Of a stretch of 64,000 nucleotides of DNA, positions 1-64,000 are shown in pieces. Within the stretch, counting starts at the first letter, position 1; each line of letters starts with the position of its first letter. The notes beneath the pieces were generated by a model. It did no database searches. It was not told where the DNA came from and saw only the letters and a list, made by a program, of their open reading frames with translations. This DNA is from Burkholderiales bacterium (GTDB taxonomy: Bacteria > Pseudomonadota > Gammaproteobacteria > Burkholderiales > WYBJ01), in assembly GCA_022841915.1 (NCBI GenBank), contig JALHQN010000013.1, positions 1-64,000 of the forward strand, read 5' to 3'. Both the position numbers and the translations under genes were made by a program.

Positions 1-118
1 TGGTGTCGCTGCTCGATACCGTGCGCCGACTCCCAGGTGTCTCATGAACCGCCGGATGCGGAACCGCACGTCCGGTGGTGTGGGAGGACGGCGGGGGTGA
101 CCCCGCCTCCTACCCGAT
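1..118 (+). ncRNA. 3' end of a group II intron (domains V and VI)
   Basis: Positions 46-81 fold as a domain V hairpin. The outer stem CCGCCGGA pairs with TCCGGTGG, the inner stem TGCG pairs with CGCA, and a two-base CG bulge lies on the 3' side. Positions 82-115 fold as domain VI: GGG/CCC, AGGA/TCCT and GGCGGGG/CCCCGCC, closed by a GTGA loop. A112 is bulged and is the likely branch point. The intron probably ends at AT 117-118, six bases after that A. The rest of the ribozyme and any reverse transcriptase lie off the left edge. The sequence resembles bacterial class C introns, but that class assignment is inference. Confidence 0.8.
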
Positions 119-130
119 CTCGGCCCGGCG

Positions 131-1489
131 CTATTTCGACGGGCATGCCGTCTTGGGCTTCATTTCGAGCGCCGGCAGCCAGCTTCCGTTGCTCGCAGGG
201 CCGGCGTACGCGCCGCAGTATCGGAGGCTGGCGCGGGGGCGTCCGTTGAAGTCGCAGCTCCCGTTCGTGAGGCCCTTGAGCAACGTCTGGTTCACCGGTG
301 TGGTGCAACGCAGCGCATCGCCCCGCGGATGTGGATCGAACGCCTCCGCGCCTGTTGCGGATGCGAGCATGGCGGCGGCATCTTCCAGCGAGTGCTGTGC
401 GTTCCCGACCTGAACCCCGCCTTGAATCGCGTGCGGTGAGAACACCGCGTTGCCGCTCGCGAACTGGCGTTCGACCGGCGTCGCCTCGTTCACTCGGACG
501 ACGATGGGCGGGCCGCTCGTGATCACGGTGTTGTGCAGTATGCGTATCTCGCGCGGAACGTCGTTATGCGGCTGGATATGGATGCCGGGCCCGTGGCGAT
601 TGAGCAGCACGTTGTTGTAGAAGGCGACATTGCCCTCGGCCTGCAGCAAGGCCTCATGAGGGTTCTCGTGCAGGAAGTTGCCGTAGACGTGGTATTCGTC
701 GTTCGAGCCTTCGCCCGAGCGCGGCCAATGACCGAGCAGCAGGTTGGGGCGCGCGCCGGCACCGGCCGAGCCGCCGTGCGCCTTGCTCAGCACGTTGTGT
801 CGCAGGACGGTGATGTGCCGCCCGCGCGGGGCGTTCTCCAGGAACGGGCGCTCGCGCTGATGCTTGATCTGAATCGCATAACCGAGCGGATCGGTGATCA
901 GATTGTGCTCGATGAGGCCGTCGAAGAACTGTGCGGAACCGTCCGAATTGCCCAGGTACATCCCCGTGCCGGCGCCGTGAATCCGATTGCCGCGGATGAT
1001 CCAGCCCCAGGCGGGTGCCTTGGTCGATATGCCGACGATCTGCTGGTTGGCGCCGTGATTGACGATGGTGAGGTTCTGCAGCGTGATGTGGTGCGCCCAG
1101 CGGGCCGTGCCCTCCAGCTTGACCGCGTCGACGGCGATGCCGCGGCCGTCCACATGCAGGTCGCGAACGTGGATGTGCGCCGCATCCACGATGCTGATCG
1201 TATTCGCCCCGGGACGGGCGACCAAAACGGCGGGGTCGCCGGCGGCCGGGCCACGAATCACGATGGGGGCCTCGCGCGTGCCGGCGATCCTGTGCAGGGG
1301 CAGCCCGCGACGGTATTCACCCGCGGTCAGGGACAGGGTGTCGCCCGGCTTGAGCGCGGCCAGTTGAGCGCGGTAGTTCTCGGGTGTGACCTCGATGAGG
1401 CGCGCGAAGGCCTGATCGGCAAGCCCGATGAAGGCGCAGGCGAGCAGGCAGAGTGCGGGCCAGGCCAAGTGTCGTTTGCGTGTGTTCAT
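131..1489 (-). CDS. secreted right-handed parallel beta-helix protein
   Basis: The 452-residue product starts with MNTRKRHLAWPALCLLACAF, a typical Sec signal peptide, so it is probably exported. I chose this ATG because the longer frame upstream lacks signal-peptide character. After the signal comes a segment (LIEVTPENYRAQLAALKPGD) of the kind that opens pectate-lyase or chondroitinase-B-like folds. Short repeating strands rich in Asn, His, Gly and Ile follow (for example HITLQNLTIVNHGANQQIVG), as expected for beta-helix coils. Such folds are common in polysaccharide lyases and surface proteins; no catalytic site can be assigned. The stop lies 12 bases from the group II intron end, on the opposite strand. 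It is downstream of the integron integrase on the same strand. Confidence 0.8.
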   Translation of the reverse strand: MNTRKRHLAWPALCLLACAFIGLADQAFARLIEVTPENYRAQLAALKPGDTLSLTAGEYRRGLPLHRIAGTREAPIVIRGPAAGDPAVLVARPGANTISIVDAAHIHVRDLHVDGRGIAVDAVKLEGTARWAHHITLQNLTIVNHGANQQIVGISTKAPAWGWIIRGNRIHGAGTGMYLGNSDGSAQFFDGLIEHNLITDPLGYAIQIKHQRERPFLENAPRGRHITVLRHNVLSKAHGGSAGAGARPNLLLGHWPRSGEGSNDEYHVYGNFLHENPHEALLQAEGNVAFYNNVLLNRHGPGIHIQPHNDVPREIRILHNTVITSGPPIVVRVNEATPVERQFASGNAVFSPHAIQGGVQVGNAQHSLEDAAAMLASATGAEAFDPHPRGDALRCTTPVNQTLLKGLTNGSCDFNGRPRASLRYCGAYAGPASNGSWLPALEMKPKTACPSK

Positions 1490-1633
1490 CGATAGGTTGA
1501 GCGATGGTTGCGGCACGGGAAGCCGGCACGGCGTCGATCCGCTGGGCCGGCTCGATGTTAGGACAGCCGCCCGGGGAGGGAGTTTGCCTGCCACGCGTCG
1601 GGGAGAAGAGAATACCCCAGGGCGCGCCGAGCT

Positions 1634-2719
1634 TCAGTACCCCATTTGCGCGGGCTCGGTGACCCGGTAACGGTCCCCCGGGAGGGCGGAGGCGCCCCCC
1701 GAACGCTCCGTGATCTGCCGCCTGTCGAGCGGGCTGGTGGCGCCGCGCCCGCCCCGGTTGAGCACATGCGTGTAGATCATCGTCGTGCTCACGTCTTTGT
1801 GCCCGAGCAACTCCTGGACGGTGCGGATATCGTAGCCGCCCTCCAGCAGATGGGTGGCGAAGGAGTGGCGCAGGGTGTGCGGGCTGACAGGTTTGTAGAT
1901 GCCGGCCTCCGAGGCGGCCTGGCGGACCGTACGTTGAACGATCTGCTCGTCGACGTGGTGACGGCGATGCGCACCGCTGCGCGGATCGGTCGACAGGCGC
2001 GCCGCCGGAAAGACATACTGCCAGCCCCATTCGCGAGGCGCCGACGGGTATTTGCGCGCCAAGGCGTAGGGAAGATAGACCTCGCCATGGCCCCGTGCGA
2101 GATCCGCCTTGTGCTGCGCGCGCACCCAGCCCAGGTGCGCGCGCAGCGGTTCGATCAGCACCTGCGGCAGCATCGTGATCCGGTCTTTCGCGCCCTTGCC
2201 CTCGCGCACGAGGATCTCGCGGCGCGCGAAATCGACGTCTTTCACGCGCAACCGAACCGACTCCATCAAGCGCATGCCGGTGCCGTAGAGCAGGTGAACG
2301 ATCAACCCGGACACGCCGCTCACCTGACGCAGGAGGGCATCGGTTTCGTCAGGGGTGAGCACGACCGGCAGCCGCTGCGGCTGCTTGGCCCCTTCGACGT
2401 CGTCGAGCCACGGCAACTCCAGATCGAGCACCTCGCGGTACAAGAACAGAATGGCGCTCTTGGCCTGGTTCTGAGTGGAGGCGGCCACCCCGCCCTGAAC
2501 CGCGAGGTGCGTAAGAAACCTCACCACATCGGCCGGCCCCAGATCACGCGGATGCCGGCCGTCGCTGAAGTGCACGAACCGCCTTATCCACTGCACATAC
2601 GCATGCTCGGTGCGTATACTGTAATGCTTGTAGCGAATGCGGTCTCGCACTTGATCGAGCAGGCGAACACCCCGCGGCGGCGCGGGGACGGATGGGGGAG
2701 GACGTATCGGTGTAGTCAT
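1634..2719 (-). CDS. intI: integron integrase (tyrosine recombinase IntI)
   Basis: This 361-residue site-specific recombinase would insert and excise gene cassettes at attI and attC sites. The catalytic set is complete: R150 (GTGMRLMES), K175, H281 and R284 ([11 protein letters not shown]), H307 (LLGHKD) and nucleophile Y316 (MIYTHV). The insertion that separates IntI from ordinary XerC/D proteins is present at about residues 206-246 ([24 protein letters not shown]), followed by [12 protein letters not shown]. Length is at the upper end for the family, with a short unrelated C-terminal tail. No Shine-Dalgarno sequence precedes the ATG. A LexA box lies 6 bases upstream of it, so SOS control is likely. 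Cassettes would lie to the right, where small genes are found. Confidence 0.95.
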
Positions 2720-2725
2720 CGAAAT

Positions 2726-2745
2726 AACTGTATATAAAAACAGTT
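2726..2745 (-). promoter_or_regulatory. LexA (SOS) box upstream of intI
   Basis: AACTG-TATATAAAAA-CAGTT is a near-symmetrical 20-bp site containing CTGT-N8-ACAG, the proteobacterial LexA operator. It ends 6 bases before the integrase start codon, so bound LexA would cover the promoter. LexA repression of intI is established for several integrons. Its action here is inferred from sequence and position. Confidence 0.85.
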
Positions 2746-2919
2746 CATCCTGGCATGGCGGGATGTGAGTGTCAACGGCCGGTTTTCATCTGTTCCCATG
2801 ACGAGTTCTTGTTTGTCATCGGAGGGGGCTACTGTTTCGGCGGCGGACGAATTTGCGTGCAGCATCAGGCCGAGGCGGCTACGCTGTCGCTTTCTGAGAT
2901 CAAAAATGGGAGGGGTCCA

Positions 2920-3405
2920 ATGATTGAACGCATGTCGCTGTGTGCTGCCTGCGTGCTCTTTTTTGCTGGCTGTGCAACGGTTGTCAACGACTCCACTCAT
3001 CCGATGAAAGTGGAGACGAAGTCCGTAGCCGGCCAAGTGGTTTCTGGCGCCGAATGCAAGCTCACGAATGACTACGGCACCGTGGCAATGAAGTCCGGTG
3101 ATACAACCCAGGTGCGTCGCTCAAGCAAGGACATGGACATCGTTTGCCGCCATCCCGAGAATCAAGACGCGGTTGGGCGCGCTATTTCTCGGGCCAATGC
3201 GGGCATGTTCGGAAACATCATCCTTGGCGGAGGCATCGGTGCAATCATCGATCACAACAAGGGGACTGCTTATACGTACCCGACATGGGTTCAACTGATT
3301 TTCGGCAAGAACCTCGTTTTCGATCGCAGTACCGAGAAGGAAGGTTCGCCCGCCCTTGGTGCCGAGCCTGCCGCGACTGGTGTGGGGGCGGCGGCCACTC
3401 AATAA
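2920..3405 (+). CDS. small lipoprotein of unknown function
   Basis: The 161-residue protein starts at an ATG preceded by a good GGGAGGGG ribosome-binding site. A signal peptide ends in a lipobox (FFAGC), so the mature protein would be lipidated at Cys 17 or so. The body has a conserved-looking core (CKLTNDYGTVAMKSGD, RAISRANAGMFGNIILGG) with a glycine-rich hydrophobic stretch, then an aromatic segment (GTAYTYPTWVQLIFGK) and a low-complexity Ala/Gly tail. I recall similar lipoproteins in many proteobacteria without an assigned role. It is the first gene on the attI side of the integrase, which suggests a cassette, but no attC follows it clearly. Confidence 0.8.
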   Translation: MIERMSLCAACVLFFAGCATVVNDSTHPMKVETKSVAGQVVSGAECKLTNDYGTVAMKSGDTTQVRRSSKDMDIVCRHPENQDAVGRAISRANAGMFGNIILGGGIGAIIDHNKGTAYTYPTWVQLIFGKNLVFDRSTEKEGSPALGAEPAATGVGAAATQ

Positions 3406-3486
3406 GCAGCACCGTCTGCGGCCTTGCCCGTGCGCTTCGCTTCGGGGCTGGCGGCACGTTACGCGAATCATTAGGCTCCAATTCCG

Positions 3487-3903
3487 ATGCGATGGCTCGT
3501 TCTGACCATGATCCTGGCGTACAAGCGCCATATATCGCCGATCAAAGGCTTCGTGTGTGCGTATCGGGTGCGGACGGGACACGCCAGTTGTTCGACGCTG
3601 GGGTTTCGGGCTGTCCGGCGGCATGGCGTGATCAAGGGATTGATGCTGCTGCGCGAACGGACATACCTTTGCGGGGTTGCTCATAGGCGAAGCCAGCCTC
3701 CGGCAGCCCGTATCCCGGTCGGCCAGCGAGGTGATTGTGATCCTGGCTGCGACTTGCCCTGTGACCTGCCAAGCGGGAAGTCACTTCCCAATTTCGCCGA
3801 TTGCGCGAGCTGCGATTGGTCGGAGTCGAAGAAAGAACGAAAGAGAAAGAAGTCCAACCAGAAGAATGTCTACCTTCCGCCTGATCTACGACACCCGCGA
3901 TGA
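3487..3903 (+). CDS. YidD-like membrane-insertion factor with long C-terminal tail
   Basis: Residues 1-65 match the YidD (DUF37) family: AYKRHISPIKGFVC, CSTLGFRAVRRHGVIKGLML and a final Cys-containing segment (RTYLCG). YidD is a small membrane-associated protein that helps YidC and Sec insert inner-membrane proteins. The family is normally 70-90 residues and encoded between rnpA and yidC. This copy has 138 residues. Its second half is Cys-, Lys- and Arg-rich (CDPGCDLPCDLPSG, KKERKRKKSNQK) and matches nothing I recognise. The usual CRFYPTCS motif is changed to CAYRVRTGHASCS. The tail could be real, or could be readthrough after loss of the original stop. An attC-like palindrome follows. Confidence 0.7.
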   Translation: MRWLVLTMILAYKRHISPIKGFVCAYRVRTGHASCSTLGFRAVRRHGVIKGLMLLRERTYLCGVAHRRSQPPAARIPVGQRGDCDPGCDLPCDLPSGKSLPNFADCASCDWSESKKERKRKKSNQKNVYLPPDLRHPR

Positions 3904-3953
3904 ATCGGGTGTCTGCGGTTTGTACGAATCGGGGGGAGTGCTTCGAGCCGACT

Positions 3954-4024
3954 GCCCAACGGCGTTGCTCGTGGATGCCTGCGTCGCGTCGCGCCCTGGC
4001 GGCGGGTCAAGCTCAACATTGGGC
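3954..4024. repeat. attC-like imperfect palindrome
   Basis: GCCCAAC (3954-3960) fits the integron R'' core RYYYAAC. It is mirrored 57 bases later by ATTGGGC (4018-4024), one base off the R' core GTTRRRY. An inner GTTG (3964-3967) pairs with CAAC (4014-4017). Length and nesting suit an attC site closing the cassette that carries the YidD-like gene. The G-to-A change falls at the first base of R', so the site may be inactive. No other pair of core sites was found between 2720 and 7160. Confidence 0.45.
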
Positions 4025-4121
4025 GTCGGGTTCGCTGCGTTGCCCAGTGCGATCGTCAGTCGCTTCCGTCGCGGTAGTTCTCTCTGACTGAAGTATTTGG
4101 ATTTCCATACACGAGGTCTTC

Positions 4122-4631
4122 ATGAGCCAAGCGAAGTTTCGAGTGGGGCGTCTTGATCACGTTCACATTCGCGTACCCGATCGAGAAGTGGCGGCTCGAT
4201 GGTACGCCGACTACCTGGGGTTCGAAGTCGTCGAAGCATTCGGGTTCTGGGCGAAAGGCTTCGAAGGCGGTCCGATTCAGATGTCCGCGGACGGCGGAAA
4301 CACGATGCTCGCGTTGTTCGAGGCCAGTGAGGGGCACCCGATGGCCCCGCAAGTGACCGGGGTCGCGTTCAGCGTCGATGCGCAAAGCTTCGCGGCTTTC
4401 GCCCGGTCACTCCCGAACGGTATCGACAGCCCGTCGGATCAGCCGCTCCGTATCGATGATGTCGTCGACCTGGACATGTGCTGGGCTTACAACTTCACCG
4501 ACCCTTGGGGCAACAATTTCGAACTCAACTGCTACGAGTACGAGCGCATCCGCAACGATCTCATCGTCGCCGAAGGCGTCGAGCCCGTGCGCTACTGGCC
4601 GCGCAGTTTGTACGAGCAGTATCGAGGCTGA
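4122..4631 (+). CDS. VOC-superfamily (glyoxalase/dioxygenase fold) protein
   Basis: The 169-residue protein has the paired beta-alpha-beta-beta-beta layout of the vicinal-oxygen-chelate fold. The N-terminal metal ligand is H13 (RLDHVHIRVPD), followed by ARWYADYLGFEV. The C-terminal ligand is E134 (DPWGNNFELN). VOC enzymes include glyoxalase I, fosfomycin-resistance proteins and extradiol dioxygenases. The substrate cannot be told here. The second histidine usually placed near the middle of the fold is not obvious. It stands alone in the cassette-like region, with about 150 bases of non-coding DNA after it. Confidence 0.85.
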   Translation: MSQAKFRVGRLDHVHIRVPDREVAARWYADYLGFEVVEAFGFWAKGFEGGPIQMSADGGNTMLALFEASEGHPMAPQVTGVAFSVDAQSFAAFARSLPNGIDSPSDQPLRIDDVVDLDMCWAYNFTDPWGNNFELNCYEYERIRNDLIVAEGVEPVRYWPRSLYEQYRG

Positions 4632-4782
4632 AAGCGCCTGGCTGGGTAGACAGGGTGTGGCGCGCAACACATCGTTCATCGAGCAGGCGCAAGTCTGTCC
4701 GGTGAACTCGACCGTTTCGGTAGTCCGCCACATCTGTCGCAGCTCCGATGACCATTCCATCAACCCGCTATCCAACACACCC

Positions 4783-5442
4783 ATGTCCGTACGCTTGCTT
4801 GCCCTATCTTTCTTCCTCGTTCTTCTCTCGGCTTGCGCGACGCCGAACAAGCAGCCTCTCGTCGACGCATCGACGACGATATTCAAGGGCCAGACCATCG
4901 TTCCTACCTTGCGAAAGTCTCAAGACTTCACGGCTGCGACGGCTGGCAGGGCAGGATTCGGGCTCCTCGGGGCTGCCACCATGATCGCAGAAGGCAACAA
5001 GATCATCGAATCCAACAAGGTCGCGGATCCGGCATCGTCGATCGCACAGCGACTCTCATCTGCCCTTGCGGCGAAGCACTCCGCCACCGTGGCCACTTCA
5101 AAGGTCTTCGTGGCGACGGCTGACGTAGCCCAAATCGCTCGTGAAGCCAAACAAGCGGCCAGGTTCGCCATCGACGTACGAACCGTCACCTGGGGCTTCA
5201 TGTATTCCCCGACGAACCGGAGCCGTTACCGGGTGTTCTACGCAGCCAAGGCAAGCCTGCTCGCCACTGAAACGGGAAGCATCCTTGCCGAGGGATTCTG
5301 CAAGCAGATGCCTGAGTCCGACGCCGGAGCAGCAACCTACGACGAGCTTCTCGCCTCGGAGGCAGCGCTGCTCAAGCGCCGGCTCGAAGAGGCAGCGGAC
5401 GAATGCCTCAAGACATTGCGATCCGAGATGCTCTCGTTGTAG
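4783..5442 (+). CDS. putative lipoprotein, unknown function
   Basis: The 219-residue product has a short signal peptide with a lipobox (VLLSAC), so it is probably anchored by Cys 18. I do not recognise the mature part. It contains a small glycine/alanine segment (AGRAGFGLLGAATMIAEG), a central region with WGFMYSPTNRSRYRVFYAAK and an acidic, leucine-rich C-terminus (LLKRRLEEAADECLKTL) that is probably helical. The ATG is the first before the signal peptide; its ribosome-binding site is weak. It sits in the sparsely coded stretch beside the integron integrase. Confidence 0.75.
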   Translation: MSVRLLALSFFLVLLSACATPNKQPLVDASTTIFKGQTIVPTLRKSQDFTAATAGRAGFGLLGAATMIAEGNKIIESNKVADPASSIAQRLSSALAAKHSATVATSKVFVATADVAQIAREAKQAARFAIDVRTVTWGFMYSPTNRSRYRVFYAAKASLLATETGSILAEGFCKQMPESDAGAATYDELLASEAALLKRRLEEAADECLKTLRSEMLSL

Positions 5443-5840
5443 CAGGCTGCGATGCGTGCCAATGGTCGGCGCGTGCACCCCCCTCCGAGCATCGCGACGC
5501 CGAACCCGGTGAGCAGGCCCCGCAGTGGGTCGAGGAGTGCTGAGCGAGCAGCGATCGGCAGGGTTGTCGACCGTGTTCTGCTTCGTTCGATAGTCTTGAT
5601 CGAAACGAGCCGCCAGCAAGCGAACGTCGTGGCCCATGGCGATTCGCCGGCGGGCCCGGTCATGTGTGCCGCCGCAGGCCCACGTGTGCGATCACCTTGC
5701 ACAGCGCCTATGTTTCGGCATCGAAACACCGACGCTCGTGTCGATCTGCAGCCTGGTCTGATGGGGGTATGATGCTCGTATGCCGAATCAGAAGTCGGCT
5801 TGTCTACAGCGTCGTTGGGTGTCGCGGGGGGGGCGCCGAG
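5443..5840. other. 398-bp stretch without a convincing gene
   Basis: Open frames here are short, overlap on several frames and lack ribosome-binding sites or recognisable domains. GTTGGGT at 5814-5820 fits an integron R' core but has no upstream partner. A run of eight G (5826-5833) lies just before the next start codon. Confidence 0.5.
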
Positions 5841-6311
5841 GTGTCACTGGAAACCTGGGAATTGTTGAGCTACGTGGTTACGGTCGTGGCACTGCCGATG
5901 GCCATTGCAGTTTTCTTGTTCGAGCAGCGTAAGGAACGCGAGAACGAGGATGAAGAGGTATACCAGCTCCTGTCGGACAACTACCAGGATTTCCTGAAGG
6001 TGGCGCTGGAGAATCCAGACCTGAGGCTGTTTTCCGACGAGACCACCAATGCTCTGAATGATGAGCAGAAGGAAAGACAGTTGATCATCTTCACCATGTT
6101 GGTGTCCCTGTTCGAGCGGGCCTTCCTTCTCCTTTACGACGATACGATGTCTGCCAAGCAAGCTCGCCGCTGGAACTCATGGGAAGACTACATCCTCGAG
6201 TGGTGTCACAAACCTCATTTCCGCTCGCATCTTCCACAACTGCTCCGTGGAGAGGATCCCGGCTTCGTGCGCTATGTCGAAGGACTGGTCGCCTCCGAGC
6301 GTGTGTCCTGA
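5841..6311 (+). CDS. single-pass membrane protein, unknown function
   Basis: Starting at GTG 5841 gives 156 residues with one transmembrane helix at the N-terminus (ELLSYVVTVVALPMAIAVFL). A charged linker (EQRKERENEDEEVYQLLSD) and a soluble domain rich in aromatic residues follow (FERAFLLLYDD, RRWNSWEDYILEWC). I recall similar orphan proteins of this shape in proteobacteria but no function. The GTG start is preferred because the frame upstream reads arginine-rich noise. Its leader contains a G8 tract, so an upstream frameshift or a wrong start is possible. Confidence 0.7.
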   Translation: MSLETWELLSYVVTVVALPMAIAVFLFEQRKERENEDEEVYQLLSDNYQDFLKVALENPDLRLFSDETTNALNDEQKERQLIIFTMLVSLFERAFLLLYDDTMSAKQARRWNSWEDYILEWCHKPHFRSHLPQLLRGEDPGFVRYVEGLVASERVS

Positions 6312-7159
6312 CGACCAAGAGTCGATAGCGAGCACGAAGCGAGTCGGGATCCGAACAGGTGTTTGGACGATCCCGCATAGCGAGTGTCGAGCTCGACGCT
6401 CCATTCGTACATTAGATATCTTCTGGGTGATGATTGGGCAATGTCAGAGTGACGGATAGGCTGCTGATCGCAGGCGGGTCGAGCACCTTCGAGGAGCGAT
6501 CCCGGACGGACCGGCATCGAACCGCGGAAGCACATGCGGTCCCTCTCAGCGCGGAGGGAGCCATCCGAGGGTGCTAGCGCTCGCGCGTTCATGCTACAGC
6601 GCTGCCTGAGCGAGCGGGCGACGCTATGGCCGCCAAGGCGCACCCTAGGCTGAGCAGGCTCAAGCTCGTCAAATTCTGGGTTCTGCTTCACCTGTTGAGC
6701 AGCGCCCTCGCACTGGTCCTATTTCTGATCGGGCAATACGGGCTGCTCCAGTGCTCGCCTCGAGGTCTGGCCCGGCCCTTGGGGAGCGGGAACGGTGGCG
6801 CGCTGCCAGGGGTGTTGGATGCGAACGATCGACGGTGCCGCGCGGCCGCACGTAGCGATGTCGCAGGCAGTACCGGAGGATCGGCATGCGCCAGACCTCT
6901 GCTCGACTCGATCATGGATCTAGGATTATGGCTGTGACGTCCCGTTCGCGATTGGGTGTCGCCGCGGGTTGCAGTTGTCCGTTCGCTGGAATAAAACGTC
7001 GTTCATGGAGTGCGATGGCGAACTCCTCGCTGGCTCGCGGCCGTACGGCACTTTGGTCGGAACAATGGTATGCAGTAAGTCGCGCGTGTGTCGCCCCCGT
7101 CCTCTGCCCTGGCAAGTCGTTCAGCTTCAACCTCGTGCCCATTGCTCTAGGGAGGTGCC
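6312..7159. other. 848-bp low-coding stretch, possible decayed gene
   Basis: No complete gene is convincing. An open frame at 6626-6937 begins like a small membrane protein (MAAKAHPRLSRLKLVKFWVL, then a hydrophobic helix to about residue 40). It then turns into Arg/Gly/Ala-rich sequence typical of out-of-frame reading, which suggests a frameshifted remnant. Integron-type cores at 6433 (ATTGGGC) and 6693 (GTTGAGC) have no partner. Confidence 0.45.
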
Positions 7160-7813
7160 ATGACTACTAGCCCCGCCGTATCGCTCCTGATAGATCGAGA
7201 AGCCAGGGAAGAGCAGTTCAGTGCCTTTGTGGACGATCTGGCGAGAATGGAAGTCGACGCCAGGGTGGTGCGCCGCCCGCCCGAAGGGCCTTTCATGGCG
7301 TTCGATTGGCTGATCCCGACCGGAATTATTCTCCTGATCGCAAAGCCGTACTTCGAGGCGATGCTGGCGAAGATGGCGGAAGATCACTACGTCATTCTCA
7401 AGGGCGCAACCGCCAAGCTGTGGAAGAAATTCTTCGGTCCGCAACCGGAGATCGAAAGATTCGTCTACGGACCGGGCCGGGTTGTAAAGGAATCCATTTT
7501 CGCCCGGTCTTTCTCGGTTACGGCGCAAAGCGTGCATGGCACCGAGCTCACGCTGCTTTTTCTGAAAGACACGACGCCGGAGGACTTCGAGGTGGCCATC
7601 GCGGAATTCGAAGATTTGATGTTCACACATCATTCGAGCCGCGGCGACGATCGCTTGTCCATGCTGCTGGATTCGCGCGAACTGCCGCCGAAACATTGGC
7701 AGCAGCTGCTCTACCTCAATCCCCGCACGAAGCGGCTCGAACTCATCGATTACGTACAAAGCTCGAGGCGTGGGGAATTGATTGGTGACGAGATTCCGCG
7801 GGAGGAATCATGA
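7160..7813 (+). CDS. conserved-looking protein of unknown function
   Basis: The 217-residue protein is preceded by a good GGGAGGTG ribosome-binding site. It has one hydrophobic segment at about residues 51-67 (WLIPTGIILLIAKPYFEAML) and no signal peptide. The rest is mixed alpha/beta with charged surface sequence. I recognise no motif. Its TGA overlaps an ATG of the following frame, but the likelier start of the next gene is 60 bases further on, so the two may be co-transcribed. Confidence 0.7.
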   Translation: MTTSPAVSLLIDREAREEQFSAFVDDLARMEVDARVVRRPPEGPFMAFDWLIPTGIILLIAKPYFEAMLAKMAEDHYVILKGATAKLWKKFFGPQPEIERFVYGPGRVVKESIFARSFSVTAQSVHGTELTLLFLKDTTPEDFEVAIAEFEDLMFTHHSSRGDDRLSMLLDSRELPPKHWQQLLYLNPRTKRLELIDYVQSSRRGELIGDEIPREES

Positions 7814-7872
7814 CAGCATCTTCCGCTGCCCGAATTTATCGCGAGAATCGGCTGACCCCATCGGAGGATGAC

Positions 7873-8664
7873 ATGCATCGAATCTTGATTCGCTGCTCAC
7901 TGCTCGTGTTTCTCGTCGCCTCGCCGGCACTGGCGCAGGCAACCATCCTCACCTTCGACCAGGAGCGCGATAGCGCGACCGGCACGCTCGTCGGTCCAAC
8001 GACGAGCGGCGGCAGGCTGCGCGCGGACTACGGCGACAACGTGACTGGCGCGGCGATGGCCGTGCCCGGCGGGGTTTTCACCTATGGTGAAGCGGGTGAG
8101 GGCTTTACCCCCGACGTCAGCGTCGACATCTTTTCGGCCACCGCGACGGCATCCGATGCCGGCGTCCGTCTGTGGCAGACCGGCTATGGCGATCTCGTCA
8201 ACGTGCTCTTCGGCGATGGCCCCGGGACGGCTGGTGCGCCGCTGCTCAGCGTCCGGTTCACGGCTGCGCCCGGCTACATGGTCGATCTGTACGGCTTCGA
8301 ACTGGCCGGTTTCGGCAGCGACTACGTCATCGCCGGCGTCTCCGTGTTCGCAGGCTCGGTGAGCCTGTTCTCGCAGAACGGCGTCCTCGTCCAGGGCGAC
8401 GCGTTCGATGCGCAGCGCACGAGTATCGCCTTCGCCACGCCGCTCTCGGCGCCGGAGTTGCTCCTGCAGGTGGATCTTTCGAATCTCTCGCCTGGCATCC
8501 GGGACAACGTCGGGCTGGACTCGATCCGCTTCGGGCAGACACCGCCGCCGCCCGTGCCGGAGCCGACGAGCGCACTGCTCCTGCTCGCCGGGCTCGGGCT
8601 CACCGCGACGGCATGCCATTGGCGTCGTCGCGCACGCCGCAGCGCGTGGTGCGAACAGGCGTGA
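7873..8664 (+). CDS. PEP-CTERM sorted exported protein
   Basis: The 263-residue protein has a signal peptide (MHRILIRCSLLVFLVASPAL, cleaved after AQA). The beta-rich Gly/Asp/Ser body is followed by the C-terminal tripartite signal PVPEPTSALLLLAGLGL and a basic tail (HWRRRARR). PEP-CTERM signals direct proteins to exosortase (EpsH/XrtA family) for cleavage at the outer face of the inner membrane, often in exopolysaccharide producers. I chose ATG 7873 because GGAGG lies 5 bases upstream and the signal peptide begins there. No exosortase gene is in the window, so one is expected elsewhere. The body resembles no enzyme I know. Confidence 0.85.
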   Translation: MHRILIRCSLLVFLVASPALAQATILTFDQERDSATGTLVGPTTSGGRLRADYGDNVTGAAMAVPGGVFTYGEAGEGFTPDVSVDIFSATATASDAGVRLWQTGYGDLVNVLFGDGPGTAGAPLLSVRFTAAPGYMVDLYGFELAGFGSDYVIAGVSVFAGSVSLFSQNGVLVQGDAFDAQRTSIAFATPLSAPELLLQVDLSNLSPGIRDNVGLDSIRFGQTPPPPVPEPTSALLLLAGLGLTATACHWRRRARRSAWCEQA

Positions 8665-8877
8665 CGAGGCCGCCGCCCGCGCGCTCCTGCAATCGTTCGC
8701 CTCATCGTCCCGGGGCGGCGTATCGGCATGGATTCACGACGGTGACTCGGTGCCACCGATGATCTCGGGCACGCATGACCGTTTGCCCCCGAGCGGCGGC
8801 GCAAGCGTTCGCTACGTTAGGCCCGGTCGCCGGTGGATGCCGCCCGGTGCCTTCGGCGAGTCGCCGCTTTGACCCCC

Positions 8878-9423
8878 ATGTACCGATTGGAGACACCCGC
8901 CGACTACGTCTTCTTCGTCGTCTTGTCTGTCCTCGTCGGTGCGATGGGCGTATTGATGCTGATCTTTCCGACCGAACCGCTTCCTGAGGATCCCGACGCG
9001 TACCGCAAAGTGCACGGCGTGCTTCGCGAGTTCAAGGACGAGCGTCCTCGCCGCAGTACGGCGGTCACGTTTACTGTGGAGAACGACCCACAGGTGTTCG
9101 TCTCGTATTCGGTACCGACGCCCGAATCGGCGAGGCACTGGCAGGCGGGCAGGACGTTCGTCGAATTCTTCGTTACACGCAGGGACGATGCGCGAGGCGG
9201 CGTTTCACGCCTCCCGGCCTACGGCCTCAAGGTCGAGGGGCAGGAACTCCGGTCCTTGCGCGACGACATCGCCTTCCACAATGCCGGCGCCGTCGGCTGG
9301 CCGGCACTGATGCCCATCGGCCTGGGCGTTGTCGGCTTGATCGTCCTAGCCCTTCGATGGCGCCAGAGAAGTGCCGCCCAAGCTTTGGCGGCGGGCGCTT
9401 CGTCGTCACGCCGTTCGCGATGA
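8878..9423 (+). CDS. two-helix membrane protein, DUF3592-like
   Basis: The 181-residue protein has a transmembrane helix near the N-terminus (YVFFVVLSVLVGAMGVLMLI) and another near the C-terminus (ALMPIGLGVVGLIVLALRW). A roughly 100-residue extracytoplasmic beta-rich domain lies between them. This layout resembles DUF3592 proteins, whose role is unknown. The start at MYRLETPADY was chosen because upstream residues look non-coding. It is followed by a basic Ser/Arg tail. No operon partner is evident. Confidence 0.65.
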   Translation: MYRLETPADYVFFVVLSVLVGAMGVLMLIFPTEPLPEDPDAYRKVHGVLREFKDERPRRSTAVTFTVENDPQVFVSYSVPTPESARHWQAGRTFVEFFVTRRDDARGGVSRLPAYGLKVEGQELRSLRDDIAFHNAGAVGWPALMPIGLGVVGLIVLALRWRQRSAAQALAAGASSSRRSR

Positions 9424-9643
9424 CTGGCATGGGTGCCGGCCGAGCACGCCATTCGCCGGCCGAAGCCAATTCGCAGGTCGGCAGAGGTACACTGCACTCC
9501 GCTATCCCCCTGCAGGAGAATGTCTTGATTCCTTCCCGCCTCTTGTCGCCTTCGGTGAGCCGCGCCTCGGCGCTGAGCGTATGGGTGCCGCCGTGGCGTG
9601 GCGAACCGTGCTGCTGCGCCCGTCGATGGAAGTGGCCCGTTTC

Positions 9644-10075
9644 ATGAACCGGACGGTCAAGGCGACAGAGTCGGAGTTCTGGGGGGCATTCAGCAGCTTC
9701 TGCCCGCCGGGCGGCTACTTCGACGGTCCAGGCAGCGCGCAACGCGATGTCGACCGCAGGTTGGGTGAAGCGATCGAGGCGCTGCTCGTTGCCCAACTCG
9801 GGCCAGCCGAGACAAGCGGGACATGGCGGCACGAATTGGGCGCCTATCGTGCCGGAATCCACTCGCTGAGGTTTTCTGCGGCGGGCTTCGATCCGGGATT
9901 GGTGCCCTCGCTGCAGGGGCTGCTGGTCGGAGAGCACGAGGTCTATTGCATCGTCTGCCAAGTGTTCGAGTCGCTGAGTGCGCCGAGCGAGGCGCGCATC
10001 GGATCGGTGGCGATGCGGTCGAATCGTTTGTTGGTGTCCTACCCCCTCGTGGAACATTCCAAGGGTCGGCTCTGA
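9644..10075 (+). CDS. hypothetical protein
   Basis: From ATG 9644 (MNRTVKATESEFWGAFSSFC) this encodes 143 residues; ATG 9626 is an equally possible start. The composition is normal for a small soluble protein: a predicted helix (RDVDRRLGEAIEALLVAQ), then hydrophobic strands (LLVGEHEVYCIVCQVFESL). No domain was recognised and no strong ribosome-binding site is seen. The frame extends much further upstream but reads as Arg-rich noise there. Confidence 0.5.
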   Translation: MNRTVKATESEFWGAFSSFCPPGGYFDGPGSAQRDVDRRLGEAIEALLVAQLGPAETSGTWRHELGAYRAGIHSLRFSAAGFDPGLVPSLQGLLVGEHEVYCIVCQVFESLSAPSEARIGSVAMRSNRLLVSYPLVEHSKGRL

Positions 10076-10255
10076 CGAGCGCTCGTCCTGAGCGCGACTA
10101 GATGGTTCGTCTCTCGCCGGAGATCGATGCGCCGGTCTGCATCGCGGCATTGCTCATGCCGGGCACGCCCTGCCGATAGACTGGACATCGATCGCTGAAC
10201 CTTGTCACCGAGCAGCCATCCATCGAGTCCGCGCGCTGCCTCCAGGCTATCGGCG

Positions 10256-10813
10256 TCAGTCGCTGGCCGGGCCTACGATAGCATCGCACTCGGACGAGGC
10301 AGGGATGCTCGGAGTGCTCGATGCCGCCAGCGTGCGCTTGTAGGTCTCCTGAACGACCCAGGCATCGAAGCTCGCGCGATGCCGCCGTTGCGCGACACCG
10401 GCAAGCACCTGGGCCTTGGTGCCTTGCCAGCGCGCCATCTGCTGCTCGGACAGGATCAGCTCCAGCGGACTGACGCTGAACTGCATGCGCACACGCGCTT
10501 CGTGGAACAAGGTCGTGAGCCAGGGCTTGTCGACCACCCAGCCGTCGCTATACAGCGTGCGGCCCTGGAGCAGCGTATTGAGATGAGCGGCGACTTCCTG
10601 CATGGGTTTGCCGTAAGTCTCCAGAAGGTCGCGCGCGATGCGGTGGACCTTCTCTGCTTCGGTGTCCCAGTGGATCCAGCCGGGCGCGGGCAGGATCAGC
10701 GAGCAATACTTCGTGTCGTCGTCCAGTGCGACCCCGATTTCGATGGGGTAACTCGTGCCGCCGAAGCCGGATGCCTCGACATCGACGATGATAGGAATGT
10801 CCGGCCTGCGCAT
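10256..10813 (-). CDS. DEDDh-type 3'-5' exonuclease family protein
   Basis: The 185-residue protein has the RNase H-like exonuclease motifs in order. ExoI is DVEASG (residues 11-16), ExoII is the Asp in YSDGWVVDKPWL, and ExoIII is HRASFD near residue 145, giving a full D-E-D-H-D set. Such proteins trim DNA or RNA 3' ends with two metal ions. This one is short and stands alone without a polymerase domain. It is divergent from the acetyltransferase gene next to it, with about 50 bases between the starts. Target unknown. Confidence 0.8.
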   Translation of the reverse strand: MRRPDIPIIVDVEASGFGGTSYPIEIGVALDDDTKYCSLILPAPGWIHWDTEAEKVHRIARDLLETYGKPMQEVAAHLNTLLQGRTLYSDGWVVDKPWLTTLFHEARVRMQFSVSPLELILSEQQMARWQGTKAQVLAGVAQRRHRASFDAWVVQETYKRTLAASSTPSIPASSECDAIVGPASD

Positions 10814-10860
10814 GCGCTTGATCCTGACGATGTGGCGACCATCGCAGTATCATGTGTGCC

Positions 10861-11391
10861 ATGCGGATAGTGCAAGCCGGGCAGCACGAATATGTCCAAA
10901 TCATGACCGTCGAGCGCGAGGCTTTCGGCCGTGACGACGAGCCGCGCCTGGTGGCGGCGCTGCTGGCCGATCCGACGGCTCAGCCCAGCCTGTCCTTGCT
11001 CGCCTACGAGGGAAAGCGCGCGGTCGGCCACGTCTTGTTCACCCGGGCCACCCTTCGTGGCGCAACCCGGGAGTGCTCGGCGGTCATTCTCGCCCCGTTG
11101 GCCGTGATTCCGGATTTCCAGCGCCAGGGCGTCGGGCGTGCGCTCATCGAGCATGGCACCGAGTGTTTGGCTGGGGTGGGCGTGCAACTCGTTTTTGTGC
11201 TCGGGGATCCCGGGTACTATAGCCGCTGCGGTTTTCAGGCCGCGGTGCCCCACGGGCTGCTGCCGCCGTATCCGGTCGTCCCCGAGGCGGCCTGGAGGGT
11301 GCGTGCGTTGACGTCAGGCATGCTCGGCGCCACTCGGGGCAAGGTGGCATGCGCAGCGGCGCTCGATCACGCGGAGTACTGGCGGGAGTAG
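10861..11391 (+). CDS. GNAT-family N-acetyltransferase
   Basis: The 176-residue protein has the acetyl-CoA site of GNAT enzymes: ILAPLAVIPDFQRQGVGRALIEHG, where QRQGVG is the Q/RxxGxG/A pyrophosphate loop. FVLGDPGYYSRCGF follows, which is typical of the YhbS subgroup. The substrate is unknown. ATG 10861 was chosen over ATG 10852 because family members start close to the first strand. The gene is transcribed away from the exonuclease gene. Confidence 0.88.
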   Translation: MRIVQAGQHEYVQIMTVEREAFGRDDEPRLVAALLADPTAQPSLSLLAYEGKRAVGHVLFTRATLRGATRECSAVILAPLAVIPDFQRQGVGRALIEHGTECLAGVGVQLVFVLGDPGYYSRCGFQAAVPHGLLPPYPVVPEAAWRVRALTSGMLGATRGKVACAAALDHAEYWRE

Positions 11392-11525
11392 GGCACGCGA
11401 GTCCCGATGTGGTGGAGTGATTGCACCGTGCCATTAAGATCAAGGGTCGTGCGTCGCCGCCGCGAGGCGCCAGAGCGCAGCAGCATCGCGGGCTCGACTC
11501 AGACTAGCGCGATAGTGGAGTTGCC

Positions 11526-12494
11526 ATGCTTCCGAAGCTCGAGGACATCGAATCGGCCAGTCGCATCGTCTATGCGGCCATGCCGCCGACACCGCAGTAT
11601 CGCTGGCCGCTCTTGTGCGAGCGGCTGGGTGTCGATATCTGGCTCAAGCACGAGAACCACACGCCCGTGGGGGCTTTCAAGGTGCGGGGCGGGCTGGTGT
11701 ATTTCGCAGAGCTTGCGCAGCGCGCTGGCGTCACGCAGGTGGTGACGGCGACGCGCGGCAACCATGGCCAATCGGTGGCGCTGAGCGCCCGTCGTTGCGG
11801 TCTCGCCGCGACCATCTTCGTGCCCTTCGGCAACAGCGTGGAGAAGAACGCCGCGATGCGGGCGCTCGGCGGCGAGGTGGTCGAGTTCGGACACGACTTT
11901 CAAGCGGCCAGGGAAGAGGCGGCTCGCGTCGCCGAAGCATCGGGAGCGCATATGATCCCGGCGTTCCATCCCCGGCTCATCGCGGGTGTGGCGACCTACG
12001 CGCTGGAGTTGTTTCGCGGCGTGGAGGATCTGGACAGTGTCTATGTTCCGATCGGTCTGGGCTCGGGCGTTTGCGCCGTCAGCGCCGTTCGCAACGTCCT
12101 CAGCCCCAAGACCAAAGTCGTCGGCGTCGTATCCGCCCATGCACCGGCCTACGCGCTTTCCTTTCTGCAGCGCCGCGCCATCGATGCCGAGGTGTCGACG
12201 CAGCTTGCCGACGGGATGGCGTGCCGCACGCCCCAGCCCGAGGCGCTCGAGATCATCTGGCGCAACGTGGATCGTATCGTCGAAGTGACCGACGCCGAGA
12301 TCGCTTCGGCGATACGCGATGTCTTCGAGTGCACCCACAACGTCGCCGAGGGTGCGGGTGCCGCGGCAGTCGCCGCCATTGCCCGGGAATCGGGCCGGCT
12401 CGCGGGCAAGCGGGTCGCCGCCGTGCTTTCGGGCGGCAATGTGGATCGTACGGTGTTCGCATCGGTGCTCGCAGGCGCGGAGGCCCGGTCATGA
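11526..12494 (+). CDS. threonine/serine dehydratase-like PLP enzyme
   Basis: The 322-residue protein is a fold-type II pyridoxal-phosphate enzyme. The Schiff-base lysine is K52 in GAFKVRGG, the substrate loop is TATRGNHGQS, the phosphate-cup sequence is GLGSGVCAV, and SGGNVD near residue 302 binds the cofactor ring. It has no C-terminal ACT domain, so it resembles the short catabolic threonine dehydratases rather than the regulated biosynthetic IlvA. Serine racemase or another beta-eliminating activity is possible. Confidence 0.85.
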   Translation: MLPKLEDIESASRIVYAAMPPTPQYRWPLLCERLGVDIWLKHENHTPVGAFKVRGGLVYFAELAQRAGVTQVVTATRGNHGQSVALSARRCGLAATIFVPFGNSVEKNAAMRALGGEVVEFGHDFQAAREEAARVAEASGAHMIPAFHPRLIAGVATYALELFRGVEDLDSVYVPIGLGSGVCAVSAVRNVLSPKTKVVGVVSAHAPAYALSFLQRRAIDAEVSTQLADGMACRTPQPEALEIIWRNVDRIVEVTDAEIASAIRDVFECTHNVAEGAGAAAVAAIARESGRLAGKRVAAVLSGGNVDRTVFASVLAGAEARS

Positions 12495-12558
12495 GCCTCG
12501 ATCCTCTGGCGCTCGGTACGTCCCGTGGGTTGGCGCAGATCGTCGATCCAGGTGCGCA

Positions 12559-12852
12559 ATGAATGTGCTGAGCAGAGTGCTCGTGTCGCTTCTTGGCGGG
12601 GGTCTCGTCGCTGTGGGGCTGGTAGTGCTTTTCGGCGACGGCGTGTCGCTGCCCACGCAGTACCCGCCGACGCGGTATTACTTCGCGGGGGCCTCCCTCT
12701 ACCTGCTGGGCGCCGCGCCGTTGACGCTCGGCAGTCTGGCCCTGATGCTCGAGTTCGGCATCCTCACCCGCGCCGATCGCGCAACGTATGGGTGCATCGG
12801 CATGGGCATCGCCATGCTTTGGCTCGCCTTCCTGCTCGCTTCCAAGCATTGA
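12559..12852 (+). CDS. small three-helix membrane protein
   Basis: The 97-residue protein has three predicted transmembrane helices: VLVSLLGGGLVAVGLVVLF, YYFAGASLYLLGAAPLTLGS and YGCIGMGIAMLWLAFLLAS. A short polar loop contains PTQYPPTRYYF. No family was recognised. It follows the dehydratase gene by 64 bases on the same strand and may share its transcript. Confidence 0.65.
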   Translation: MNVLSRVLVSLLGGGLVAVGLVVLFGDGVSLPTQYPPTRYYFAGASLYLLGAAPLTLGSLALMLEFGILTRADRATYGCIGMGIAMLWLAFLLASKH

Positions 12853-12988
12853 GGGCACCGAGCATTTCCAGCCGTGCGCGCGATTGTCATTGTTTGACGA
12901 AACTCAAATCGGGTGCGCGATCGGGCGCACTACAATCGCACCGTCATGCTGGGGCGCCGGTGTCGCGTCCCGTACCGGGAGATCCGAA

Positions 12989-13417
12989 ATGCTGAGGTTC
13001 GACGTTCCGCTGGTCTGGTCCAACGTGATCCGTTGGGAAGCGTTCATCAACCATGTCGTCTGCTGGATCGCGCTGCTGCTCTGGCCCTGGGCGCTCGCGC
13101 TGCTCGTGATTCAGGGGTTCGTGCGCGGTTTCATCGGCCATCATCGTTGTCCGCTGCATCTGGTTTGGAAGCGTCTCTTCGAAGCTTCCGGCCGGGCAGG
13201 CAAGAAAGAGAACGCCGGCGCTAAGATGTTCGCCAACAAGATCCTGTTCATCGCCAGCAGCGTGGCCTTGGTTCTGTTCGCGCTCGGCAGCCCGCTGTGG
13301 CAGATCCCGTGCATTGCGCTCATCGTCTTCTCCTTCCTCGAATGGGCGTTTTCCTTTTGCGCCGCGTGCTGGGTGTACGGCGCGTGGTATCAGCGGTTTC
13401 CGCCCAAAGGCGCCTGA
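12989..13417 (+). CDS. DUF4395 family membrane protein
   Basis: The 142-residue protein matches the DUF4395 pattern. Two N-terminal hydrophobic helices (VVCWIALLLWPWALALLVIQ) are followed by the loop GAKMFANKILFIAS, two more helices, and the C-terminal signature FCAACWVYG with paired cysteines. The family is widespread, often near thioredoxin or rhodanese genes, and its biochemical role is not known to me. GGGAGA lies a few bases before the ATG. No redox partner is adjacent here. Confidence 0.75.
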   Translation: MLRFDVPLVWSNVIRWEAFINHVVCWIALLLWPWALALLVIQGFVRGFIGHHRCPLHLVWKRLFEASGRAGKKENAGAKMFANKILFIASSVALVLFALGSPLWQIPCIALIVFSFLEWAFSFCAACWVYGAWYQRFPPKGA

Positions 13418-13512
13418 TCGCGGCATCCAACCCCTTGCGGGGGGCGAGCAAGCGCAGGATCATGCGCGTAGGAGCGGCGCCGCCGCCTCTTGAATAATCG
13501 GAAGGTTTCGAC

Positions 13513-13833
13513 ATGATCCTGGAACAGGCGGTGCTGAACGTGCGACCCGGCCAGTCGGCCGAGTTCGAACAGGCTTTCCTCCAGGCGCAGCGGATCATCG
13601 GCGCCTCGCCCGGCTACCTCGGGCATGAACTGCGTCGCTGCCTGGAAAACCCTGACCAATATCTGCTCCTGGTGCGCTGGCGCACGCTCGAGGATCACAC
13701 CATCGGCTTCCGGCAATCGGCGCCTTACCAGGAATGGCGCCGCCTGCTGCATCGCTTCTACGATCCTTTCCCGGTGGTCGAGCACTACGAGGCGGTGGCC
13801 GGGTGCTGTCCGCCGGCGCTGCGCGATTCGTGA
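13513..13833 (+). CDS. antibiotic biosynthesis monooxygenase (ABM) domain protein
   Basis: The 106-residue protein has the ferredoxin-like ABM fold. The first strand is MILEQAVLNVRPGQ, then comes a helix with AEFEQAFLQAQRIIGASPGYLGHEL, then LLLVRWRTLEDHTIGFRQS, and finally YQEWRRLLHRFYDPFPVVEHY. ABM proteins are small dimers, including quinol monooxygenases and haem-degrading enzymes, and many have unknown substrates. A cofactorless oxygenase or stress role is possible; nothing nearby decides it. Confidence 0.8.
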   Translation: MILEQAVLNVRPGQSAEFEQAFLQAQRIIGASPGYLGHELRRCLENPDQYLLLVRWRTLEDHTIGFRQSAPYQEWRRLLHRFYDPFPVVEHYEAVAGCCPPALRDS

Positions 13834-13903
13834 AGCCTTGCCCTGACGCTTTCCGTCTGGCGCGAGTAAGCTTCGTGCGCCTCATCAATCTCGGGAGCGT
13901 CTC

Positions 13904-14155
13904 GTGCACAAAGCATCCATCGGTTTATCCATCGCCGCCTTCGCAGGCATCGTCGGGTTGGCGTTGACCCGGCCCGCGGAATCCCAGATCCAGGTGGCGC
14001 CTAGCTACCTGCCCATCGGAGCCGCAGCCAGCGGCAGCGGCAGCACGGCCTGGTTTCACCATCCGCCGTCGGGGCGCGTCGTCGCCTGCCAGGCGACACC
14101 GGGCGCAGGCGGCGCGCCTGCCTCCCTGCAGTGCGTCGACGCAAAGCTGCCTTGA
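13904..14155 (+). CDS. small secreted protein, unknown function
   Basis: From GTG 13904 this encodes 83 residues. An N-terminal hydrophobic segment (IGLSIAAFAGIVGLALTRPA) could be a signal peptide or a membrane anchor. The remainder is short, with Gly/Ser-rich sequence and two cysteines (VACQATPG, LQCVDAK) that could form a disulfide in the periplasm. No family recognised; it sits just upstream of prfC. Confidence 0.5.
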   Translation: MHKASIGLSIAAFAGIVGLALTRPAESQIQVAPSYLPIGAAASGSGSTAWFHHPPSGRVVACQATPGAGGAPASLQCVDAKLP

Positions 14156-14271
14156 GCGGTCGGAGGCTTTGTTGCGCTGCATTGCATGGACTGGGGTGAG
14201 CCGCTAGACTCGCCTCTTTTTTCGAGGCGGCTCGGCCCCTGCCGGTCGGGCGCCTCCACCCAGGCATCGCC

Positions 14272-15879
14272 ATGGACGTCTCACAGGAGCGCGCGCGCAG
14301 ACGCACGTTCGCCATCATCTCCCACCCGGACGCCGGCAAGACCACGCTGACCGAGAAGCTGCTGCTGTACGCAGGCGCGATTCACATCGCGGGCAGCGTC
14401 AAGGCGCGCAAGGCATCGCGCTACGCGACCTCCGACTGGATGGAGATCGAAAAACAGCGCGGCATCTCGGTCGCCAGCTCGGTGATGCAGATGGAGTACC
14501 GGGGCTGCGTCATCAATCTGCTCGACACCCCGGGCCACCAGGACTTCTCCGAGGACACCTATCGCGTGCTGACGGCCGTCGATGCCGCCTTGATGGTCAT
14601 CGATGCGGCCAACGGCGTGGAAGCGCAAACCTTGCGCCTGCTGCAGGTGTGTCGCGCGCGCGGCACACCCATCATCACGTTCATCAACAAGATGGACCGC
14701 GAGGTGCGCGAGCCGCTCAATCTGCTCGACGAGATCGAGAACACGCTGGGCATGGCGGCTGCGCCGTTCACCTGGCCGATCGGCATGGGCAAGCAGTTTC
14801 GCGGTGTCTACGACTTGAACGCGAACCGGATGCGCGTGTTCCATCCGGGCGCCGATCGGGTGATCGACGACGAGATCATGGAAGGGCTCGACGATGCCGC
14901 GTACGTCGAGCGATTCGGCGACGACTTCTCTCGTGCGCGGCACGAGATCGATCTGATCCAGGGCGCGTCCGAACCTTTCGACCGCGAGACTTTCCTGGCC
15001 GGCAAGCAGACGCCCGTGCTGTTCGGTTCGGCCATCAACAACTTCGGGGTGCGCGAAACGCTCGATGCGCTGGTCGATCTCGCGCCGCCGCCCGGTGCCC
15101 GGGCTGCCCTGCAGAGAATCGTGGAGCCCGACGAACCGAAGTTCTCCGGGGTCGTGTTCAAGATTCAAGCCAACATGGATCCCGCGCATCGCGACCGAAT
15201 CGCCTTCGTGCGCGTGTGCTCGGGGCACTTCGAGCGCGGCATGCGGCTGAAGGTTTGCCGCAACGGCAAGGAGATCCGGCCCAACAACGTCGTCTCCTTC
15301 TTGTCGCAGCGGCGTGAGCTGGTCGAAGACGCTTTTCCCGGCGACATCATCGGCATTCCCAACCATGGCGTCCTGCAGCTCGGGGACACTTTGACCGAGG
15401 GCGAGGAACTGCAGTTCACCGGCCTGCCTTTCTTCGCGCCCGAGATGTTCCACACCGTCGAGGTCACCGATCCGCTTCGCGGCAAGCAACTGCAAAAGGG
15501 CTTGACGCAGTTGGGCGAGGAAGGCGCCATTCAGGTCTTCCGGCCGTACCTGGGCGGGTCGCTGTTGCTCGGTGCGGTCGGCGCGCTGCAGTTCGAAGTG
15601 GTCGCGCACCGGCTCAAGCACGAGTACGGAGTCGAAGCGCGCATCGCGCCTGCGCGGCAATCGCTCGCGCGCTGGGTGACGGCCGACGATCCGCGCGAGC
15701 TGAAGCGGTTCATCGATGCCAACGCGCATCGCATCGCTTACGACGCGGTCGATGCGCCGACGTTTCTCGCCGCCTACGATGCCGAGTTGCGCGTGGTCGA
15801 GGCGCAGTGGAAGTCCATCCATTTCCATGCGCTGCGCGAGCATGCCGGGTTGGTGTTCCAAAAACGCATGGAAGCCTGA
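14272..15879 (+). CDS. prfC: peptide chain release factor 3
   Basis: This 535-residue translational GTPase recycles RF1 and RF2 from the ribosome after termination. The GTP-binding motifs are clear: G1 SHPDAGKTT (K23), the switch region RGISVASSVM, G3 DTPGHQDF, and G4 NKMD. Domains II and III follow (VFKIQANMDPAHRDRIAF, GGSLLLGAVGALQFEVVAHR). The length matches the family. The reading frame is intact and highly biased in codon use. Confidence 0.97.
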   Translation: MDVSQERARRRTFAIISHPDAGKTTLTEKLLLYAGAIHIAGSVKARKASRYATSDWMEIEKQRGISVASSVMQMEYRGCVINLLDTPGHQDFSEDTYRVLTAVDAALMVIDAANGVEAQTLRLLQVCRARGTPIITFINKMDREVREPLNLLDEIENTLGMAAAPFTWPIGMGKQFRGVYDLNANRMRVFHPGADRVIDDEIMEGLDDAAYVERFGDDFSRARHEIDLIQGASEPFDRETFLAGKQTPVLFGSAINNFGVRETLDALVDLAPPPGARAALQRIVEPDEPKFSGVVFKIQANMDPAHRDRIAFVRVCSGHFERGMRLKVCRNGKEIRPNNVVSFLSQRRELVEDAFPGDIIGIPNHGVLQLGDTLTEGEELQFTGLPFFAPEMFHTVEVTDPLRGKQLQKGLTQLGEEGAIQVFRPYLGGSLLLGAVGALQFEVVAHRLKHEYGVEARIAPARQSLARWVTADDPRELKRFIDANAHRIAYDAVDAPTFLAAYDAELRVVEAQWKSIHFHALREHAGLVFQKRMEA

Positions 15880-15994
15880 GCGCTGGGTGACGCCTTCGGG
15901 CTTCGCTTGCCGCGTTGCCTCGGTCATGTCGCGTTGAATCGGTGAGGCGAGTCGGCGCTCGGCGACTTCGCGGCACGAGGCGCGACTCGGGAAG

Positions 15995-16738
15995 TCAGCT
16001 CAAGGGCGCGATCGGCAAGTCGACCGAGGCCCAGCGCGGCACATAGTGGCGTGCTTCCCGCAGTTCCCGTTCAGCGCAGCGATACTCGGGGCAGTGGCGG
16101 CCGACGAGCGACCAGAAGCGCGCGGAATGATCCAGATGCACCGTGTGACACAACTCGTGCACCAATACGTAGCGTGTCAGGTGATACGGCAGGAACAGCA
16201 GCGCTGCGTTGAGCGAGATCGATCCATACGCCGAGCAGCTGCCCCAGCGCGAGCGCTGGCGCCGGATGGCGACGCGGCTGTATCGCAACCCCGTGTTGCG
16301 GCTCATGGTGTCGAGCAGCGGCGGCAGATAGTTCTCGGCCTGCACCACCAGGAAACGACCGAGCAGGCTGCGCACCAAGGCTTCGTTTTCGACGGGGCCT
16401 TGAATCTCGATCTGGCCGGGTCGATGAAAATTGATGGCCAAGCGCTTGGCACTGGTCCATTGCGAGCGGACTTCCCACTCCATGTCGATCGCGCGAAACG
16501 ACATGCGCTCCGGGATCGACCACTGCGGCAGCGAGAGCAGCTCTTCGCGCTGCGGACGCACGCGTTCGAGCGCGCGCGATATCCATGCGGACTTGCGTTG
16601 CAGGACATCGGGCAGGTGCTTGCAGTTGAAGCCGCGAGGCACCACGATTTCGAGCCCTTTGTGCGGGCTCACGTACAGCCGGATGAATCGTGCGCGTTGG
16701 CTCACGCGCAAGGTGTAATCGAATGCGAGTTCGGTCAT
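15995..16738 (-). CDS. YgjP/SprT-like zinc metallopeptidase
   Basis: The 247-residue protein has the M48-like motif VLVHELCHTVHLDHSARFW, in which HELCH supplies two zinc ligands and the catalytic Glu, followed by LVGRHCPEYRCAE as in the YgjP (DUF45) family. The N-terminal domain carries SQRARFIRLYVSPHKGLEIV and KSAWISRALE, also typical. YgjP-like proteins are poorly characterised and are sometimes linked to restriction or repair genes. ATG 16738 (MTELAFDYTL) was chosen because upstream residues do not fit the family. The gene is convergent with prfC. Confidence 0.88.
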   Translation of the reverse strand: MTELAFDYTLRVSQRARFIRLYVSPHKGLEIVVPRGFNCKHLPDVLQRKSAWISRALERVRPQREELLSLPQWSIPERMSFRAIDMEWEVRSQWTSAKRLAINFHRPGQIEIQGPVENEALVRSLLGRFLVVQAENYLPPLLDTMSRNTGLRYSRVAIRRQRSRWGSCSAYGSISLNAALLFLPYHLTRYVLVHELCHTVHLDHSARFWSLVGRHCPEYRCAERELREARHYVPRWASVDLPIAPLS

Positions 16739-17019
16739 GCGCTCTACTGTGCTAACGGACTGCTGTCGTGGCGTCGTGCGAGTGCCACGTTCGGCGGGGA
16801 GCAAGTTTAGACTAGTCCAGGTATCGGTGCGCGCTTCATTGCGCCGATTCGCGCATCATCGTTGTGATGTGTCGCAAAAAGAAAACGACCACGGGCCGTT
16901 CACGTCGCAGCACTCGATCGATCGGCCCTTGAATGTCTGCACGCGGTACATCGAATCGATTCGGGTCTCGACTGCGGTCCACCGTGCGTCGCCGACGAAT
17001 CTGCGAGATCGATACGCGC

Positions 17020-18009
17020 TTACCGTCGATCGCCCGTCGCGTAACGCGACTGCATCTGTCCGAGCGTGCGCCTGACCTCGTCCCGAAACGCCGTCGGTGC
17101 GAGCACTTCGACCTCGGCGCCATGGCGCAGGATGTCCATGATCAGTTCTCGCGGATCGCTGTAGGGCAATTCGAGAATGTACGAGCCGTCGGGTTCGACT
17201 TGGCTGCGCTGCTTCGGATGCCAGCTTTCCGCCGCGACCCAGCGGGCGCGTTCCGGCGAGAATCTCAAGCGCGCCCAGGTGACGTCCGCGCCGGAGAAGA
17301 TGCCGTAGCCGCTGCCCAGGCGCGCATCGAGTGCGGCATCCTCGATCTCGATCGCGTGCTCGTCGAGCATCCGCGCCGATGCGATGGCATCGAGCGAGAA
17401 GCTGCGCAAATCCTCGCGCACATGACAGTAGGCGTCGAGATACCAGTTGTCGCGGTAATGCACCAGGCGCTGGGGCGAGATGTCGCGCTCGCTCGTTTCG
17501 CCCCGGCCGCGAGCGAAGTAGGCGACATGCAGGCGGCGCCGGCGCAGCAGCGCCGATCCCACGAGTTCGAAGTGTTCGAGGCGGATGTCGCGGGTCGCGA
17601 TGCCCAGTATGCGCACCCGCCGGCCCAGTTCGTCGGCATCGTCCGCGCCACTGCCGAGTGCGGCGCGCAGGCGCTGCGTGACCGCTTCCAGATGCGGACC
17701 GATGAGACTGCCGGTGCGCAGGTTGACGACGAGGTGCTGCAAGGTGAGCAGGGCGTGGATTTCCGCCGGGCTGAACCACATGCCGGGCAGTTCGTAGCGC
17801 TCGCTCGAGCCAGCGGTCGTTGCGAGACGATAGCCGCCGGCGGAGCGGTCGAACTCGATCGGCGCTTGCAGGCGGCTGCGCATGTACTCCAGATCGCGCT
17901 TGAGCGTCGCGGGCGATACTTCCAGTTGAGCGAGCAGCGTGGCGAAGGACACGACCTGCTGGCTGCGCAGCATGCGCTCGATCTTGTAGAAGCGTTCGGT
18001 GCGGTCCAC
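17020..18009 (-). CDS. WYL-domain transcriptional regulator (YafY type)
   Basis: With the GTG start at 18009 the protein has 329 residues. An N-terminal HTH_11 domain (DRTERFYKIERMLRSQQVVS, LEVSPATLKRDLEYMRSRL) is followed by a linker with YELPGMWFSPAEIHALLTL, a WYL domain at about residues 135-220 (HYRDNWYLDAYCH), and a WCX C-terminal segment. WYL regulators sense nucleic-acid or nucleotide ligands and often control repair or defence. The target here is unknown. It is divergent from a small basic ORF, with an AT-rich TATAAT sequence between them. Confidence 0.88.
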   Translation of the reverse strand: MDRTERFYKIERMLRSQQVVSFATLLAQLEVSPATLKRDLEYMRSRLQAPIEFDRSAGGYRLATTAGSSERYELPGMWFSPAEIHALLTLQHLVVNLRTGSLIGPHLEAVTQRLRAALGSGADDADELGRRVRILGIATRDIRLEHFELVGSALLRRRRLHVAYFARGRGETSERDISPQRLVHYRDNWYLDAYCHVREDLRSFSLDAIASARMLDEHAIEIEDAALDARLGSGYGIFSGADVTWARLRFSPERARWVAAESWHPKQRSQVEPDGSYILELPYSDPRELIMDILRHGAEVEVLAPTAFRDEVRRTLGQMQSRYATGDRR

Positions 18010-18049
18010 GATGCGATCATACACGCGGTGCGCCGCAGCGCCCGCGGCA

Positions 18050-18055
18050 TATAAT
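18050..18055 (+). promoter_or_regulatory. perfect -10 hexamer before a small ORF
   Basis: TATAAT at 18050-18055 stands out in GC-rich DNA. Transcription would start near 18062, at or one base before the ATG at 18063. The mRNA would then be leaderless. No -35 match is seen at the usual distance. Confidence 0.45.
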
Positions 18056-18062
18056 CGAAAAC

Positions 18063-18218
18063 ATGAGCCGGCCGAGCCCAAAGAAGACACCCCCGACCAA
18101 ACGCAGCGCTCCGCCATCCGGCGCGCCTCAGCCCAAGCCTGCACCTGCCTCGCAGCTGCGTGTTCAAACCCGCCGGGTGCTCAGCAAGCACTATCGCGCG
18201 AAGTACGGTGTGCGCTGA
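18063..18218 (+). CDS. 51-residue basic protein
   Basis: The ORF reads MSRPSPKKTPPTKRSAPPSG followed by a Pro/Ala-rich segment and a basic end (RRVLSKHYRAKYGVR). It is strongly cationic with no hydrophobic segment, so it may bind nucleic acid. It has no Shine-Dalgarno sequence. A perfect TATAAT ends 7 bases before the ATG, consistent with leaderless translation. It lies between the divergent WYL regulator and the TauE/SafE gene. Confidence 0.55.
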   Translation: MSRPSPKKTPPTKRSAPPSGAPQPKPAPASQLRVQTRRVLSKHYRAKYGVR

Positions 18219-18264
18219 ACGTGCCGCCTGCTCCTCGCTCGGCTAGCAGCGAATCCCCTCTGGC

Positions 18265-19005
18265 ATGGATCAACTGACGACGCTCGGCCTGGTTTACTTC
18301 ATCTTCGTCATGGTGGCGTCGTTCTCCGTGCGCGGCAGCGCCGGCTTCGGCGGGCTCAACGCGCCTTTGCTGCTGATCGTCCTGCCGGCGAAAGTCATCG
18401 TGCCGGCGCTGGTCTTGTTGGGCATCCTGTCCTCGCTGGCCATCGTGGTGCGCGATTACCGTTACATCCAGTGGCAGCATGTCCTGCGCACTTTGCCCTA
18501 TGCGCTCGTAGGCGTGGTGTTCGGCGTCTTCGTGTTCAAGAGCCTCGATACTAAAGACATCGAGCGGGGTCTCGGACTGTTCATCCTCGCTTACGGGCTC
18601 TACTCGCTGTGGCGGATGGTGAGGCCCGCGCGGCCGCTTCGCATCCCTCGCACGCTGCTTGCCGGCAGCATGGGTCTGGTCGCCGGCCTGATCGGCACCA
18701 TGTTCGGTGCGCTCGCCGGGGTCTTCATCGCGGTCTACTTGAACATCCTCAACCTGCCCAAACACGAGTTTCGGGCGACCATGGCCGCGACGCTGGCCTT
18801 GATGGGTGTGGCCCGCGCCTTTGGCTATTTCGCGGTCGATGCCATCACGACCGATGTGCTGATCGCCTTCGCCGCCGCATTGCCGCTGATGGCCATCGGC
18901 GTGGTGCTCGGTCATCGCCTGCATGCGAGCCTCAATCAGGCGGGCTTCACTCGGCTGGTCGGTGTGCTGTTCGTACTGATCGGGGGCTTTTTGTTCTTCC
19001 GCTGA
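18265..19005 (+). CDS. TauE/SafE (TSUP) family transporter
   Basis: The 246-residue protein has seven or eight transmembrane helices and the duplicated layout of TSUP proteins. The first half includes FSVRGSAGFGGLNAPLLLIV and the second MGLVAGLIGTMFGALAGVFI, the paired Gly-rich motifs of the family. Members export sulfite, sulfoacetate or other organic anions. It starts a same-strand run with PrpD-like, CoA-transferase and aldehyde dehydrogenase genes, so it may move an organic acid of that pathway. Confidence 0.88.
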   Translation: MDQLTTLGLVYFIFVMVASFSVRGSAGFGGLNAPLLLIVLPAKVIVPALVLLGILSSLAIVVRDYRYIQWQHVLRTLPYALVGVVFGVFVFKSLDTKDIERGLGLFILAYGLYSLWRMVRPARPLRIPRTLLAGSMGLVAGLIGTMFGALAGVFIAVYLNILNLPKHEFRATMAATLALMGVARAFGYFAVDAITTDVLIAFAAALPLMAIGVVLGHRLHASLNQAGFTRLVGVLFVLIGGFLFFR

Positions 19006-19082
19006 CCGGGGCAGCGCTCGGCTCGGTCGACAAACCCCGGCCCCATCGGGGATCATATGTCACCCATCTCGAGGAGTCAGTC

Positions 19083-20435
19083 ATGGCCTATCCTTCGCTC
19101 GATGAATTCGCGCTTGCGCTCGAACACGACGACGTTCCCGCGCACGGCCGCCGGCTGGCTGTCGATGCCATCACCGATTGCGTGGCCTGCATGCTCGCCG
19201 GCTACGGCACCGAATTGCGCGAGCCCCTGCTCGCGGTCGTCGGTGGTCCCGGAGCAAAGGGCGGCGCGGCACTGATAGGCGCCAAGCGCGAGGCGTCGCT
19301 GCACGATGCAGCGCTCTACCATGGCGCGCTCGGGCATGCGCTCGACTACGACGACATCAGCCATCCCGCCTACTCGCATCCTTCAACGGTGCTGGTGCCC
19401 GCATTGCTGGCGGCCGCGAGTGCCGCCCAAGCGAGCGGCCGTGATTTCGTGACCGCCTATGTCGTTGGCCTTGAGGTCTTCGGGCGATTGGGGCGTGCCC
19501 TCAACCTGCAGCACTACAAGAACGGCTGGCATTCGACGTCGACCTTCGGGTCCATCGCCTCGGCGGCGGCCGTGGGCCGGCTGCTGAATCTCTCGGCCAA
19601 CGAACTGCGCATGGCTGTGGGCATCGCCGCCTCCGCCTCGAGCGGGTTGCGCGTGAACTTCGGCACCATGACCAAGCCCTTGCACGCGGGCTACGCTGCG
19701 CGCAACGGTGTGCTGGCCGCGACGATGGCGCGCGAAGGATTCACCGCCTCGCCCGACGTGCTGCTGCATCGCTTCGGGTTCGCCAAGGTATTCAACCAGA
19801 CCGGGGGCTTCGACGAGTCGGCCTTCGCCGCCTGGGGCGGCACGCTGGAGATCGTCACCGAGTTCGGCATCGCACTGAAGCTCTTCCCTGCTTGTGCGGC
19901 CACCCATCCGGCGATCGAAGCCGCGATCATGCTGCGAGGCAAGTTGCAGGACCCGGTCCGCGAAATCGCCAGTGTGCGCGTCGGAGCCTGCGAGTTGGCG
20001 CAGGAGCCCTTGATCTACCGGGAAGCCAAGACGCCCTTGCAAGGCAAGTTCAGCATGCACTATTGCGTGGCGTCGGCTCTGCTCGACGGGCACGTGCGCC
20101 TGTCGACGTTCACCGACGAGAAGGTGGCGCGCAAGGAGGTGCAGGCATTGGTCGCCAAGACGGTCATGGAAGTCGACGAGCGCGTGCGCCACGACAAGGA
20201 GTTCGCCGCGGTGGTGTCGATACGAACCGTCGACGGTCGCACGCTCGAACAGGAGGTTCATGTCGCCCCCGGCAAGCCGGCGCGCTGGTTCACCCCCGAG
20301 CAGATGCGCGAGAAGTTCATGGATTGCCACGCAGCCTCGGGCTTGAAGCTGGATGCGAAGGCGCTGTTCGCGGCGCTGCAGGCGATGGACACCGATGCAT
20401 CCATCGACACGGTGCTCAAGAAACTCGCCAGTTAG
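19083..20435 (+). CDS. MmgE/PrpD family protein
   Basis: The 450-residue protein belongs to the family of 2-methylcitrate dehydratase (PrpD), itaconate decarboxylase and MmgE. Diagnostic stretches are GALGHALDYDDISHPAYSHP, the GWHSTSTFGSIASAAAVGRL segment, and TMTKPLHAGYAARNGVLAA. The family also contains many enzymes of unknown substrate. Genes for methylcitrate synthase and lyase are absent, so propionate breakdown is not supported. The adjacent CoA-transferase suggests a CoA-dependent organic acid pathway. Confidence 0.9.
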   Translation: MAYPSLDEFALALEHDDVPAHGRRLAVDAITDCVACMLAGYGTELREPLLAVVGGPGAKGGAALIGAKREASLHDAALYHGALGHALDYDDISHPAYSHPSTVLVPALLAAASAAQASGRDFVTAYVVGLEVFGRLGRALNLQHYKNGWHSTSTFGSIASAAAVGRLLNLSANELRMAVGIAASASSGLRVNFGTMTKPLHAGYAARNGVLAATMAREGFTASPDVLLHRFGFAKVFNQTGGFDESAFAAWGGTLEIVTEFGIALKLFPACAATHPAIEAAIMLRGKLQDPVREIASVRVGACELAQEPLIYREAKTPLQGKFSMHYCVASALLDGHVRLSTFTDEKVARKEVQALVAKTVMEVDERVRHDKEFAAVVSIRTVDGRTLEQEVHVAPGKPARWFTPEQMREKFMDCHAASGLKLDAKALFAALQAMDTDASIDTVLKKLAS

Positions 20436-20545
20436 ATCGTCGTCGGGCGCGCGCCGCCTGGCGCGCAGCCCAGTTATCGCAGCGGCGGAGCGTTTCAATG
20501 CCTGCGTCCGCTCGCCAACCCCACTACACGGAATCGACCCAGGAC

Positions 20546-21763
20546 ATGAGCACGCCAGCCGCGAACCCTGCCCAGCCACTGCCGCTTGCCGGCATCGTCG
20601 TCATCGAGTTTTGCCACACCATCATGGGGCCTTCGTGCGGCCTGGCATTGGCCGACCTCGGTGCCGAGGTGATCAAGGTCGAGCCGGTCGAGGGCGATCG
20701 AACGCGTCGCCTGGGCGGTTTCGGGCTGGGCTTCTTCTCCTACTTCAACCGCAACAAGCGCAGTATCGCCGTCGATCTTAAGTCCGCCGAGGGCAGGCAG
20801 GCCGTGCAGCGGCTGGTGGCCAAGGCCGATGTCATGATCGAGAACTTCGCGCCCGGCACGCTCGACAAGATGGGTTATGGCTACGAAGCGATGGCGAAGC
20901 TCAATGCGCGGCTGATCTACTGCTCGATGAAGGGCTTTCTCGCCGGGCCCTACGAGAACCGGCCGGCGCTCGACGAGGTCGTGCAGTACATGGGTGGCTT
21001 GGCGTACATGACGGGGCCGCCCGGACGCCCCCTTCGAGCCGGCGCGCCGGTCGTCGACATTCTCGGCGGCACCTTCGGCGCGCTCGCGATTCTCGCGGCG
21101 CTCCAGGAGCGTCATCGCACCGGACGCGGGCAGTTCGTGAAGAGCGCCTTGTTCGAGTCGACCGCGTATATGCTCGCGCAAACGATGGCGGCAGAGAAGA
21201 TCGGCGGCAAGCCGGTGCCGCCCATGCCTGCGCGGGTGAGCTCGTGGTGCATCTACGAGCCGTTTCCGAGCCGCGATGGTCGGCTGCTCTTCGTCGCGAT
21301 CACGACCGACAACATCTGGAAGCGGTTCTGCGAGGCGTTCGGCCTGCTCGACCTGCTGGCCGACCCGGAACTGCAGACCAACGAGCAACGCGTCAAGGCG
21401 CGCGCGCGCATTCTGCCCATCGTCACCGAGTTGGTCGGCAAGCACGACATCGCCGACATGATGCGCAAGCTCGAAGCGCTGAGCGTGCCCTTCGCGCCGC
21501 TCGCCACGCCTGCCGATTTGTTCGACGATCCGCATCTGAATCAAGGCGGCCGCATGCACGAAACCGAACTGCTCGACGGTCAGCGGGTGAAGCTGCCCGG
21601 TCTGCCGGTCGAGATGGACGGTCACGTGCTCGGCGTGCGGCGCAACCCCCCGGTGATCGGCGAGCATACTCGCGAGGTGTTGCTGGAGGTCGGCTTCACG
21701 CCCGCGGAGGTCGATGCATTGATCGCGTCGCGCACGGTCACGGCCGGGACGCGTGGCGGCTAA
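20546..21763 (+). CDS. class III (CaiB/BaiF-type) CoA-transferase
   Basis: The 405-residue protein opens with LPLAGIVVIEFCHTIMGPSC. It has the CoA-binding sequence ADLGAEVIKVEPVEGD, VDLKSAEG and MIENFAPGTLDKMG. The catalytic Asp is D143 in NRPALDEVVQYMGG, which forms an acyl-CoA anhydride in this family. It moves CoA between organic acids; the substrates are unknown. An alternative ATG at 20498 has a better-spaced GGAG. The gene follows the PrpD-like gene by 110 bases. Confidence 0.92.
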   Translation: MSTPAANPAQPLPLAGIVVIEFCHTIMGPSCGLALADLGAEVIKVEPVEGDRTRRLGGFGLGFFSYFNRNKRSIAVDLKSAEGRQAVQRLVAKADVMIENFAPGTLDKMGYGYEAMAKLNARLIYCSMKGFLAGPYENRPALDEVVQYMGGLAYMTGPPGRPLRAGAPVVDILGGTFGALAILAALQERHRTGRGQFVKSALFESTAYMLAQTMAAEKIGGKPVPPMPARVSSWCIYEPFPSRDGRLLFVAITTDNIWKRFCEAFGLLDLLADPELQTNEQRVKARARILPIVTELVGKHDIADMMRKLEALSVPFAPLATPADLFDDPHLNQGGRMHETELLDGQRVKLPGLPVEMDGHVLGVRRNPPVIGEHTREVLLEVGFTPAEVDALIASRTVTAGTRGG

Positions 21764-21922
21764 CGAGCCAAGGCTGTCTGTCCCGCTCGGCGTGCGCCAT
21801 CGCGCTGCGGTTGGGCAGCAGGCGTTCGAAGCTTAGAATTCCCGGACGAGGGCAGCCACGCGCCCATTTGCATGCCGGCTCGCATCAGAGGGGCTCGGCG
21901 CACGGCACAAAGGAGGATGGTC

Positions 21923-23419
21923 ATGGACGGCGGATCTCAGCTCACCAAGTACAAGATGTGGATCGGAGGCGAATGGGTGGAGTCTGCCTCAGGCGCGTAT
22001 TTCGAATCGGACAATCCCTTTCTCGGCAAGCCGTGGGCGCTGATCCCCAAGGGCAATGCGCAGGATGCGGATCGAGCCGTGCGTGCTGCCCACCAGGCGC
22101 TGACGACCGGTGCGTGGCCGAAGATGACGGCGTCGCAGCGCGGCGCCCTGCTGCGCAAGTTGGCGGACCTGATCGGACCGGACGCCAAGCGGCTCGCCGA
22201 GATCGAGGTGCGCGACAACGGCAAGCTCTTCGCCGAGATGAGCGCTCAGACCACTTACATGGCGCAGTGGTATTACTACTTCGGCGGCCTGGCCGACAAG
22301 GTCGAAGGCAGCGTCATCCCGATCGACAAGGCGGATACCTTCAACTACACGCGCCACGAGCCGATCGGCGTCGTGGTGGCGATCATTCCCTGGAATTCGC
22401 CGCTGCTGCTCACGGCCTGGAAGCTCGCCCCCGCGCTGGCTGCGGGCTGCACCGTCGTCATCAAGCCCTCCGAGTTCACGTCGGCATCCACGCTGGAGTT
22501 CGTGAAGCTCATCGAGCAGGCGGGCTTTCCGCCGGGGGTAGTGAACGTGGTGACGGGTTTGGGCGCCGATGTCGGCTCGCCGCTGGTCGAGCATCCGCTG
22601 ACCAACAAGGTCGCGTTCACCGGATCGGATCGCACCGGCGGCCTGATCTATCAGGCAGCGGCCAAGGGCATGAAGCGGGTCACGATGGAGTTGGGCGGCA
22701 AGTCGCCCAACATCGTGTTCGACGACGCGGAGATCGAGAATGCCGTCAAGGGCGTCATTTCAGGGATCTTCGCGGCCACCGGTCAGACGTGCATCGCCGG
22801 ATCGCGGCTGCTGGTGCAGGAGAGCATTCACGACCAGTTCGTAGAAAAGCTGGTGGCGTTCGCGAGCACGGCCAAGATGGGCAACCCCATGAGCATGGAC
22901 ACCCAGGTCGGGCCGGTCACCAATCCGCCGCAGTTCAAGAAGATCCTGGAGTATCTCGAGGTCGCGAAGGGTGAAGGCGCCAAGCCCGTCCTCGGTGGTG
23001 CGAAGGCGGATCGGCCGGAGTGCGGCGAGGGCTGGTTCGTCGAGCCCACGATCTTCACCGGCGTTCACAACCGGATGCGCATCGCGCAGGAGGAAGTGTT
23101 CGGGCCGGTGCTGTCGGTCATCCCGTTTTCCGACGAGGAGGAGGCCATCGAGATCGGCAACGACGTCGTCTTCGGGCTGGCCGCCGGGGTCTGGACGCAG
23201 AACATGCGGCGCGCCTTCAAGATGGCCGAGAAGCTCCAGGCCGGCACCGTATGGGTGAATACGTATCGGGCCGTGAGTTACCTGTCGCCGTTCGGCGGCT
23301 ACAAGCGCAGCGGCCTCGGACGCGAGAGCGGGCAGGAGATGATCCGCGAGTACCTGCAGACCAAGAGCGTATGGATTTCGCTCGCCACCGAGGTGCCGAA
23401 TCCGTTCATCATGCGCTGA
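21923..23419 (+). CDS. NAD(P)-dependent aldehyde dehydrogenase
   Basis: The 498-residue protein has all active-site elements: N158 in IIPWNSPLLL, E256 in TMELGGKSPNIVF, and the nucleophile C290 in GQTCIAGSR. EEVFGPVLSV and the C-terminal SPFGGYKRSGLGRESG are family-typical. It oxidises an aldehyde to the acid. AGGAGG ends just before ATG 21917, so ATG 21923 is the better spaced start. It is the last gene of the TSUP/PrpD/CoA-transferase run. Confidence 0.95.
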   Translation: MDGGSQLTKYKMWIGGEWVESASGAYFESDNPFLGKPWALIPKGNAQDADRAVRAAHQALTTGAWPKMTASQRGALLRKLADLIGPDAKRLAEIEVRDNGKLFAEMSAQTTYMAQWYYYFGGLADKVEGSVIPIDKADTFNYTRHEPIGVVVAIIPWNSPLLLTAWKLAPALAAGCTVVIKPSEFTSASTLEFVKLIEQAGFPPGVVNVVTGLGADVGSPLVEHPLTNKVAFTGSDRTGGLIYQAAAKGMKRVTMELGGKSPNIVFDDAEIENAVKGVISGIFAATGQTCIAGSRLLVQESIHDQFVEKLVAFASTAKMGNPMSMDTQVGPVTNPPQFKKILEYLEVAKGEGAKPVLGGAKADRPECGEGWFVEPTIFTGVHNRMRIAQEEVFGPVLSVIPFSDEEEAIEIGNDVVFGLAAGVWTQNMRRAFKMAEKLQAGTVWVNTYRAVSYLSPFGGYKRSGLGRESGQEMIREYLQTKSVWISLATEVPNPFIMR

Positions 23420-23443
23420 GGCCACTCGGCGGGCGCGGGCCGT

Positions 23444-23935
23444 TCAGTAGATGCCGAGCGCGAGGCCCGCAGCCATGGCCGCGCCGATCTCGCGGCAACG
23501 ATCCAGATCGGCCGGGGCGATCGTCTTCGGCGCGAGGATCGCTTCCGGCGTCTGGGCGTGCGTGCAGATGATCAGCGGGTCGGCCACCCGCTTCAGGCGC
23601 CAACCCGTGCAGATCCTGTCGATCTGGCGCACGGCGTTCTGGCCGTCGCTGCCCGCGCATACCAGGCTCGCGTAGGCGCGTGCGTTGATGCGCTCGAGCG
23701 CACCGTAGTAGGTGCGATCGAAGAAGTCCTTCATCTGGCCCGACATCGCCGCCAGGTTCTCGGGCGTCGCGAACACGTAAGCGTCGGCGGCCAGGACATC
23801 CTCGGTGTGCGTCTCCCGAGCCAGGCGCAACTGCACCGCCACCCCCGGCTCGCTGCTCGCGCCCTCGTAAGCCGCCTGGGCCATCTGCTGCGTCCCGCCC
23901 GTCATCGAATGAAACACGATCAGTAGCCGTTTCAT
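23444..23935 (-). CDS. flavodoxin-like NAD(P)H-dependent oxidoreductase
   Basis: The 163-residue protein has the flavodoxin fold. It opens with LLIVFHSMTGGTQQMAQAAY, whose SMTGGT loop would bind the FMN phosphate, and later FATPENLAAMSGQMKDFFDR, which contacts the isoalloxazine in this family. It would transfer electrons or reduce quinones. It is convergent with the aldehyde dehydrogenase gene and shares no clear operon. Confidence 0.85.
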   Translation of the reverse strand: MKRLLIVFHSMTGGTQQMAQAAYEGASSEPGVAVQLRLARETHTEDVLAADAYVFATPENLAAMSGQMKDFFDRTYYGALERINARAYASLVCAGSDGQNAVRQIDRICTGWRLKRVADPLIICTHAQTPEAILAPKTIAPADLDRCREIGAAMAAGLALGIY

Positions 23936-24022
23936 GGCGGTCAGCCGTGCCCGAAAGCTTAGGTTAGCGAGCGCTCGCGCTCGACTTGTGCGTGACGTAT
24001 GGACAAGCGGGCTCGCCCGAGG

Positions 24023-24994
24023 TCAGCGCTTGAGAACCTCGGGGTTGACGATGCTGCGAGGCGTTCCGTTCGCATAGGCCAGCAGGTTCTCGAAGGCTTC
24101 GCCGAAGTACAGCTCGAAGGTTTCGTGTTCCGCCCAGGCGATGTGATGCGTGCAAAGCACATTGGGGAGGGACAGCAGCGGGTGGTTGCCGCCGATCACC
24201 GGCTCGCGCTCGTACACATCGACGGCGGCGAATCCGGGGCGTCCGGCGCGCAGGGCTTCGACGAGCGCGCCTTCCTCGATGAGCTCGGCGCGGGCGGTGT
24301 TGACGAGCAGCGCGGTCGGTTTCATCCGGGCGAGATCGGCGCGCGTCACGATGCCCTTGGTCTGGGCCGTCATGCGCATCAGCAGGCACAGCACGTCCGA
24401 GCGCTCGAAGAGTTCTGCCTTGTCGGCGGCCACTTCGTAGCCTGCGTCACGCGCCCGTTGGGCAGATTTTTCCTGCCCGAGGACCAGCACCTTCATACCG
24501 AAGGCCGCGCCGATGCGGGCGACCAGGCTGCCGATCGTCCCCAGGCCGAAGATGCCCAGGGTGCTGCCCGAGAGCCGATGCGACAGCGTGCAAGGCCATT
24601 CCCCGCGTTTCATGCGATCTATTTCCTGGGGGATATGGCGGCGCGAAGCGAGAATCAGGGCCCAGGTGAGTTCGGCCGGGGCGATCGGCGAGGCCTGGGT
24701 GCCGGCGGTCACCAGCACACCTCGTTCGGTGCACGCGGCCACATCGATATGATGGGTGCTGCGACCGGTCTGGCTGATCACCTTGAGATTGGGCAGGCGC
24801 TCGAGCAATTCACGCGGAAAGCGGCTGCGTTCGCGCACGGGAACGATGGCGTCCGCGCTCTGCAGCCGGCGCGCGAAATCGGCAAGATCTGCAGCGGGCT
24901 CCCGGTAGCGAATGATCTCGTGGTTTTTGAGCAGGGCGTAGCAGCGCAGCGTGTGGACCAGATTTTGATAGTCGTCCGGGATCGCGATTCTCAT
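24023..24994 (-). CDS. D-2-hydroxyacid dehydrogenase family protein
   Basis: The 323-residue protein has the NAD-binding motif LGIFGLGTIGSLVARIGAAF. The catalytic residues are the Arg in LVNTARAELIEEG, the Glu in DVYEREP and the His in LCTHHIAWAE. The family includes glycerate, formate and phosphoglycerate dehydrogenases; the substrate cannot be told. There is no ACT domain, so a serine-biosynthesis SerA of the long type is unlikely. It is transcribed toward the flavodoxin gene. Confidence 0.9.
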   Translation of the reverse strand: MRIAIPDDYQNLVHTLRCYALLKNHEIIRYREPAADLADFARRLQSADAIVPVRERSRFPRELLERLPNLKVISQTGRSTHHIDVAACTERGVLVTAGTQASPIAPAELTWALILASRRHIPQEIDRMKRGEWPCTLSHRLSGSTLGIFGLGTIGSLVARIGAAFGMKVLVLGQEKSAQRARDAGYEVAADKAELFERSDVLCLLMRMTAQTKGIVTRADLARMKPTALLVNTARAELIEEGALVEALRAGRPGFAAVDVYEREPVIGGNHPLLSLPNVLCTHHIAWAEHETFELYFGEAFENLLAYANGTPRSIVNPEVLKR

Positions 24995-25263
24995 GAGAAA
25001 TTCTCGGCTTACAGTTGAGGGATCGTAACGAGGGCGGGCGCACGCGATGGCGTGTCATGCGTTTGCCGAAGTATATGTTGAGGGCGGCACGCTTCCGAGT
25101 GCTTCAGGTACGTTTTCTGCTACGAAAAGTTCGCGGGAACGGAACTTCACGCCGGCCCTTGGGATCGTAAGTGTTTCTAAACGCGCGGCCGAGTGGGTCG
25201 AATCGGACCAGCGCACCACAACGCAAAGCCATAGCGGCTTATCGACAGCACAGGGATGGAATC

Positions 25264-25626
25264 ATGATAAGGACTGCCTACAACAACCGATTTCGCGATC
25301 ACAAGGGTGCGGGGTCGCAGGGGCGAGGGGCTCGGCAGGGACGGCGCGAAGGCGGTTCCCGGCGCGAATCTTCGAACGTAGTGCACCCGTGGATGTCTCT
25401 GCCCGAGCGGTTGGCTGCCGCCCAAGCGGCCATGCGTGAACTGGCCGGAACGGAGGCCTTCACCTGCCCGCTGGGGGAATCCCTCACGCCAGCACCCGCG
25501 CAGACATCCGCATCCGCGCCCGAAGCGACGAACGAGGCCAAGCCGCGCAACGCCGGGGTGAACGTCGTCATTCGCAAACGTCGCTTGCCCGCGGGCATGA
25601 TCGCCTCGCTGACCGGCGCCGGCTGA
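25264..25626 (+). CDS. small basic protein, unknown function
   Basis: The 120-residue protein starts MIRTAYNNRFRDHKG. It has an Arg/Gly-rich N-terminal third (RGARQGRREGGSRRES), a helix (LPERLAAAQAAMRELAGTEA) and a basic C-terminus (VNVVIRKRRLPAGM). The composition suggests nucleic-acid binding, but no domain was recognised. A rho-independent terminator 24 bases after the stop supports its being a real, separately transcribed gene. Confidence 0.6.
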   Translation: MIRTAYNNRFRDHKGAGSQGRGARQGRREGGSRRESSNVVHPWMSLPERLAAAQAAMRELAGTEAFTCPLGESLTPAPAQTSASAPEATNEAKPRNAGVNVVIRKRRLPAGMIASLTGAG

Positions 25627-25650
25627 GTTTCAAGCACGCTTTCGATCTTC

Positions 25651-25675
25651 AAGCGCACCCTTGTGGTGCGCTTTT
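25651..25675 (+). terminator. rho-independent terminator
   Basis: AAGCGCACC (25651-25659) and GGTGCGCTT (25665-25673) form a perfect 9-bp stem around a 5-base loop, ending in TTTT (25672-25675). It ends the transcript of the small basic protein gene. The T-run is short. Confidence 0.75.
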
Positions 25676-25794
25676 GCTGTGGGGTAGCCTTGGATCGAAA
25701 GGGGTTCACGGCCGCTCGGCACGAGGCAAGGTCGTTTCGACGCGACCCGATCAGAAAGACGGCGCCAACTCCCGGGGTGTCCTAGCGTGCTGCC

Positions 25795-26736
25795 TTACTG
25801 CGCCTTGATCAACGAAGCCACCTGGCTCACGTCGATGGTGCGGGCCTTCTGCTCGATCTCCCCGGCATAGCGTCCGCGCAGGCTCTGAGCCTGGCCCAGC
25901 AGCGCCTGGAAGCTCGCCTTCATCTTCTCCATGGAAAGCGTGCGCCCACCGCCGTAGTACTGCTTGGCGATTTGTCCGAGGGCGTAGGTGGAGGCGAAGG
26001 CCATGGCCGAACTGGTGGCCTGACGTCCGAGCGCACCGCCGAGCCCGCCGGCGACTTTACGCAGCAGACCTCCGATCACCTTGCGCGCGACTTCCTCGAC
26101 ATATTGGGAGGTGAGGCCCACGCCCAGTGCGGCGAGCAGCTCCTTGATATGGCTGCGGTCGAGTTCGTAGCCGTGGGCCTTGCCGATGCGATACACGAGT
26201 TTCATCTGCAACGGAATGATCGCCATGGTCGCCAGCGACTGCGGCAACAGTTCCAGCGCCCCGTTGAGAATGGCGTAGTTCAGGATCATCTTGTCCAGTT
26301 CGGCGGCCTTCACGGGCTGGGCGGCGACCACGGGGCCGGGGGGAGGCTCGTCGATAGGCACCGTGGCGACGGCGTCTGCCGCCTGCGTGTAGGCCTGTGC
26401 GCCGGCGGCGTCCAGGTTCAGCTTGCTGCGCAACTCGGCGAGGAACTTGCGCTCGGCTTCGTTCTGCAAGCCGTCGGCATCGCAGACACAGACGGCCATC
26501 TCGAACGCGAGCTGCCGCGACTCGGCCGACTGCAGCGCCTTGACTGCATCGTCGAGGCTGCGCCGCTTGAGCATGACATCGAGATAGATGGCGGTCAGAT
26601 CGACGCTCGATGCACTCGACAGGGCGTCGGCGATCGACTTGAGCTGCGCGCGTTCGCGCTCGTCCTTCGTGGCGTCGGCGAAGGCGGCCATGAGGCCGAT
26701 CGTCAGGATGGCGTTCTTTTCGGCTTCGGTCATCAC
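25795..26736 (-). CDS. TerB-like domain protein with DUF697-like region
   Basis: The 313-residue protein begins with a helical TerB/DjlA-like domain at residues 1-125. Its acidic loops FADATKDERERAQ and CVCDADGLQNEAERKFLAEL have the metal-binding look of the TerB family. A Pro-rich linker leads to a second domain at about 150-270, with hydrophobic helices (LPQSLATMAIIPLQMKLVYR, GGLLRKVAGGLGGALGRQA) resembling DUF697. That part may associate with the membrane. Its role is not known; stress or tellurite-type functions are only suggested by the family name. Confidence 0.7.
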   Translation of the reverse strand: MMTEAEKNAILTIGLMAAFADATKDERERAQLKSIADALSSASSVDLTAIYLDVMLKRRSLDDAVKALQSAESRQLAFEMAVCVCDADGLQNEAERKFLAELRSKLNLDAAGAQAYTQAADAVATVPIDEPPPGPVVAAQPVKAAELDKMILNYAILNGALELLPQSLATMAIIPLQMKLVYRIGKAHGYELDRSHIKELLAALGVGLTSQYVEEVARKVIGGLLRKVAGGLGGALGRQATSSAMAFASTYALGQIAKQYYGGGRTLSMEKMKASFQALLGQAQSLRGRYAGEIEQKARTIDVSQVASLIKAQ

Positions 26737-26857
26737 AGGTTTCGCTCGTCGTTGAGGGTGACGGTGGCGGTCGTCTCGGGGACGATCACCACCGGTGGTG
26801 CGCCTGCAAGAGTATCACTCACATGGGTGATCGGCTCTTGCATCGGGCGTGCTTCGG

Positions 26858-27598
26858 CTACTGGAAGTACATCCCGCCGTTGACGAGATAACACTGTCCG
26901 GTGATGAAGCTCGCGTCCTTGCTCGCCAGGTAGAGCATCAGCGAGGTGCATTCCTCGGGTTTGCCCAGTCGGGGAATGGGCTGCATCGGGCGAACGGTCT
27001 TCTTGTCTTTCTGGAACGCATCGCGCTCGACGTCGAAGGTGCCCGGGCCGATGCAATTGGCGGTGATGTTGTGCGGAGCGAACTCGCGGGCGATGCCGCG
27101 GGTGAAACCGATGATGCCGGTCTTCACGGCCGCCTTGGCAGGGCCCACGCCGAGGAAGGGCGCGATGCCCGAGAAGTTGATGATGCGTCCCCATTGCTTT
27201 TCGATCATGCCGGGCAGCACCGCGCGACAGATGTTGCGCGGCCCGGTCATGTTGACGGCGATGTTGCGCTGCCATGTCTCGTCGCTTTCGCTCAGGAAGG
27301 CGCCTTCGGCACGGTACACCGCGTTGTTGATGGCGACGTCCACGGAGCCGAGCTCGTCACGCGCGGTGCGAACGAAACGCTCGACCGATTCTCGATCGGC
27401 GACATCGCACTGTACGGCGACGACCTTGACGCCCAAGCCGCGCAGCTCCTCGGCGACGGCGTTCAATTCCTGCATCTTCGAGCTGGTGCAAATGGCGAGG
27501 TTCGCCCCTTCGCGGGCGAACTGGACGGCCGCGAGCCGGCCCATGTTGCGGCTCGCACCGGTGATCAATACGTTCTTGCCTTTGAGTCCGATATCCAT
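26858..27598 (-). CDS. SDR-family protein lacking the catalytic Tyr
   Basis: The 246-residue protein has a Rossmann fold with cofactor loop LITGASRNMGR, in which Asn replaces the middle Gly of TGxxxGxG. It also has CDVAD and INNAV in place of NNAG. Ser 143 is present (INFSGIAP). The position of the catalytic Tyr holds K155 in GVGPAKAAVKTG, while K159 occupies the usual Lys position. A classical reductase mechanism is therefore doubtful. C-terminal features such as NCIGPGTF and GQCYLVNGG are family-typical. It is divergent from the next SDR gene. Confidence 0.88.
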   Translation of the reverse strand: MDIGLKGKNVLITGASRNMGRLAAVQFAREGANLAICTSSKMQELNAVAEELRGLGVKVVAVQCDVADRESVERFVRTARDELGSVDVAINNAVYRAEGAFLSESDETWQRNIAVNMTGPRNICRAVLPGMIEKQWGRIINFSGIAPFLGVGPAKAAVKTGIIGFTRGIAREFAPHNITANCIGPGTFDVERDAFQKDKKTVRPMQPIPRLGKPEECTSLMLYLASKDASFITGQCYLVNGGMYFQ

Positions 27599-27755
27599 GG
27601 TGTTCCTCCTTGGGTTTGGGCGCTCATCATAAAGTTTCCGCGTGCGGCTGAGCTAGACCCTTGCAAAGACGGGCGGAGTATCATCGAGCGCCTCGGCGGC
27701 GCACTGCGATGCGAGGATCAGGCGCCGGCGGTGATCACATACCAAGGAGAGCGAC

Positions 27756-28529
27756 ATGGATCTGGGACTGGCAGGCAAAGTGGCGATCGTGACGGGCGCC
27801 AGCGAAGGCATCGGCAAGGAGACTGCGGCAGTGTTGGCCCGCGAGGGTGCCAAAGTGGCGATCTGTTCTCGTCGGCCGGAGGCGGTGGCCGCCGCCGTGG
27901 CCGAACTGCAGCGCGCCGGGGGCGATGTCATGGGTCTGGCGGCCGACGTCAGCAGGCCCGAAGACATCCAGCGGCTGGTCGAGGCGACCGCGCAGCGCTT
28001 CGGCCGCATCGACATCCTGGTGAACAACGCCGGCACCTCCAAACGCGGCACGTTCATGGAGAACGACGATGCGGTATGGGCAGCGGATTTCGAGTTGAAA
28101 GTGTTCGGCGCCATCCGCCTGTCGAAACTCGTCATCCCGCACATGCGCAAAGTGGGTGGCGGGCGCATCATCAATGTCACCAACATCGGCGCGAAGACCC
28201 CCGCGGCGGGATCGACGCCGACCTCCATCTCGCGTGCGGCGGGCATCGCGCTGACCAAGGCGATGTCGAAGGAGTTCGCGCCCGAGAACATCCTCGTCAA
28301 TACGGTGTGCATCGGCCGGATCAAGTCGGGTCAGCACGAGCGCCGCTTCACCAAAGCCGGCGAGAGCGCCGAAGCCTATTACGAGCGGGTCGGCAAGGAG
28401 ATTCCGATGCGCCGCGTGGGCGAGACCGTGGAGGCGGCCAATGCCATCGTGTTCTTCGCCTCCAGCATGGGCAGCTACATCACCGGCACCAGCATCAACG
28501 CCGACGGCGGCGCAGCCGGGACGGTATAG
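27756..28529 (+). CDS. SDR-family protein with TxxxR in place of YxxxK
   Basis: The 257-residue protein has an intact cofactor site (VTGASEGIGKE), ADVSR and VNNAGTS. The active-site region reads INVTNIGAKTPAAG then TPTSISRAAGIALTKAM. The usual Ser is replaced by Thr or Asn (142-143), Tyr by T156 and Lys by R160. I recall this RAAGIALTK pattern in other orphan SDRs, so it is likely a conserved divergent subfamily rather than a decayed gene. Function unknown. A perfect hairpin follows the stop codon. Confidence 0.88.
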   Translation: MDLGLAGKVAIVTGASEGIGKETAAVLAREGAKVAICSRRPEAVAAAVAELQRAGGDVMGLAADVSRPEDIQRLVEATAQRFGRIDILVNNAGTSKRGTFMENDDAVWAADFELKVFGAIRLSKLVIPHMRKVGGGRIINVTNIGAKTPAAGSTPTSISRAAGIALTKAMSKEFAPENILVNTVCIGRIKSGQHERRFTKAGESAEAYYERVGKEIPMRRVGETVEAANAIVFFASSMGSYITGTSINADGGAAGTV

Positions 28530-28542
28530 TTCTTCGAAGAAG

Positions 28543-28571
28543 CCGGGGCTGCGCGTGCGTCGCAGCCCCGG
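28543..28571. terminator. strong hairpin between convergent genes
   Basis: CCGGGGCTGCG (28543-28553) and CGCAGCCCCGG (28561-28571) form a perfect 11-bp stem around a 7-base loop. It lies between the convergent ends of two SDR genes. There is no T-run on either strand, so it is terminator-like rather than a classical terminator. Confidence 0.5.
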
Positions 28572-28602
28572 TGCGACGGCATGGAAGCCCCGTCTTGGAA
28601 CG

Positions 28603-29388
28603 CTAGATGATCGGCAGCGCCGCGCCGTCCATAGGAATGACGGCACCGCTCACGTAGCTCGCCCGCTCGGAGGCGAGAAACACGGCGACCGCCGCCACTT
28701 CCTCCGGCTGGCCGTAGCGGCCCATGGGGATCGCCGCTTCCAGGCGCTTGAGCGCTTCGTCCTCGCTGATGTTCTTGTCCTTGGCTTCGAGTTCGAGCGC
28801 CTGCTTCACCCGGCCGGTATACGTCGATGCCGGATTGATGACGTTCAGCCGCACGCCATGCTTGCCCAGGGCGTTCGCCATGCCCACCGTGACGAGCATG
28901 AGCGCGGCGTTGGCCGCACCGCCGGCCAGATGCGTGGGCTGCGCGCGCTTGCCGCCTGTGCCGACGATATTCACGATCGCGCCGCGCTTGCGCGCGATCA
29001 TGCCGTCGCGCACCGCATCCATGGCGTTCACATAGGGGAAGAACTTCGCGTCCATGCCGTGATGCCATGCGTGCGCGTCGTATTGGTCGAGCGAGTGACG
29101 TTTCGCCGCACCGGCCGAATTGACCAGCACATCGACCGGGCCGAGCGCTTTCTCGGTGGCGGCGGCCATCGCCTGGGCATGGTCGGCTTGCGTGAGATCC
29201 GCGGCCACGGCAAAGACCTCGATGCCTTCCTTGGCGAGTGCTTCGCGAGCGCTGTCCAGATTTTTCTGGCTGCGCGATGCGATGGCGACCTTGGCCCCCT
29301 CGGCTGCGAAGGCGCGCGCGCAGGCAAGCCCGATGCCTTTGCTGCCGCCCGTGATCAATACCACCTTGTCCTTGAGTCCGAGTTCCAC
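28603..29388 (-). CDS. SDR-family protein with GxxxN in place of YxxxK
   Basis: The 261-residue protein has the cofactor loop LITGGSKGIGLA and VNSAGAAKRH. At the active site, VNIVGTGGKRAQPTHLAGGA then ANAALMLVT shows G156 at the Tyr position and N160 at the Lys position, with no Ser in the usual place. The GGAANAALM pattern is one I recall from other divergent SDRs. It probably binds NAD(P) but cannot use the standard proton relay. It lies just downstream of the amidohydrolase gene on the same strand (62 bases) and is probably co-transcribed. Confidence 0.88.
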   Translation of the reverse strand: MELGLKDKVVLITGGSKGIGLACARAFAAEGAKVAIASRSQKNLDSAREALAKEGIEVFAVAADLTQADHAQAMAAATEKALGPVDVLVNSAGAAKRHSLDQYDAHAWHHGMDAKFFPYVNAMDAVRDGMIARKRGAIVNIVGTGGKRAQPTHLAGGAANAALMLVTVGMANALGKHGVRLNVINPASTYTGRVKQALELEAKDKNISEDEALKRLEAAIPMGRYGQPEEVAAVAVFLASERASYVSGAVIPMDGAALPII

Positions 29389-29450
29389 GCGCTTGTCCTC
29401 TGTTGTTTGCGGTCACGCGATCATAGCCGCGCAGGCCGGTGTCTCATGGC

Positions 29451-31172
29451 TCAATGCTGTCCGGCGCGCACCAGCCGGCCCGGACGTGCGCCAGTCTCGA
29501 CGCCGTTCTCGAAGATCGGTACGCCCGCCACGAGGATCGCCTTGTAGCCGTCCACGTGCTGCACCAGGCGCTTGCCGGCGGCCGGCAGGTCGTGGACCAA
29601 CTCGGGCGCATGCAGACGCAGGCGATCGAAGTCGATCACGTTGATGTCGGCCTTGAGGCCGGGCGCGAGGCGGCCGCGATCGTTCAAGCCGAAGAAGTCC
29701 GCCGTTTCGCTCGTCTGGCGCTTCACCACCCATTCCAGCGGCAGGCGTGGGCCGCGGGTCCGGTCGCGCACCCAGTGCGTCAGCATGAAAGTCGGCACGC
29801 TCGAATCGCAGATCAGCCCGCAATGGGCGCCGCCGTCGCTCAGCCCGAGCAAGGTGGCCGGATCGGTGAGCATGCTGTGGACGACGCCATGGTCGCCATG
29901 CACGTAGTTGGTGATCGGAAAGAACAGCATGCGGCGGCCGCCGTCGCCGACGAGATAGTCGTAGCAGAACGCCTGCGGCGTTTGACCGGCCCGCGCCGCC
30001 ATCGCCGCGATGCTGTCGGCTTCCTCGGGCTCGTAGTTGGGCGGGTCGCCCAGCAGGTACATCCGATCCCAGCGCGTCGCCATCGGCCGCTGCACCGGCG
30101 GGATGATTTCCAGCAAGGTCTCCGAGAACGGTTCGTCCAGAATGCGCTGGCGCAGTGCCGGATCCTGCAAGCGGGCGACGCGTTCCTCGTGTGGGAGGCC
30201 GTTGAGCTGCGCGAAGCTCGGTTTGGCGGCGAACGGGCTCAGCGACGTGGTGAGACCGAGGATGAGGCCGACCGGGCGGCCGGCGATCTGCGCGGTGAGC
30301 GAAACGCCGCTCTCGCGCACGCGCCGGGTGCCTTGCATCAGTCGCTGCCAGCGTTGCGGATCGCTCAACCGGTCGGTGAGCAGAAACCAGATGGGGCGCC
30401 CCGCCGTCTTGCCGAGCCGGGTGATCCAGTCGAATTCGGTCGCTTCGTCCTCGAAGTCGCTCAGCATGCCGAAGACGCCGTGGCCGACCTTGCCGAGCAC
30501 GCCGCCCAGGGCCAGCAACTCGTCTTCGCCGGCATAGCGCCCGGGCACTTGTTCGCCGCGTGTGGTGCGATGCGATTCGGTGCGCGAGGTGGTGAAGCCG
30601 AAGGCGCCTGCACGCAGCGCCTCTTCGGCCAGATCCCGCATCGCGGCGATGTCGTCGGCAGTCGCGCGCTCGTGGCGCACGGCGCGTTCGCCCATGACGT
30701 AGACGCGCAGCGGGTGGTGCGGCAATTGCGCCCCGATATCGATGGTACGCGGTAGGCCGTCGAGGGCGTCGAGGAACTGCGGAAAGCTCTCCCAGTTCCA
30801 GGGCAGCCCGGCGCGCAGGGTAGCGCCCGGAATATCCTCCACGCCCTCCATGAGGTCGATCACGCGATCACGATCCTGCGGGCGCACCGGCGCGAATCCC
30901 ACGCCGCAATTGCCGAACATGACCGTGGTCGATCCATGCCACGAGGACGGGGCGAGCACCGGATCCCAAGTGGCCTGACCGTCGTAGTGCGTGTGGATGT
31001 CGACCCAGCCCGGTGTCACGAGATGGCCGCTGGCATCGATATCGCGGCGCGCCGCACCCGCTTTGCCGCCGACTTGAGTCAGCCTGCCATGGTCGATGGC
31101 GACATCGCCCGTGTAGCGTTCCTTGCCCGTGCCGTCGACGATCGTCCCGCCACGGATTGCCAGATCGTGCAT
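29451..31172 (-). CDS. amidohydrolase, N-acyl-D-amino-acid deacylase-like
   Basis: The 573-residue enzyme starts at ATG 31172 after a strong AGGAGGAG ribosome-binding site. The N-terminal beta domain (MHDLAIRGGTIVDGTGKERY) leads to the metal motif WVDIHTHYDGQATWDP, followed by GNCGVGFAPVRP, which is characteristic of D-aminoacylases. Later come SDGGAHCG, holding the catalytic Asp, and LAPGLKADINVIDF. It probably hydrolyses N-acyl amino acids or a cyclic amide. Its downstream neighbour is a divergent SDR; the divergent neighbour is an EamA transporter. Confidence 0.9.
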   Translation of the reverse strand: MHDLAIRGGTIVDGTGKERYTGDVAIDHGRLTQVGGKAGAARRDIDASGHLVTPGWVDIHTHYDGQATWDPVLAPSSWHGSTTVMFGNCGVGFAPVRPQDRDRVIDLMEGVEDIPGATLRAGLPWNWESFPQFLDALDGLPRTIDIGAQLPHHPLRVYVMGERAVRHERATADDIAAMRDLAEEALRAGAFGFTTSRTESHRTTRGEQVPGRYAGEDELLALGGVLGKVGHGVFGMLSDFEDEATEFDWITRLGKTAGRPIWFLLTDRLSDPQRWQRLMQGTRRVRESGVSLTAQIAGRPVGLILGLTTSLSPFAAKPSFAQLNGLPHEERVARLQDPALRQRILDEPFSETLLEIIPPVQRPMATRWDRMYLLGDPPNYEPEEADSIAAMAARAGQTPQAFCYDYLVGDGGRRMLFFPITNYVHGDHGVVHSMLTDPATLLGLSDGGAHCGLICDSSVPTFMLTHWVRDRTRGPRLPLEWVVKRQTSETADFFGLNDRGRLAPGLKADINVIDFDRLRLHAPELVHDLPAAGKRLVQHVDGYKAILVAGVPIFENGVETGARPGRLVRAGQH

Positions 31173-31310
31173 GATGTCTCCTCCTAGGGTCGGATCAGAA
31201 TCTACTCCAGCGCTTGCCCCGATGCTACACCGGCGCGAGCGGCGCCTTGTCCGTGGCTGGGCCCGTCGAGCTCGATTACACTCGCCCACGCCGGTACGAG
31301 CGCCGGAGCC

Positions 31311-32225
31311 ATGGAGGAGGAATCCGGTGCCGTCGTCGTCCCGCGGAGCGCAGCGGTGTTGAGTGCCGCAGCGGAGTACAAGAACGCCCTGAAGGGCATT
31401 GCCGCGATGATCACCGGCATGGCGTTCCTCATCCTGAGCGACGCTGTGTCCAAGCATCTGGTGCAGTCGCATCCGATCGGCCAGGTGATGTGTGTGCGTC
31501 AGCTGGCGAGCCTGCTGTTCGTGGCCGCCTTCGTGGCGCGAGGCGAGGGCTTCCGGGCGCTGCGGCCGAACAACGTGCGCATGCAAGTCCTGCGCGGGCT
31601 GGCGTTCGTCTGCTCCAGCTATCTCATCATTTTGTCTCTGAGCCTGTTGCCCCTGCCGACAGTCACCGCGATCACCTTCTCCGGTCCGATCATGATCGCG
31701 ATCATGTCGGCACCCTTCTTGGGCGAGCGCGTCGCGCGCGTGGTCTGGGCGGCGACCCTGCTGGGGTTCACCGGCATGCTCTTCATCATTCGTCCCGGCA
31801 GCACCGATTTCACCTGGGCCTTGCTCCTGCCTGTGGCCGCGGCCTTCGCCAGTTCGCTGCGCGACATTCTCGCGCGTATCCTGGCTCGGACGGATGATTC
31901 CATTGCGATCCTGTTCTGGTCGTCGGTCATCGTCGCGCTTGCGGCGGCACCCAGCGCACTCCTGGGCTGGACGGCGGTGTCGCCGATCGGCTGGGGCTTG
32001 TTCCTGCTCGCGGGGCTGGTGAACTTCTGCGCCCATCTGCTGATCATCGAGTCGTATCGGCTGGCTCGCGCCGCCGTCGTCGCGCCGTTCAAGTACACGT
32101 CGCTGCTCTGGTCCGCGGTGCTGGGTTACCTCATCTGGGCGGATGTCCCCGATGGCTGGGTGTGGGTCGGGGCGGGCATTCTCGTCGCCAGCGGACTGTG
32201 GATCGCGCGCGCCCAGCGGCATTGA
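31311..32225 (+). CDS. EamA-family (DMT) transporter
   Basis: The 304-residue inner-membrane protein has ten predicted helices arranged as two EamA repeats. The first includes SDAVSKHLVQSHPIGQVMCV and ITFSGPIMIAIMSAPFLGE. The second starts near AAFASSLRDILARILAR and ends YTSLLWSAVLGYLIWADVPD. The family exports amino acids or other metabolites. It is divergent from the amidohydrolase gene, so it might move that enzyme's product. A Bug protein gene follows. Confidence 0.9.
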   Translation: MEEESGAVVVPRSAAVLSAAAEYKNALKGIAAMITGMAFLILSDAVSKHLVQSHPIGQVMCVRQLASLLFVAAFVARGEGFRALRPNNVRMQVLRGLAFVCSSYLIILSLSLLPLPTVTAITFSGPIMIAIMSAPFLGERVARVVWAATLLGFTGMLFIIRPGSTDFTWALLLPVAAAFASSLRDILARILARTDDSIAILFWSSVIVALAAAPSALLGWTAVSPIGWGLFLLAGLVNFCAHLLIIESYRLARAAVVAPFKYTSLLWSAVLGYLIWADVPDGWVWVGAGILVASGLWIARAQRH

Positions 32226-32287
32226 AGCCGGCGAGCGGCAGTGCATGCAGTACACTTGGTTTTCACCTGCTTGGAGGAGCATCGCGA

Positions 32288-33259
32288 ATGAGTTCAGGTC
32301 TACGAATCTGCATGGGCATCGTCGTTCTGGCATCGGCGGCTGCGCCGGTCCTGGCGCAGAACTACCCGGTGAAACCGATCCGCTGGGTCGTGCCTTTTCC
32401 GCCCGGCGGCGGGACTGACCTCACCACGCGCGCGCTTGCGCCGAAGCTGAGCGAGGCGCTCGGCCAGCCCGTCATCGTCGACAATCGTCCGGGATCGGGC
32501 GGAACCATCGGCGTCGCGATCGGCGCCAAGGCGCCCGCCGATGGCTATCACCTCGTCACCGGACAAATGGCGACGATCGCCATCGCGCCCGCGATCTACC
32601 CCAAGCTGCCCTACGATCCGCTGAAGGATCTCGCCACGGTCACGCAGGCGGTGTCGGCCTCGCTGGTGCTGGTGTCGCATCCCTCGTTTCCAGCCCGCAA
32701 TGTCGGCGAGCTGATCAAGCTGGCTCGCTCGAAGCCGGGAGAGATCACGTTCGGATCGCCGGGCAACGGCACCGGCGGGCATCTGGGGGTCGAACTGGTC
32801 AAGCTTGCTGCGAAGATCGACATGCTGCATATCCCTTACAAGGGGGCTTCGCCGGCATTGACCGATCTGCTCGGCGGCCAGATCGCGCTTTATCTGAGTT
32901 CGATCCCGCCGGCTGCGCCGCTCATCAATAGCGGGCGGCTCAAGGGGCTAGGCGTGACGGGGGCCAAGCGTACCCCGAGCCTGCCGAAGGTGCCGACCAT
33001 CTCCGAATCCGGGCTGCCGGGCTACGTGGTCGATAACTGGTACGGGGTGATGGTGCCCGCAGGCGTGCCGAGAGAGATCATCGCGCGACTCAACAGCGAA
33101 CTGGTGCGCATCCTTGCGACGCCGGAAGTCAGGGAGCGCTATGCCACCGATGGCAGCGAGCCCGCACCGAGCACGCCGGAGCAGTTCGCTGCCCTGGTTC
33201 GCGAAGAGGTCCAGAAGTGGGGCAAGGTGGTGCGCGAGGCCAAGGTCAAGCTCGACTGA
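32288..33259 (+). CDS. Bug/TctC-type periplasmic binding protein
   Basis: The 323-residue protein has a signal peptide ending in VLAQ, then NYPVKPIRWVVPFPPGGGTD, DNRPGSGGTIG and APADGYHL, the hallmark sequence of tripartite tricarboxylate receptors. These bind carboxylates or amides in the periplasm for TctAB-type transporters, or act as orphan sensors. No tctAB genes are adjacent here, so the partner is elsewhere, perhaps the pair at 56.3-58.3 kb. GGAGG lies about 11 bases before the ATG. Confidence 0.92.
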   Translation: MSSGLRICMGIVVLASAAAPVLAQNYPVKPIRWVVPFPPGGGTDLTTRALAPKLSEALGQPVIVDNRPGSGGTIGVAIGAKAPADGYHLVTGQMATIAIAPAIYPKLPYDPLKDLATVTQAVSASLVLVSHPSFPARNVGELIKLARSKPGEITFGSPGNGTGGHLGVELVKLAAKIDMLHIPYKGASPALTDLLGGQIALYLSSIPPAAPLINSGRLKGLGVTGAKRTPSLPKVPTISESGLPGYVVDNWYGVMVPAGVPREIIARLNSELVRILATPEVRERYATDGSEPAPSTPEQFAALVREEVQKWGKVVREAKVKLD

Positions 33260-33324
33260 CACGATACCTCGAGGATCGAACCGAGCGCGCTGCGGCGTGG
33301 GGCGCTCTCCAGCGTCCCTGAATC

Positions 33325-34269
33325 ATGAGCGATCCGAATCCAGGCGCGACGGCGCGTAGCGGCCGCCTGCGCGCCGTCGTCGACGCCATCACCGACAGTC
33401 GGCCATCGAACTTTCGCGGCATTTTGTACATGTTGGCCGCGACGCTCCTCTTCTCGGTCATGGGCATTACTGCCCGGTACGTGTCCGAGCGCATCCATCC
33501 TTTCGAGGTCGTGTTCTTTCGGCTTTCGGTCGGTTTCGTGCTGCTGCTGCCGCTGGTGGCCAGTCATGGCCTGAGGCACTTTCGCACCGAACGCTTCGGC
33601 TTGCATCTGTTGCGCGCCGTCGCCCACGTGGTCGAGATGCTGATCTACTTCACCGGGCTGGTGATGATCCAGTATGCGCAAGTCCAGGCGCTCACCTTCA
33701 CCACGCCGCTGTTCGCCGCATTGCTGGCCGTGTTGGTGTTGCGCGAGCGCATACACGGGCGCAATGTCGCCGCGCTCGTCATCGGCTTCGTCGGCGCGAT
33801 GATCGTGATCCGGCCGGGCATCGTGCCTCTGGAGACCGGGTCGCTGCTGATCCTGGTGTCCGCGCTCGGCTGGGCGGGCGTCATTCTCATCGTCAAGCAA
33901 CTGACCCAGACCGACTCGAGCATCACGATCACCGCCTGGATGATCGTGCTCATGTCGCCGATGGCGCTGATCCCGGCGTTGTTCGTCTGGGTCTGGCCGA
34001 CCTGGGCCGAGTTCGGCTGGCTCGTCCTGACCGGGATTGCCGGTACCTTGGGCCAACTGGCCGTGACACAGGCCTTTCGGGTCGCCGACACGACGACCGT
34101 GTTGCCGTTCGACTTCACCAAGCTCATCTGGGCGGCGATGCTGGGCTTTCTCGTGTTCGACGAGGTGCCGGCCATCTGGACCTGGATCGGCGGCACCGCC
34201 ATCTTCGTGTGCGGGTTCTACGTTGCCTTGCGTGAAAGGCGTGCGCCGCAGGACGCCGGGAGGTCTTGA
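33325..34269 (+). CDS. EamA-family (DMT) transporter
   Basis: The 314-residue protein has ten predicted helices after a 30-residue cytoplasmic N-terminus (DPNPGATARSGRLRAVVDAI). The first repeat has YVSERIHPFEVVFFRLSVGF and LTFTTPLFAALLAVLVLRE. The second has DFTKLIWAAMLGFLVFDEVP. A metabolite exporter of unknown substrate. It is 65 bases after the Bug gene on the same strand. The region after its stop holds an aquaporin relic. Confidence 0.9.
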   Translation: MSDPNPGATARSGRLRAVVDAITDSRPSNFRGILYMLAATLLFSVMGITARYVSERIHPFEVVFFRLSVGFVLLLPLVASHGLRHFRTERFGLHLLRAVAHVVEMLIYFTGLVMIQYAQVQALTFTTPLFAALLAVLVLRERIHGRNVAALVIGFVGAMIVIRPGIVPLETGSLLILVSALGWAGVILIVKQLTQTDSSITITAWMIVLMSPMALIPALFVWVWPTWAEFGWLVLTGIAGTLGQLAVTQAFRVADTTTVLPFDFTKLIWAAMLGFLVFDEVPAIWTWIGGTAIFVCGFYVALRERRAPQDAGRS

Positions 34270-34532
34270 GTCGCCGAGGGAGCCCGCCGGTGGTTCTCAG
34301 CGGTCGATCCATGCATCATCAGGCGCATTTGGGTTCGTCGCCTGCTCGCTGGACGAGGGTGAGCGGGGCACTGGCGCGCATGACCTTCTGTGATCATGCC
34401 GCCTTCCCGATGCCGCAGGCCATCCTCCAAGCCCGATCTCGGGCGGAGCAGTTCAGGCGCATGATTATGCATATTCGATATATTTTTTAATGGGGTTGCG
34501 CGCGAGCGTGACACGATCAGTCTTCGAGAGAC
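34270..34532. other. non-coding stretch with an AT-rich island
   Basis: No gene is convincing. An AT-rich patch at about 34465-34492 contrasts with the GC-rich surroundings. It lies just before the aquaporin relic and may mark a deletion junction or an old promoter. Confidence 0.4.
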
Positions 34533-34691
34533 TCGCGTCGGTCCGGCGCTGTTCGTGGGGGCTGGGCACTGCAGCAGCTCTGGTTGTTCTGGATCGCTCC
34601 GGTGATCGGTGCGGCGATCGCCGGCTTTACCTACAAAGCCCTCCTTGAGGGCGAGCAAGCCAAGCCCGCTGTGGTAGGGCGAGCGGAGTAG
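34533..34691 (+). pseudogene. aqpZ: 3' relic of aquaporin Z
   Basis: One frame reads GPALFV (34540-34557), and the next frame continues GWALQQLWLFWIAPVIGAA then IAGFTYKALLEGEQ to TAG 34691. Together they match the last 45-60 residues of AqpZ, where GPALFVGGWALQQLWLFW is continuous. A single missing G near 34557 explains the frame change. The pore-forming NPA-containing parts are absent upstream, so only the C-terminal end remains. The family match is from memory. Confidence 0.75.
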
Positions 34692-34712
34692 ACGATCCCG
34701 TCGCATGAGCTG

Positions 34713-35747
34713 CTAGGCTAGCGACACGCCGAGCAGTCTGCCGATGCCGTAGGTCAAGGCGCCTGCGCATGCGCCTATCGCCAGCATGCGCAGCCCGCTG
34801 AACCAGGCCCCGCGTCCGGTGAACAAGCTCAGACAGGCGCCGACTGCGAACAACGCCAGCGCCGTGGCAATGATGGAAATCCCGAGGGCTCGCTCTCCCG
34901 AGGTGAGCAGAAAGGGCATGAGCGGCACGAGTGCGCCGACGGCGAACGAGCCGAACGAGGAAAGCGCCGCGCCCGTCGGGCTGCCGAGATCGTCCGGATT
35001 GAGGCCGAGTTCTTCCCGCGCCAGCGTATCGAGTGCCTTGCTCGGATCGGCGATGATCTCCCGAGCCATGCGTTCGGCATCCTCCTCGGGCACGCCGCGG
35101 GCCTGGTAGATGAGAGCGAGTTCTTCGGCCTCGGCATCCGGGTAGTGTTCCAGCTCCTCTTGCTCGAGCCCGATCTGGTACTCGTACATTTCTCGCTGGG
35201 AGCGCACCGACACGTACTCCCCGGCTGCCATCGAGAAGGCGCCTGCCACCAAGCCGGCGGCACCCGACAGGAGCACGATGGCGCTGTCGGCGGACGCGCC
35301 CGCCACCCCCATGATGAGACTGGCGTTGGAAATCAAACCATCGTTCACGCCGAACACGGCCGCGCGCAGATTGCCGCCGGATTCGACGCCTCGATGACGA
35401 TGCTCGCCTCCCTGGACGGCCGGACTCATGAAGTGGCCTGGGACGCTCTTGGTGTAGATCGACATGCCCCGGACTTTCATCGCGGCCAGAACGCCCCGCA
35501 TGCGGCGCGGGCCGAAGGTGCGAACCAGGCGGGCGACGACTCGGGCGCGCAGTCCAGGCCGAAAATCCCGCGCCTCCTGCTGGCCCGTGCGGTTGGCTTG
35601 CTTCTGCCACATCTCGGCCTGCTTGTCGGCTTCGCCGGCAAGTTCCTCGAACAAGGCCTTGCGGCCGCCATCGCTTTCGGCGCGCGCGACCACCCGGTAG
35701 AGCCATGCCGATTGTTTCTCTTCCGTCCAGCCGTCGTGCTCTTTCAT
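34713..35747 (-). CDS. ferritin-like/VIT1-CCC1 iron transporter fusion
   Basis: The 344-residue protein has an N-terminal helical domain at residues 1-55, with EEKQSAWLYRVVARAESDGG and LFEELAGEADKQAEMWQKQA, like the erythrin/ferritin-like domain of MbfA-type proteins. The VIT1/CCC1 membrane domain follows (LRAAVFGVNDGLISNASLIM, GAFSMAAGEYVSVRSQREMY, VGALVPLMPFLLTSGERALG). It has about five helices and the acidic linker EELEHYPDAEAEEL, which binds metal in the family. It probably exports or stores Fe(II) or Mn(II). Its ATG overlaps the stop of the upstream MFS gene. Confidence 0.88.
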   Translation of the reverse strand: MKEHDGWTEEKQSAWLYRVVARAESDGGRKALFEELAGEADKQAEMWQKQANRTGQQEARDFRPGLRARVVARLVRTFGPRRMRGVLAAMKVRGMSIYTKSVPGHFMSPAVQGGEHRHRGVESGGNLRAAVFGVNDGLISNASLIMGVAGASADSAIVLLSGAAGLVAGAFSMAAGEYVSVRSQREMYEYQIGLEQEELEHYPDAEAEELALIYQARGVPEEDAERMAREIIADPSKALDTLAREELGLNPDDLGSPTGAALSSFGSFAVGALVPLMPFLLTSGERALGISIIATALALFAVGACLSLFTGRGAWFSGLRMLAIGACAGALTYGIGRLLGVSLA

Positions 35748-36970
35748 GTCCTCACCGTCCGCAACCGATAAGCGGTGCGTCCCAAGTATCCGAGCCAGCA
35801 TGTCAGGCCGAGGGTGGCCATGACGAGCGAGCAAAGCGCCAGCGTGAGCGCGGTGTCGTAGACGCGATGCGAAATCGCACCGGCGAGCAGCGCGCTGAAG
35901 CCGCTCTGTGAAAATCCGATCAGCGACGAGGCGAGCCCGCGCCGGTCGGGCATCAAGTCGAGCACCAGCAAGGTGATGCTCGGCATGGAAATGCCCAATC
36001 CCAAGGTATAGCCGAAGATCGGGACGACCGATAGCGGCAGGCTTGCCGGATGATGGGCGTGGAAGTACACGTTGAACAGCGCCCAGCCCGCCATCAGCGC
36101 GTAGGCGATCAAGACGGTTTGCGCCGCCCCCAGCCGGCCGGCGAGATGCGCCGACACGAAGGAGCCGAGGATCATGCCGGTGATGGCCGGGCCGAAGATC
36201 CAGACGAATTCGGTGCGTTCGATCCCCAGGATTCGGAAGCCGAAGGCGGGCGACGATACGACGTAGATGAAGAAGCCGGCGAAATTGAACGCGAACGCCG
36301 CGACCAGCAGCATGAAGCGCGCGCTCTTGAAGGCGTTGAGGAAGCCTCGCAGCACCGAGGACAGCGACAAGGGCGTGCGCCGAGAGGGCGGCAAGGTCTC
36401 GGGCAGCCATGCGATCGTCATCAGCAGCAGGAGAGCGGAGAGCAAGGAAAGAAAGCCGAATACCGAGCGCCAGCCGTGCAGGTGACCGATCCAGCCACCG
36501 ATGATGGGCGCGAGCCCGGGCGCCACACCGAAGATGATCGTCACCAGCGCGAGTGCGCGCTGAGCGTGCTCGCCGGCATGCAGATCCCGCACGATGGCGC
36601 GTCCGATCACGATGCCGGCGCCGGCGCTGATCCCTTGCAGGGCCCGTGCGAACAGAAACATCTCGAAGCTTTGCGCCGTGGCGCCGACGAAAGCGGCGGC
36701 GCAGTAGGCAGCCATGCCGAGCATGATGATGCGGCGGCGGCCGTAGGCATCGGAGAGCGTCCCGTGCAGGAGCATCATGACGGCGAAGGGAATGAAGTAG
36801 ACCGTGAGGGTCTGCTGCATCTGCGTGGACGTCACACCGAAGTGCGCCTCGATGTGCGGGAAGTTGGGCAGGACGCTGTCGTTGGAGAAGGGGCCGAGTA
36901 TCGACAGCAAGCCGAGCAGCACGATCAGCGTCTGGCCGCTTGCAGGACGCACGTGCGTGAAGGGCGTCAT
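35744..36970 (-). CDS. Bcr/CflA-type MFS efflux transporter
   Basis: The 408-residue protein has twelve predicted helices. MFS motif A is GTLSDAYGRRRIIMLG, and motif C-like sequence IFGVAPGLAPIIGGWIG marks a drug/H+ antiporter of the Bcr/CflA group. It would export drugs or metabolites. The start MTPFTHVRPA was chosen over a longer frame because a promoter-like palindrome lies just upstream of it. The stop overlaps the next gene's start (ATGA), so it is translationally coupled to the iron transporter gene. Confidence 0.9.
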   Translation of the reverse strand: MTPFTHVRPASGQTLIVLLGLLSILGPFSNDSVLPNFPHIEAHFGVTSTQMQQTLTVYFIPFAVMMLLHGTLSDAYGRRRIIMLGMAAYCAAAFVGATAQSFEMFLFARALQGISAGAGIVIGRAIVRDLHAGEHAQRALALVTIIFGVAPGLAPIIGGWIGHLHGWRSVFGFLSLLSALLLLMTIAWLPETLPPSRRTPLSLSSVLRGFLNAFKSARFMLLVAAFAFNFAGFFIYVVSSPAFGFRILGIERTEFVWIFGPAITGMILGSFVSAHLAGRLGAAQTVLIAYALMAGWALFNVYFHAHHPASLPLSVVPIFGYTLGLGISMPSITLLVLDLMPDRRGLASSLIGFSQSGFSALLAGAISHRVYDTALTLALCSLVMATLGLTCWLGYLGRTAYRLRTVRT

Positions 36971-36992
36971 CGCTGAGGCGGGCGTCGGATTT

Positions 36993-37015
36993 CTAGAATG
37001 AGCATCGGATTCTAG
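36993..37015 (-). promoter_or_regulatory. inverted repeat overlapping an extended -10
   Basis: CTAGAAT (36993-36999) and ATTCTAG (37009-37015) form a perfect 7-bp inverted repeat, 23 bases before the MFS start. On the minus strand the distal arm reads TGCTAGAAT, an extended -10 promoter. A repressor bound to the repeat would block it. No -35 match and no regulator gene are evident next to it. Confidence 0.45.
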
Positions 37016-37413
37016 CACTCGGGGCCAGAGCATCCGGTGCCATCGTGCGAGCGACCATTTTGGTCACTGTTGTCGGCTGAGGCAGACACCGCGCGCTCCC
37101 GCAGTTGTTTGGCTGCAAGCGATTGAAATCGCGCTCTTCGATGACAGCGGCGCAGCATCCGGTTGCTCTGCCCGAAGCACCGGGTGACTTGAGCGGTCGT
37201 GTCACCCCGACAAAATCATCATCTTGACTGCCTGTGAGCCGGTGTCTACGGGCTCGTCGAGCGTGGTATGGATATCGCTTCATTGAGCGGGAGCCGTCCC
37301 GCAGCACTCGCAACTCACGCGAATGCGACGACCCTCAGAACGAATCGGACGGCGGTCGGTCCCTTGATAGGCACCGCCACTCAGCGTTGCACGCTACCCA
37401 CATGGAGGTCCAG
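37016..37413. other. 398-bp intergenic stretch between divergent genes
   Basis: Open frames here overlap one another and show no domain. Promoters for the MFS gene (minus) and the bactofilin gene (plus) must lie here. Apart from the palindrome next to it I see no clear element. Confidence 0.4.
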
Positions 37414-38028
37414 ATGCTCGATTCTTTTCGTAAGCGAGACAACGTGCGCCCAACGACGCCCCCGCAACCCGGTGTGCGTCCCGCAGCACCCAGTCTCGCC
37501 CATGCGCCCGGCAATTCGCCGCTCACTTCTCCGCCGCGAGCAGAGCCTGCGGCAGCAGCCAAGCCCGTCTTGCTCGATGTCGCTCCCGGTCCGATGGTCG
37601 CGGAGCCATCGACTCCCGAGCAGAGTGTTGCGCAAAGCAATCCGCCTCAGCACAGCACGGCCCGCCTGACCGTCGGTCCGGACATCAAGTTGAAGGGGGC
37701 GGAGATCACCGACTGCGACACCTTGATCGTCGAAGGCCAGGTCGATGCAAGCATGGATAGCCGCGTGGTCGAGATTGCCGAAAGCGGCGTGTTTCGCGGC
37801 AAGGTGCAAGTGGAGGTGGCGGAGATACGAGGCCGCTTCGAAGGCGATCTGACCGCCTACAAGCATTTGATCATCCGCGAGACCGGACGAGTCTCGGGGA
37901 ATATCCGCTACGGCAAGATTCAGATCGACGAGGGAGGCATCCTCAGCGGCGATGTGGCCGCTACGGATCCTGCCGCGGACGCGCAGCGCAGTCCGTCGCA
38001 GCGAGCTCGGGAGGCCGGCGCCAAATAG
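37414..38028 (+). CDS. bactofilin
   Basis: The 204-residue protein has a Pro/Ala-rich disordered N-terminus. A bactofilin domain at about residues 90-185 follows: TVGPDIKLKGAEITDCDTLI, EGQVDASMDSRVVEIAESGV, then repeated short strands RGKVQVEVAEIRGRFEGDL and GNIRYGKIQIDEGG. Bactofilins polymerise into cytoskeletal filaments that act in cell shape, division and peptidoglycan placement. ATG 37414 was chosen because GGAGG lies 6 bases upstream, inside an earlier ATG codon context. It stands alone and is convergent with the sensor kinase gene. Confidence 0.93.
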   Translation: MLDSFRKRDNVRPTTPPQPGVRPAAPSLAHAPGNSPLTSPPRAEPAAAAKPVLLDVAPGPMVAEPSTPEQSVAQSNPPQHSTARLTVGPDIKLKGAEITDCDTLIVEGQVDASMDSRVVEIAESGVFRGKVQVEVAEIRGRFEGDLTAYKHLIIRETGRVSGNIRYGKIQIDEGGILSGDVAATDPAADAQRSPSQRAREAGAK

Positions 38029-38144
38029 ACGGCGAGGCGGCGGGGATACCGGGTCGCGCCTGGGCCGTGAACCTTGCGACCAGAGGCGCTACCGCAGCGT
38101 GATCGCTGCGGCAGCGCGCGCGGGTGCGTCTGCTGCCGATCGAA

Positions 38145-40652
38145 TCAGCTGCCGAGGGTGAAGTAGAACGTGGTGCCGGTGCCTTCGATCGATTCTGCCC
38201 AGATGCGGCCCCCGTGGCGGTGAACGATCTGCTGCACGCTCGCCAGTCCGACGCCACTGCCTTCGAAGCGGGTATGGCCGTGCAGACGCTGGAACATGCC
38301 GAATAATTTGCTCGCATAGCGCATGTCGAACCCTGCGCCATTGTCGCGGACGTAGTAGACGGCCTCCTTGCCCTGGGTCGTGCGCCCGATCTCGATGATC
38401 GCCGGGTTGCGGCCGCGGCTGAACTTGATCGCGTTCGACAGCAGATTGCTGATGGCGATCCGCACCAGCGCCGGGTCGGCGAGCACGTGACCGAGCTTGC
38501 CGCGCTTGACCTCCACGGGGCGATCGGCGAGATCGGTCTGCATCCAGCCCAGTGCTTCCTGCACCACGTCGTCCAGACGCACCTTGCACGGCTGCAGAGG
38601 TTGGCGGGAGAGCTGTCCGAAGCCGAGCAGGGCGTCGATCAGCGTGCCCATGCGCTCGGCGTTGACCCCGATGCGATCGAGCAGCGTGCGTGCGTCGTCC
38701 GGCAACTGTCCCGCCATGTCTTCCGTGAGGATGCGCGCATAACCGCTGATGGCCCGCAGCGGCGCGCGCAGGTCGTGGGCGATGGAATAGGAGAGCGTTT
38801 CGGCCTCGCGATGCGCGGCCTGCAGCTGACTGGTTCGTTGTGCGACCCTCAACTCCAGGGCGTCGTTCGCCTGCTGCAGGGCCGCGCGTGCCCGCTGGCG
38901 TTCGGTCACATCGCGAAAACTCCATACGCGTCCGACCGATTTGCCGTCGACCTTTTGCGGCTTCGAACAGCTCTCGATGCAGCGGCCATCGGTGAGATCC
39001 AGCAGGTCGATGCTCTCCGCGTCGGGGCTCGCATAGCGCTCGCGGACCTTGGTCAGGAAGGCGTCGGGATCGCTCAATTGCTCGCGCGCGAACGCCATCA
39101 CCCGGGTATCGTCGCCGTCTTCGAGCAAATCGTCCGAGAAGCGCCAGAGCTGGGCGAGCTGTCGGTTCCAGGCGGTGACTTTGCCATGCTCGTCGACGAC
39201 CAGAATGCCGTCGGCGGTGGAGTCCAGCGTGGCCTGCAGCATGGAGACCGAGCGTGCCAGGGCCTGGGTTGTCCGGGTGCGGTCCGTGACATCGATGGCC
39301 AGAACGCAGAGTCCTTCGACCGCGCCGTCCGGCCCCAGCGCGGGCGTCAGATGCGTTTCGATCTGCAGCTCAGAAGCGTCGGGTGGCGACAGCGTGCGGT
39401 CGTACTTGACCGACTCTCCGGCGAGCACGCGTTCGACATGCGGGCCGAGGACCTCCGACCAATAGGTCTCGCCGAACAGGTCTCGCATCGTTCGGCCCAC
39501 GATGTATTCGCGCGGATGCCCGAGGCGTTCTGCGCCCCGGCGATTGATCCAGCGATACACGCCCTCGGCATCGACGTAAGCGAGCGCGACAGGGATGGTG
39601 TCCGTCACCCCTTCGAGCAGATCGCGATAGTGCCGATTCTCGGCTTCGGTCGCGCGCAAGGCAGTGACATCGGGGGCAATGGTGCCGACGGCGGAGACCG
39701 TGCCGTCGTCGGCAAGGATAGGGAAGCGGCTGGTGATGAAGTTGCGCAAGCCGTGCGGGGTCGGTGTTTCCTGTTCGTAGATCTCGGCGCGCCGGGTGCG
39801 TGCGACTCTCGCGATGGCCTCCTGGGACTTCTGCGCATACTGTTCGGGATACAGTGCGTCGGCCGTCTTGCCGATCAGCTGCTTGGCGGTCACGCCGAAC
39901 ACCGAACGGTAGTGGCGGTTCACCATGATGTAGCGACCGTCCGGCGTGCGCAGATTGAGCAGGGACGGCGACTTGTCGAAGAATGCGCGCAGCCTGCTCT
40001 CGCTTTCCCGCAATTGGCTGTCGGCTCGGTCGCGGTCGATGGCCATGGCCAGGATGTTTGCTGCGCTGACGAGCACGCTGGCGTCGTCGTCGGTAAAGCG
40101 CCGTCTGCGGATCGAATGCGCCGCGAGCACGCCGTAGGGACCGTCGCGACCTCGGATAACTACGCTGATGCCGCTGACGACATTGTGCTCCATGAGCAGG
40201 GTCTGGGTGACGAAGCGGGTTTCGCGCGCAATGTCGGTCACGATCACGGGACGGTCGGCGCGCAGCGTGTAGTTCGCTTGGGTATCGCCTTCGATCGAAA
40301 TTGCCGGATTGCCTACCGTGCCCGGCTTCCAGCCACTGCCGGCGCGAACGACGAAGTGGGGCCCTTCGCCGACCAGTTCGCACACTTTCACGTACTCGAC
40401 ATCGAGCGCATCGCTGAGCGTGCGCACGGCTTCGTCCATCAACGCGAACGGCTTCAATCCAGCCAGGGCGCGCTCGCCGAGCGCCGCGATGGCGGCGTGC
40501 TGTTGCGCGCGCAGCTTCAGGCGCGAGGTCGCTGCCGGTCGCCTAGGGGCTTTGCGCGTCCGCTTTGCCTTCGATGTCTCGGTCTTGAGCTGGGTCTTGA
40601 GCGTCGGACGAGGCCGTGCCGCGCCCGCGCGACGCCGGGTCACCAATCGCAT
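38145..40652 (-). CDS. GAF/PAS hybrid sensor histidine kinase
   Basis: The 835-residue protein has a basic N-terminal tail (1-50), a GAF domain (about 52-205), three PAS domains (218-335, 345-460, 470-590), a HisKA dimerisation domain with H626 in SYSIAHDLRAPLRAISGY, and a HATPase domain with N-box SNLLSNAIKFS, G1 VRDNGAGFDM and G2 GSGVGLA. It has no transmembrane segment, so it senses a cytoplasmic signal. The kinase core resembles bacteriophytochrome-type kinases, but the GAF lacks an obvious chromophore Cys. No response regulator is adjacent. The small regulator gene at 58.4 kb could be a partner. AGGGAGA precedes the ATG. Confidence 0.93.
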   Translation of the reverse strand: MRLVTRRRAGAARPRPTLKTQLKTETSKAKRTRKAPRRPAATSRLKLRAQQHAAIAALGERALAGLKPFALMDEAVRTLSDALDVEYVKVCELVGEGPHFVVRAGSGWKPGTVGNPAISIEGDTQANYTLRADRPVIVTDIARETRFVTQTLLMEHNVVSGISVVIRGRDGPYGVLAAHSIRRRRFTDDDASVLVSAANILAMAIDRDRADSQLRESESRLRAFFDKSPSLLNLRTPDGRYIMVNRHYRSVFGVTAKQLIGKTADALYPEQYAQKSQEAIARVARTRRAEIYEQETPTPHGLRNFITSRFPILADDGTVSAVGTIAPDVTALRATEAENRHYRDLLEGVTDTIPVALAYVDAEGVYRWINRRGAERLGHPREYIVGRTMRDLFGETYWSEVLGPHVERVLAGESVKYDRTLSPPDASELQIETHLTPALGPDGAVEGLCVLAIDVTDRTRTTQALARSVSMLQATLDSTADGILVVDEHGKVTAWNRQLAQLWRFSDDLLEDGDDTRVMAFAREQLSDPDAFLTKVRERYASPDAESIDLLDLTDGRCIESCSKPQKVDGKSVGRVWSFRDVTERQRARAALQQANDALELRVAQRTSQLQAAHREAETLSYSIAHDLRAPLRAISGYARILTEDMAGQLPDDARTLLDRIGVNAERMGTLIDALLGFGQLSRQPLQPCKVRLDDVVQEALGWMQTDLADRPVEVKRGKLGHVLADPALVRIAISNLLSNAIKFSRGRNPAIIEIGRTTQGKEAVYYVRDNGAGFDMRYASKLFGMFQRLHGHTRFEGSGVGLASVQQIVHRHGGRIWAESIEGTGTTFYFTLGS

Positions 40653-40963
40653 TCTCCCTGAATTTTCGCCATGGATGCCGCTGGAGCGGCTTCATCCCGC
40701 CCTGCAAGGCCATCTCTCTTGTGCACGCATGGTAATCGATGCCCGTGAGCGTTTCCAAGCGCCATCGCGCCGTGATCTTCGGCGCAAGTGGCGCGCTGTC
40801 GCGTCGCTACACCATGCGCGCGGGAGGGTGCGGGCCTTGGCATCCGCGCTCCACGAAGGGGGCTCGCTGGCCACGCGGTTGCGCCTGTCATGTGCGCGTG
40901 CTACGGTCTTGTCGCATCCGCTGCGATAGGGCGCAGCAGTCTTTTCACGAAACGAGGATGCTG
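40653..40963. other. 311-bp intergenic stretch before the ABC operon
   Basis: No gene is convincing; one open frame runs into the binding-protein gene but reads as Arg/Cys-rich noise before its signal peptide. The promoter of the ABC operon and that of the sensor kinase should lie here. I see no clear consensus hexamers. Confidence 0.4.
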
Positions 40964-42526
40964 ATGAAGCTCATCCAAATCGCTCTGCTCCTGATCGCCG
41001 TGCTGGTGGGTTCGTCGAGTTATGCAGCCGATGTTCGTCCCGCGTTAGTGATCGCGGTCAACGAACTGCCGCGTGGGCTCGAACCCGCCGACGATACCGG
41101 CAACGTCGATATCCGGGCCACTTATTCGCTCTTCGACACCCTGCTGCGGCGGGATTTTTCCTCGGCCTCGGCGCAGCTCAAACCGCTGCTTGCCGAATCG
41201 TGGAAGCGCGTGAGCCCCACGGTGGTGGAGGTCAAGTTGCGGCGAGGCGTCGTGTTCCACAGCGGCGAGCCGTTCGACGCCGACGACGTCCTGTTCACGT
41301 TCTCGCCCGAGCGTTTGTCCGGTCCGAACGCGGTCATCCCCAGCGGGCGGCAATATTTCGGCCACCTCAAGGAAGTGCAAAAGATCGATTCGCACACCGT
41401 GCGATTCGTGACCGACAAGCCCGATTTGGTGTTCGAACAAAGGCTGGCGACGTACGCATCATGGATCGTGAGCCGCAAGCACTGGGAGCGCTACAAGACG
41501 AACGATCCGAAGTGGATGCAGACGGCGCTGCGCGAGGTGCGCTGGAGCCCGGTCGGCACGGGGCCGCTGAAATTCACCGGGTGGAAGAAGGACCAGTTCG
41601 TCGCCTTCGAGGCGAACGACCGCTACTTTCTCGGTCAGCCGGCGATGAAGTCGGTGACGTTTCGCGAGGTCCCCGAGTTGGCGGCCCGGATCGCCGGGAT
41701 TGCCACGGGCGAGTTCGACATCATCGTCGATGTGACGCCCGACCAGATCCCGGCGCTGCAGCGCTACAAGGATGTGCAGATTCAGACCATCACGCTCGAG
41801 AACAGCCACGTAATCGTCTTCAACAGCAATGCGCCCTCGCTTTCGGACAAGCGGCTGCGCCAGGCCTTGAGTCTTGCCATCGACCGCAAGCGCCTGCGCG
41901 ATTCGCTCTGGCAGGGGCGCAATTACACGCCCAACGGCCACCAGCTCCCCTCGTTCGGCGAGATGTACAACAAAGACCGCAAAGGTTATGTGTACGATCC
42001 CGCGCTTGCACGCCAGTTGGTCAAGGCGTCCGGCTACGACGGCAAGACGATCAGCCTGCGCGCCATCCCCAACTACTATCTGAACGGCACCGAAGTCGCG
42101 CAGGTGCTGTTGGAGATGTGGAAGGCCGTCGGCATCAATGTGAAGCTCGATCTGGTGGACAACTTCAAACAGGTGCGCTCCAAAGGCGTGGAGATGTATC
42201 TTTGGTCGAACACCTATCGCATCCCGGATCCATCGGGTTCGATCATCGTGCTCTACGGGCCGAACTCGCAGATGCAGAAAGGACACAATCTGTGGAAGGC
42301 GCCGGCGGAATTCAACGAGGCAGCCGATGCCGTGATGAGCGCCGGCATGGGCCGCGTTCGCTACAACGCCTTTCAGAAGATGCTCGACATCTTCGAAGAC
42401 GAGATGCCCATCACGGTACTCTACAACCCTTCGTATACCTACGCGTCGAAACGCACGCTCGACTGGAAGGCGTTGCCCATTTTCTACATGGATTTCAGGC
42501 CGGACGTCTTCCGTGTCAGGAAATAG
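40964..42526 (+). CDS. periplasmic binding protein of an Opp/Dpp-type ABC importer
   Basis: The 520-residue protein has a signal peptide (MKLIQIALLLIAVLVGSSSY, cleaved near AA-D). It then follows the SBP_bac_5 pattern: LFDTLLRRDFSSASAQLKPL, AESWKRVSPTVVEVKLRRGV, FHSGEPFDADDVLFTF, and later LRQALSLAIDRKRL. It would capture an oligopeptide-like or other solute in the periplasm. ATG 40964 is better spaced from GAGG than ATG 40958. It heads a seven-gene operon and overlaps the first ATPase gene by 14 bases. Confidence 0.93.
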   Translation: MKLIQIALLLIAVLVGSSSYAADVRPALVIAVNELPRGLEPADDTGNVDIRATYSLFDTLLRRDFSSASAQLKPLLAESWKRVSPTVVEVKLRRGVVFHSGEPFDADDVLFTFSPERLSGPNAVIPSGRQYFGHLKEVQKIDSHTVRFVTDKPDLVFEQRLATYASWIVSRKHWERYKTNDPKWMQTALREVRWSPVGTGPLKFTGWKKDQFVAFEANDRYFLGQPAMKSVTFREVPELAARIAGIATGEFDIIVDVTPDQIPALQRYKDVQIQTITLENSHVIVFNSNAPSLSDKRLRQALSLAIDRKRLRDSLWQGRNYTPNGHQLPSFGEMYNKDRKGYVYDPALARQLVKASGYDGKTISLRAIPNYYLNGTEVAQVLLEMWKAVGINVKLDLVDNFKQVRSKGVEMYLWSNTYRIPDPSGSIIVLYGPNSQMQKGHNLWKAPAEFNEAADAVMSAGMGRVRYNAFQKMLDIFEDEMPITVLYNPSYTYASKRTLDWKALPIFYMDFRPDVFRVRK

Positions 42527-43517
42527 CACCGCTCCTGGCGCCCCGCTGCTGGAGATTCGCAATCTCGATCTGTGGTTCGATACCGAGCAAGGCCGTGTGC
42601 ATGCGGTGCGCGGCGTTTCGCTCGGCGTGCGGGCAGGCAAGACGCTCGGCATCGTCGGCGAGAGCGGTTGCGGCAAGAGCGTCACCTGCCATTCGATTCT
42701 GCGGCTCACGCCCGGCAACGGAATCATGGCGGGACAGATTCTGTTCGATGCGCAGGATCTGGCGAGCTTCGACGAGGCGCGCCTGACCCGCTTGCGCGGG
42801 CACGAGATCGCCATGATCTTCCAGGAGCCGCTGAGTGCACTCAATCCGGTGCATACCATCGGCGGGCAAATCGCAGAGAGCTTGCATCTGCATCGAGGCA
42901 TGGACAAGGCCGCAGCGCGGGCCGAGACCTTGCGCCTGCTCGAGCGCGTCGGCATTCCCGAAGCGCAGCGGCGGCTACGAGAATATCCGCATCAGCTTTC
43001 CGGGGGCATGAATCAGCGAACCATGATCGCGATGGCGCTCGCCTGCCGGCCGCGCTTGCTGATCGCCGACGAGCCGACCACCGCGCTCGATGTGACCATA
43101 CAGGCGCAGATTCTGAGCCTGCTGCAGGAACTGCAGCAGGAGTTCGGCATGGCCATCATTCTGGTGACCCACGATCTGGGCGTGGTGGCCGAGATCGCCG
43201 ACGAGGTTGCCGTGATGTATGCCGGCACGGTCGTCGAGCAGGCTGGCGTGACCGAACTCTTCGCCCATCCGATGCATCCGTACACGGCGGGGTTGCTGCA
43301 TGCGATTCCGCGCATCGATGCGACGATGGACACCTTGACGCCCATCGAGGGCACCGTGCCCAGTGCGATCGACATCCCGGCAGGCTGCAGTTTCGCGCCT
43401 CGCTGCGCTCGGGCACAGGACCATTGTCGGCGACAAAGCCCCAAGCTGCAGCGCCTCGACGGTGGTCGCACCCTGGCCTGCCATTTTCCGCTCGAACGTG
43501 TCGAGGCCGCTGCATGA
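42513..43517 (+). CDS. Opp/Dpp-type ABC transporter ATPase (D subunit)
   Basis: The 334-residue ATPase has Walker [10 protein letters not shown]-loop [15 protein letters not shown], signature LSGGMNQR, Walker [13 protein letters not shown] and the switch His in [12 protein letters not shown]. The C-terminus has the oligopeptide-type Cys motif [14 protein letters not shown], which binds an iron-sulfur cluster in some members. It would power import with the permeases encoded further on. It overlaps the preceding gene and ends at an ATGA overlap with the second ATPase gene. Confidence 0.95.
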
Positions 43518-44506
43518 CTGCCATGGTGCCCTTGTTGGCGGCCAAGGGACTGCGCCGGCACTTCGTGCTGCAGCGGCGTGGTCTGTGGCAGCGCCCCGTG
43601 CATTTGCGCGCCGTCGACGACGTGAGCTTCGAGATTCACCCGGGCGAAACGCTGGGGCTGGTCGGCGAAAGCGGCTGCGGAAAATCCACGGTGGGACGTT
43701 TGCTGCTTGGTTTGGAGCGGCCCGACGCCGGTGAAGTCGCCTTCGAAGGCCGTAACATCATCGGTCAGAAGGCGGCGCAATGGCGGGCGATGCGTCGGCG
43801 TGCACAGATGGTGTTCCAGGATCCGCTCAATGCGCTGGATCCGCGCATCGGGCTCGGTCGGCAGATCATCGAACCCCTGCAGATCCACGCCGTCGGCGAT
43901 CCTGCCTCGCACGCGCAGCGTCTCGCGGACGCGCTCGATGCGGTCGGCCTGCCGCAGGAAGTGGCCAAGCGCTACCCGCACGAGATCAGCGGCGGCCAGC
44001 AGCAGCGTGTGGTCATCGCGCGCGCCTTGGTGCTCGATCCCAGTCTGGTCGTGTGCGACGAACCCGTGTCTGCGCTCGATGTGTCGGTGCAGGCACAGGT
44101 CGTGAATCTGCTCGGACGGTTGCAGCGCGAGCGCAACATCGCATATCTATTCATCTCGCATGACCTCAAGGTGGTGCGGCATCTCTCGCACCGGGTGGCG
44201 GTCATGTATCTGGGCCAGTTGGTGGAGGTCGCCGATCGGGAGAGTCTGTTCCGCGAGCCCTTGCATCCTTATACGCAAGCGCTGATCGCGGCGGTGCCTG
44301 TTCCGGATCCGACGCGTCGCGGTCGACGCATCCTGCTGCAGGGGGATCCGCCGAGTCCGATCGATCCGCCGTCCGGGTGTCGCTTCCATACACGTTGTCC
44401 GCATGCGCAGCCCGTCTGCCGCGAACGCGTGCCCCCACTGGATCCGGCAGGCAGCCAGCGCTGGGTGGCCTGTCATCTGGTCACGCGAGCCAAGGAAAGT
44501 CCATGA
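43514..44506 (+). CDS. Opp/Dpp-type ABC transporter ATPase (F subunit)
   Basis: The 330-residue partner ATPase has Walker [11 protein letters not shown]-loop [13 protein letters not shown], signature ISGGQQQR, Walker [15 protein letters not shown] and [13 protein letters not shown]. Its C-terminus carries the [14 protein letters not shown] cysteine motif. The ATG overlaps the previous stop (ATGA), and its own stop overlaps the start of the glycerophosphodiesterase gene in the same way, so the three are translationally coupled. Confidence 0.95.
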
Positions 44507-45231
44507 CAATGAAAGTCGTTGCTCACCGCGGCGATTCAGCGCGTTGCCCCGAGAACTCGACGATCGGGTTCGAGACTGCCATCGCGGCCGGTGCCGATCT
44601 GGTCGAGACCGACGTGCGCATGACGCGTGACGGCGTCCTCGTGTGTTGGCACGATCCGGATCTGAAGCGTGTCGCCGGCGTCGAGGCGGCGATTGCGACC
44701 AGCAACGCGGCAGAACTCGAAGCCTTGGCCTTGCCCAGCGGCGCCCGCTTATGCAGGCTCGAGGCGATTCTCGCTCTCGTGCGCGGTCGCGTGCCCCTGA
44801 TGCTCGACGTGAAGATCGACGACGATGCCGGCCGAGCCGCGATCATCGATCGGGTGGCTGCGGCCGGAATGATCGAACAAGTGGTCTACGGTGTGCGCAG
44901 CGCGCAGCACGCGCGGGCGCTCATCGGTGCGGGGGCAAAGTTCCCTCGGTTGGCCATGCCGGCCGAACCCGACATGCTCGATGAGTTCCCGGACGATGGG
45001 CTCGTAGGTGTGCGGCTATGGGAGGATCAGATTAGCGAGGCCGCGATCGCTCGCATTCGCGATCGTAAGCTGGGCGTGTGGGTCACCGCGGGCTTACGCA
45101 AGCAGGGCGAGGCGCCGGGGTACATCAGCACCGAGCGGCTGCAGACGTTGCGCCGGCTGGGTGTCGACGCCGTGCTGGTGAACGACGTCGCGCCTGCGGT
45201 CTGGATCGCACACGCAAGCCAGGGAGAGTGA
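44503..45231 (+). CDS. glycerophosphodiester phosphodiesterase
   Basis: The 242-residue enzyme has the GDPD motif set: H8-R9 (AHRGDS), PENS at 16-19, E35 and D37 (LVETDVRMT) and catalytic H50 (CWHDPDL). These place the metal and the general acid/base pair. It would cleave glycerophosphodiesters to glycerol-3-phosphate and an alcohol. There is no signal peptide, so it acts in the cytoplasm. A usual metal-binding Glu appears as Asp in LMLDVKIDD. It is coupled by ATGA overlap to the upstream ATPase gene, so it probably acts on the imported solute. Confidence 0.92.
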   Translation: MTMKVVAHRGDSARCPENSTIGFETAIAAGADLVETDVRMTRDGVLVCWHDPDLKRVAGVEAAIATSNAAELEALALPSGARLCRLEAILALVRGRVPLMLDVKIDDDAGRAAIIDRVAAAGMIEQVVYGVRSAQHARALIGAGAKFPRLAMPAEPDMLDEFPDDGLVGVRLWEDQISEAAIARIRDRKLGVWVTAGLRKQGEAPGYISTERLQTLRRLGVDAVLVNDVAPAVWIAHASQGE

Positions 45232-45236
45232 AGGCG

Positions 45237-46718
45237 ATGGTCAAATTGCCGCGATTCGTGATCTTCGTGTTCGATGCACTGCGTCGCGACATGATCACGA
45301 CCGAGCACATGCCGCATCTGCGCCGGTTCGTCGACGAGGGCTGTGATTTTCCGTCGAGCCGCTGCGTGTTTCCTTCCGAGACACGCGTCAACGCCGCATC
45401 CCTCGCGTGCGGCGCGATGCCTGCAGCCACGGGGGTGGTCGCCAACAAATTCTTCGATGGGCGCGTCTTCGCCGACAAGCTGTTCCATACGGCCAAGCAC
45501 GACGACATGCAGGCGGCCGAGCAGGCGTACGGCGGTCGCTTCGTCACGGCACCGACGCTCGGCGAACTGCTTGCCGACGCCGGCCGCAGCCTCGCGGTGG
45601 TCAGCACCGGGTCGGCGGGCGCAACGCATCTGCTCAATCCGCGCTCGGTCGCGCTGAATCAGGTGACGCTTTCCCTCAGCGACTGGCGGCGCTCGTCCCC
45701 GGCTGCCTATGCGGACAAGATACTGGCCAAGCATGGGCCGATTCCTGCCGCGGGCAAGCCCAATGTCGAGCGCATCCGCCTGCAGATGGACATGGTGCTG
45801 GACAGCGTGCTGCCGGATCTTTCGCCCGACGGCCTGATCGTGTGGTTTTCCGATCCGGACTCGACCTATCACGAATGCGGCATCGGTTCGCCCGAGAGCC
45901 TGGTGGCGATCCAGAACACCGATGTGCAGTTCGGCCGCTTTCTCGACGTGTGGCGCGCTCATCCCGAGCGCGATGCATGCACCATTGCCGTGTGCTCCGA
46001 TCACTCGCAAGTGAGCGCCGAGCGGCGCATCAAGGTGAAGGATGCGCTGCAGGCGGACGGACTCGTCGTCGGCGCGGCTCTCGATCGCGGTACGCTGCTG
46101 GCAGGCAGCACGGGATATTCCGGCGCGGTGAGCGTGGCCGGCGGGGACACGCGCCGCATCGCGGAACTGGCGAACTGGTTGAACGCGCAAAGTTGGTGCG
46201 GCAACGTGTTCACGCCCGGCGGCGATGGCGTGCGCGGCGGCGTTTCGGGGACGCTCGACCGTGCCTTGCTCATGCTCGAGCACGCGCGGGCGCCCCAGGT
46301 CTACTACACCATGCGAGCCGACGACCAGCTCAACCGCTGGGGACTGCCCGGCACCTGCTGGTACGACTCGAACGAAGTGCCCTTGGGCGGCGGCACCCAT
46401 GGCGGACTGCACTGGATCGAGATGACCAATCTGCTGGCCCTGCAAGGCAAGGGCTACAAGCAGGGCTATCGCTCACCGTGGCCCGCGAGCCAGACCGATC
46501 TCGCGCCGACGCTGCTCACCGAACTGGGCATCGCACGCCCTTCGCAGATGACCGGACGCGTGCTGACAGAGGCGCGCGTGCAAGGCGGGGAGCCGCCGCC
46601 GCCGCAAACCTTCCTGTGCGATGCGCAGGCGTCTCGTTCGTCGCAGTTCCTGCGCATCTGGCGGGTGGGCGGCACGGCTTACATCGATCAGGGTTGGGTC
46701 GAGGGCGCGAAGACATGA
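45237..46718 (+). CDS. type I phosphodiesterase/nucleotide pyrophosphatase family enzyme
   Basis: The 493-residue enzyme belongs to the alkaline phosphatase superfamily. The metal and nucleophile residues are in place: D13 (FVFDALRR), nucleophile T49 (FPSETRVN), D208 and H212 (DPDSTYHECG), D255-H256 (CSDHSQVS) and a late His in GGGTHGGLHW. It would hydrolyse phosphodiester or phosphate-ester bonds. It lacks a signal peptide, so it is cytoplasmic like the neighbouring GDPD. The start is 5 bases after that gene, and its stop overlaps the permease start, making it part of the importer operon. Confidence 0.9.
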   Translation: MVKLPRFVIFVFDALRRDMITTEHMPHLRRFVDEGCDFPSSRCVFPSETRVNAASLACGAMPAATGVVANKFFDGRVFADKLFHTAKHDDMQAAEQAYGGRFVTAPTLGELLADAGRSLAVVSTGSAGATHLLNPRSVALNQVTLSLSDWRRSSPAAYADKILAKHGPIPAAGKPNVERIRLQMDMVLDSVLPDLSPDGLIVWFSDPDSTYHECGIGSPESLVAIQNTDVQFGRFLDVWRAHPERDACTIAVCSDHSQVSAERRIKVKDALQADGLVVGAALDRGTLLAGSTGYSGAVSVAGGDTRRIAELANWLNAQSWCGNVFTPGGDGVRGGVSGTLDRALLMLEHARAPQVYYTMRADDQLNRWGLPGTCWYDSNEVPLGGGTHGGLHWIEMTNLLALQGKGYKQGYRSPWPASQTDLAPTLLTELGIARPSQMTGRVLTEARVQGGEPPPPQTFLCDAQASRSSQFLRIWRVGGTAYIDQGWVEGAKT

Positions 46719-47656
46719 ATGCGCGCTTCGTCCTCACCAAGCTGTTCCGCGCCTTGGTGACGCTGTGGCTGGTGGTCACTTTCGCTTTCGTCATTCTGCA
46801 TGCATCGGGGGATCCCATCGAGATCCTGCTCGGCGATCAGGCCGAGCAGGAAGTCATCGACCACTACAAGCAGCTCTACGGCCTGGACCGGCCCATGCAC
46901 GAACAATATTTCCGCTACGTCGCGGGCGTGGCGCAAGGTGACCTCGGTTTCTCGCTCTCCGATCAACGGCCGGTGACCGAACTGCTCGCCGAGGCGATTC
47001 CCGCCACGCTCGAGCTCGGATTGACGGCCCTTGCCATCAGCATGCTGATCGGGATTCCACTGGGCATCGTCGCCGCTCTCAATCGCAACAAAGCGATCGA
47101 TCGCTTCGTCATGACCTTCGCCGTGCTCGGCTTCAGCATCCCGAACTTCTTTCTCGGCATCTTGATGATTCTCTTGTTCTCGCTCTGGCTGCGCTGGTTG
47201 CCGACCTCTGGCATGGGCACATGGCAGCACCTGGTGATGCCGGCGCTCACGCTCGGGACGGCGGCCGCAGGCTCGCTCGCGCGCTTCACGCGATCGTCGA
47301 TGCTGGAGGTGATGAGCAAGCTCTACATGCGCACCGCTGTGGCCAAGGGCGTGCCGCGTGGGCGGCGGATCCGCTGGCATGCGTTGCCGAACGCCGCGAT
47401 CCCGCTGGTGACGGTGCTCGGATTTCGCTTGGGCGATCTGGTCGCGGGTTCGATCGTGACCGAAACGGTGTTCGCATGGCCGGGCGTAGGCCGGGCGCTG
47501 GTGTCGGCCGTCAGTGCGCGCGATCTCGCCGTGGTTCAAGGCGTCCTGCTCATGACCGCGTTCACGATGGTGATTGCGAACCTGCTCGTCGACCTCGCCT
47601 ACGGCTGGATCGATCCGCGCATCCGCGCGGCGAAGTCCCGCCCTTCGGAAGCCTGA
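46715..47656 (+). CDS. Opp/Dpp-type ABC permease (B subunit)
   Basis: The 313-residue protein has six predicted helices. It opens with RFVLTKLFRALVTLWLVVTF and has the conserved periplasmic segment YKQLYGLDRPMHEQYFRYV. The EAA loop is at about residue 215 (RTAVAKGVPRGRRIRWHALP) and the end is typical (LLVDLAYGWIDPRIR). It forms half of the membrane channel. Its ATG overlaps the stop of the phosphodiesterase gene. Confidence 0.95.
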   Translation: MNARFVLTKLFRALVTLWLVVTFAFVILHASGDPIEILLGDQAEQEVIDHYKQLYGLDRPMHEQYFRYVAGVAQGDLGFSLSDQRPVTELLAEAIPATLELGLTALAISMLIGIPLGIVAALNRNKAIDRFVMTFAVLGFSIPNFFLGILMILLFSLWLRWLPTSGMGTWQHLVMPALTLGTAAAGSLARFTRSSMLEVMSKLYMRTAVAKGVPRGRRIRWHALPNAAIPLVTVLGFRLGDLVAGSIVTETVFAWPGVGRALVSAVSARDLAVVQGVLLMTAFTMVIANLLVDLAYGWIDPRIRAAKSRPSEA

Positions 47657-47663
47657 AGCCCGC

Positions 47664-48554
47664 ATGTCGATTGCATCGCCTCTCACGGAGCCTGCCGCCG
47701 CCCCCGGACGCGCGCGACGCTTCTTGCGCAGATATCCCCCTCTGGTCCTGCTGGCCGCGCTCTTCATCATCCTCACGCTGCTGATCTCGGCGGCCGCGGA
47801 CTGGATCGCGCCCTATCACTACACCACGCAGGATCTTTCCAATCGGCTGCTGCCGCCTGTCTTTCTCGGCGGCCTTGCGCAGTATCCGCTGGGTACCGAC
47901 GAGCTCGGCCGCGACATCCTGTCGCGTCTGATCTATGCCACGCGTTTCAGCGTGATCATCGCCATCCTCGGTACGTCGATCGGCGCCGTCCTGGGCACGC
48001 TGATCGGATTCATCGCCGCTCACTTTCGAGGCTGGGTGGAAGAGACCTTGATGATGCTGGTCGATGCCCAGGCCTCGATGCCCTTCATGCTGCTGGCGCT
48101 GGCCGTGCTTGCCTTCTTCGGCAACAGCCTGGTGCTCTTCATCGTGGTCCTGGGCATCAACGGCTGGGAGAACTACGCGCGGCTCACGCGCGGCATGGTG
48201 CTCTCGGCGAGCAGCCAGGGCTATGCCGTGGCAGTCCACGCGCTCGGCGCGACGCCGGCCCGCATCTATACCCGTCACATCCTGCCCAACATTCTGAGCG
48301 TGCTGATCGTTCAGTTCACGCTCAACTTTCCGGCCACCATCCTGCTCGAAACCTCCATGAGCTTTCTCGGATTGGGCATCCAGCCTCCGCTCACGAGCCT
48401 GGGTCAGATGCTCGGCTCGGGCCGCTCGCACCTGCTGCTCGCGTGGTGGATCGCGGTGCTGCCCGGCACGATGATCTTTCTCTCGACGCTTTCCATCAGC
48501 ATGTTCGGCGACTGGCTGCGCGATCGCCTCGATCCGACGCTGCGCAACCGCTGA
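47664..48554 (+). CDS. Opp/Dpp-type ABC permease (C subunit)
   Basis: The 296-residue protein pairs with the B subunit. It has LGTDELGRDILSRLIYATRF, the EAA-type loop VHALGATPARIYTRHILPN and the family end GDWLRDRLDPTLRNR. It starts 7 bases after the B-subunit stop and is the last gene of the operon. A Bug protein gene is convergent with it. Confidence 0.95.
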   Translation: MSIASPLTEPAAAPGRARRFLRRYPPLVLLAALFIILTLLISAAADWIAPYHYTTQDLSNRLLPPVFLGGLAQYPLGTDELGRDILSRLIYATRFSVIIAILGTSIGAVLGTLIGFIAAHFRGWVEETLMMLVDAQASMPFMLLALAVLAFFGNSLVLFIVVLGINGWENYARLTRGMVLSASSQGYAVAVHALGATPARIYTRHILPNILSVLIVQFTLNFPATILLETSMSFLGLGIQPPLTSLGQMLGSGRSHLLLAWWIAVLPGTMIFLSTLSISMFGDWLRDRLDPTLRNR

Positions 48555-48623
48555 TGTCTCGGGTGCAGGTGGAAGGCAGGGGGCAGGCGCGCACGATGCC
48601 CACCTGCCCGCAAGCGAAGGCGC

Positions 48624-49589
48624 TCAATTGAGCGTCAAGTTCGCAGCCTTCACTACCTTCGCCCATTTCTCCGTTTCCTGCTTCAAGAATTCGCTGAACT
48701 TCGCCGGCTCCATCAGCATGGGTTCGGCGCCTTGCGTGAGCAGGAATTTTTGCGTCTCCGGGGAGTTCACGAGCTTGGCGAATTCGCCGTAGAGTCGTTG
48801 CACGATCGCACTCGGCGTGTTGGCCGGCGCCATGATGCCGAACCAGGAGGCGACATCGAAGCCGGGCAGCCCTTGCTCGGCAATGGTCGGAACGTCCGGC
48901 ATCACGGCCGAGCGCTGCTGCGTGCCCATGCCGAGCGCACGCAGCTTACCGGCCTTGATCTGCGGCCCTGCAGCGATGAGCCCGCTGCAGTACATGTGGG
49001 TCTGGCCGCCGATGGTGTCCATCATCGCCGGGGCGCCGCCCTTGTAGGGCACGTGCACGATGTCGATGTTGGCCATGGATTTGAGCAGTTCCCAGCACAA
49101 GTGCGGCGTGCCGGCATTGCCCGAGGAGGCGAACAGCATCTGGCCGGGACGCTTTTTGGCCAGGGCGATGAACTCCTTGACGTTCCTCGCCGGCAGCGAC
49201 GGATGGATGACGAGCATGTACGGAACGTTGGCGATCATCGCCACCGGCGTGAGGTCTTTCTGGCTGTCGTAGTTGAGCTTGAAGACGCTCGGGGCGATCG
49301 CCTGCGGGCCGTTGGTGGCCACCAGAAGGGTATAACCGTCCGGGGCCTGCTTGGAGACATATTCCGAGCCGACGTTGCCGCCAGCACCCGGACGATTCTC
49401 CACCAGTACCTGCTGGCCGAGCGGCGCGTTCAAACGCTGTGCGAGAAAGCGCGCCATGATGTCGTTGCTGCTCGATCCCGCGGGATAAGGGACGACCAGT
49501 CGAATGGGCTTGTTTGGATATTCCTGCGCCGAGACCGGACCAACGAGCGTCATACACGCAGCCAACCAAGCGAGCGGCTTGAGCTTCAT
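48624..49589 (-). CDS. Bug/TctC-type periplasmic binding protein
   Basis: The 321-residue protein has a signal peptide (MKLKPLAWLAACMTLVGPVS), then QEYPNKPIRLVVPYPAGSSS, ENRPGAGGNVG and QAPDGYTLLVATN, as in tripartite tricarboxylate receptors. The usual PGGGTD motif appears as PAGSSSND. It has a good GGAGG site before the ATG. No transporter genes are adjacent on its strand, so it is one of the orphan receptors common in Burkholderiales. Confidence 0.92.
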   Translation of the reverse strand: MKLKPLAWLAACMTLVGPVSAQEYPNKPIRLVVPYPAGSSSNDIMARFLAQRLNAPLGQQVLVENRPGAGGNVGSEYVSKQAPDGYTLLVATNGPQAIAPSVFKLNYDSQKDLTPVAMIANVPYMLVIHPSLPARNVKEFIALAKKRPGQMLFASSGNAGTPHLCWELLKSMANIDIVHVPYKGGAPAMMDTIGGQTHMYCSGLIAAGPQIKAGKLRALGMGTQQRSAVMPDVPTIAEQGLPGFDVASWFGIMAPANTPSAIVQRLYGEFAKLVNSPETQKFLLTQGAEPMLMEPAKFSEFLKQETEKWAKVVKAANLTLN

Positions 49590-49805
49590 TTGTTCTCCTC
49601 CGGGGATCGCGATCGAGCACCCATGATAAGGCGAGCGGGCGCAAAGAAGGCAAGGGCATGTCGATCCTGCTGCTTCTCGTACGTGATGCGACGGCAAAAA
49701 CAAGGCTCGACGAACGCCGGGAGGATCGGGAGACAACCGGGCAAGACGAGCATGACGAGTCGCGGATCGCACCCGCGCCGCCGCCCCGTCAAGGCGGTCG
49801 ATGGC

Positions 49806-50651
49806 TCAGGGTTTGGCCTGTATGGCCGGGTTGCGGCCTTGCACCGCATCTTGCATGCGGGCTTCGATGGCCGTACCGATCCGCGGATGGGTGATGACGT
49901 AGAAGCGTTCTTCCCGCACGGCGTCGAGAACTTTGTCGGCGACATCGTCGGCGCTCACCTTGCCCTTGCGCAGCAGTGTGCGCATCGCTTCGCGGCGCTC
50001 GCGATCGATTTCCGCTGCTTCCGGCACGGCCAGCGCCTGCGGTCGATTGCGCTCGGCATTCCAGATCTCGGTATCCACCCAGGCGGGCAGCAACAGCGAC
50101 ACCTTGAGCTGAGCGCCGATCTCGGCCAGATCCTGATACAGCGTCTCGGTGAGTGTGACGACGCCGTGCTTGGAGACGTTGTAGACGCTCATCGATGGCG
50201 TGCTCAGCAGGCCAGCGACCGAGGCGGTGTTGACCATGTGGCATGCGCACGCTTGCTCGAGCATGAGAGGGACGAAGGTTCGAACGCCGTGGATCACGCC
50301 CCAGAGATTGACGCCCAGCACCCATTGCCAGTCGCGCACGTCGGCTTCCCAGGCGCGCCGCCGCAGGCCGCCGACGCCGGCGTTGTTGCACACCAGATGG
50401 ATCGCGCCGAAGCGCGATTGCGCGGCTTGGGCCAGCGCTTGCACTTGCTCGGCTTGCGAGACGTCGGTCGGCACGGCAAGCGCGGCCACGCCCAGGGCTT
50501 CGATTTCGGCGCGGGCTCGCTCCAGCGGCCGGGGTTCGATATCCGCGAGCACGATGTTCATGCCCTCGCGGGCGAATCGCCGCGCCATCGCGAAGCCGAT
50601 GCCGCTGGCCGCGCCCGTGATCACGGCAGTCTTGTCGATCAGATCCCTCAT
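49806..50651 (-). CDS. SDR-family oxidoreductase with canonical active site
   Basis: The 281-residue protein has VITGAASGIGFAMARRFA, CNNAGVGG, the catalytic Ser in VNTASVAGLLSTPS and the Tyr/Lys pair in YNVSKHGV. A full reductase mechanism is expected, unlike the three SDRs at 26.9-29.4 kb. Its C-terminal extension includes a long acidic helix (IDRERREAMRTLLRKGKVSA) of the type seen in fatty-acyl or short-chain alcohol dehydrogenases. It is divergent from the phosphotransferase gene. ATG 50651 was chosen because the frame before it looks non-coding. Confidence 0.93.
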   Translation of the reverse strand: MRDLIDKTAVITGAASGIGFAMARRFAREGMNIVLADIEPRPLERARAEIEALGVAALAVPTDVSQAEQVQALAQAAQSRFGAIHLVCNNAGVGGLRRRAWEADVRDWQWVLGVNLWGVIHGVRTFVPLMLEQACACHMVNTASVAGLLSTPSMSVYNVSKHGVVTLTETLYQDLAEIGAQLKVSLLLPAWVDTEIWNAERNRPQALAVPEAAEIDRERREAMRTLLRKGKVSADDVADKVLDAVREERFYVITHPRIGTAIEARMQDAVQGRNPAIQAKP

Positions 50652-50725
50652 GATGGAAAGATCATAGCACCGAGGCCGCGGCCTCTTGCGCGACACCGTG
50701 TCGCACCCCTACCATCGCGGTCGAC

Positions 50726-51808
50726 ATGACCACCTCCGACGACTTCGAAAAATTCCGCGGCACGATGCCGGTGAACGAGCGCCATCGCATCGATGTCGAG
50801 CGTCTCGCCGTTTATCTGCGTGAGCGCATTCCTGGCCTGGCCGCTTCGCTGCAGATCGAGCAGTTCAAGGGCGGGCAGTCGAACCCGACCTATCTGCTCA
50901 CCGCCGATGAGCGCAAGTTCGTGTTGCGCCGCAAGCCGCCGGGCGCTTTGCTGCCGTCGGCGCACGCGGTGGATCGCGAGTATCGGGTGATGACCGCGCT
51001 TGCCGATACCGACGTTCCGGTGCCGCGCACCTGGTGCTTGTGCGAGGACCAGGAGGTTATCGGGACCTCGTTCTTCGTCATGGACTACGTGCAAGGGCGC
51101 GTGTTCTGGGATCCGTCGCTGCCCGGCATTGCGCCCGCAGAGCGAGGCGCCCTGTGGCGCGAGATCAACCGGGTGATCGCAGCCTTGCACCAGGTCGACT
51201 ACCGCGCGATCGGGCTCGAAACCTACGGCCGTCCAGGCAACTACATACAGCGCCAGATCGATCGCTGGATCAAGCAGTACCGCACCTCGGAAACCGAACG
51301 CATCGAGGCGATGGACAACCTCATCGCCTGGCTGCCGCACAATATTCCGCCCGGCGACGAGACCACGATCGTGCACGGCGACTTCCGTATCGACAACATG
51401 ATCTTCCACCCGAGCGAGCCGCGTGTGCTCGCAGTGCTGGACTGGGAACTGTCGACGCTCGGCCACCCGCTGGCCGACTTCGCCTATCACCTGATGGCGT
51501 GGCGCCTGGGGCCGGGGCAGTTTCGCGGCATGAACGGCATGGACTTGCGCTCCCTCGGCATTCCCGAGGAAGACGAGTATGTCGCCCTGTATTGCCAGCG
51601 CACGGGCCGCGCGAATATCGGCAACGTCGACTTCTATCTCGCCTACAACATGTTCCGGTTGGCAGCGATTCTGCAAGGCATCGCCAAGCGGGCCATCGAC
51701 GGCACGGCGGCCAACGCGCAGGCGGTGGAAACGGGCAAGCGCGCGCGTCCGACGGCCGAGGCGGGTTGGGCGCTCGCGCAACGTATCATCGACGCGTCGG
51801 CCAAGTAG
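50726..51808 (+). CDS. phosphotransferase family protein (ACAD10/11 kinase-like)
   Basis: The 360-residue protein has the APH kinase fold. The glycine-rich loop is QFKGGQSNPTYLL, the Lys is in KFVLRRKPPG, the Brenner motif is HGDFRIDNMIFH with the catalytic Asp, and the metal motif is LDWELSTLGHPLADFAYHL. This subgroup is related to the kinase part of ACAD10/11, which phosphorylates 4-hydroxyacyl-CoA. An acyl-CoA dehydrogenase often lies next to it, but none is here. An EamA exporter gene follows after 15 bases. Confidence 0.9.
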   Translation: MTTSDDFEKFRGTMPVNERHRIDVERLAVYLRERIPGLAASLQIEQFKGGQSNPTYLLTADERKFVLRRKPPGALLPSAHAVDREYRVMTALADTDVPVPRTWCLCEDQEVIGTSFFVMDYVQGRVFWDPSLPGIAPAERGALWREINRVIAALHQVDYRAIGLETYGRPGNYIQRQIDRWIKQYRTSETERIEAMDNLIAWLPHNIPPGDETTIVHGDFRIDNMIFHPSEPRVLAVLDWELSTLGHPLADFAYHLMAWRLGPGQFRGMNGMDLRSLGIPEEDEYVALYCQRTGRANIGNVDFYLAYNMFRLAAILQGIAKRAIDGTAANAQAVETGKRARPTAEAGWALAQRIIDASAK

Positions 51809-51823
51809 GCGCAGCGAGCGAGC

Positions 51824-52720
51824 ATGAGTGCGTCCGCAGCGCGGGCGATGTCGTCGCGCTCCGGATCGACGCGCGGTATCGTCCTCATGGTCATCGCGGT
51901 GGGCTTGCTGACCGTCAACGATGCGTTGGCCAAGTATCTGGCGCAGCGCTACCCCGTCGATCAGGTGCTCGCACTCAGGCATGCCGCGGTGCTGTTCGCC
52001 ATCCTGCCCTATGCCGCGCTGGTCACGGGTTGGCAGGCCTTGAAGGTGCGCGATTGGCGAGGGCAGTCCATCCGCGGCCTGCTCTTCATCGCCGGCACCG
52101 TGTTTCTGGTGCTCAGCGTCACCTTGCTTCCGCTCGCCACGGTGACTTCGCTGATCATGACCGCTCCGATCTTCGTCGCCTTGTTCTCCGGGATGCTGCT
52201 CGGCGAACGCGTGAACCGGGCGCGCTGGCTGGCCATAGTCGGCGGGTTCCTCGGCGTGCTGTTGATCGTGCGCCCGGGCGGCCACGTCTTCGAGTGGGGT
52301 TTGCTGCTGGCGCTTGCGGCTGCGCTGGCCAACGGCCTGCGCGATCTGCTCACCCGTCGGCTGGCGCGTACCGAGACCTCCATCGCTCAGCTTTTCTGGT
52401 CCAACGCGGCTGTGACTGTCGCTTGCTTTGCCACGTTCTCGACCCGATGGCAGCCGGTCGGGGGTGTCGATGCCGCATGGTTTCTGGGCGCGGGCGTGCT
52501 CAATGCGCTCGGGCATTTCGTGATGATCGAGGCGATGCGGGCGGGCGAGGCGGCACTGATCGCGCCTTTTCGCTATACCGCGCTCATCTGGGCCGTCGTC
52601 ATCGGCTTCCTGGTCTGGGGCGACCTGCCCGATGTCTGGGTCATGCTGGGCGCGCTGGTGATCTGCGCAAGCGGGATCGGGATGGTCCTGATGGAACGCA
52701 GAGCGTGGCTCAGACGCTGA
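51824..52720 (+). CDS. EamA-family (DMT) transporter
   Basis: The 298-residue protein has ten predicted helices in two EamA repeats (LLTVNDALAKYLAQRYPVDQ, then VTSLIMTAPIFVALFSGMLL, and in the second half LIAPFRYTALIWAVVIGFLV). It resembles the EamA protein at 31.3 kb closely in layout, with LRDLLTRRLARTETS against LRDILARILARTDDS, so the two may be paralogues. It begins 15 bases after the kinase gene and may be co-transcribed. Confidence 0.9.
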   Translation: MSASAARAMSSRSGSTRGIVLMVIAVGLLTVNDALAKYLAQRYPVDQVLALRHAAVLFAILPYAALVTGWQALKVRDWRGQSIRGLLFIAGTVFLVLSVTLLPLATVTSLIMTAPIFVALFSGMLLGERVNRARWLAIVGGFLGVLLIVRPGGHVFEWGLLLALAAALANGLRDLLTRRLARTETSIAQLFWSNAAVTVACFATFSTRWQPVGGVDAAWFLGAGVLNALGHFVMIEAMRAGEAALIAPFRYTALIWAVVIGFLVWGDLPDVWVMLGALVICASGIGMVLMERRAWLRR

Positions 52721-52771
52721 GCGGCAAGCGCGCGAGGTTCGTGCAACGGCGATGTGCTCGCCCCCGAGGGT

Positions 52772-54694
52772 TCAACCGGTCCGGGCGGCCAGTTCTTCCC
52801 AGCGACGCATCGCCTCGGCCAGTTCTGTCTCGATCTGTTGCAGGCGGGCCTGCATGCCGGCAGCGTCCTGCGGTGCGCGCTGATAAAGGCCGGGGTCGGA
52901 CAACTTGAGGCCGAGGCTCTTCTGTTCGGATTCCAGCCGGTCGATCAACTCCGGCAGTTCGTCGAGCTCGCGCTGTTCCTTGAAGCTCAGCTTGCGCGGT
53001 GCCTCGGCCGCCGGCGTCTGCGCGGGCTTGCGCTTCTCCTTGCCCGCCTTGGGCGATGGCGGTGGTTGCGTGGCGCGTGCCTGCTCGGCTTGCTTCACGC
53101 GCGACCAGTCCTCGTAACCGCCGACGTACTCGCGCCAGCGGCCGTCGCCTTCGTAGGCGATCGTCTGCGTGACCACGGCATCGAGAAAAGCGCGGTCGTG
53201 GCTCACCAGCAGCACCGTGCCCTCGTATTCCGCCAGCAGCGACTCGAGCAGCTCCAGCGTTTCGATGTCCAGATCGTTGGTCGGCTCGTCGAGCACGATC
53301 ACGTTGGCCGGGCGCGCGAACAAGCGGGCGAGCAGCAGTCGGTTGCGCTCGCCGCCGGACAGGGAACTCACCTTGGAGCGGGCGCGTTCGGGCGCGAATA
53401 GAAAGTCGCCCAGATAGCCGATGACGTGCTGGCGCTTGCCGTCGATTTCCACGTACTCGCCGCCGGGGCTGATGACGTTGGCAAGCGTCGCCTCGGGATC
53501 GAGCTGCGTGCGGAACTGGTCGAAGTAGGCGACCTGCAGCTTGGTCCCGAGCTGCACCGTTCCGGTGTCGGGGGCGAGATCGCCGAGTATCATCTTGAGC
53601 AGCGTGCTCTTGCCCGCGCCGTTCGGGCCGATGAAGCCCACTTTGTCGCCGCGCAGAATGCGGCAGGAGAAATCGCGCACCACGCTGCGTGGCCCGGTCG
53701 GCGCGTCGAAACTCTTGCTGACGTCGACCAGCTCGGCGACCAGCTTCCCGGAAAGCTCACCGCGATCCACGTTGAGCTGCGCGCTGCCCATGCGCTCGCG
53801 TCGCGCGGAGCGTTCCAGGCGCAGTTGCTGCAGGCGGCGGACGCGGCCCTCGTTGCGCGTGCGCCGCGCTTCAACGCCCTTGCGAATCCAGACTTCTTCC
53901 TGCGCAAGCAGCTTGTCGAAGCGCGCGTTGGCTGCGGCCTCGGCCGACAATTCGTCGGCTTTGCGCGTCTGGTACTCGGAAAAACTCCCGGGGTAGCTGC
54001 GCAGAACGCCTCGGTCGAGCTCGACGATTCGTGTCGCGACCCGGTCGAGGAAGCGCCGGTCGTGGGTGATGACGATGACGCTGCCGCTGAACTCCAGAAA
54101 CAGATTCTCCAACCACTCGATGCCTGCCAAATCGAGGTGATTGGTGGGCTCGTCCAGGAGCAGCAAGTCCGGTTCGGCGACCAACGCGCGTCCGAGGGCC
54201 ACACGCTTGATCATGCCGCCTGACAACGTGCCGATGCGCGACTCGCCGCTCAAGCCCAACGCGGTGAGCGTTTGTTCGACGCGGGTGTTCAAGCGCCAGC
54301 CGTCGCCGTGTTCGAGGTCGCTTTGCAGTTCCTGCAATCGGTGCAGTTGCGCCTCGGAGGGCGAAGCGCCGAGGTGGGCGCTGAGGTCATGGTAGGCGAT
54401 GAGGCAGTCGGCCATCGCGCCGAGTCCGCCCGCGATGGCATCGTACACATCCTGATCGGGGTCGAAGCTCGGCTCCTGGGGCACCAGAGCCGTGGCCGCG
54501 CTGGGCTCGATGCGAAGCTGGCCGTCGTCGAGGCTGCCTTCGCCGGCGAGTATGCGCAGCAGGCTCGATTTGCCCGTGCCGTTGCGGCCGATGAGGCCGA
54601 TGCGTTCGCCGCGCTCCACCTGGAGCTGGGCGTGATCAAGGAGCGCGACATGGCCGAAAGCCAAGCCGCCGTCGTCGAGTGACAGGAGGGCCAT
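52772..54694 (-). CDS. uup: ABC-F ATPase Uup
   Basis: The 640-residue protein has two ABC domains without membrane segments. The first has Walker A GRNGTGKSS, signature LSGGMIKR and LLLDEPTNHLDLAGIEWLE. The second has Walker A GPNGAGKST, signature LSGGERNR and VLDEPTNDLDIETLELLE. The C-terminal 90 residues form the charged coiled coil of Uup (KEQRELDELPELIDRLESEQ). ABC-F proteins act on ribosomes, and Uup also affects transposon excision and replication-fork stability. The frame and length are normal. Confidence 0.95.
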   Translation of the reverse strand: MALLSLDDGGLAFGHVALLDHAQLQVERGERIGLIGRNGTGKSSLLRILAGEGSLDDGQLRIEPSAATALVPQEPSFDPDQDVYDAIAGGLGAMADCLIAYHDLSAHLGASPSEAQLHRLQELQSDLEHGDGWRLNTRVEQTLTALGLSGESRIGTLSGGMIKRVALGRALVAEPDLLLLDEPTNHLDLAGIEWLENLFLEFSGSVIVITHDRRFLDRVATRIVELDRGVLRSYPGSFSEYQTRKADELSAEAAANARFDKLLAQEEVWIRKGVEARRTRNEGRVRRLQQLRLERSARRERMGSAQLNVDRGELSGKLVAELVDVSKSFDAPTGPRSVVRDFSCRILRGDKVGFIGPNGAGKSTLLKMILGDLAPDTGTVQLGTKLQVAYFDQFRTQLDPEATLANVISPGGEYVEIDGKRQHVIGYLGDFLFAPERARSKVSSLSGGERNRLLLARLFARPANVIVLDEPTNDLDIETLELLESLLAEYEGTVLLVSHDRAFLDAVVTQTIAYEGDGRWREYVGGYEDWSRVKQAEQARATQPPPSPKAGKEKRKPAQTPAAEAPRKLSFKEQRELDELPELIDRLESEQKSLGLKLSDPGLYQRAPQDAAGMQARLQQIETELAEAMRRWEELAARTG

Positions 54695-55221
54695 GGGAGG
54701 GAGTGGAATACGACAGCCCTAGGATACCACCTGAGGGCGTCTGCCTGGCTCGCCCATCGGCGTATCGAGCGCGCGCGTCCGGTTCGAGGCGATGATCTCG
54801 CCGCAGCGGCGTCGTTGAGAGCTCCCTGGTCGTCGCGCTGGCGAAGCCTCGGGCGGGAGCTTCGCGCTCGCGATTTGTCGTTGCATCGCGCCTCGCCGCT
54901 GACCATCCTCCGGACAGTGCGCTCGAATCTGCACGGTCGATGACATAGCAATTTGCTGCAGACCCGAGACCGGGATCTGCGCTGGGCGGGCTGTGATGCC
55001 TTGGAAGGGGCGGGCGGGGCATGTTCTTCGGGGCGGCTGCACAGCGTCCGTGCAGGCCAGGGTCGCAAGGGATCGCATCGAGTCATGTCGCATCGAGGTC
55101 TTGTCGATGAGTCATTTCAACGAGTCATTGACCGCGGCGGAATCCCGGCCGATACTTTCATCCAGCCCCAATAAGCGCTTGCCCGGCATCGCCCGCAAGT
55201 TACAACTAGGAGGAGTTCATC
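54695..55221. other. 527-bp intergenic stretch between divergent genes
   Basis: Open frames here are short and overlap on both strands, with no domain or ribosome-binding site. It separates uup from the tctCBA operon and must hold the promoters of both. AGGAGGAG just before 55222 is the tctC ribosome-binding site. I recognise no other element. Confidence 0.45.
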
Positions 55222-56232
55222 GTGCGTAGATCCGCATTCGTTTCCGCATGTGTAGCCGCCGCTTTCATGGCGTCGTCTTTCACGACAGCCCACGCCCAGA
55301 CCGACGCATCCATCCCCAAACTGCCCGCTTCCAGCTGGAAGCCCGACCGCCCGGTCGAGTTCGTCGTGCAGGCCGGCGCGGGCGGCGGCAGCGATCTGTT
55401 CGCCCGCACCATGGCGCAGATCCTCACCAAGGAGAAGATCGTCACCGTGCCGGTGAACGTGGTGAACAAGCCCGGAGGCAGCGGCGCAGTCGCTTACGCG
55501 TACGTCAACGGCAAGAAGGGTGATCCGCACGTCATTGCGACGGCCACCAGTTCCTACCTCACGACGCCGATTCAGGGGCACTCGCCCGTCAACTACCAGA
55601 ATTTCGCCAATGTCGCGATTCTGTGTGCCGAGGACTACGTCGGCGTGGTGCGCACCGAGTCGCCCTACAAAAGCCTGAAGGACCTGATCGCCGCGGCAAA
55701 GGCCAAGCCCAACGGTGTCCGGATCGGGGGCAGCAGCGTGGGCTCCTCGGACAACATCATCGCCATGATGTTGAACAAGGCCGCCGGCGTCAAACTCAAC
55801 TTCATCGTCTTCCAGAGCGGCGGAGAGGCGAACGCGGCGTTGCTGGGCGGCAGCATCGATCTGGCTGGGCCGAATCCCAGCGAGGCGGCGCAGCTCATCA
55901 CGGCTGGCCGTCTGCGGCCGATCGCGATGTTTTCGCCGGAACGGCTGCCGAAATGGAAAGACGTGCCGACAGCCCGCGAGCAGGGATTCGACGTCACCTT
56001 CGAGCAGCACCGCGGCCTGATTCTGCCAGCGGGGCTGACCAAGGAACAGCAGCTGTTCTGGCAGAACGCCATCGTGAAGATGTTCCAGACGGCCGACTTC
56101 AAGAAATACATGGACGACAACGGGCTGCGCCCCTTGCTCAAGGTGGGCGACGATGCCGAGAAGTACATCGCGGAGCGCAACAAGTTCTACGTGGAAGTCA
56201 TGACCGAGCTCGGCCTCGCCAAGAAACGCTAG
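55222..56232 (+). CDS. tctC: tripartite tricarboxylate receptor TctC
   Basis: The 336-residue protein has a signal peptide (MRRSAFVSACVAAAFMASSF, cleaved near AHAQ), then RPVEFVVQAGAGGGSDLFAR and NVVNKPGGSGAVAYAYVN. It diverges from the short Bug type and resembles true operon-linked TctC receptors. It binds a carboxylate in the periplasm for TctAB, encoded just downstream. The start is GTG, preceded by AGGAGGAG. Confidence 0.93.
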   Translation: MRRSAFVSACVAAAFMASSFTTAHAQTDASIPKLPASSWKPDRPVEFVVQAGAGGGSDLFARTMAQILTKEKIVTVPVNVVNKPGGSGAVAYAYVNGKKGDPHVIATATSSYLTTPIQGHSPVNYQNFANVAILCAEDYVGVVRTESPYKSLKDLIAAAKAKPNGVRIGGSSVGSSDNIIAMMLNKAAGVKLNFIVFQSGGEANAALLGGSIDLAGPNPSEAAQLITAGRLRPIAMFSPERLPKWKDVPTAREQGFDVTFEQHRGLILPAGLTKEQQLFWQNAIVKMFQTADFKKYMDDNGLRPLLKVGDDAEKYIAERNKFYVEVMTELGLAKKR

Positions 56233-56272
56233 TCCAGTCGTATCGACCCAGCGTATACATCGGGATGATTCC

Positions 56273-56746
56273 ATGAGTCGTGCGGATGTCGTCGTTGCAT
56301 TGTTGATCGCTGCCGGCTTCGGTGCTGCGCTGTGGGAGGCTTCCTCCTTTCAGTACGGCACCGAATTCGCGCCGGGTCCCGGGTTCGCGCCGGTGTGGCT
56401 CAGCGGTATCGGCCTGTTTCTCTCGCTCCTGATCGCATTCTCCGCCTGGCATGACATGCGTACGGCGGGGCGTGCAACCGCGGGCAAGGGTAAGGAGGCT
56501 CTCGACAAGCGAGGTCTCGGGCGAGTCGCCGCCACGGTGCTGGGACTGGTTGGCATGATGTTGCTCGTGCCCTGGATCGGCTTCGTGTTGGCGGTGCTCG
56601 CTTTCTTGCTGTTTCTTACGCTGTTCGTCCAGGGGCTGCGGCTGGTGGTCGGTATCCCGGCTGCCCTCCTGACGGTTGCGTTCGTCTACGTGGTGTTCGT
56701 CCGGTTTCTCGGTGTACCGATTCCGGCCGGACCGCTGGGCTTCTGA
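56273..56746 (+). CDS. tctB: tripartite tricarboxylate transporter small subunit TctB
   Basis: The 157-residue protein has four predicted helices: VVVALLIAAGFGAALWEASS, APVWLSGIGLFLSLLIAF, VLGLVGMMLLVPWIGFVLAV and LRLVVGIPAALLTVAFVYVV. The conserved GPGFAPVW motif of TctB lies between the first two. It forms the small membrane subunit of the sodium- or proton-driven transporter. It lies between tctC and tctA. Confidence 0.92.
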   Translation: MSRADVVVALLIAAGFGAALWEASSFQYGTEFAPGPGFAPVWLSGIGLFLSLLIAFSAWHDMRTAGRATAGKGKEALDKRGLGRVAATVLGLVGMMLLVPWIGFVLAVLAFLLFLTLFVQGLRLVVGIPAALLTVAFVYVVFVRFLGVPIPAGPLGF

Positions 56747-56769
56747 GCCAAGGACTCCCCAACCTCGCC

Positions 56770-58269
56770 ATGGATCCCAACGACCTTCTGCTCGGATTTT
56801 CGATCGCGCTCGCGCCGACGAACCTGCTGTTCGCTTTCTTCGGCGTCTTTCTCGGAACCATCATCGGCGCGCTGCCGGGGATAGGTCCCTCCGCCGGCGT
56901 TGCCGTGCTGCTCCCCGTCACCTTCGGGATGCCGCCGGTCACGGCCATGATCATGCTGGCGGGCATCTATTACGGGGCCATGTATGGCGGCACCATCACC
57001 TCGGTGTTGATCAATACCCCGGGAGAATCGTCCTCGGTGATGACCACGCTGGATGGCTTTCAGATGGCGTTGAAGGGGCGGGCCGGGGCGGCTTTGGGCA
57101 TGGCTGCGATCGGCTCCTTCATTGCGGGAACGCTCAGCGTCGTGCTGCTCATGGTGGCTGCGCCGCCGCTGGCCGATCTTGCGGTGAGCTTCGGTCCGCC
57201 GGAGTATTTCGCGCTCATGGTGCTCGGCCTCACCACGCTTGCCAGCCTCACGAGCGGTTCTGTGGTCAAGGGATTGCTGGTCGCCGTGGTGGGCCTGCTG
57301 CTCGGCACCGTCGGCATCGATCTCATGCTCGGGGCGCCTCGCTACACGTTCGAGAACGTCAATCTCCTCGACGGGATCGATTTCCTGCCGGTCGCCGTCG
57401 GCCTGTTCGCGATCGGAGAATTGCTGTTCAATCTGTACCGCCCGGTGCGTGCCGAGCCGATCAAGGCCAAGCTGAGCGGGTTGCTCCCCACACGGCAGGA
57501 TTGGCGCGACTCGTGGGCCAGCATCGGTCGCGGCACGCTCATCGGCTTCTTCGTCGGCATGCTGCCCGGCGCCGGCGCGACGATTTCCTCTTTTCTCGCC
57601 TACGCGACCGAGAAGCGCTTGTCCAAGCATCCGGAGCGCTTCGGCACCGGCGTCATCGAAGGGGTCGCTGCCCCGGAATCGGCCAATAACGCGGCATCGA
57701 CCGGGGCGTTGGTGCCCTTGATGGCGCTCGGCATCCCGGGTTCGGGGACCACGGCGGTCATGCTCGGTGCGCTGACCATGTACGGGATGCAGCCCGGGCC
57801 TTTGCTCGTCAGCACCCACCCCGACGTCTTTTGGGGGTTGGTGGCCAGCATGTACGTCGGCAACGTCATGCTGCTCATTCTGAACCTGCCGCTGGCGCCG
57901 GTGTTCGCGAGCATTCTGCGTGTGCCGTATAGCGTGCTGATCCCGATCATCATCGGCATTGCGCTGTTCGGCGTGTACAGCGTGGAGAACAACCTGTTCA
58001 ACGTGGGGATCACGATCCTGTTCGGGGCGATCGGCTTCGCGATGCGGCTCTACGGGTACCCGCCGGCACCGCTTGTACTCGCCCTCGTGCTGGGCCCGAT
58101 GCTGGAGAAGGCTTTGCGCCAGTCGCTACAGATGTCGCTGGGCAGCCCGGAAATTTTCGTCACGCGTCCGGTCAGCGCCTTCATTCTCGCTTTCGCGCTG
58201 CTGGCGGTGCTCTTCCCGATGATCTCGTGGTTTCGCGCTCGGCGAGCCGCGCGCACGGCTGCGGCGTGA
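56770..58269 (+). CDS. tctA: tripartite tricarboxylate transporter large subunit TctA
   Basis: The 499-residue protein has about twelve helices and the two family signatures GALPGIGPSAGVAVLLPVTF near residue 35 and GMLPGAGATISSFLAYATEK near 265. GESSSVMTTLDG and GLPGSGTTA-like LGIPGSGTTAVMLGAL also match. It is the transport subunit. Length is normal. A hairpin follows the stop. Confidence 0.95.
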   Translation: MDPNDLLLGFSIALAPTNLLFAFFGVFLGTIIGALPGIGPSAGVAVLLPVTFGMPPVTAMIMLAGIYYGAMYGGTITSVLINTPGESSSVMTTLDGFQMALKGRAGAALGMAAIGSFIAGTLSVVLLMVAAPPLADLAVSFGPPEYFALMVLGLTTLASLTSGSVVKGLLVAVVGLLLGTVGIDLMLGAPRYTFENVNLLDGIDFLPVAVGLFAIGELLFNLYRPVRAEPIKAKLSGLLPTRQDWRDSWASIGRGTLIGFFVGMLPGAGATISSFLAYATEKRLSKHPERFGTGVIEGVAAPESANNAASTGALVPLMALGIPGSGTTAVMLGALTMYGMQPGPLLVSTHPDVFWGLVASMYVGNVMLLILNLPLAPVFASILRVPYSVLIPIIIGIALFGVYSVENNLFNVGITILFGAIGFAMRLYGYPPAPLVLALVLGPMLEKALRQSLQMSLGSPEIFVTRPVSAFILAFALLAVLFPMISWFRARRAARTAAA

Positions 58270-58287
58270 GAGGCTGCTTTACTCGAG

Positions 58288-58312
58288 CCGGGCGTCTAAC
58301 CCAGGCGCCCGG
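58288..58312 (+). terminator. probable terminator of the tctCBA operon
   Basis: CCGGGCG (58288-58294) and CGCCCGG (58306-58312) form a 7-bp stem around an 11-base loop, and TGATTTT follows. It lies 19 bases after the tctA stop. The T-run is short and partly displaced. Confidence 0.5.
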
Positions 58313-58398
58313 AGCTGATTTTCCCGGCGGCACGTCCGCACTGCGGCGCTGAAAATGGTCATGGCCGGGCGCGCGAACGCTTAGCGCCCCAAGGCCTC

Positions 58399-58450
58399 GG
58401 TGCAGTTGCTCGGTGCAACTGCTCAGTGCAGCTGCTCAGTGCAGCTGATT
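58399..58450. repeat. four tandem copies of a 13-bp unit at a gene end
   Basis: GGTGCAGTTGCTC, GGTGCAACTGCTC, AGTGCAGCTGCTC and AGTGCAGCTGATT follow one another with no gap from 58399 to 58450. The last copy covers the final residues of the response regulator (NQLH), and the boundary with the third copy contains its stop codon. Because 13 is not a multiple of 3, copy changes would alter the C-terminus. Confidence 0.8.
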
Positions 58451-58843
58451 GGTGAGCATTTCGCACAGGCGCTGCATGTCTCCCCCGCTGTGCGGCTTGC
58501 GCATGCAGGCCTTGGCGCCGTACGAGCGGCTGGCGCCGACATCCTCCGGACTACAGGTGCCCGAGAGCACGATCACGGGAATCTTCGCTGTGCGCGCATC
58601 GGCGCGCAGGCAGCGCAGGACATGCATGCCCCCCAGTCTGGGAAGGTTCAGATCGAGCACGATGAGCTTGGGCCTTACGGCAGAGTCGTCGTCGTCATCG
58701 AAAAGACGACGCAAGGCTTCCACGCCGTCGGTGACCACGACCACACGTGTGCTCGGCCGTAATGCGATCAAGGCGCGAGTAATCAACTCGGCATCGTCCG
58801 GTTCGTCTTCGACGATCAGAACATCGGCTGCTGAACCCATCAT
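58436..58843 (-). CDS. single-domain response regulator
   Basis: The 135-residue protein is one receiver domain: acidic pair E12-D13 (VLIVEDEPDD), phosphoacceptor D64 (LIVLDLNLPRLGG), Ser in IVLSGTCSPE and the Lys in CMRKPH. It has no output domain, like Rcp1 or CheY. Such regulators often pair with PAS/GAF hybrid kinases. The orphan kinase at 38-40.7 kb is a candidate partner, which is inference. ATG 58843 has an excellent AGGAGGG site; a second ATG follows directly. Confidence 0.9.
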   Translation of the reverse strand: MMGSAADVLIVEDEPDDAELITRALIALRPSTRVVVVTDGVEALRRLFDDDDDSAVRPKLIVLDLNLPRLGGMHVLRCLRADARTAKIPVIVLSGTCSPEDVGASRSYGAKACMRKPHSGGDMQRLCEMLTNQLH

Positions 58844-59193
58844 GAACCCTCCTGGATTCATGTTAAAGACCTGCGCCAGAAACGCAGAACCCGAGCCTGA
58901 CTGGATGGGTAGGCATTCGCATCGGCATGCCGTTGCGCTCCCTAAACAAACTGTTTTTTTGCGGCTGGCGCAGGGCGCGAACCGTGCAGTCATTCTGACC
59001 CAGATCGAATCGGCCGGCAACGAAGTTTGATCGCGCGTTGCAGCACGGCGGCGCTCGAACGTTCGGTTCGACGTGTACCTTGCCCGGATTGCGGGTTCCC
59101 GCTTTGACAGCTACCGCCGTGCTGCCTAACATCCAGCCCACCGTGGCCGGCGGGGCATACGTCTGCAGGCCCACCCTTCACCGAGGAGTCGAC
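58844..59193. other. 350-bp intergenic stretch with one clear promoter
   Basis: No gene is evident. The stretch separates the response regulator gene from the divergent Ldh-family gene and holds the latter's promoter at 59104-59132. The AAACAAACTGTTT palindrome-like sequence near 58945 has no known meaning. Confidence 0.5.
59104..59132 (+). promoter_or_regulatory. sigma-70 promoter before the Ldh-family gene
   Basis: TTGACA (59104-59109) is a perfect -35 hexamer, followed at the ideal 17 bases by TAACAT (59127-59132), a 4-of-6 match to the -10. The start site would be near 59139, giving a leader of about 55 bases before the ATG at 59194. Confidence 0.6.
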
Positions 59194-60222
59194 ATGTCGT
59201 CTGTATCATCCGCCGCGAACGATCGTATCGATGCCGATACTCCGGATACCGTGCGCTTGAGCGAGAGCGAGGCAAGAGCACTGGGCGAAGGCGCATTGCA
59301 GCGCATCGGCTATCCGGCCGAGGACGCGCGCATCATTGTCGATCAGCTGATCGACAACGCGCTGTGCGGCTACAAGTTCGCTGGCTTGCCTCGCATACTG
59401 GCGATCGCCGGCGATCAGAAGACGCGCAAAGCCAGAACGCCGATACGCGTCATCCACGAAACGCCCGTCTCGGCCATGCTCGACGGTGGCAACAACGTGG
59501 GTTACATCGCCGCGTACCGGGCGGCCGAAGTGGCCGTTGAAAAGGTGCGCGCCATGGGGATCGCCTCGGTGGGCGCGTACAACAGCTACTACAGCGGCCG
59601 CAATGCGTACTTCGTCGAGCGCATCGTGAGCGAAGGCTATTTCGCCTTCCATGTGGCCAGTGCTCAGCCGCATGTCCTGCCGCCTGGCGCGGCCGCGCCC
59701 GCGTTGGGCACCAACCCGATCTGCTTCGGCTTTCCGTCCGACGACGGCCCGGTCATCGTCGACATGGGCACGGCTTCGCTGATGTGGGGAGATGTGATGC
59801 TGCACGCCCACTTGGGGCAGCCCTTGCCGGAGGGGATCGGTTTCGACAGCCAAGGGCAGCCCACGACCAACGCGAGCGAGGTCTTGAAGGGGGGCGTCTC
59901 CGCATTCGGTGGCTACAAGGGCTATGCCTTGTGCTTCGCCGTTCAGGCGATGGGCCTGCTGGCCGGATCGATGCTCAAGAGCGGCGATCCGCTCGACTAC
60001 GGCTTCTATTTCATCGCGCTCGATCCGAAGATCATGCTCCCGGGCGGCGACTTTGCGCGCCAGATGTCGGATCTCGTTCGCGCAGTGAAGGCGACCCCGA
60101 GACAGTCGGGCACGGACGAGATTCGCATTCCTTCCGAGCGGGCCTATCGCGAACGCGATCGGCGCCGCGTCGAAGGCATCGTGCTCGAGCGCAAAGTGGT
60201 GGAGTCTTTGAAGGCTTTGTAG
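59194..60222 (+). CDS. malate/L-lactate dehydrogenase (Ldh2/YlbC-type) family protein
   Basis: The 342-residue protein follows the Ldh_2 family. Features include LGEGALQRIGYPAEDARIIV, the substrate/cofactor region VGAYNSYYSGRNAYFVERIV, GTNPICFGFPSDDGPVIVDM and the late FGGYKGYALCFAVQ segment. Members reduce 2-oxoacids such as pyruvate, sulfopyruvate or ureidoglycolate-derived acids with NAD(P)H and are unrelated to classical LDH. The substrate is unknown. GAGGA lies before the ATG and a good sigma-70 promoter is upstream. Confidence 0.9.
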   Translation: MSSVSSAANDRIDADTPDTVRLSESEARALGEGALQRIGYPAEDARIIVDQLIDNALCGYKFAGLPRILAIAGDQKTRKARTPIRVIHETPVSAMLDGGNNVGYIAAYRAAEVAVEKVRAMGIASVGAYNSYYSGRNAYFVERIVSEGYFAFHVASAQPHVLPPGAAAPALGTNPICFGFPSDDGPVIVDMGTASLMWGDVMLHAHLGQPLPEGIGFDSQGQPTTNASEVLKGGVSAFGGYKGYALCFAVQAMGLLAGSMLKSGDPLDYGFYFIALDPKIMLPGGDFARQMSDLVRAVKATPRQSGTDEIRIPSERAYRERDRRRVEGIVLERKVVESLKAL

Positions 60223-60319
60223 CCCTAGGGCGCGGGCGCTGCGCGCTGGCCAAGCCACAGGATTCGCAGTACATTGTGCGCCCGGCCGCCCGGGCCGGCT
60301 CGTCCGTACGTATCCCGCT

Positions 60320-60355
60320 CTGAAAAAATTCAGGACACGCGTACTCAGCACGCGT
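60320..60355 (+). promoter_or_regulatory. palindrome and direct repeat upstream of the hydrolase gene
   Basis: CTGAAAAAATTCAG (60320-60333) is a perfect palindrome. CACGCGT occurs twice, at 60336-60342 and 60349-60355. Both lie within 55 bases of the hydrolase start and could be an operator. No factor is known to bind here. Confidence 0.3.
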
Positions 60356-60374
60356 TCATCACGGAGGCACAGCC

Positions 60375-61241
60375 ATGCCGAGCGCCATCATCGATGGAAT
60401 CAAGGTCAACTACGATGTGCGCGGTGAGGGCGTTCCGCTCATCATGCTCGCGCCCGGTGGATTCGACTCGACCATCGACAGCTGGGAGAAGCGCGGGGTA
60501 TGGCAGAGCCTCAAGCCGCTCGACAGCCTGACGCGCGAGTTCAAGATGATCGCCTACGATCGACGCGAGGCGGGCGCATCGGGAGGGCGCGTCGAACAGT
60601 TCTCCTGGCGTTTGCTCGCCGAGCAGGCGGTGCAGGTGCTTGATCATCTGAAGATCGAGAGCGCATGGGTGATCGGCGGTTGCATGGGTGTGTCCGTGGC
60701 CGTGGCCATGGCGGCCCATTTCCCGCAGCGCTGCCAAGGGCTGCTCTTGCACTGGCCGGTGGGCGGTTATCGCTGGCAGGCCAAGGGGCAGGAGTTCTTT
60801 ACTCGCCACATGACCTTCGCCCGAGCCAACGGCCTGCCTGCAGTGGTCGAACGTGCGCGCAAGGCGACGGGTTTCTGGGCCGATCCCGAAGCCGGGCCGT
60901 GGACAGCGCCGCTGCGCCATGACGACGCGTTCGCCGCGCAGTACGTCGAGCAGGACCTCGACCAGTATCTGGCGATCGTCGCTCAGGGCCGGGATACCCT
61001 GTTCGACAGCAGCTTCGTCTCCGGGGCGACCGGACAGCAGTTGATGGCCATCAAGCACCCGACCTTCATCATGAGCGGCGACGACGCTTCGCATTCCGCT
61101 TCCTCGGCGCATCAGTTGCGGGAATTGATTCCCGGCTCGGTGCTCTGTGAACTGATGCCTCCGCAACAGAATACCGACACTGTCAGGCGCTGGATACTGG
61201 ACGCACTCGCCGGTGCCGAGAAGGTTCGTGCGGGTGCGTGA
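60375..61241 (+). CDS. alpha/beta-hydrolase with Cys at the nucleophile position
   Basis: The 288-residue protein has the alpha/beta-hydrolase fold: oxyanion-hole region IMLAPGGFDSTIDSW, then AYDRREAGAS, and the nucleophile elbow VIGGCMGVSVAVAM. There the usual Ser of GxSxG is C103. The acidic residue may be in FIMSGDDASHSAS. The catalytic His expected near the C-terminus is not seen, since that part reads PPQQNTDTV. Cys nucleophiles are known in dienelactone hydrolases, so activity is possible but not assured. Confidence 0.85.
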   Translation: MPSAIIDGIKVNYDVRGEGVPLIMLAPGGFDSTIDSWEKRGVWQSLKPLDSLTREFKMIAYDRREAGASGGRVEQFSWRLLAEQAVQVLDHLKIESAWVIGGCMGVSVAVAMAAHFPQRCQGLLLHWPVGGYRWQAKGQEFFTRHMTFARANGLPAVVERARKATGFWADPEAGPWTAPLRHDDAFAAQYVEQDLDQYLAIVAQGRDTLFDSSFVSGATGQQLMAIKHPTFIMSGDDASHSASSAHQLRELIPGSVLCELMPPQQNTDTVRRWILDALAGAEKVRAGA

Positions 61242-61428
61242 CAGCGCCTTGCCGGCAAGCCGTGGTCGAAGCGTGACGAGCGGGCGAGGAACGCCTGCCT
61301 GGCTCGTTGGGTCGAAAGGCACGGAACGCGTTTGCCCGGGCTGGCGTTTTTACTTCTGCGCGCCCTCGGGCCTGTCGGGAAGCCGAGGCTCGAAGACCGC
61401 GCATCATGAATGGAGCCCTGGCTGACCG

Positions 61429-62022
61429 ATGTTTCGACCCATCCCCCCCACGACCCAGTCCCTGATCGGACTCAACGTCATCGCATTCGCGCTGCAGGCC
61501 ATGTTCGGCGGCCAGTGGTTCGCCCAACTCGCGCTGTGGCCGCTGGGTTCCGAGTTCTGGCCCTGGCAACTGGTGACCTACGGGTTTCTGCACGGCGGCC
61601 TGATGCACCTGCTGTTCAACATGTTCGGCTTGTACATGTTCGGCTCGGACATCGAGGCGGTTTGGGGGCAGCGCAGGTTTCTGACCTACTACCTTGTCTG
61701 CATCGTCACGGCGGGCATCGCTCAGTTGACCGTCACCTGGATGACCGGCTCGGTTTATCCGACCGTGGGCGCCTCGGGCGCGGTGTTCGGCTTGCTGCTC
61801 GCTTTCGGCATGATGTTTCCGCGCCGCACCGTCGTGCTGCTCATTCCGCCGATACCCATGCCTGCTTGGCTGTTCGTTACGCTTTACGGGTGCATCGAAC
61901 TGTACCTCGGCATCACCGGCACCGTATCGGGCGTGGCGCATTTCGCCCACTTGGGTGGCATGGTCGGCGGCTACCTGATGATTCTCTATTGGCGCTCGGG
62001 TAGCGGGCGCCGGCGATTCTGA
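61429..62022 (+). CDS. rhomboid-family intramembrane serine protease
   Basis: The 197-residue protein has six predicted helices. The rhomboid active site is complete: H60 and N64 in GLMHLLFNMFGLYMFG, nucleophile S116 in VGASGAVFGLLLAFG and H174 in VAHFAHLGGMVGG. It cleaves membrane proteins within or near the bilayer. Length is that of the small bacterial type with no extra domain. It starts 187 bases after the hydrolase gene and is followed by a Bug protein gene after 28 bases. Confidence 0.93.
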   Translation: MFRPIPPTTQSLIGLNVIAFALQAMFGGQWFAQLALWPLGSEFWPWQLVTYGFLHGGLMHLLFNMFGLYMFGSDIEAVWGQRRFLTYYLVCIVTAGIAQLTVTWMTGSVYPTVGASGAVFGLLLAFGMMFPRRTVVLLIPPIPMPAWLFVTLYGCIELYLGITGTVSGVAHFAHLGGMVGGYLMILYWRSGSGRRRF

Positions 62023-62050
62023 CCTTTTTTCACCCTCTCGAGACCGTCCC

Positions 62051-63007
62051 ATGAAAGCTGTGTCCCTGGCAACGATGCTTGCTCTAGCCGCTGCGCCCAG
62101 CGCTTTCGCGCAGACCTATCCCACCAAGCCGATCCGGCTGATCGTGGGATTCACCCCGGGCGGCGGCGTCGACATCAACGCACGCATGCTCGCACCCAAG
62201 CTCACCGAGTATCTCGGCCAGCAGGTGATCGTCGAGAATCGTCCCGGCGCCGGTACCAATATCGCCAACGAACTGGTGGCCAAGTCCGCGCCCGATGGCT
62301 ATACCTTGCTCATCAATACCGCGGCGCTGGTCATCAACATGTCGCTGTATCCCAAGCTCAACTACGACGCCACCCGGGACTTGGCGGGGCTGTCGACCTT
62401 CTCTCGCAGCCCCAATATCCTGGTGGTGCACTCCTCGGTGCCGGTGAAGACGATCAAGGAGTTCGTAGCCTTGGCGCGTTCTAGGCCCGGCGGGCTGAAC
62501 TACTCGTCGTCGGGCTCCGGAACGACTCAGCACCTGAGCGGCGAACTTTTCAACGTGCGCAACAAGGTGAAGATGGTCCACGTGCCTTACCGGGGCACGG
62601 CGCCGTCGCTCACCGCGCTGATCGGCGGCGAGGTGGACATGAGCTTCGCTAACATTCCCGCCATTCATGCGCACGTCGTGTCCGGGCGGTTACGCCCGCT
62701 CGCGAACACCGGTCCGCAGCGGGCCGAGCGTTTGCCGAACGTGCCGACGATGAAGGAGTCGGGCATCGACATGGAAGTCGTGGTCTGGTACGGGCTGTTC
62801 GCGCCCAAGGCCACGCCGCGTGAAATCGTCACCACGCTCTCCGAGGCGATCAACCGGGCCTCTCAGGCGCCGGATGTCCGTCAGCGATTGATCGAAATGG
62901 GCGGCGAACCGGCCGGCATGGCGCCGGAGGCCTTCGACAAATTCGTTCTGGCCGAGCGCGCTCAGTGGGCGGAAGTCGTGCGCCTCTCGGGTGCCAAGGC
63001 CGAGTAG
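62051..63007 (+). CDS. Bug/TctC-type periplasmic binding protein
   Basis: The 318-residue protein has a signal peptide (MKAVSLATMLALAAAPSAFA), then QTYPTKPIRLIVGFTPGGGV, ENRPGAGTNIANELVAK and SAPDGYTLLINTA. It is a typical short receptor of the tripartite tricarboxylate type. No transporter genes adjoin it. It lies 28 bases after the rhomboid gene and is convergent with the MFS gene at the edge. Confidence 0.93.
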   Translation: MKAVSLATMLALAAAPSAFAQTYPTKPIRLIVGFTPGGGVDINARMLAPKLTEYLGQQVIVENRPGAGTNIANELVAKSAPDGYTLLINTAALVINMSLYPKLNYDATRDLAGLSTFSRSPNILVVHSSVPVKTIKEFVALARSRPGGLNYSSSGSGTTQHLSGELFNVRNKVKMVHVPYRGTAPSLTALIGGEVDMSFANIPAIHAHVVSGRLRPLANTGPQRAERLPNVPTMKESGIDMEVVVWYGLFAPKATPREIVTTLSEAINRASQAPDVRQRLIEMGGEPAGMAPEAFDKFVLAERAQWAEVVRLSGAKAE

Positions 63008-63033
63008 CGACGCCGTCGCGGGCTGGGCGCCGC

Positions 63034-64000
63034 TCAGTCCGTTCGACGCATGACCCGCTGACGCCTGTGCGCTTGCAGATACAAGCCTAGCGCGGCCATG
63101 CAGGCAGTCAGCGATACACCGCACACAGCGAGCCAACCGAAGTGTGCGAACGCTTGACTGGCCAGAAACGCGCCGGCAGCGTTGCCGGCCCAGACATGCG
63201 TGCCGAATACCGTGTTGGCTCGTGCACGCGATTCCGGGGCGATGGTGTTGACCAAGGTCTGGTTGGAAACCATGGCGGCCCTGAGTGCGCAATCGAGCAG
63301 GATCACGCCGATCACGACGGCAACGATGGTCCAGCTCGCCAGACCGAGCACGCACCAGGCGACGATCATCGCCCCGACGGCGGTGGCCACGACCGGCATG
63401 ATGCCCGAGCGATCCATCCAGCGACCCGCAGGCCGTGCGACGAGAATGCCGGCCGCACCCGGAATGCCGAGCAGCCCGATCTGCGCCGGTGCGAGGCGAT
63501 GCAAGGCGACCATCATGGGCGACACGACGGCCCAGAAACCTCCGTAACACACGCACAGCATGAACTGGATCGCAGCCGCTCGGCGAATGTCGGCGTTCGC
63601 ACGCAGCAGACTCAGCACCGAGTACAACAGGGCGCCATAGCCGGCGTCCGTCGACGGCCGCGTTCGCGGCAGGCGCGCGAGCAGCAGGGGGACGAGCGCG
63701 AGCAGCATCGCGGCCGAAAGCATGTAGCCGGAACGCCAGCCGAAGTGACTGGCCATCACGCCGCCCATGATGCGGGCAAACAGGATGCCGACGAAGAGTC
63801 CGGTGAACAGCGTGCCCACGGCGCGTCCGCGTTGATCGGGGCGGGCACGCTCGGCGACGATGCCGATCATGCTTTGCACCAGCGAGGACGAAACGCCGGT
63901 CATGAAACTCGCCAGCGCGAGCACCTCGATGGAAGGGGCTGCTGCCATGGAGATCTGCGCTGCACATAAGACGGCGAGCTTCGTCAGGATCAGCCGGCGC
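63034..64000 (-). CDS. MFS transporter, cut by the right edge
   Basis: The frame runs from its stop at 63034 leftward in coding sense to beyond 64000. The visible part begins RRLILTKLAVLCAAQIS, the end of an MFS motif A with its following helix, so the first two helices lie off the window. It continues with GTLFTGLFVGILFARIMGG, the repeat boundary near LPRTRPSTDAGYGALLYS, and a second half ending in a basic tail (HRRQRVMRRTD). It resembles multidrug-type or DHA1 transporters. ATG 63948 is internal and should not be taken as the start. Confidence 0.85.
   Translation of the reverse strand, partial: RRLILTKLAVLCAAQISMAAAPSIEVLALASFMTGVSSSLVQSMIGIVAERARPDQRGRAVGTLFTGLFVGILFARIMGGVMASHFGWRSGYMLSAAMLLALVPLLLARLPRTRPSTDAGYGALLYSVLSLLRANADIRRAAAIQFMLCVCYGGFWAVVSPMMVALHRLAPAQIGLLGIPGAAGILVARPAGRWMDRSGIMPVVATAVGAMIVAWCVLGLASWTIVAVVIGVILLDCALRAAMVSNQTLVNTIAPESRARANTVFGTHVWAGNAAGAFLASQAFAHFGWLAVCGVSLTACMAALGLYLQAHRRQRVMRRTD

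Follow-up and report, generated by a model that had tools for sequence, protein, structure and literature searches.

Three neighbouring SDRs lacking the catalytic tyrosine in a Burkholderiales genome: two proteins with an atypical centre, possibly double-bond reductases, and a FabG-like variant

The window analyzed here, a stretch of 64,000 nucleotides from a Burkholderiales bacterium (assembly GCA_022841915.1, contig JALHQN010000013.1, positions 1 to 64,000), contains three neighbouring SDR genes, referred to as A, B and C, and an amidohydrolase gene next to C (Table 1). The sequence reproduces the three ORFs with their coordinates and the residues given by a first-pass annotation for the YxxxK positions (K155/K159, T156/R160 and G156/N160, respectively), as well as the SDR carrying a YNVSK motif at 49.8 kb (Y172/K176), which serves as a control. 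The strands alternate along the locus, A and B being divergent and B and C convergent; C and the amidohydrolase gene form the only co-oriented pair. No SDR with the canonical Tyr and Lys (Y/K) adjoins A, B or C, the control lying 20 kb away. The amidohydrolase had been described as D-aminoacylase-like, a label that suits its first ~195 residues; the protein as a whole belongs to the amidohydrolase family PF07969.

Table 1. Genes and codons of interest, with their positions in the window.
Feature	Position	Strand	Remarks
SDR A, 246 aa	26858..27598	(-)	Tetrad columns N116-G144(S143)-K155-K159; FabG-like, Lys for Tyr, canonical Lys kept
A, codons K155-A-A-V-K159 at the YxxxK position	27122..27136	(-)	Both Lys invariant (10/10)
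SDR B, 257 aa	27756..28529	(+)	Tetrad columns K115-N143(T142)-T156-R160; three of four columns as in Q9HYA2 (PDB 3lf1)
B, codon K115, tetrad-Asn site	28098..28100	(+)	Invariant (25/25)
B, codons T156-S-I-S-R160	28221..28235	(+)	T156 and R160 invariant (25/25)
SDR C, 261 aa, GTG start	28603..29388	(-)	Tetrad columns K115-G143-G156-N160; AerF (6jh7/6jha/6jhb) is the closest homologue of solved structure
C, codons G156-G-A-A-N160	28909..28923	(-)	G156 and N160 invariant (27/27)
C, codon H153, three residues ahead of the Tyr site	28930..28932	(-)	Candidate alternative acid/base; invariant (27/27)
C, codons K115-F-F-P-Y119, helix 4	29032..29046	(-)	Lys at the tetrad-Asn site (27/27), Tyr one turn later, candidate alternative acid (23/27); K115 codon read directly, Y119 codon placed by arithmetic (+12 bases)
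Amidohydrolase	29451..31172	(-)	On the strand of C, 62 bases upstream of C
Control SDR	49806..50696	(-)	Canonical Y172-x-x-x-K176 (codons 50169-50183)

A, B and C score well above both Pfam SDR cut-offs, PF13561 (27 bits; 164, 174 and 155 bits, respectively) and PF00106 (26.6 bits), and the predicted models of A and C contain a Rossmann-type SDR fold. None of them attained an NCBIfam cut-off: A reaches 189.1 bits against the FabG equivalog TIGR01830 (cut-off 297.75), B 210.7 bits against PRK07062 (cut-off 266) and C 217.5 bits against PRK06125 (cut-off 261). None of the three proteins has the N-S-Y-K tetrad; the corresponding residues are N-G-K-K in A, K-N-T-R in B and K-G-G-N in C, where the assignment of the Ser column in A and B has a one-residue ambiguity. 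According to the first-pass annotation, all three had lost the Tyr–Lys pair. This is true of B and C, where both the Tyr and the canonical Lys are gone and where K115 occupies the tetrad-Asn site. It is ruled out for A, which lacks the Tyr only: Lys159 is the canonical lysine, and the tetrad Asn (N116) is kept as well, with Gly144 in the Ser column and Ser143 one residue before.

The cofactor sites had been judged usable throughout, a view that stands for B and C, where the TGxxxGxG motif is intact (TGASEGIG and TGGSKGIG, respectively). Arg39 is invariant in both families, suggesting NADP(H) as their cofactor. The site of A is doubtful: in its glycine motif, TGASRNMG, the usual second motif Gly is replaced by N18, a residue invariant in the A family (10/10), so that cofactor binding by A is uncertain.

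The motif patterns are invariant within each family (10/10 for A, 25/25 for B and 27/27 for C), indicating that A, B and C are stable subfamilies. Among all rows with at least 44% identity, a count that takes in the window's own and same-genome copies, the motif is kept in 11/11, 32/32 and 32/32 cases, respectively. No standard YxxxK was found among the examined homologues of the three families, and decay or sequencing error is ruled out by the invariance of every motif across species. Family A, with its KxxxK motif, was detected in 7 of 399 genomes, a set that overlaps with the 60 genomes used for the congeneric search; no KxxxK SDR turned up in the open-access literature searched, though such enzymes may be in print. 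Tyrosines conserved elsewhere are Y223 and Y237 (9/9), Y244 (8/9) and Y95 (7/10) in A and Y209 (24/25), Y241 (23/25) and Y208 (18/25) in B; C contains Y245 (27/27), Y119 (23/27), Y225 (17/27) and, less often, Y103 and Y190 (4/27 each). Judging from these alignments, Tyr119 of C and Tyr209 of B, both well conserved, could substitute for the missing tyrosine.

The presence of a Lys at the Asn site tracks the loss of the canonical Lys. In this genome, it is found in 9 of the 13 SDRs devoid of the canonical Lys versus none of the other 53. The same holds for two sets drawn from relatives of the queries, namely 25 representatives selected at 50% identity from 114 SDR-like proteins (5/8 versus 0/17) and the 80 loci listed of 572 confirmed (68/70 versus 0/10, one translation of this set containing a stop, read as X). 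Four loci of the wider set are of the SxxxR type, two with Lys at the Asn site and two without. Forcing the 16 Lys-at-Asn rows into one clade was not rejected and gave a fit above that of the free quick tree (p-AU 0.911); if these rows do form one clade, then the association reflects one ancestral event and not many independent ones. The quick tree sets A apart with its own family. A constraint grouping A with the Lys-at-Asn rows was not rejected either (p-AU 0.89), and the likelihood of this constrained tree exceeded that of the free tree, which means that the quick tree is not optimal. On this non-optimal tree, parsimony counts seven changes for the Tyr, five for the Lys and three for the Lys at the Asn site, numbers to which no weight is given here.

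The closest solved relative of both B and C is AerF, which is their best PDB sequence match and which tops both family profiles (4e-63 for C, with the next match at 3.5e-47; 1.6e-64 for B, with the next at 6.9e-60). Fold comparison of the predicted model of C (pLDDT 90.5) places AerF chains in the top four positions, 6jha giving a TM of 0.92 and 36% identity. AerF, from the aeruginosin pathway of Microcystis aeruginosa (PDB 6jh7, 6jha, 6jhb), is a C=C reductase according to the title of the corresponding paper. Its four tetrad columns read K-G-S-N. It shares with B and C the Asn-site Lys and the lack of a Tyr in the Tyr column; with C, it further shares the Asn in the Lys column and a Tyr four positions beyond the lysine, C thus displaying the AerF-type residue pattern (Asn-site Lys, Lys-site Asn, no Tyr). 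AerF differs from C by a Ser instead of a Gly at the Tyr site and by the lack of a His three residues before, and from B by SxxxN instead of TxxxR, B having in addition an Ala four residues after the lysine. As the identity is only about 35%, any reaction catalyzed by B and C may differ from that of AerF. BacG/YwfH of bacilysin biosynthesis provides a parallel to AerF-type enzymes.

A second comparison is offered by Q9HYA2 (PDB 3lf1, 3lf2), a short-chain oxidoreductase of Pseudomonas aeruginosa whose tetrad columns read K-S-T-R. It shares with B the Lys at the Asn site, the Thr at the Tyr site and the Arg at the Lys site; the difference lies in the Ser column, occupied by Asn143 in B (preceded by Thr142) and by a Ser in Q9HYA2. 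The atypical K-S-T-R centre of Q9HYA2 was reportedly described by Huether et al. in 2010; the open-access literature searched gave no match to Q9HYA2 as a protein. In the quick tree, Q9HYA2 lies on a long branch. As for A, its sequence and fold matches in the PDB are mostly of the FabG type (3-oxoacyl-ACP reductases), with which it shares the tetrad Asn and Lys. Unlike FabG, A has a Lys for the Tyr, a Gly in the Ser column and N18 in the glycine motif. The predicted model of A is weak at residues 147–150 and 190–202 (pLDDT <50), just the parts that would be most informative.

SDRs active without the catalytic Tyr have been described. According to papers on SDRs (PMC10143770, PMC4988501, PMC1991597, PMC5039031), SimC7 is a working NADPH-dependent ketoreductase devoid of YxxxK, eugenol synthase (PIP family) works without the catalytic Tyr, its Lys132Ala and Lys132Gln variants being inactive, and isopiperitenone reductase has a Glu in place of the Tyr, with ene reduction. 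These enzymes resemble A, B and C in the absence of the catalytic Tyr but differ from them at the YxxxK position, where the Lys is kept alone (eugenol synthase) or where Ile/His (SimC7) or Glu (isopiperitenone reductase) is found.

On sequence grounds, B and C belong to a widespread atypical group of classical SDRs, characterized by an Asn-site Lys combined with TxxxR (B) or GxxxN (C). We give a probability of about one half to the following reading: B and C are SDRs with an atypical centre, NADPH-dependent and likely C=C reductases, A is a separate FabG-like variant, and the adjacency of the three genes is a matter of local order. B and C would then bind NADPH and pass the hydride without the usual tyrosine, K115 together with R160 (B) or N160 (C) assuming the cofactor-ribose and solvent contacts of the canonical Lys and Asn. 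In view of the title of the AerF paper, the acceptor would most likely be a conjugated C=C, in an enal, an enone or a 2-oxo acid, and water would be the proton source unless, in C, H153 or Tyr119 plays this part. A, with Asn116 and Lys159 retained and Lys155 in the Tyr place, is a rarer FabG-like variant and probably an active oxidoreductase too. The unusual chemistry evoked in the first-pass annotation is a fair reading for B and C, whose nearest solved homologue has the same Asn-site Lys and is by title a C=C reductase.

Alternatively, the three proteins might be ordinary carbonyl reductases or alcohol dehydrogenases using another proton donor, which could be the substrate, as in SimC7, or a side chain: in C Tyr119 or H153, in B Tyr209 and in A Lys155. 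The precedent of SimC7, a ketoreductase without YxxxK, is consistent with this idea, and so is the conservation of the candidate donors (23/27 for Tyr119 and 27/27 for H153 in C, 24/25 for Tyr209 in B, 10/10 for K155 in A). However, the closest solved homologue of B and C is named a double-bond reductase and itself has the Tyr four residues after the lysine, so that a Tyr at this position is not in itself a sign of ketoreduction. We regard such an activity as possible, though rather unlikely.

It is improbable that A, B and/or C are pseudo-enzymes, binding the cofactor or nothing and assisting an active SDR in a structural or regulatory role, as the inactive BbsC reportedly does for BbsD. The usual acid is indeed lost, N18 stands in the glycine motif of A, and the A profile, which matches 24 PDB sequences at E-values of 1e-45 or lower, picks up BbsD as one of them (7pcs, an entry whose title refers to the heterotetrameric SDR BbsCD). 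Yet polar or charged residues of the tetrad columns are invariant (N116, K155 and K159 in A; K115, T156 and R160 in B; K115 and N160 in C), which would not be expected if only the fold were retained; furthermore, the locus offers no adjoining Y/K SDR as a partner, and SimC7 is active despite the loss of the Tyr. Nothing was found here in favour of the earlier suggestion that these proteins bind the cofactor for regulation.

A further reading concerns the replacement of the catalytic pair. A Tyr four residues after the Asn-site Lys is present in 55 of the 60 GxxxN-type loci, in four of six in this genome and in AerF, versus 2/9 and 0/40 Y/K proteins. Three residues before the Tyr site, 58 of the 60 xN-type loci have a His or a Tyr, as compared to one His and one Tyr in the 53 Y/K rows of the second set. 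H153 is not general: of the six xN proteins encoded in this genome, four carry R, S, A or N at this position, and AerF has a Leu there, as read from the alignment. One might imagine that the C family and AerF rebuild the pair in mirror order, K115-x-x-x-Y119 of helix 4 standing for Y-x-x-x-K of helix 5 with the help of H153, and that the active site of family A consists of two lysines, with Lys155 either working as acid/base or capturing a carbonyl substrate as a Schiff base ahead of hydride transfer. Taken as a whole, this combination seems to us decidedly improbable.

The first-pass annotation also took the clustering of the three genes as a sign of a shared pathway. In three congeneric genomes, A adjoins neither B nor C: it was not found in G003 and lies on other contigs in G001 and G002, a distant linkage being still possible in G001 because the congeneric assemblies are in pieces. 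In G003, B and C again lie side by side in convergent orientation; in G002, they are on the same contig, with five other genes between them. The surroundings of C vary: in G001 it adjoins an ortholog of the amidohydrolase (77% identity), whereas its neighbours are HyuB/HyuA homologues in G003 and an aminotransferase-like gene adjoins it in G002. In the genome under study, 25 of the 66 PF13561 matches, one of them FabI-like as judged by eye, have no Tyr at the column, and 12 of the 66 lack both the Tyr and the Lys. The probability of finding three Tyr-less SDRs out of three by chance is 0.050 (0.046 without the FabI-like row), and clustering was discarded as strong evidence on this account. Elsewhere in the genome, SDR genes with starts within 4 kb of each other form five further groups, all of them pairs and entirely of the Y/K type. 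The alternating strands and the separation of A from B and C in the congeneric genomes speak against a shared pathway, and the grouping is probably incidental, reflecting local gene order and not one conserved unit. Despite the adjacency of the genes, the convergence of B and C in G003 and the association of C with the amidohydrolase ortholog in G001, a single functional unit uniting the three SDRs and the amidohydrolase in one pathway is very doubtful, given the strands, the separate location or non-detection of A, the five genes separating B from C in G002 and the frequency of Tyr-less SDRs in this genome.

The cluster itself is of little importance. Of 27 loci outside the genus (covering 27 of the 37 out-of-genus genomes with a C match, with flanks of ~1500 bases), 15 have the C homologue placed between ubiA and ubiD, and this gene order provides a testable role for the C family. 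Proteins of this kind are usually labelled just 'SDR family oxidoreductase' or named after canonical ketoreductases. Should B and C prove to be ene-reductases, some of this genome's 25 Tyr-less SDRs, as well as relatives elsewhere, would be misread; an Asn-site Lys accompanied by TxxxR or GxxxN would then be a simple rule for picking biocatalysis candidates.

We read the catalytic tetrad of the three neighbouring SDRs of the window (A, B and C) from an alignment of 66 SDRs, all from the window's genome. The Asn, Ser, Tyr and Lys sites of classical SDRs are occupied by N116-G144-K155-K159 in A, K115-N143-T156-R160 in B, K115-G143-G156-N160 in C and N130-S159-Y172-K176 in a canonical control SDR of the window; one residue ahead of the Ser column lie S143 in A and T142 in B. 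The letters that the first-pass annotation gave for the Tyr and Lys sites are exact in this alignment. Its claim that three Tyr-Lys pairs were lost nevertheless fails for A, since K159 is the canonical lysine and A has therefore kept it; taken as three lost pairs in a single pathway, the reading is at most half correct.

These residues are conserved within each family, the window's own proteins included: K155 and K159 are invariant in 10/10 homologues of A (at least 61% identity), T156, R160 and K115 in 25/25 of B (at least 47%), and G156, N160, K115 and H153 in 27/27 of C (at least 49%). At the search thresholds applied, 7, 35 and 41 of 399 genomes from the order contain A, B and C, respectively. 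The invariant motifs and their recurrence across genomes indicate that A, B and C are three stable subfamilies. Note that the cofactor motif of A (TGASRNMG, residues 13–20) has N18 in place of the second glycine, also in 10/10 homologues. A search with the C-family profile gave a wider set, of which 80 loci are among the matches listed and 572 were confirmed; going by the record titles of the 80, the GxxxN proteins come mostly from Proteobacteria and also from Actinomycetota, and the TxxxR or SxxxR proteins bearing a Lys at the Asn site mostly from Bacillota.

The lysine at the Asn site occurs in 9/13 proteins without the canonical Lys versus 0/53 with it in the window's genome, and in 5/8 versus 0/17 of 25 representatives from other genomes and 68/70 versus 0/10 of the 80 listed loci, both of these sets being drawn from relatives of the queries. 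It is absent from the SxxxR, DxxxR and YxxxQ proteins of the window's genome and present in 2/4 SxxxR loci among the 80 listed. Constraining the 16 Asn-site-Lys rows to one clade gave a better fit than the free quick tree (p-AU 0.911), so that this lysine may stem from a single ancestral change.

Two further positions are notable in C. Four residues past K115, on helix 4 of the C structure model (residues 105–133), lies Tyr119 (23/27 homologues, the rest having Thr or Cys). A Tyr at this position is found in 55/60, 4/6 and 3/3 proteins with Asn at the Lys site (80 listed loci, window's genome and representatives, respectively) and in 2/9, 0/40 and 1/13 Y/K proteins of the same sets; B and its TxxxR relatives mostly have Ala there. 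The C-type proteins thus have K-x-x-x-Y on helix 4, and canonical ones Y-x-x-x-K on helix 5; the counts are non-independent because the loci were found with the C-family profile and may form one clade. Tyr119 may reach the nicotinamide or, one turn past K115, point away from its ring. H153, three residues ahead of the Tyr site, is His in 27/27 homologues; of the 60 listed loci whose Lys site holds Asn, 30 have Tyr and 28 His at this position, and either one is found in 0/9 listed Y/K loci and 2/53 Y/K proteins of a second set. As 4/6 such Asn proteins of the window's genome have another residue, this feature is limited to C and one sister subfamily. In the C model, H153 directly precedes helix 154–175, a position from which it could face the active site.

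AerF from Microcystis aeruginosa heads the PDB matches of B (9.5e-48), of C (1.6e-42) and of both family profiles, and in the fold comparison of the C model AerF chains take the top four places (TM 0.92 to 6jha). It shares the Asn-site Lys with Q9HYA2 (PDB 3lf1/3lf2) and likewise has a Tyr four residues further, where Q9HYA2 has Val. Like B, Q9HYA2 has Lys, Thr and Arg at the Asn, Tyr and Lys sites; its odd catalytic centre was reportedly published in 2010. B and C would transfer the NADPH hydride to a conjugated acceptor, with K115 presumably assuming contacts to the cofactor and the proton network. The model and profile of A match mostly FabG-type enzymes, and K155 may be its acid/base. Published work describes other Tyr-less SDRs: SimC7, a reductase using substrate-assisted catalysis; eugenol synthase, which requires its retained Lys; and isopiperitenone reductase, where Tyr is replaced by Glu and the reaction is an ene reduction.

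Three Tyr-less neighbours might have come together by chance. A census of the window's genome alone (6.2 Mb, 96% complete; PF13561, E ≤1e-15) gave 66 places, namely 40 Y/K, 1 Y/Q and 25 without Tyr, of which 12 also lack Lys and one is FabI-like by our judgement; within this census, the probability of three Tyr-less proteins out of three is 0.050. With steps of 4 kb, A–B–C is the sole trio, the other groups being five pairs, all Y/K. Perhaps 25/66 is unusual, perhaps it is typical of the order. A and B are divergent (157 bases between), B and C convergent (73 bases), and the amidohydrolase gene precedes C on the same strand with a gap of 62 bases. Each of A, B and C scores well over cut-off for both PF13561 and PF00106, and none reaches an NCBIfam cut-off among the 25 best families per protein. 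Many genes of the window and the homologue loci are mutually similar by cross-matches; these are putative periplasmic tripartite-tricarboxylate (Bug-type) receptors.

Genes of the window discussed in the text
Feature	Position	Strand	Remark
2-hydroxyacid dehydrogenase	24023-24994	as A	one gene between it and A
intervening gene	25795-26736		weak, sub-cut-off DUF533 and DUF697; no other match
SDR A	26858-27598	-	
SDR B	27756-28529	+	
SDR C	28603-29388	-	
amidohydrolase	29451-31172	-	PF07969 match; PDB D-aminoacylase match over first ~195 residues
mutually similar gene	32312-33259		example
mutually similar gene	48624-49589		example
mutually similar gene	62051-63007		example

The arrangement differs among three congeneric genomes: G003 has B and C next to each other and convergent, at a distance of 295 bases, G002 has five genes separating them on a shared contig, and in G001 they are on separate contigs; A was not found in G003 and is on other contigs in G001 and G002. 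C adjoins the ortholog of the window's amidohydrolase in G001, together with a class III aminotransferase (by Pfam), hydantoinase B/A in G003 and an aminotransferase-like gene (assigned by eye) in G002. The neighbours of A vary: a TPP enzyme and an amidohydrolase in two genomes and, in a third genome, from another family of the order, a 2-hydroxyacid dehydrogenase directly after it (L201:1478-2461), ~50% identical to that of the window. Outside the genus, the C homologue is flanked on its two sides by UbiA and UbiD within ~1500 bases at 15/27 examined loci (L054-L056, L169, L170, L173, L175, L176, L178, L180, L182, L185, L186, L190 and L191), and at least one of the two at 19/27, with both assignments confirmed by Pfam at one locus; the C homologues in this interval are 51–61% identical. 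Both genes are absent beside C in 4/4 loci of the genus. The ubiA–C–ubiD order finds no mention in the titles and abstract openings of seven open-access papers found by search.

In conclusion, B and C belong to a known kind of atypical SDR and A is a rarer variant; the points to pursue are the helix-4 K-x-x-x-Y, the ubiA–C–ubiD order and the KxxxK family.
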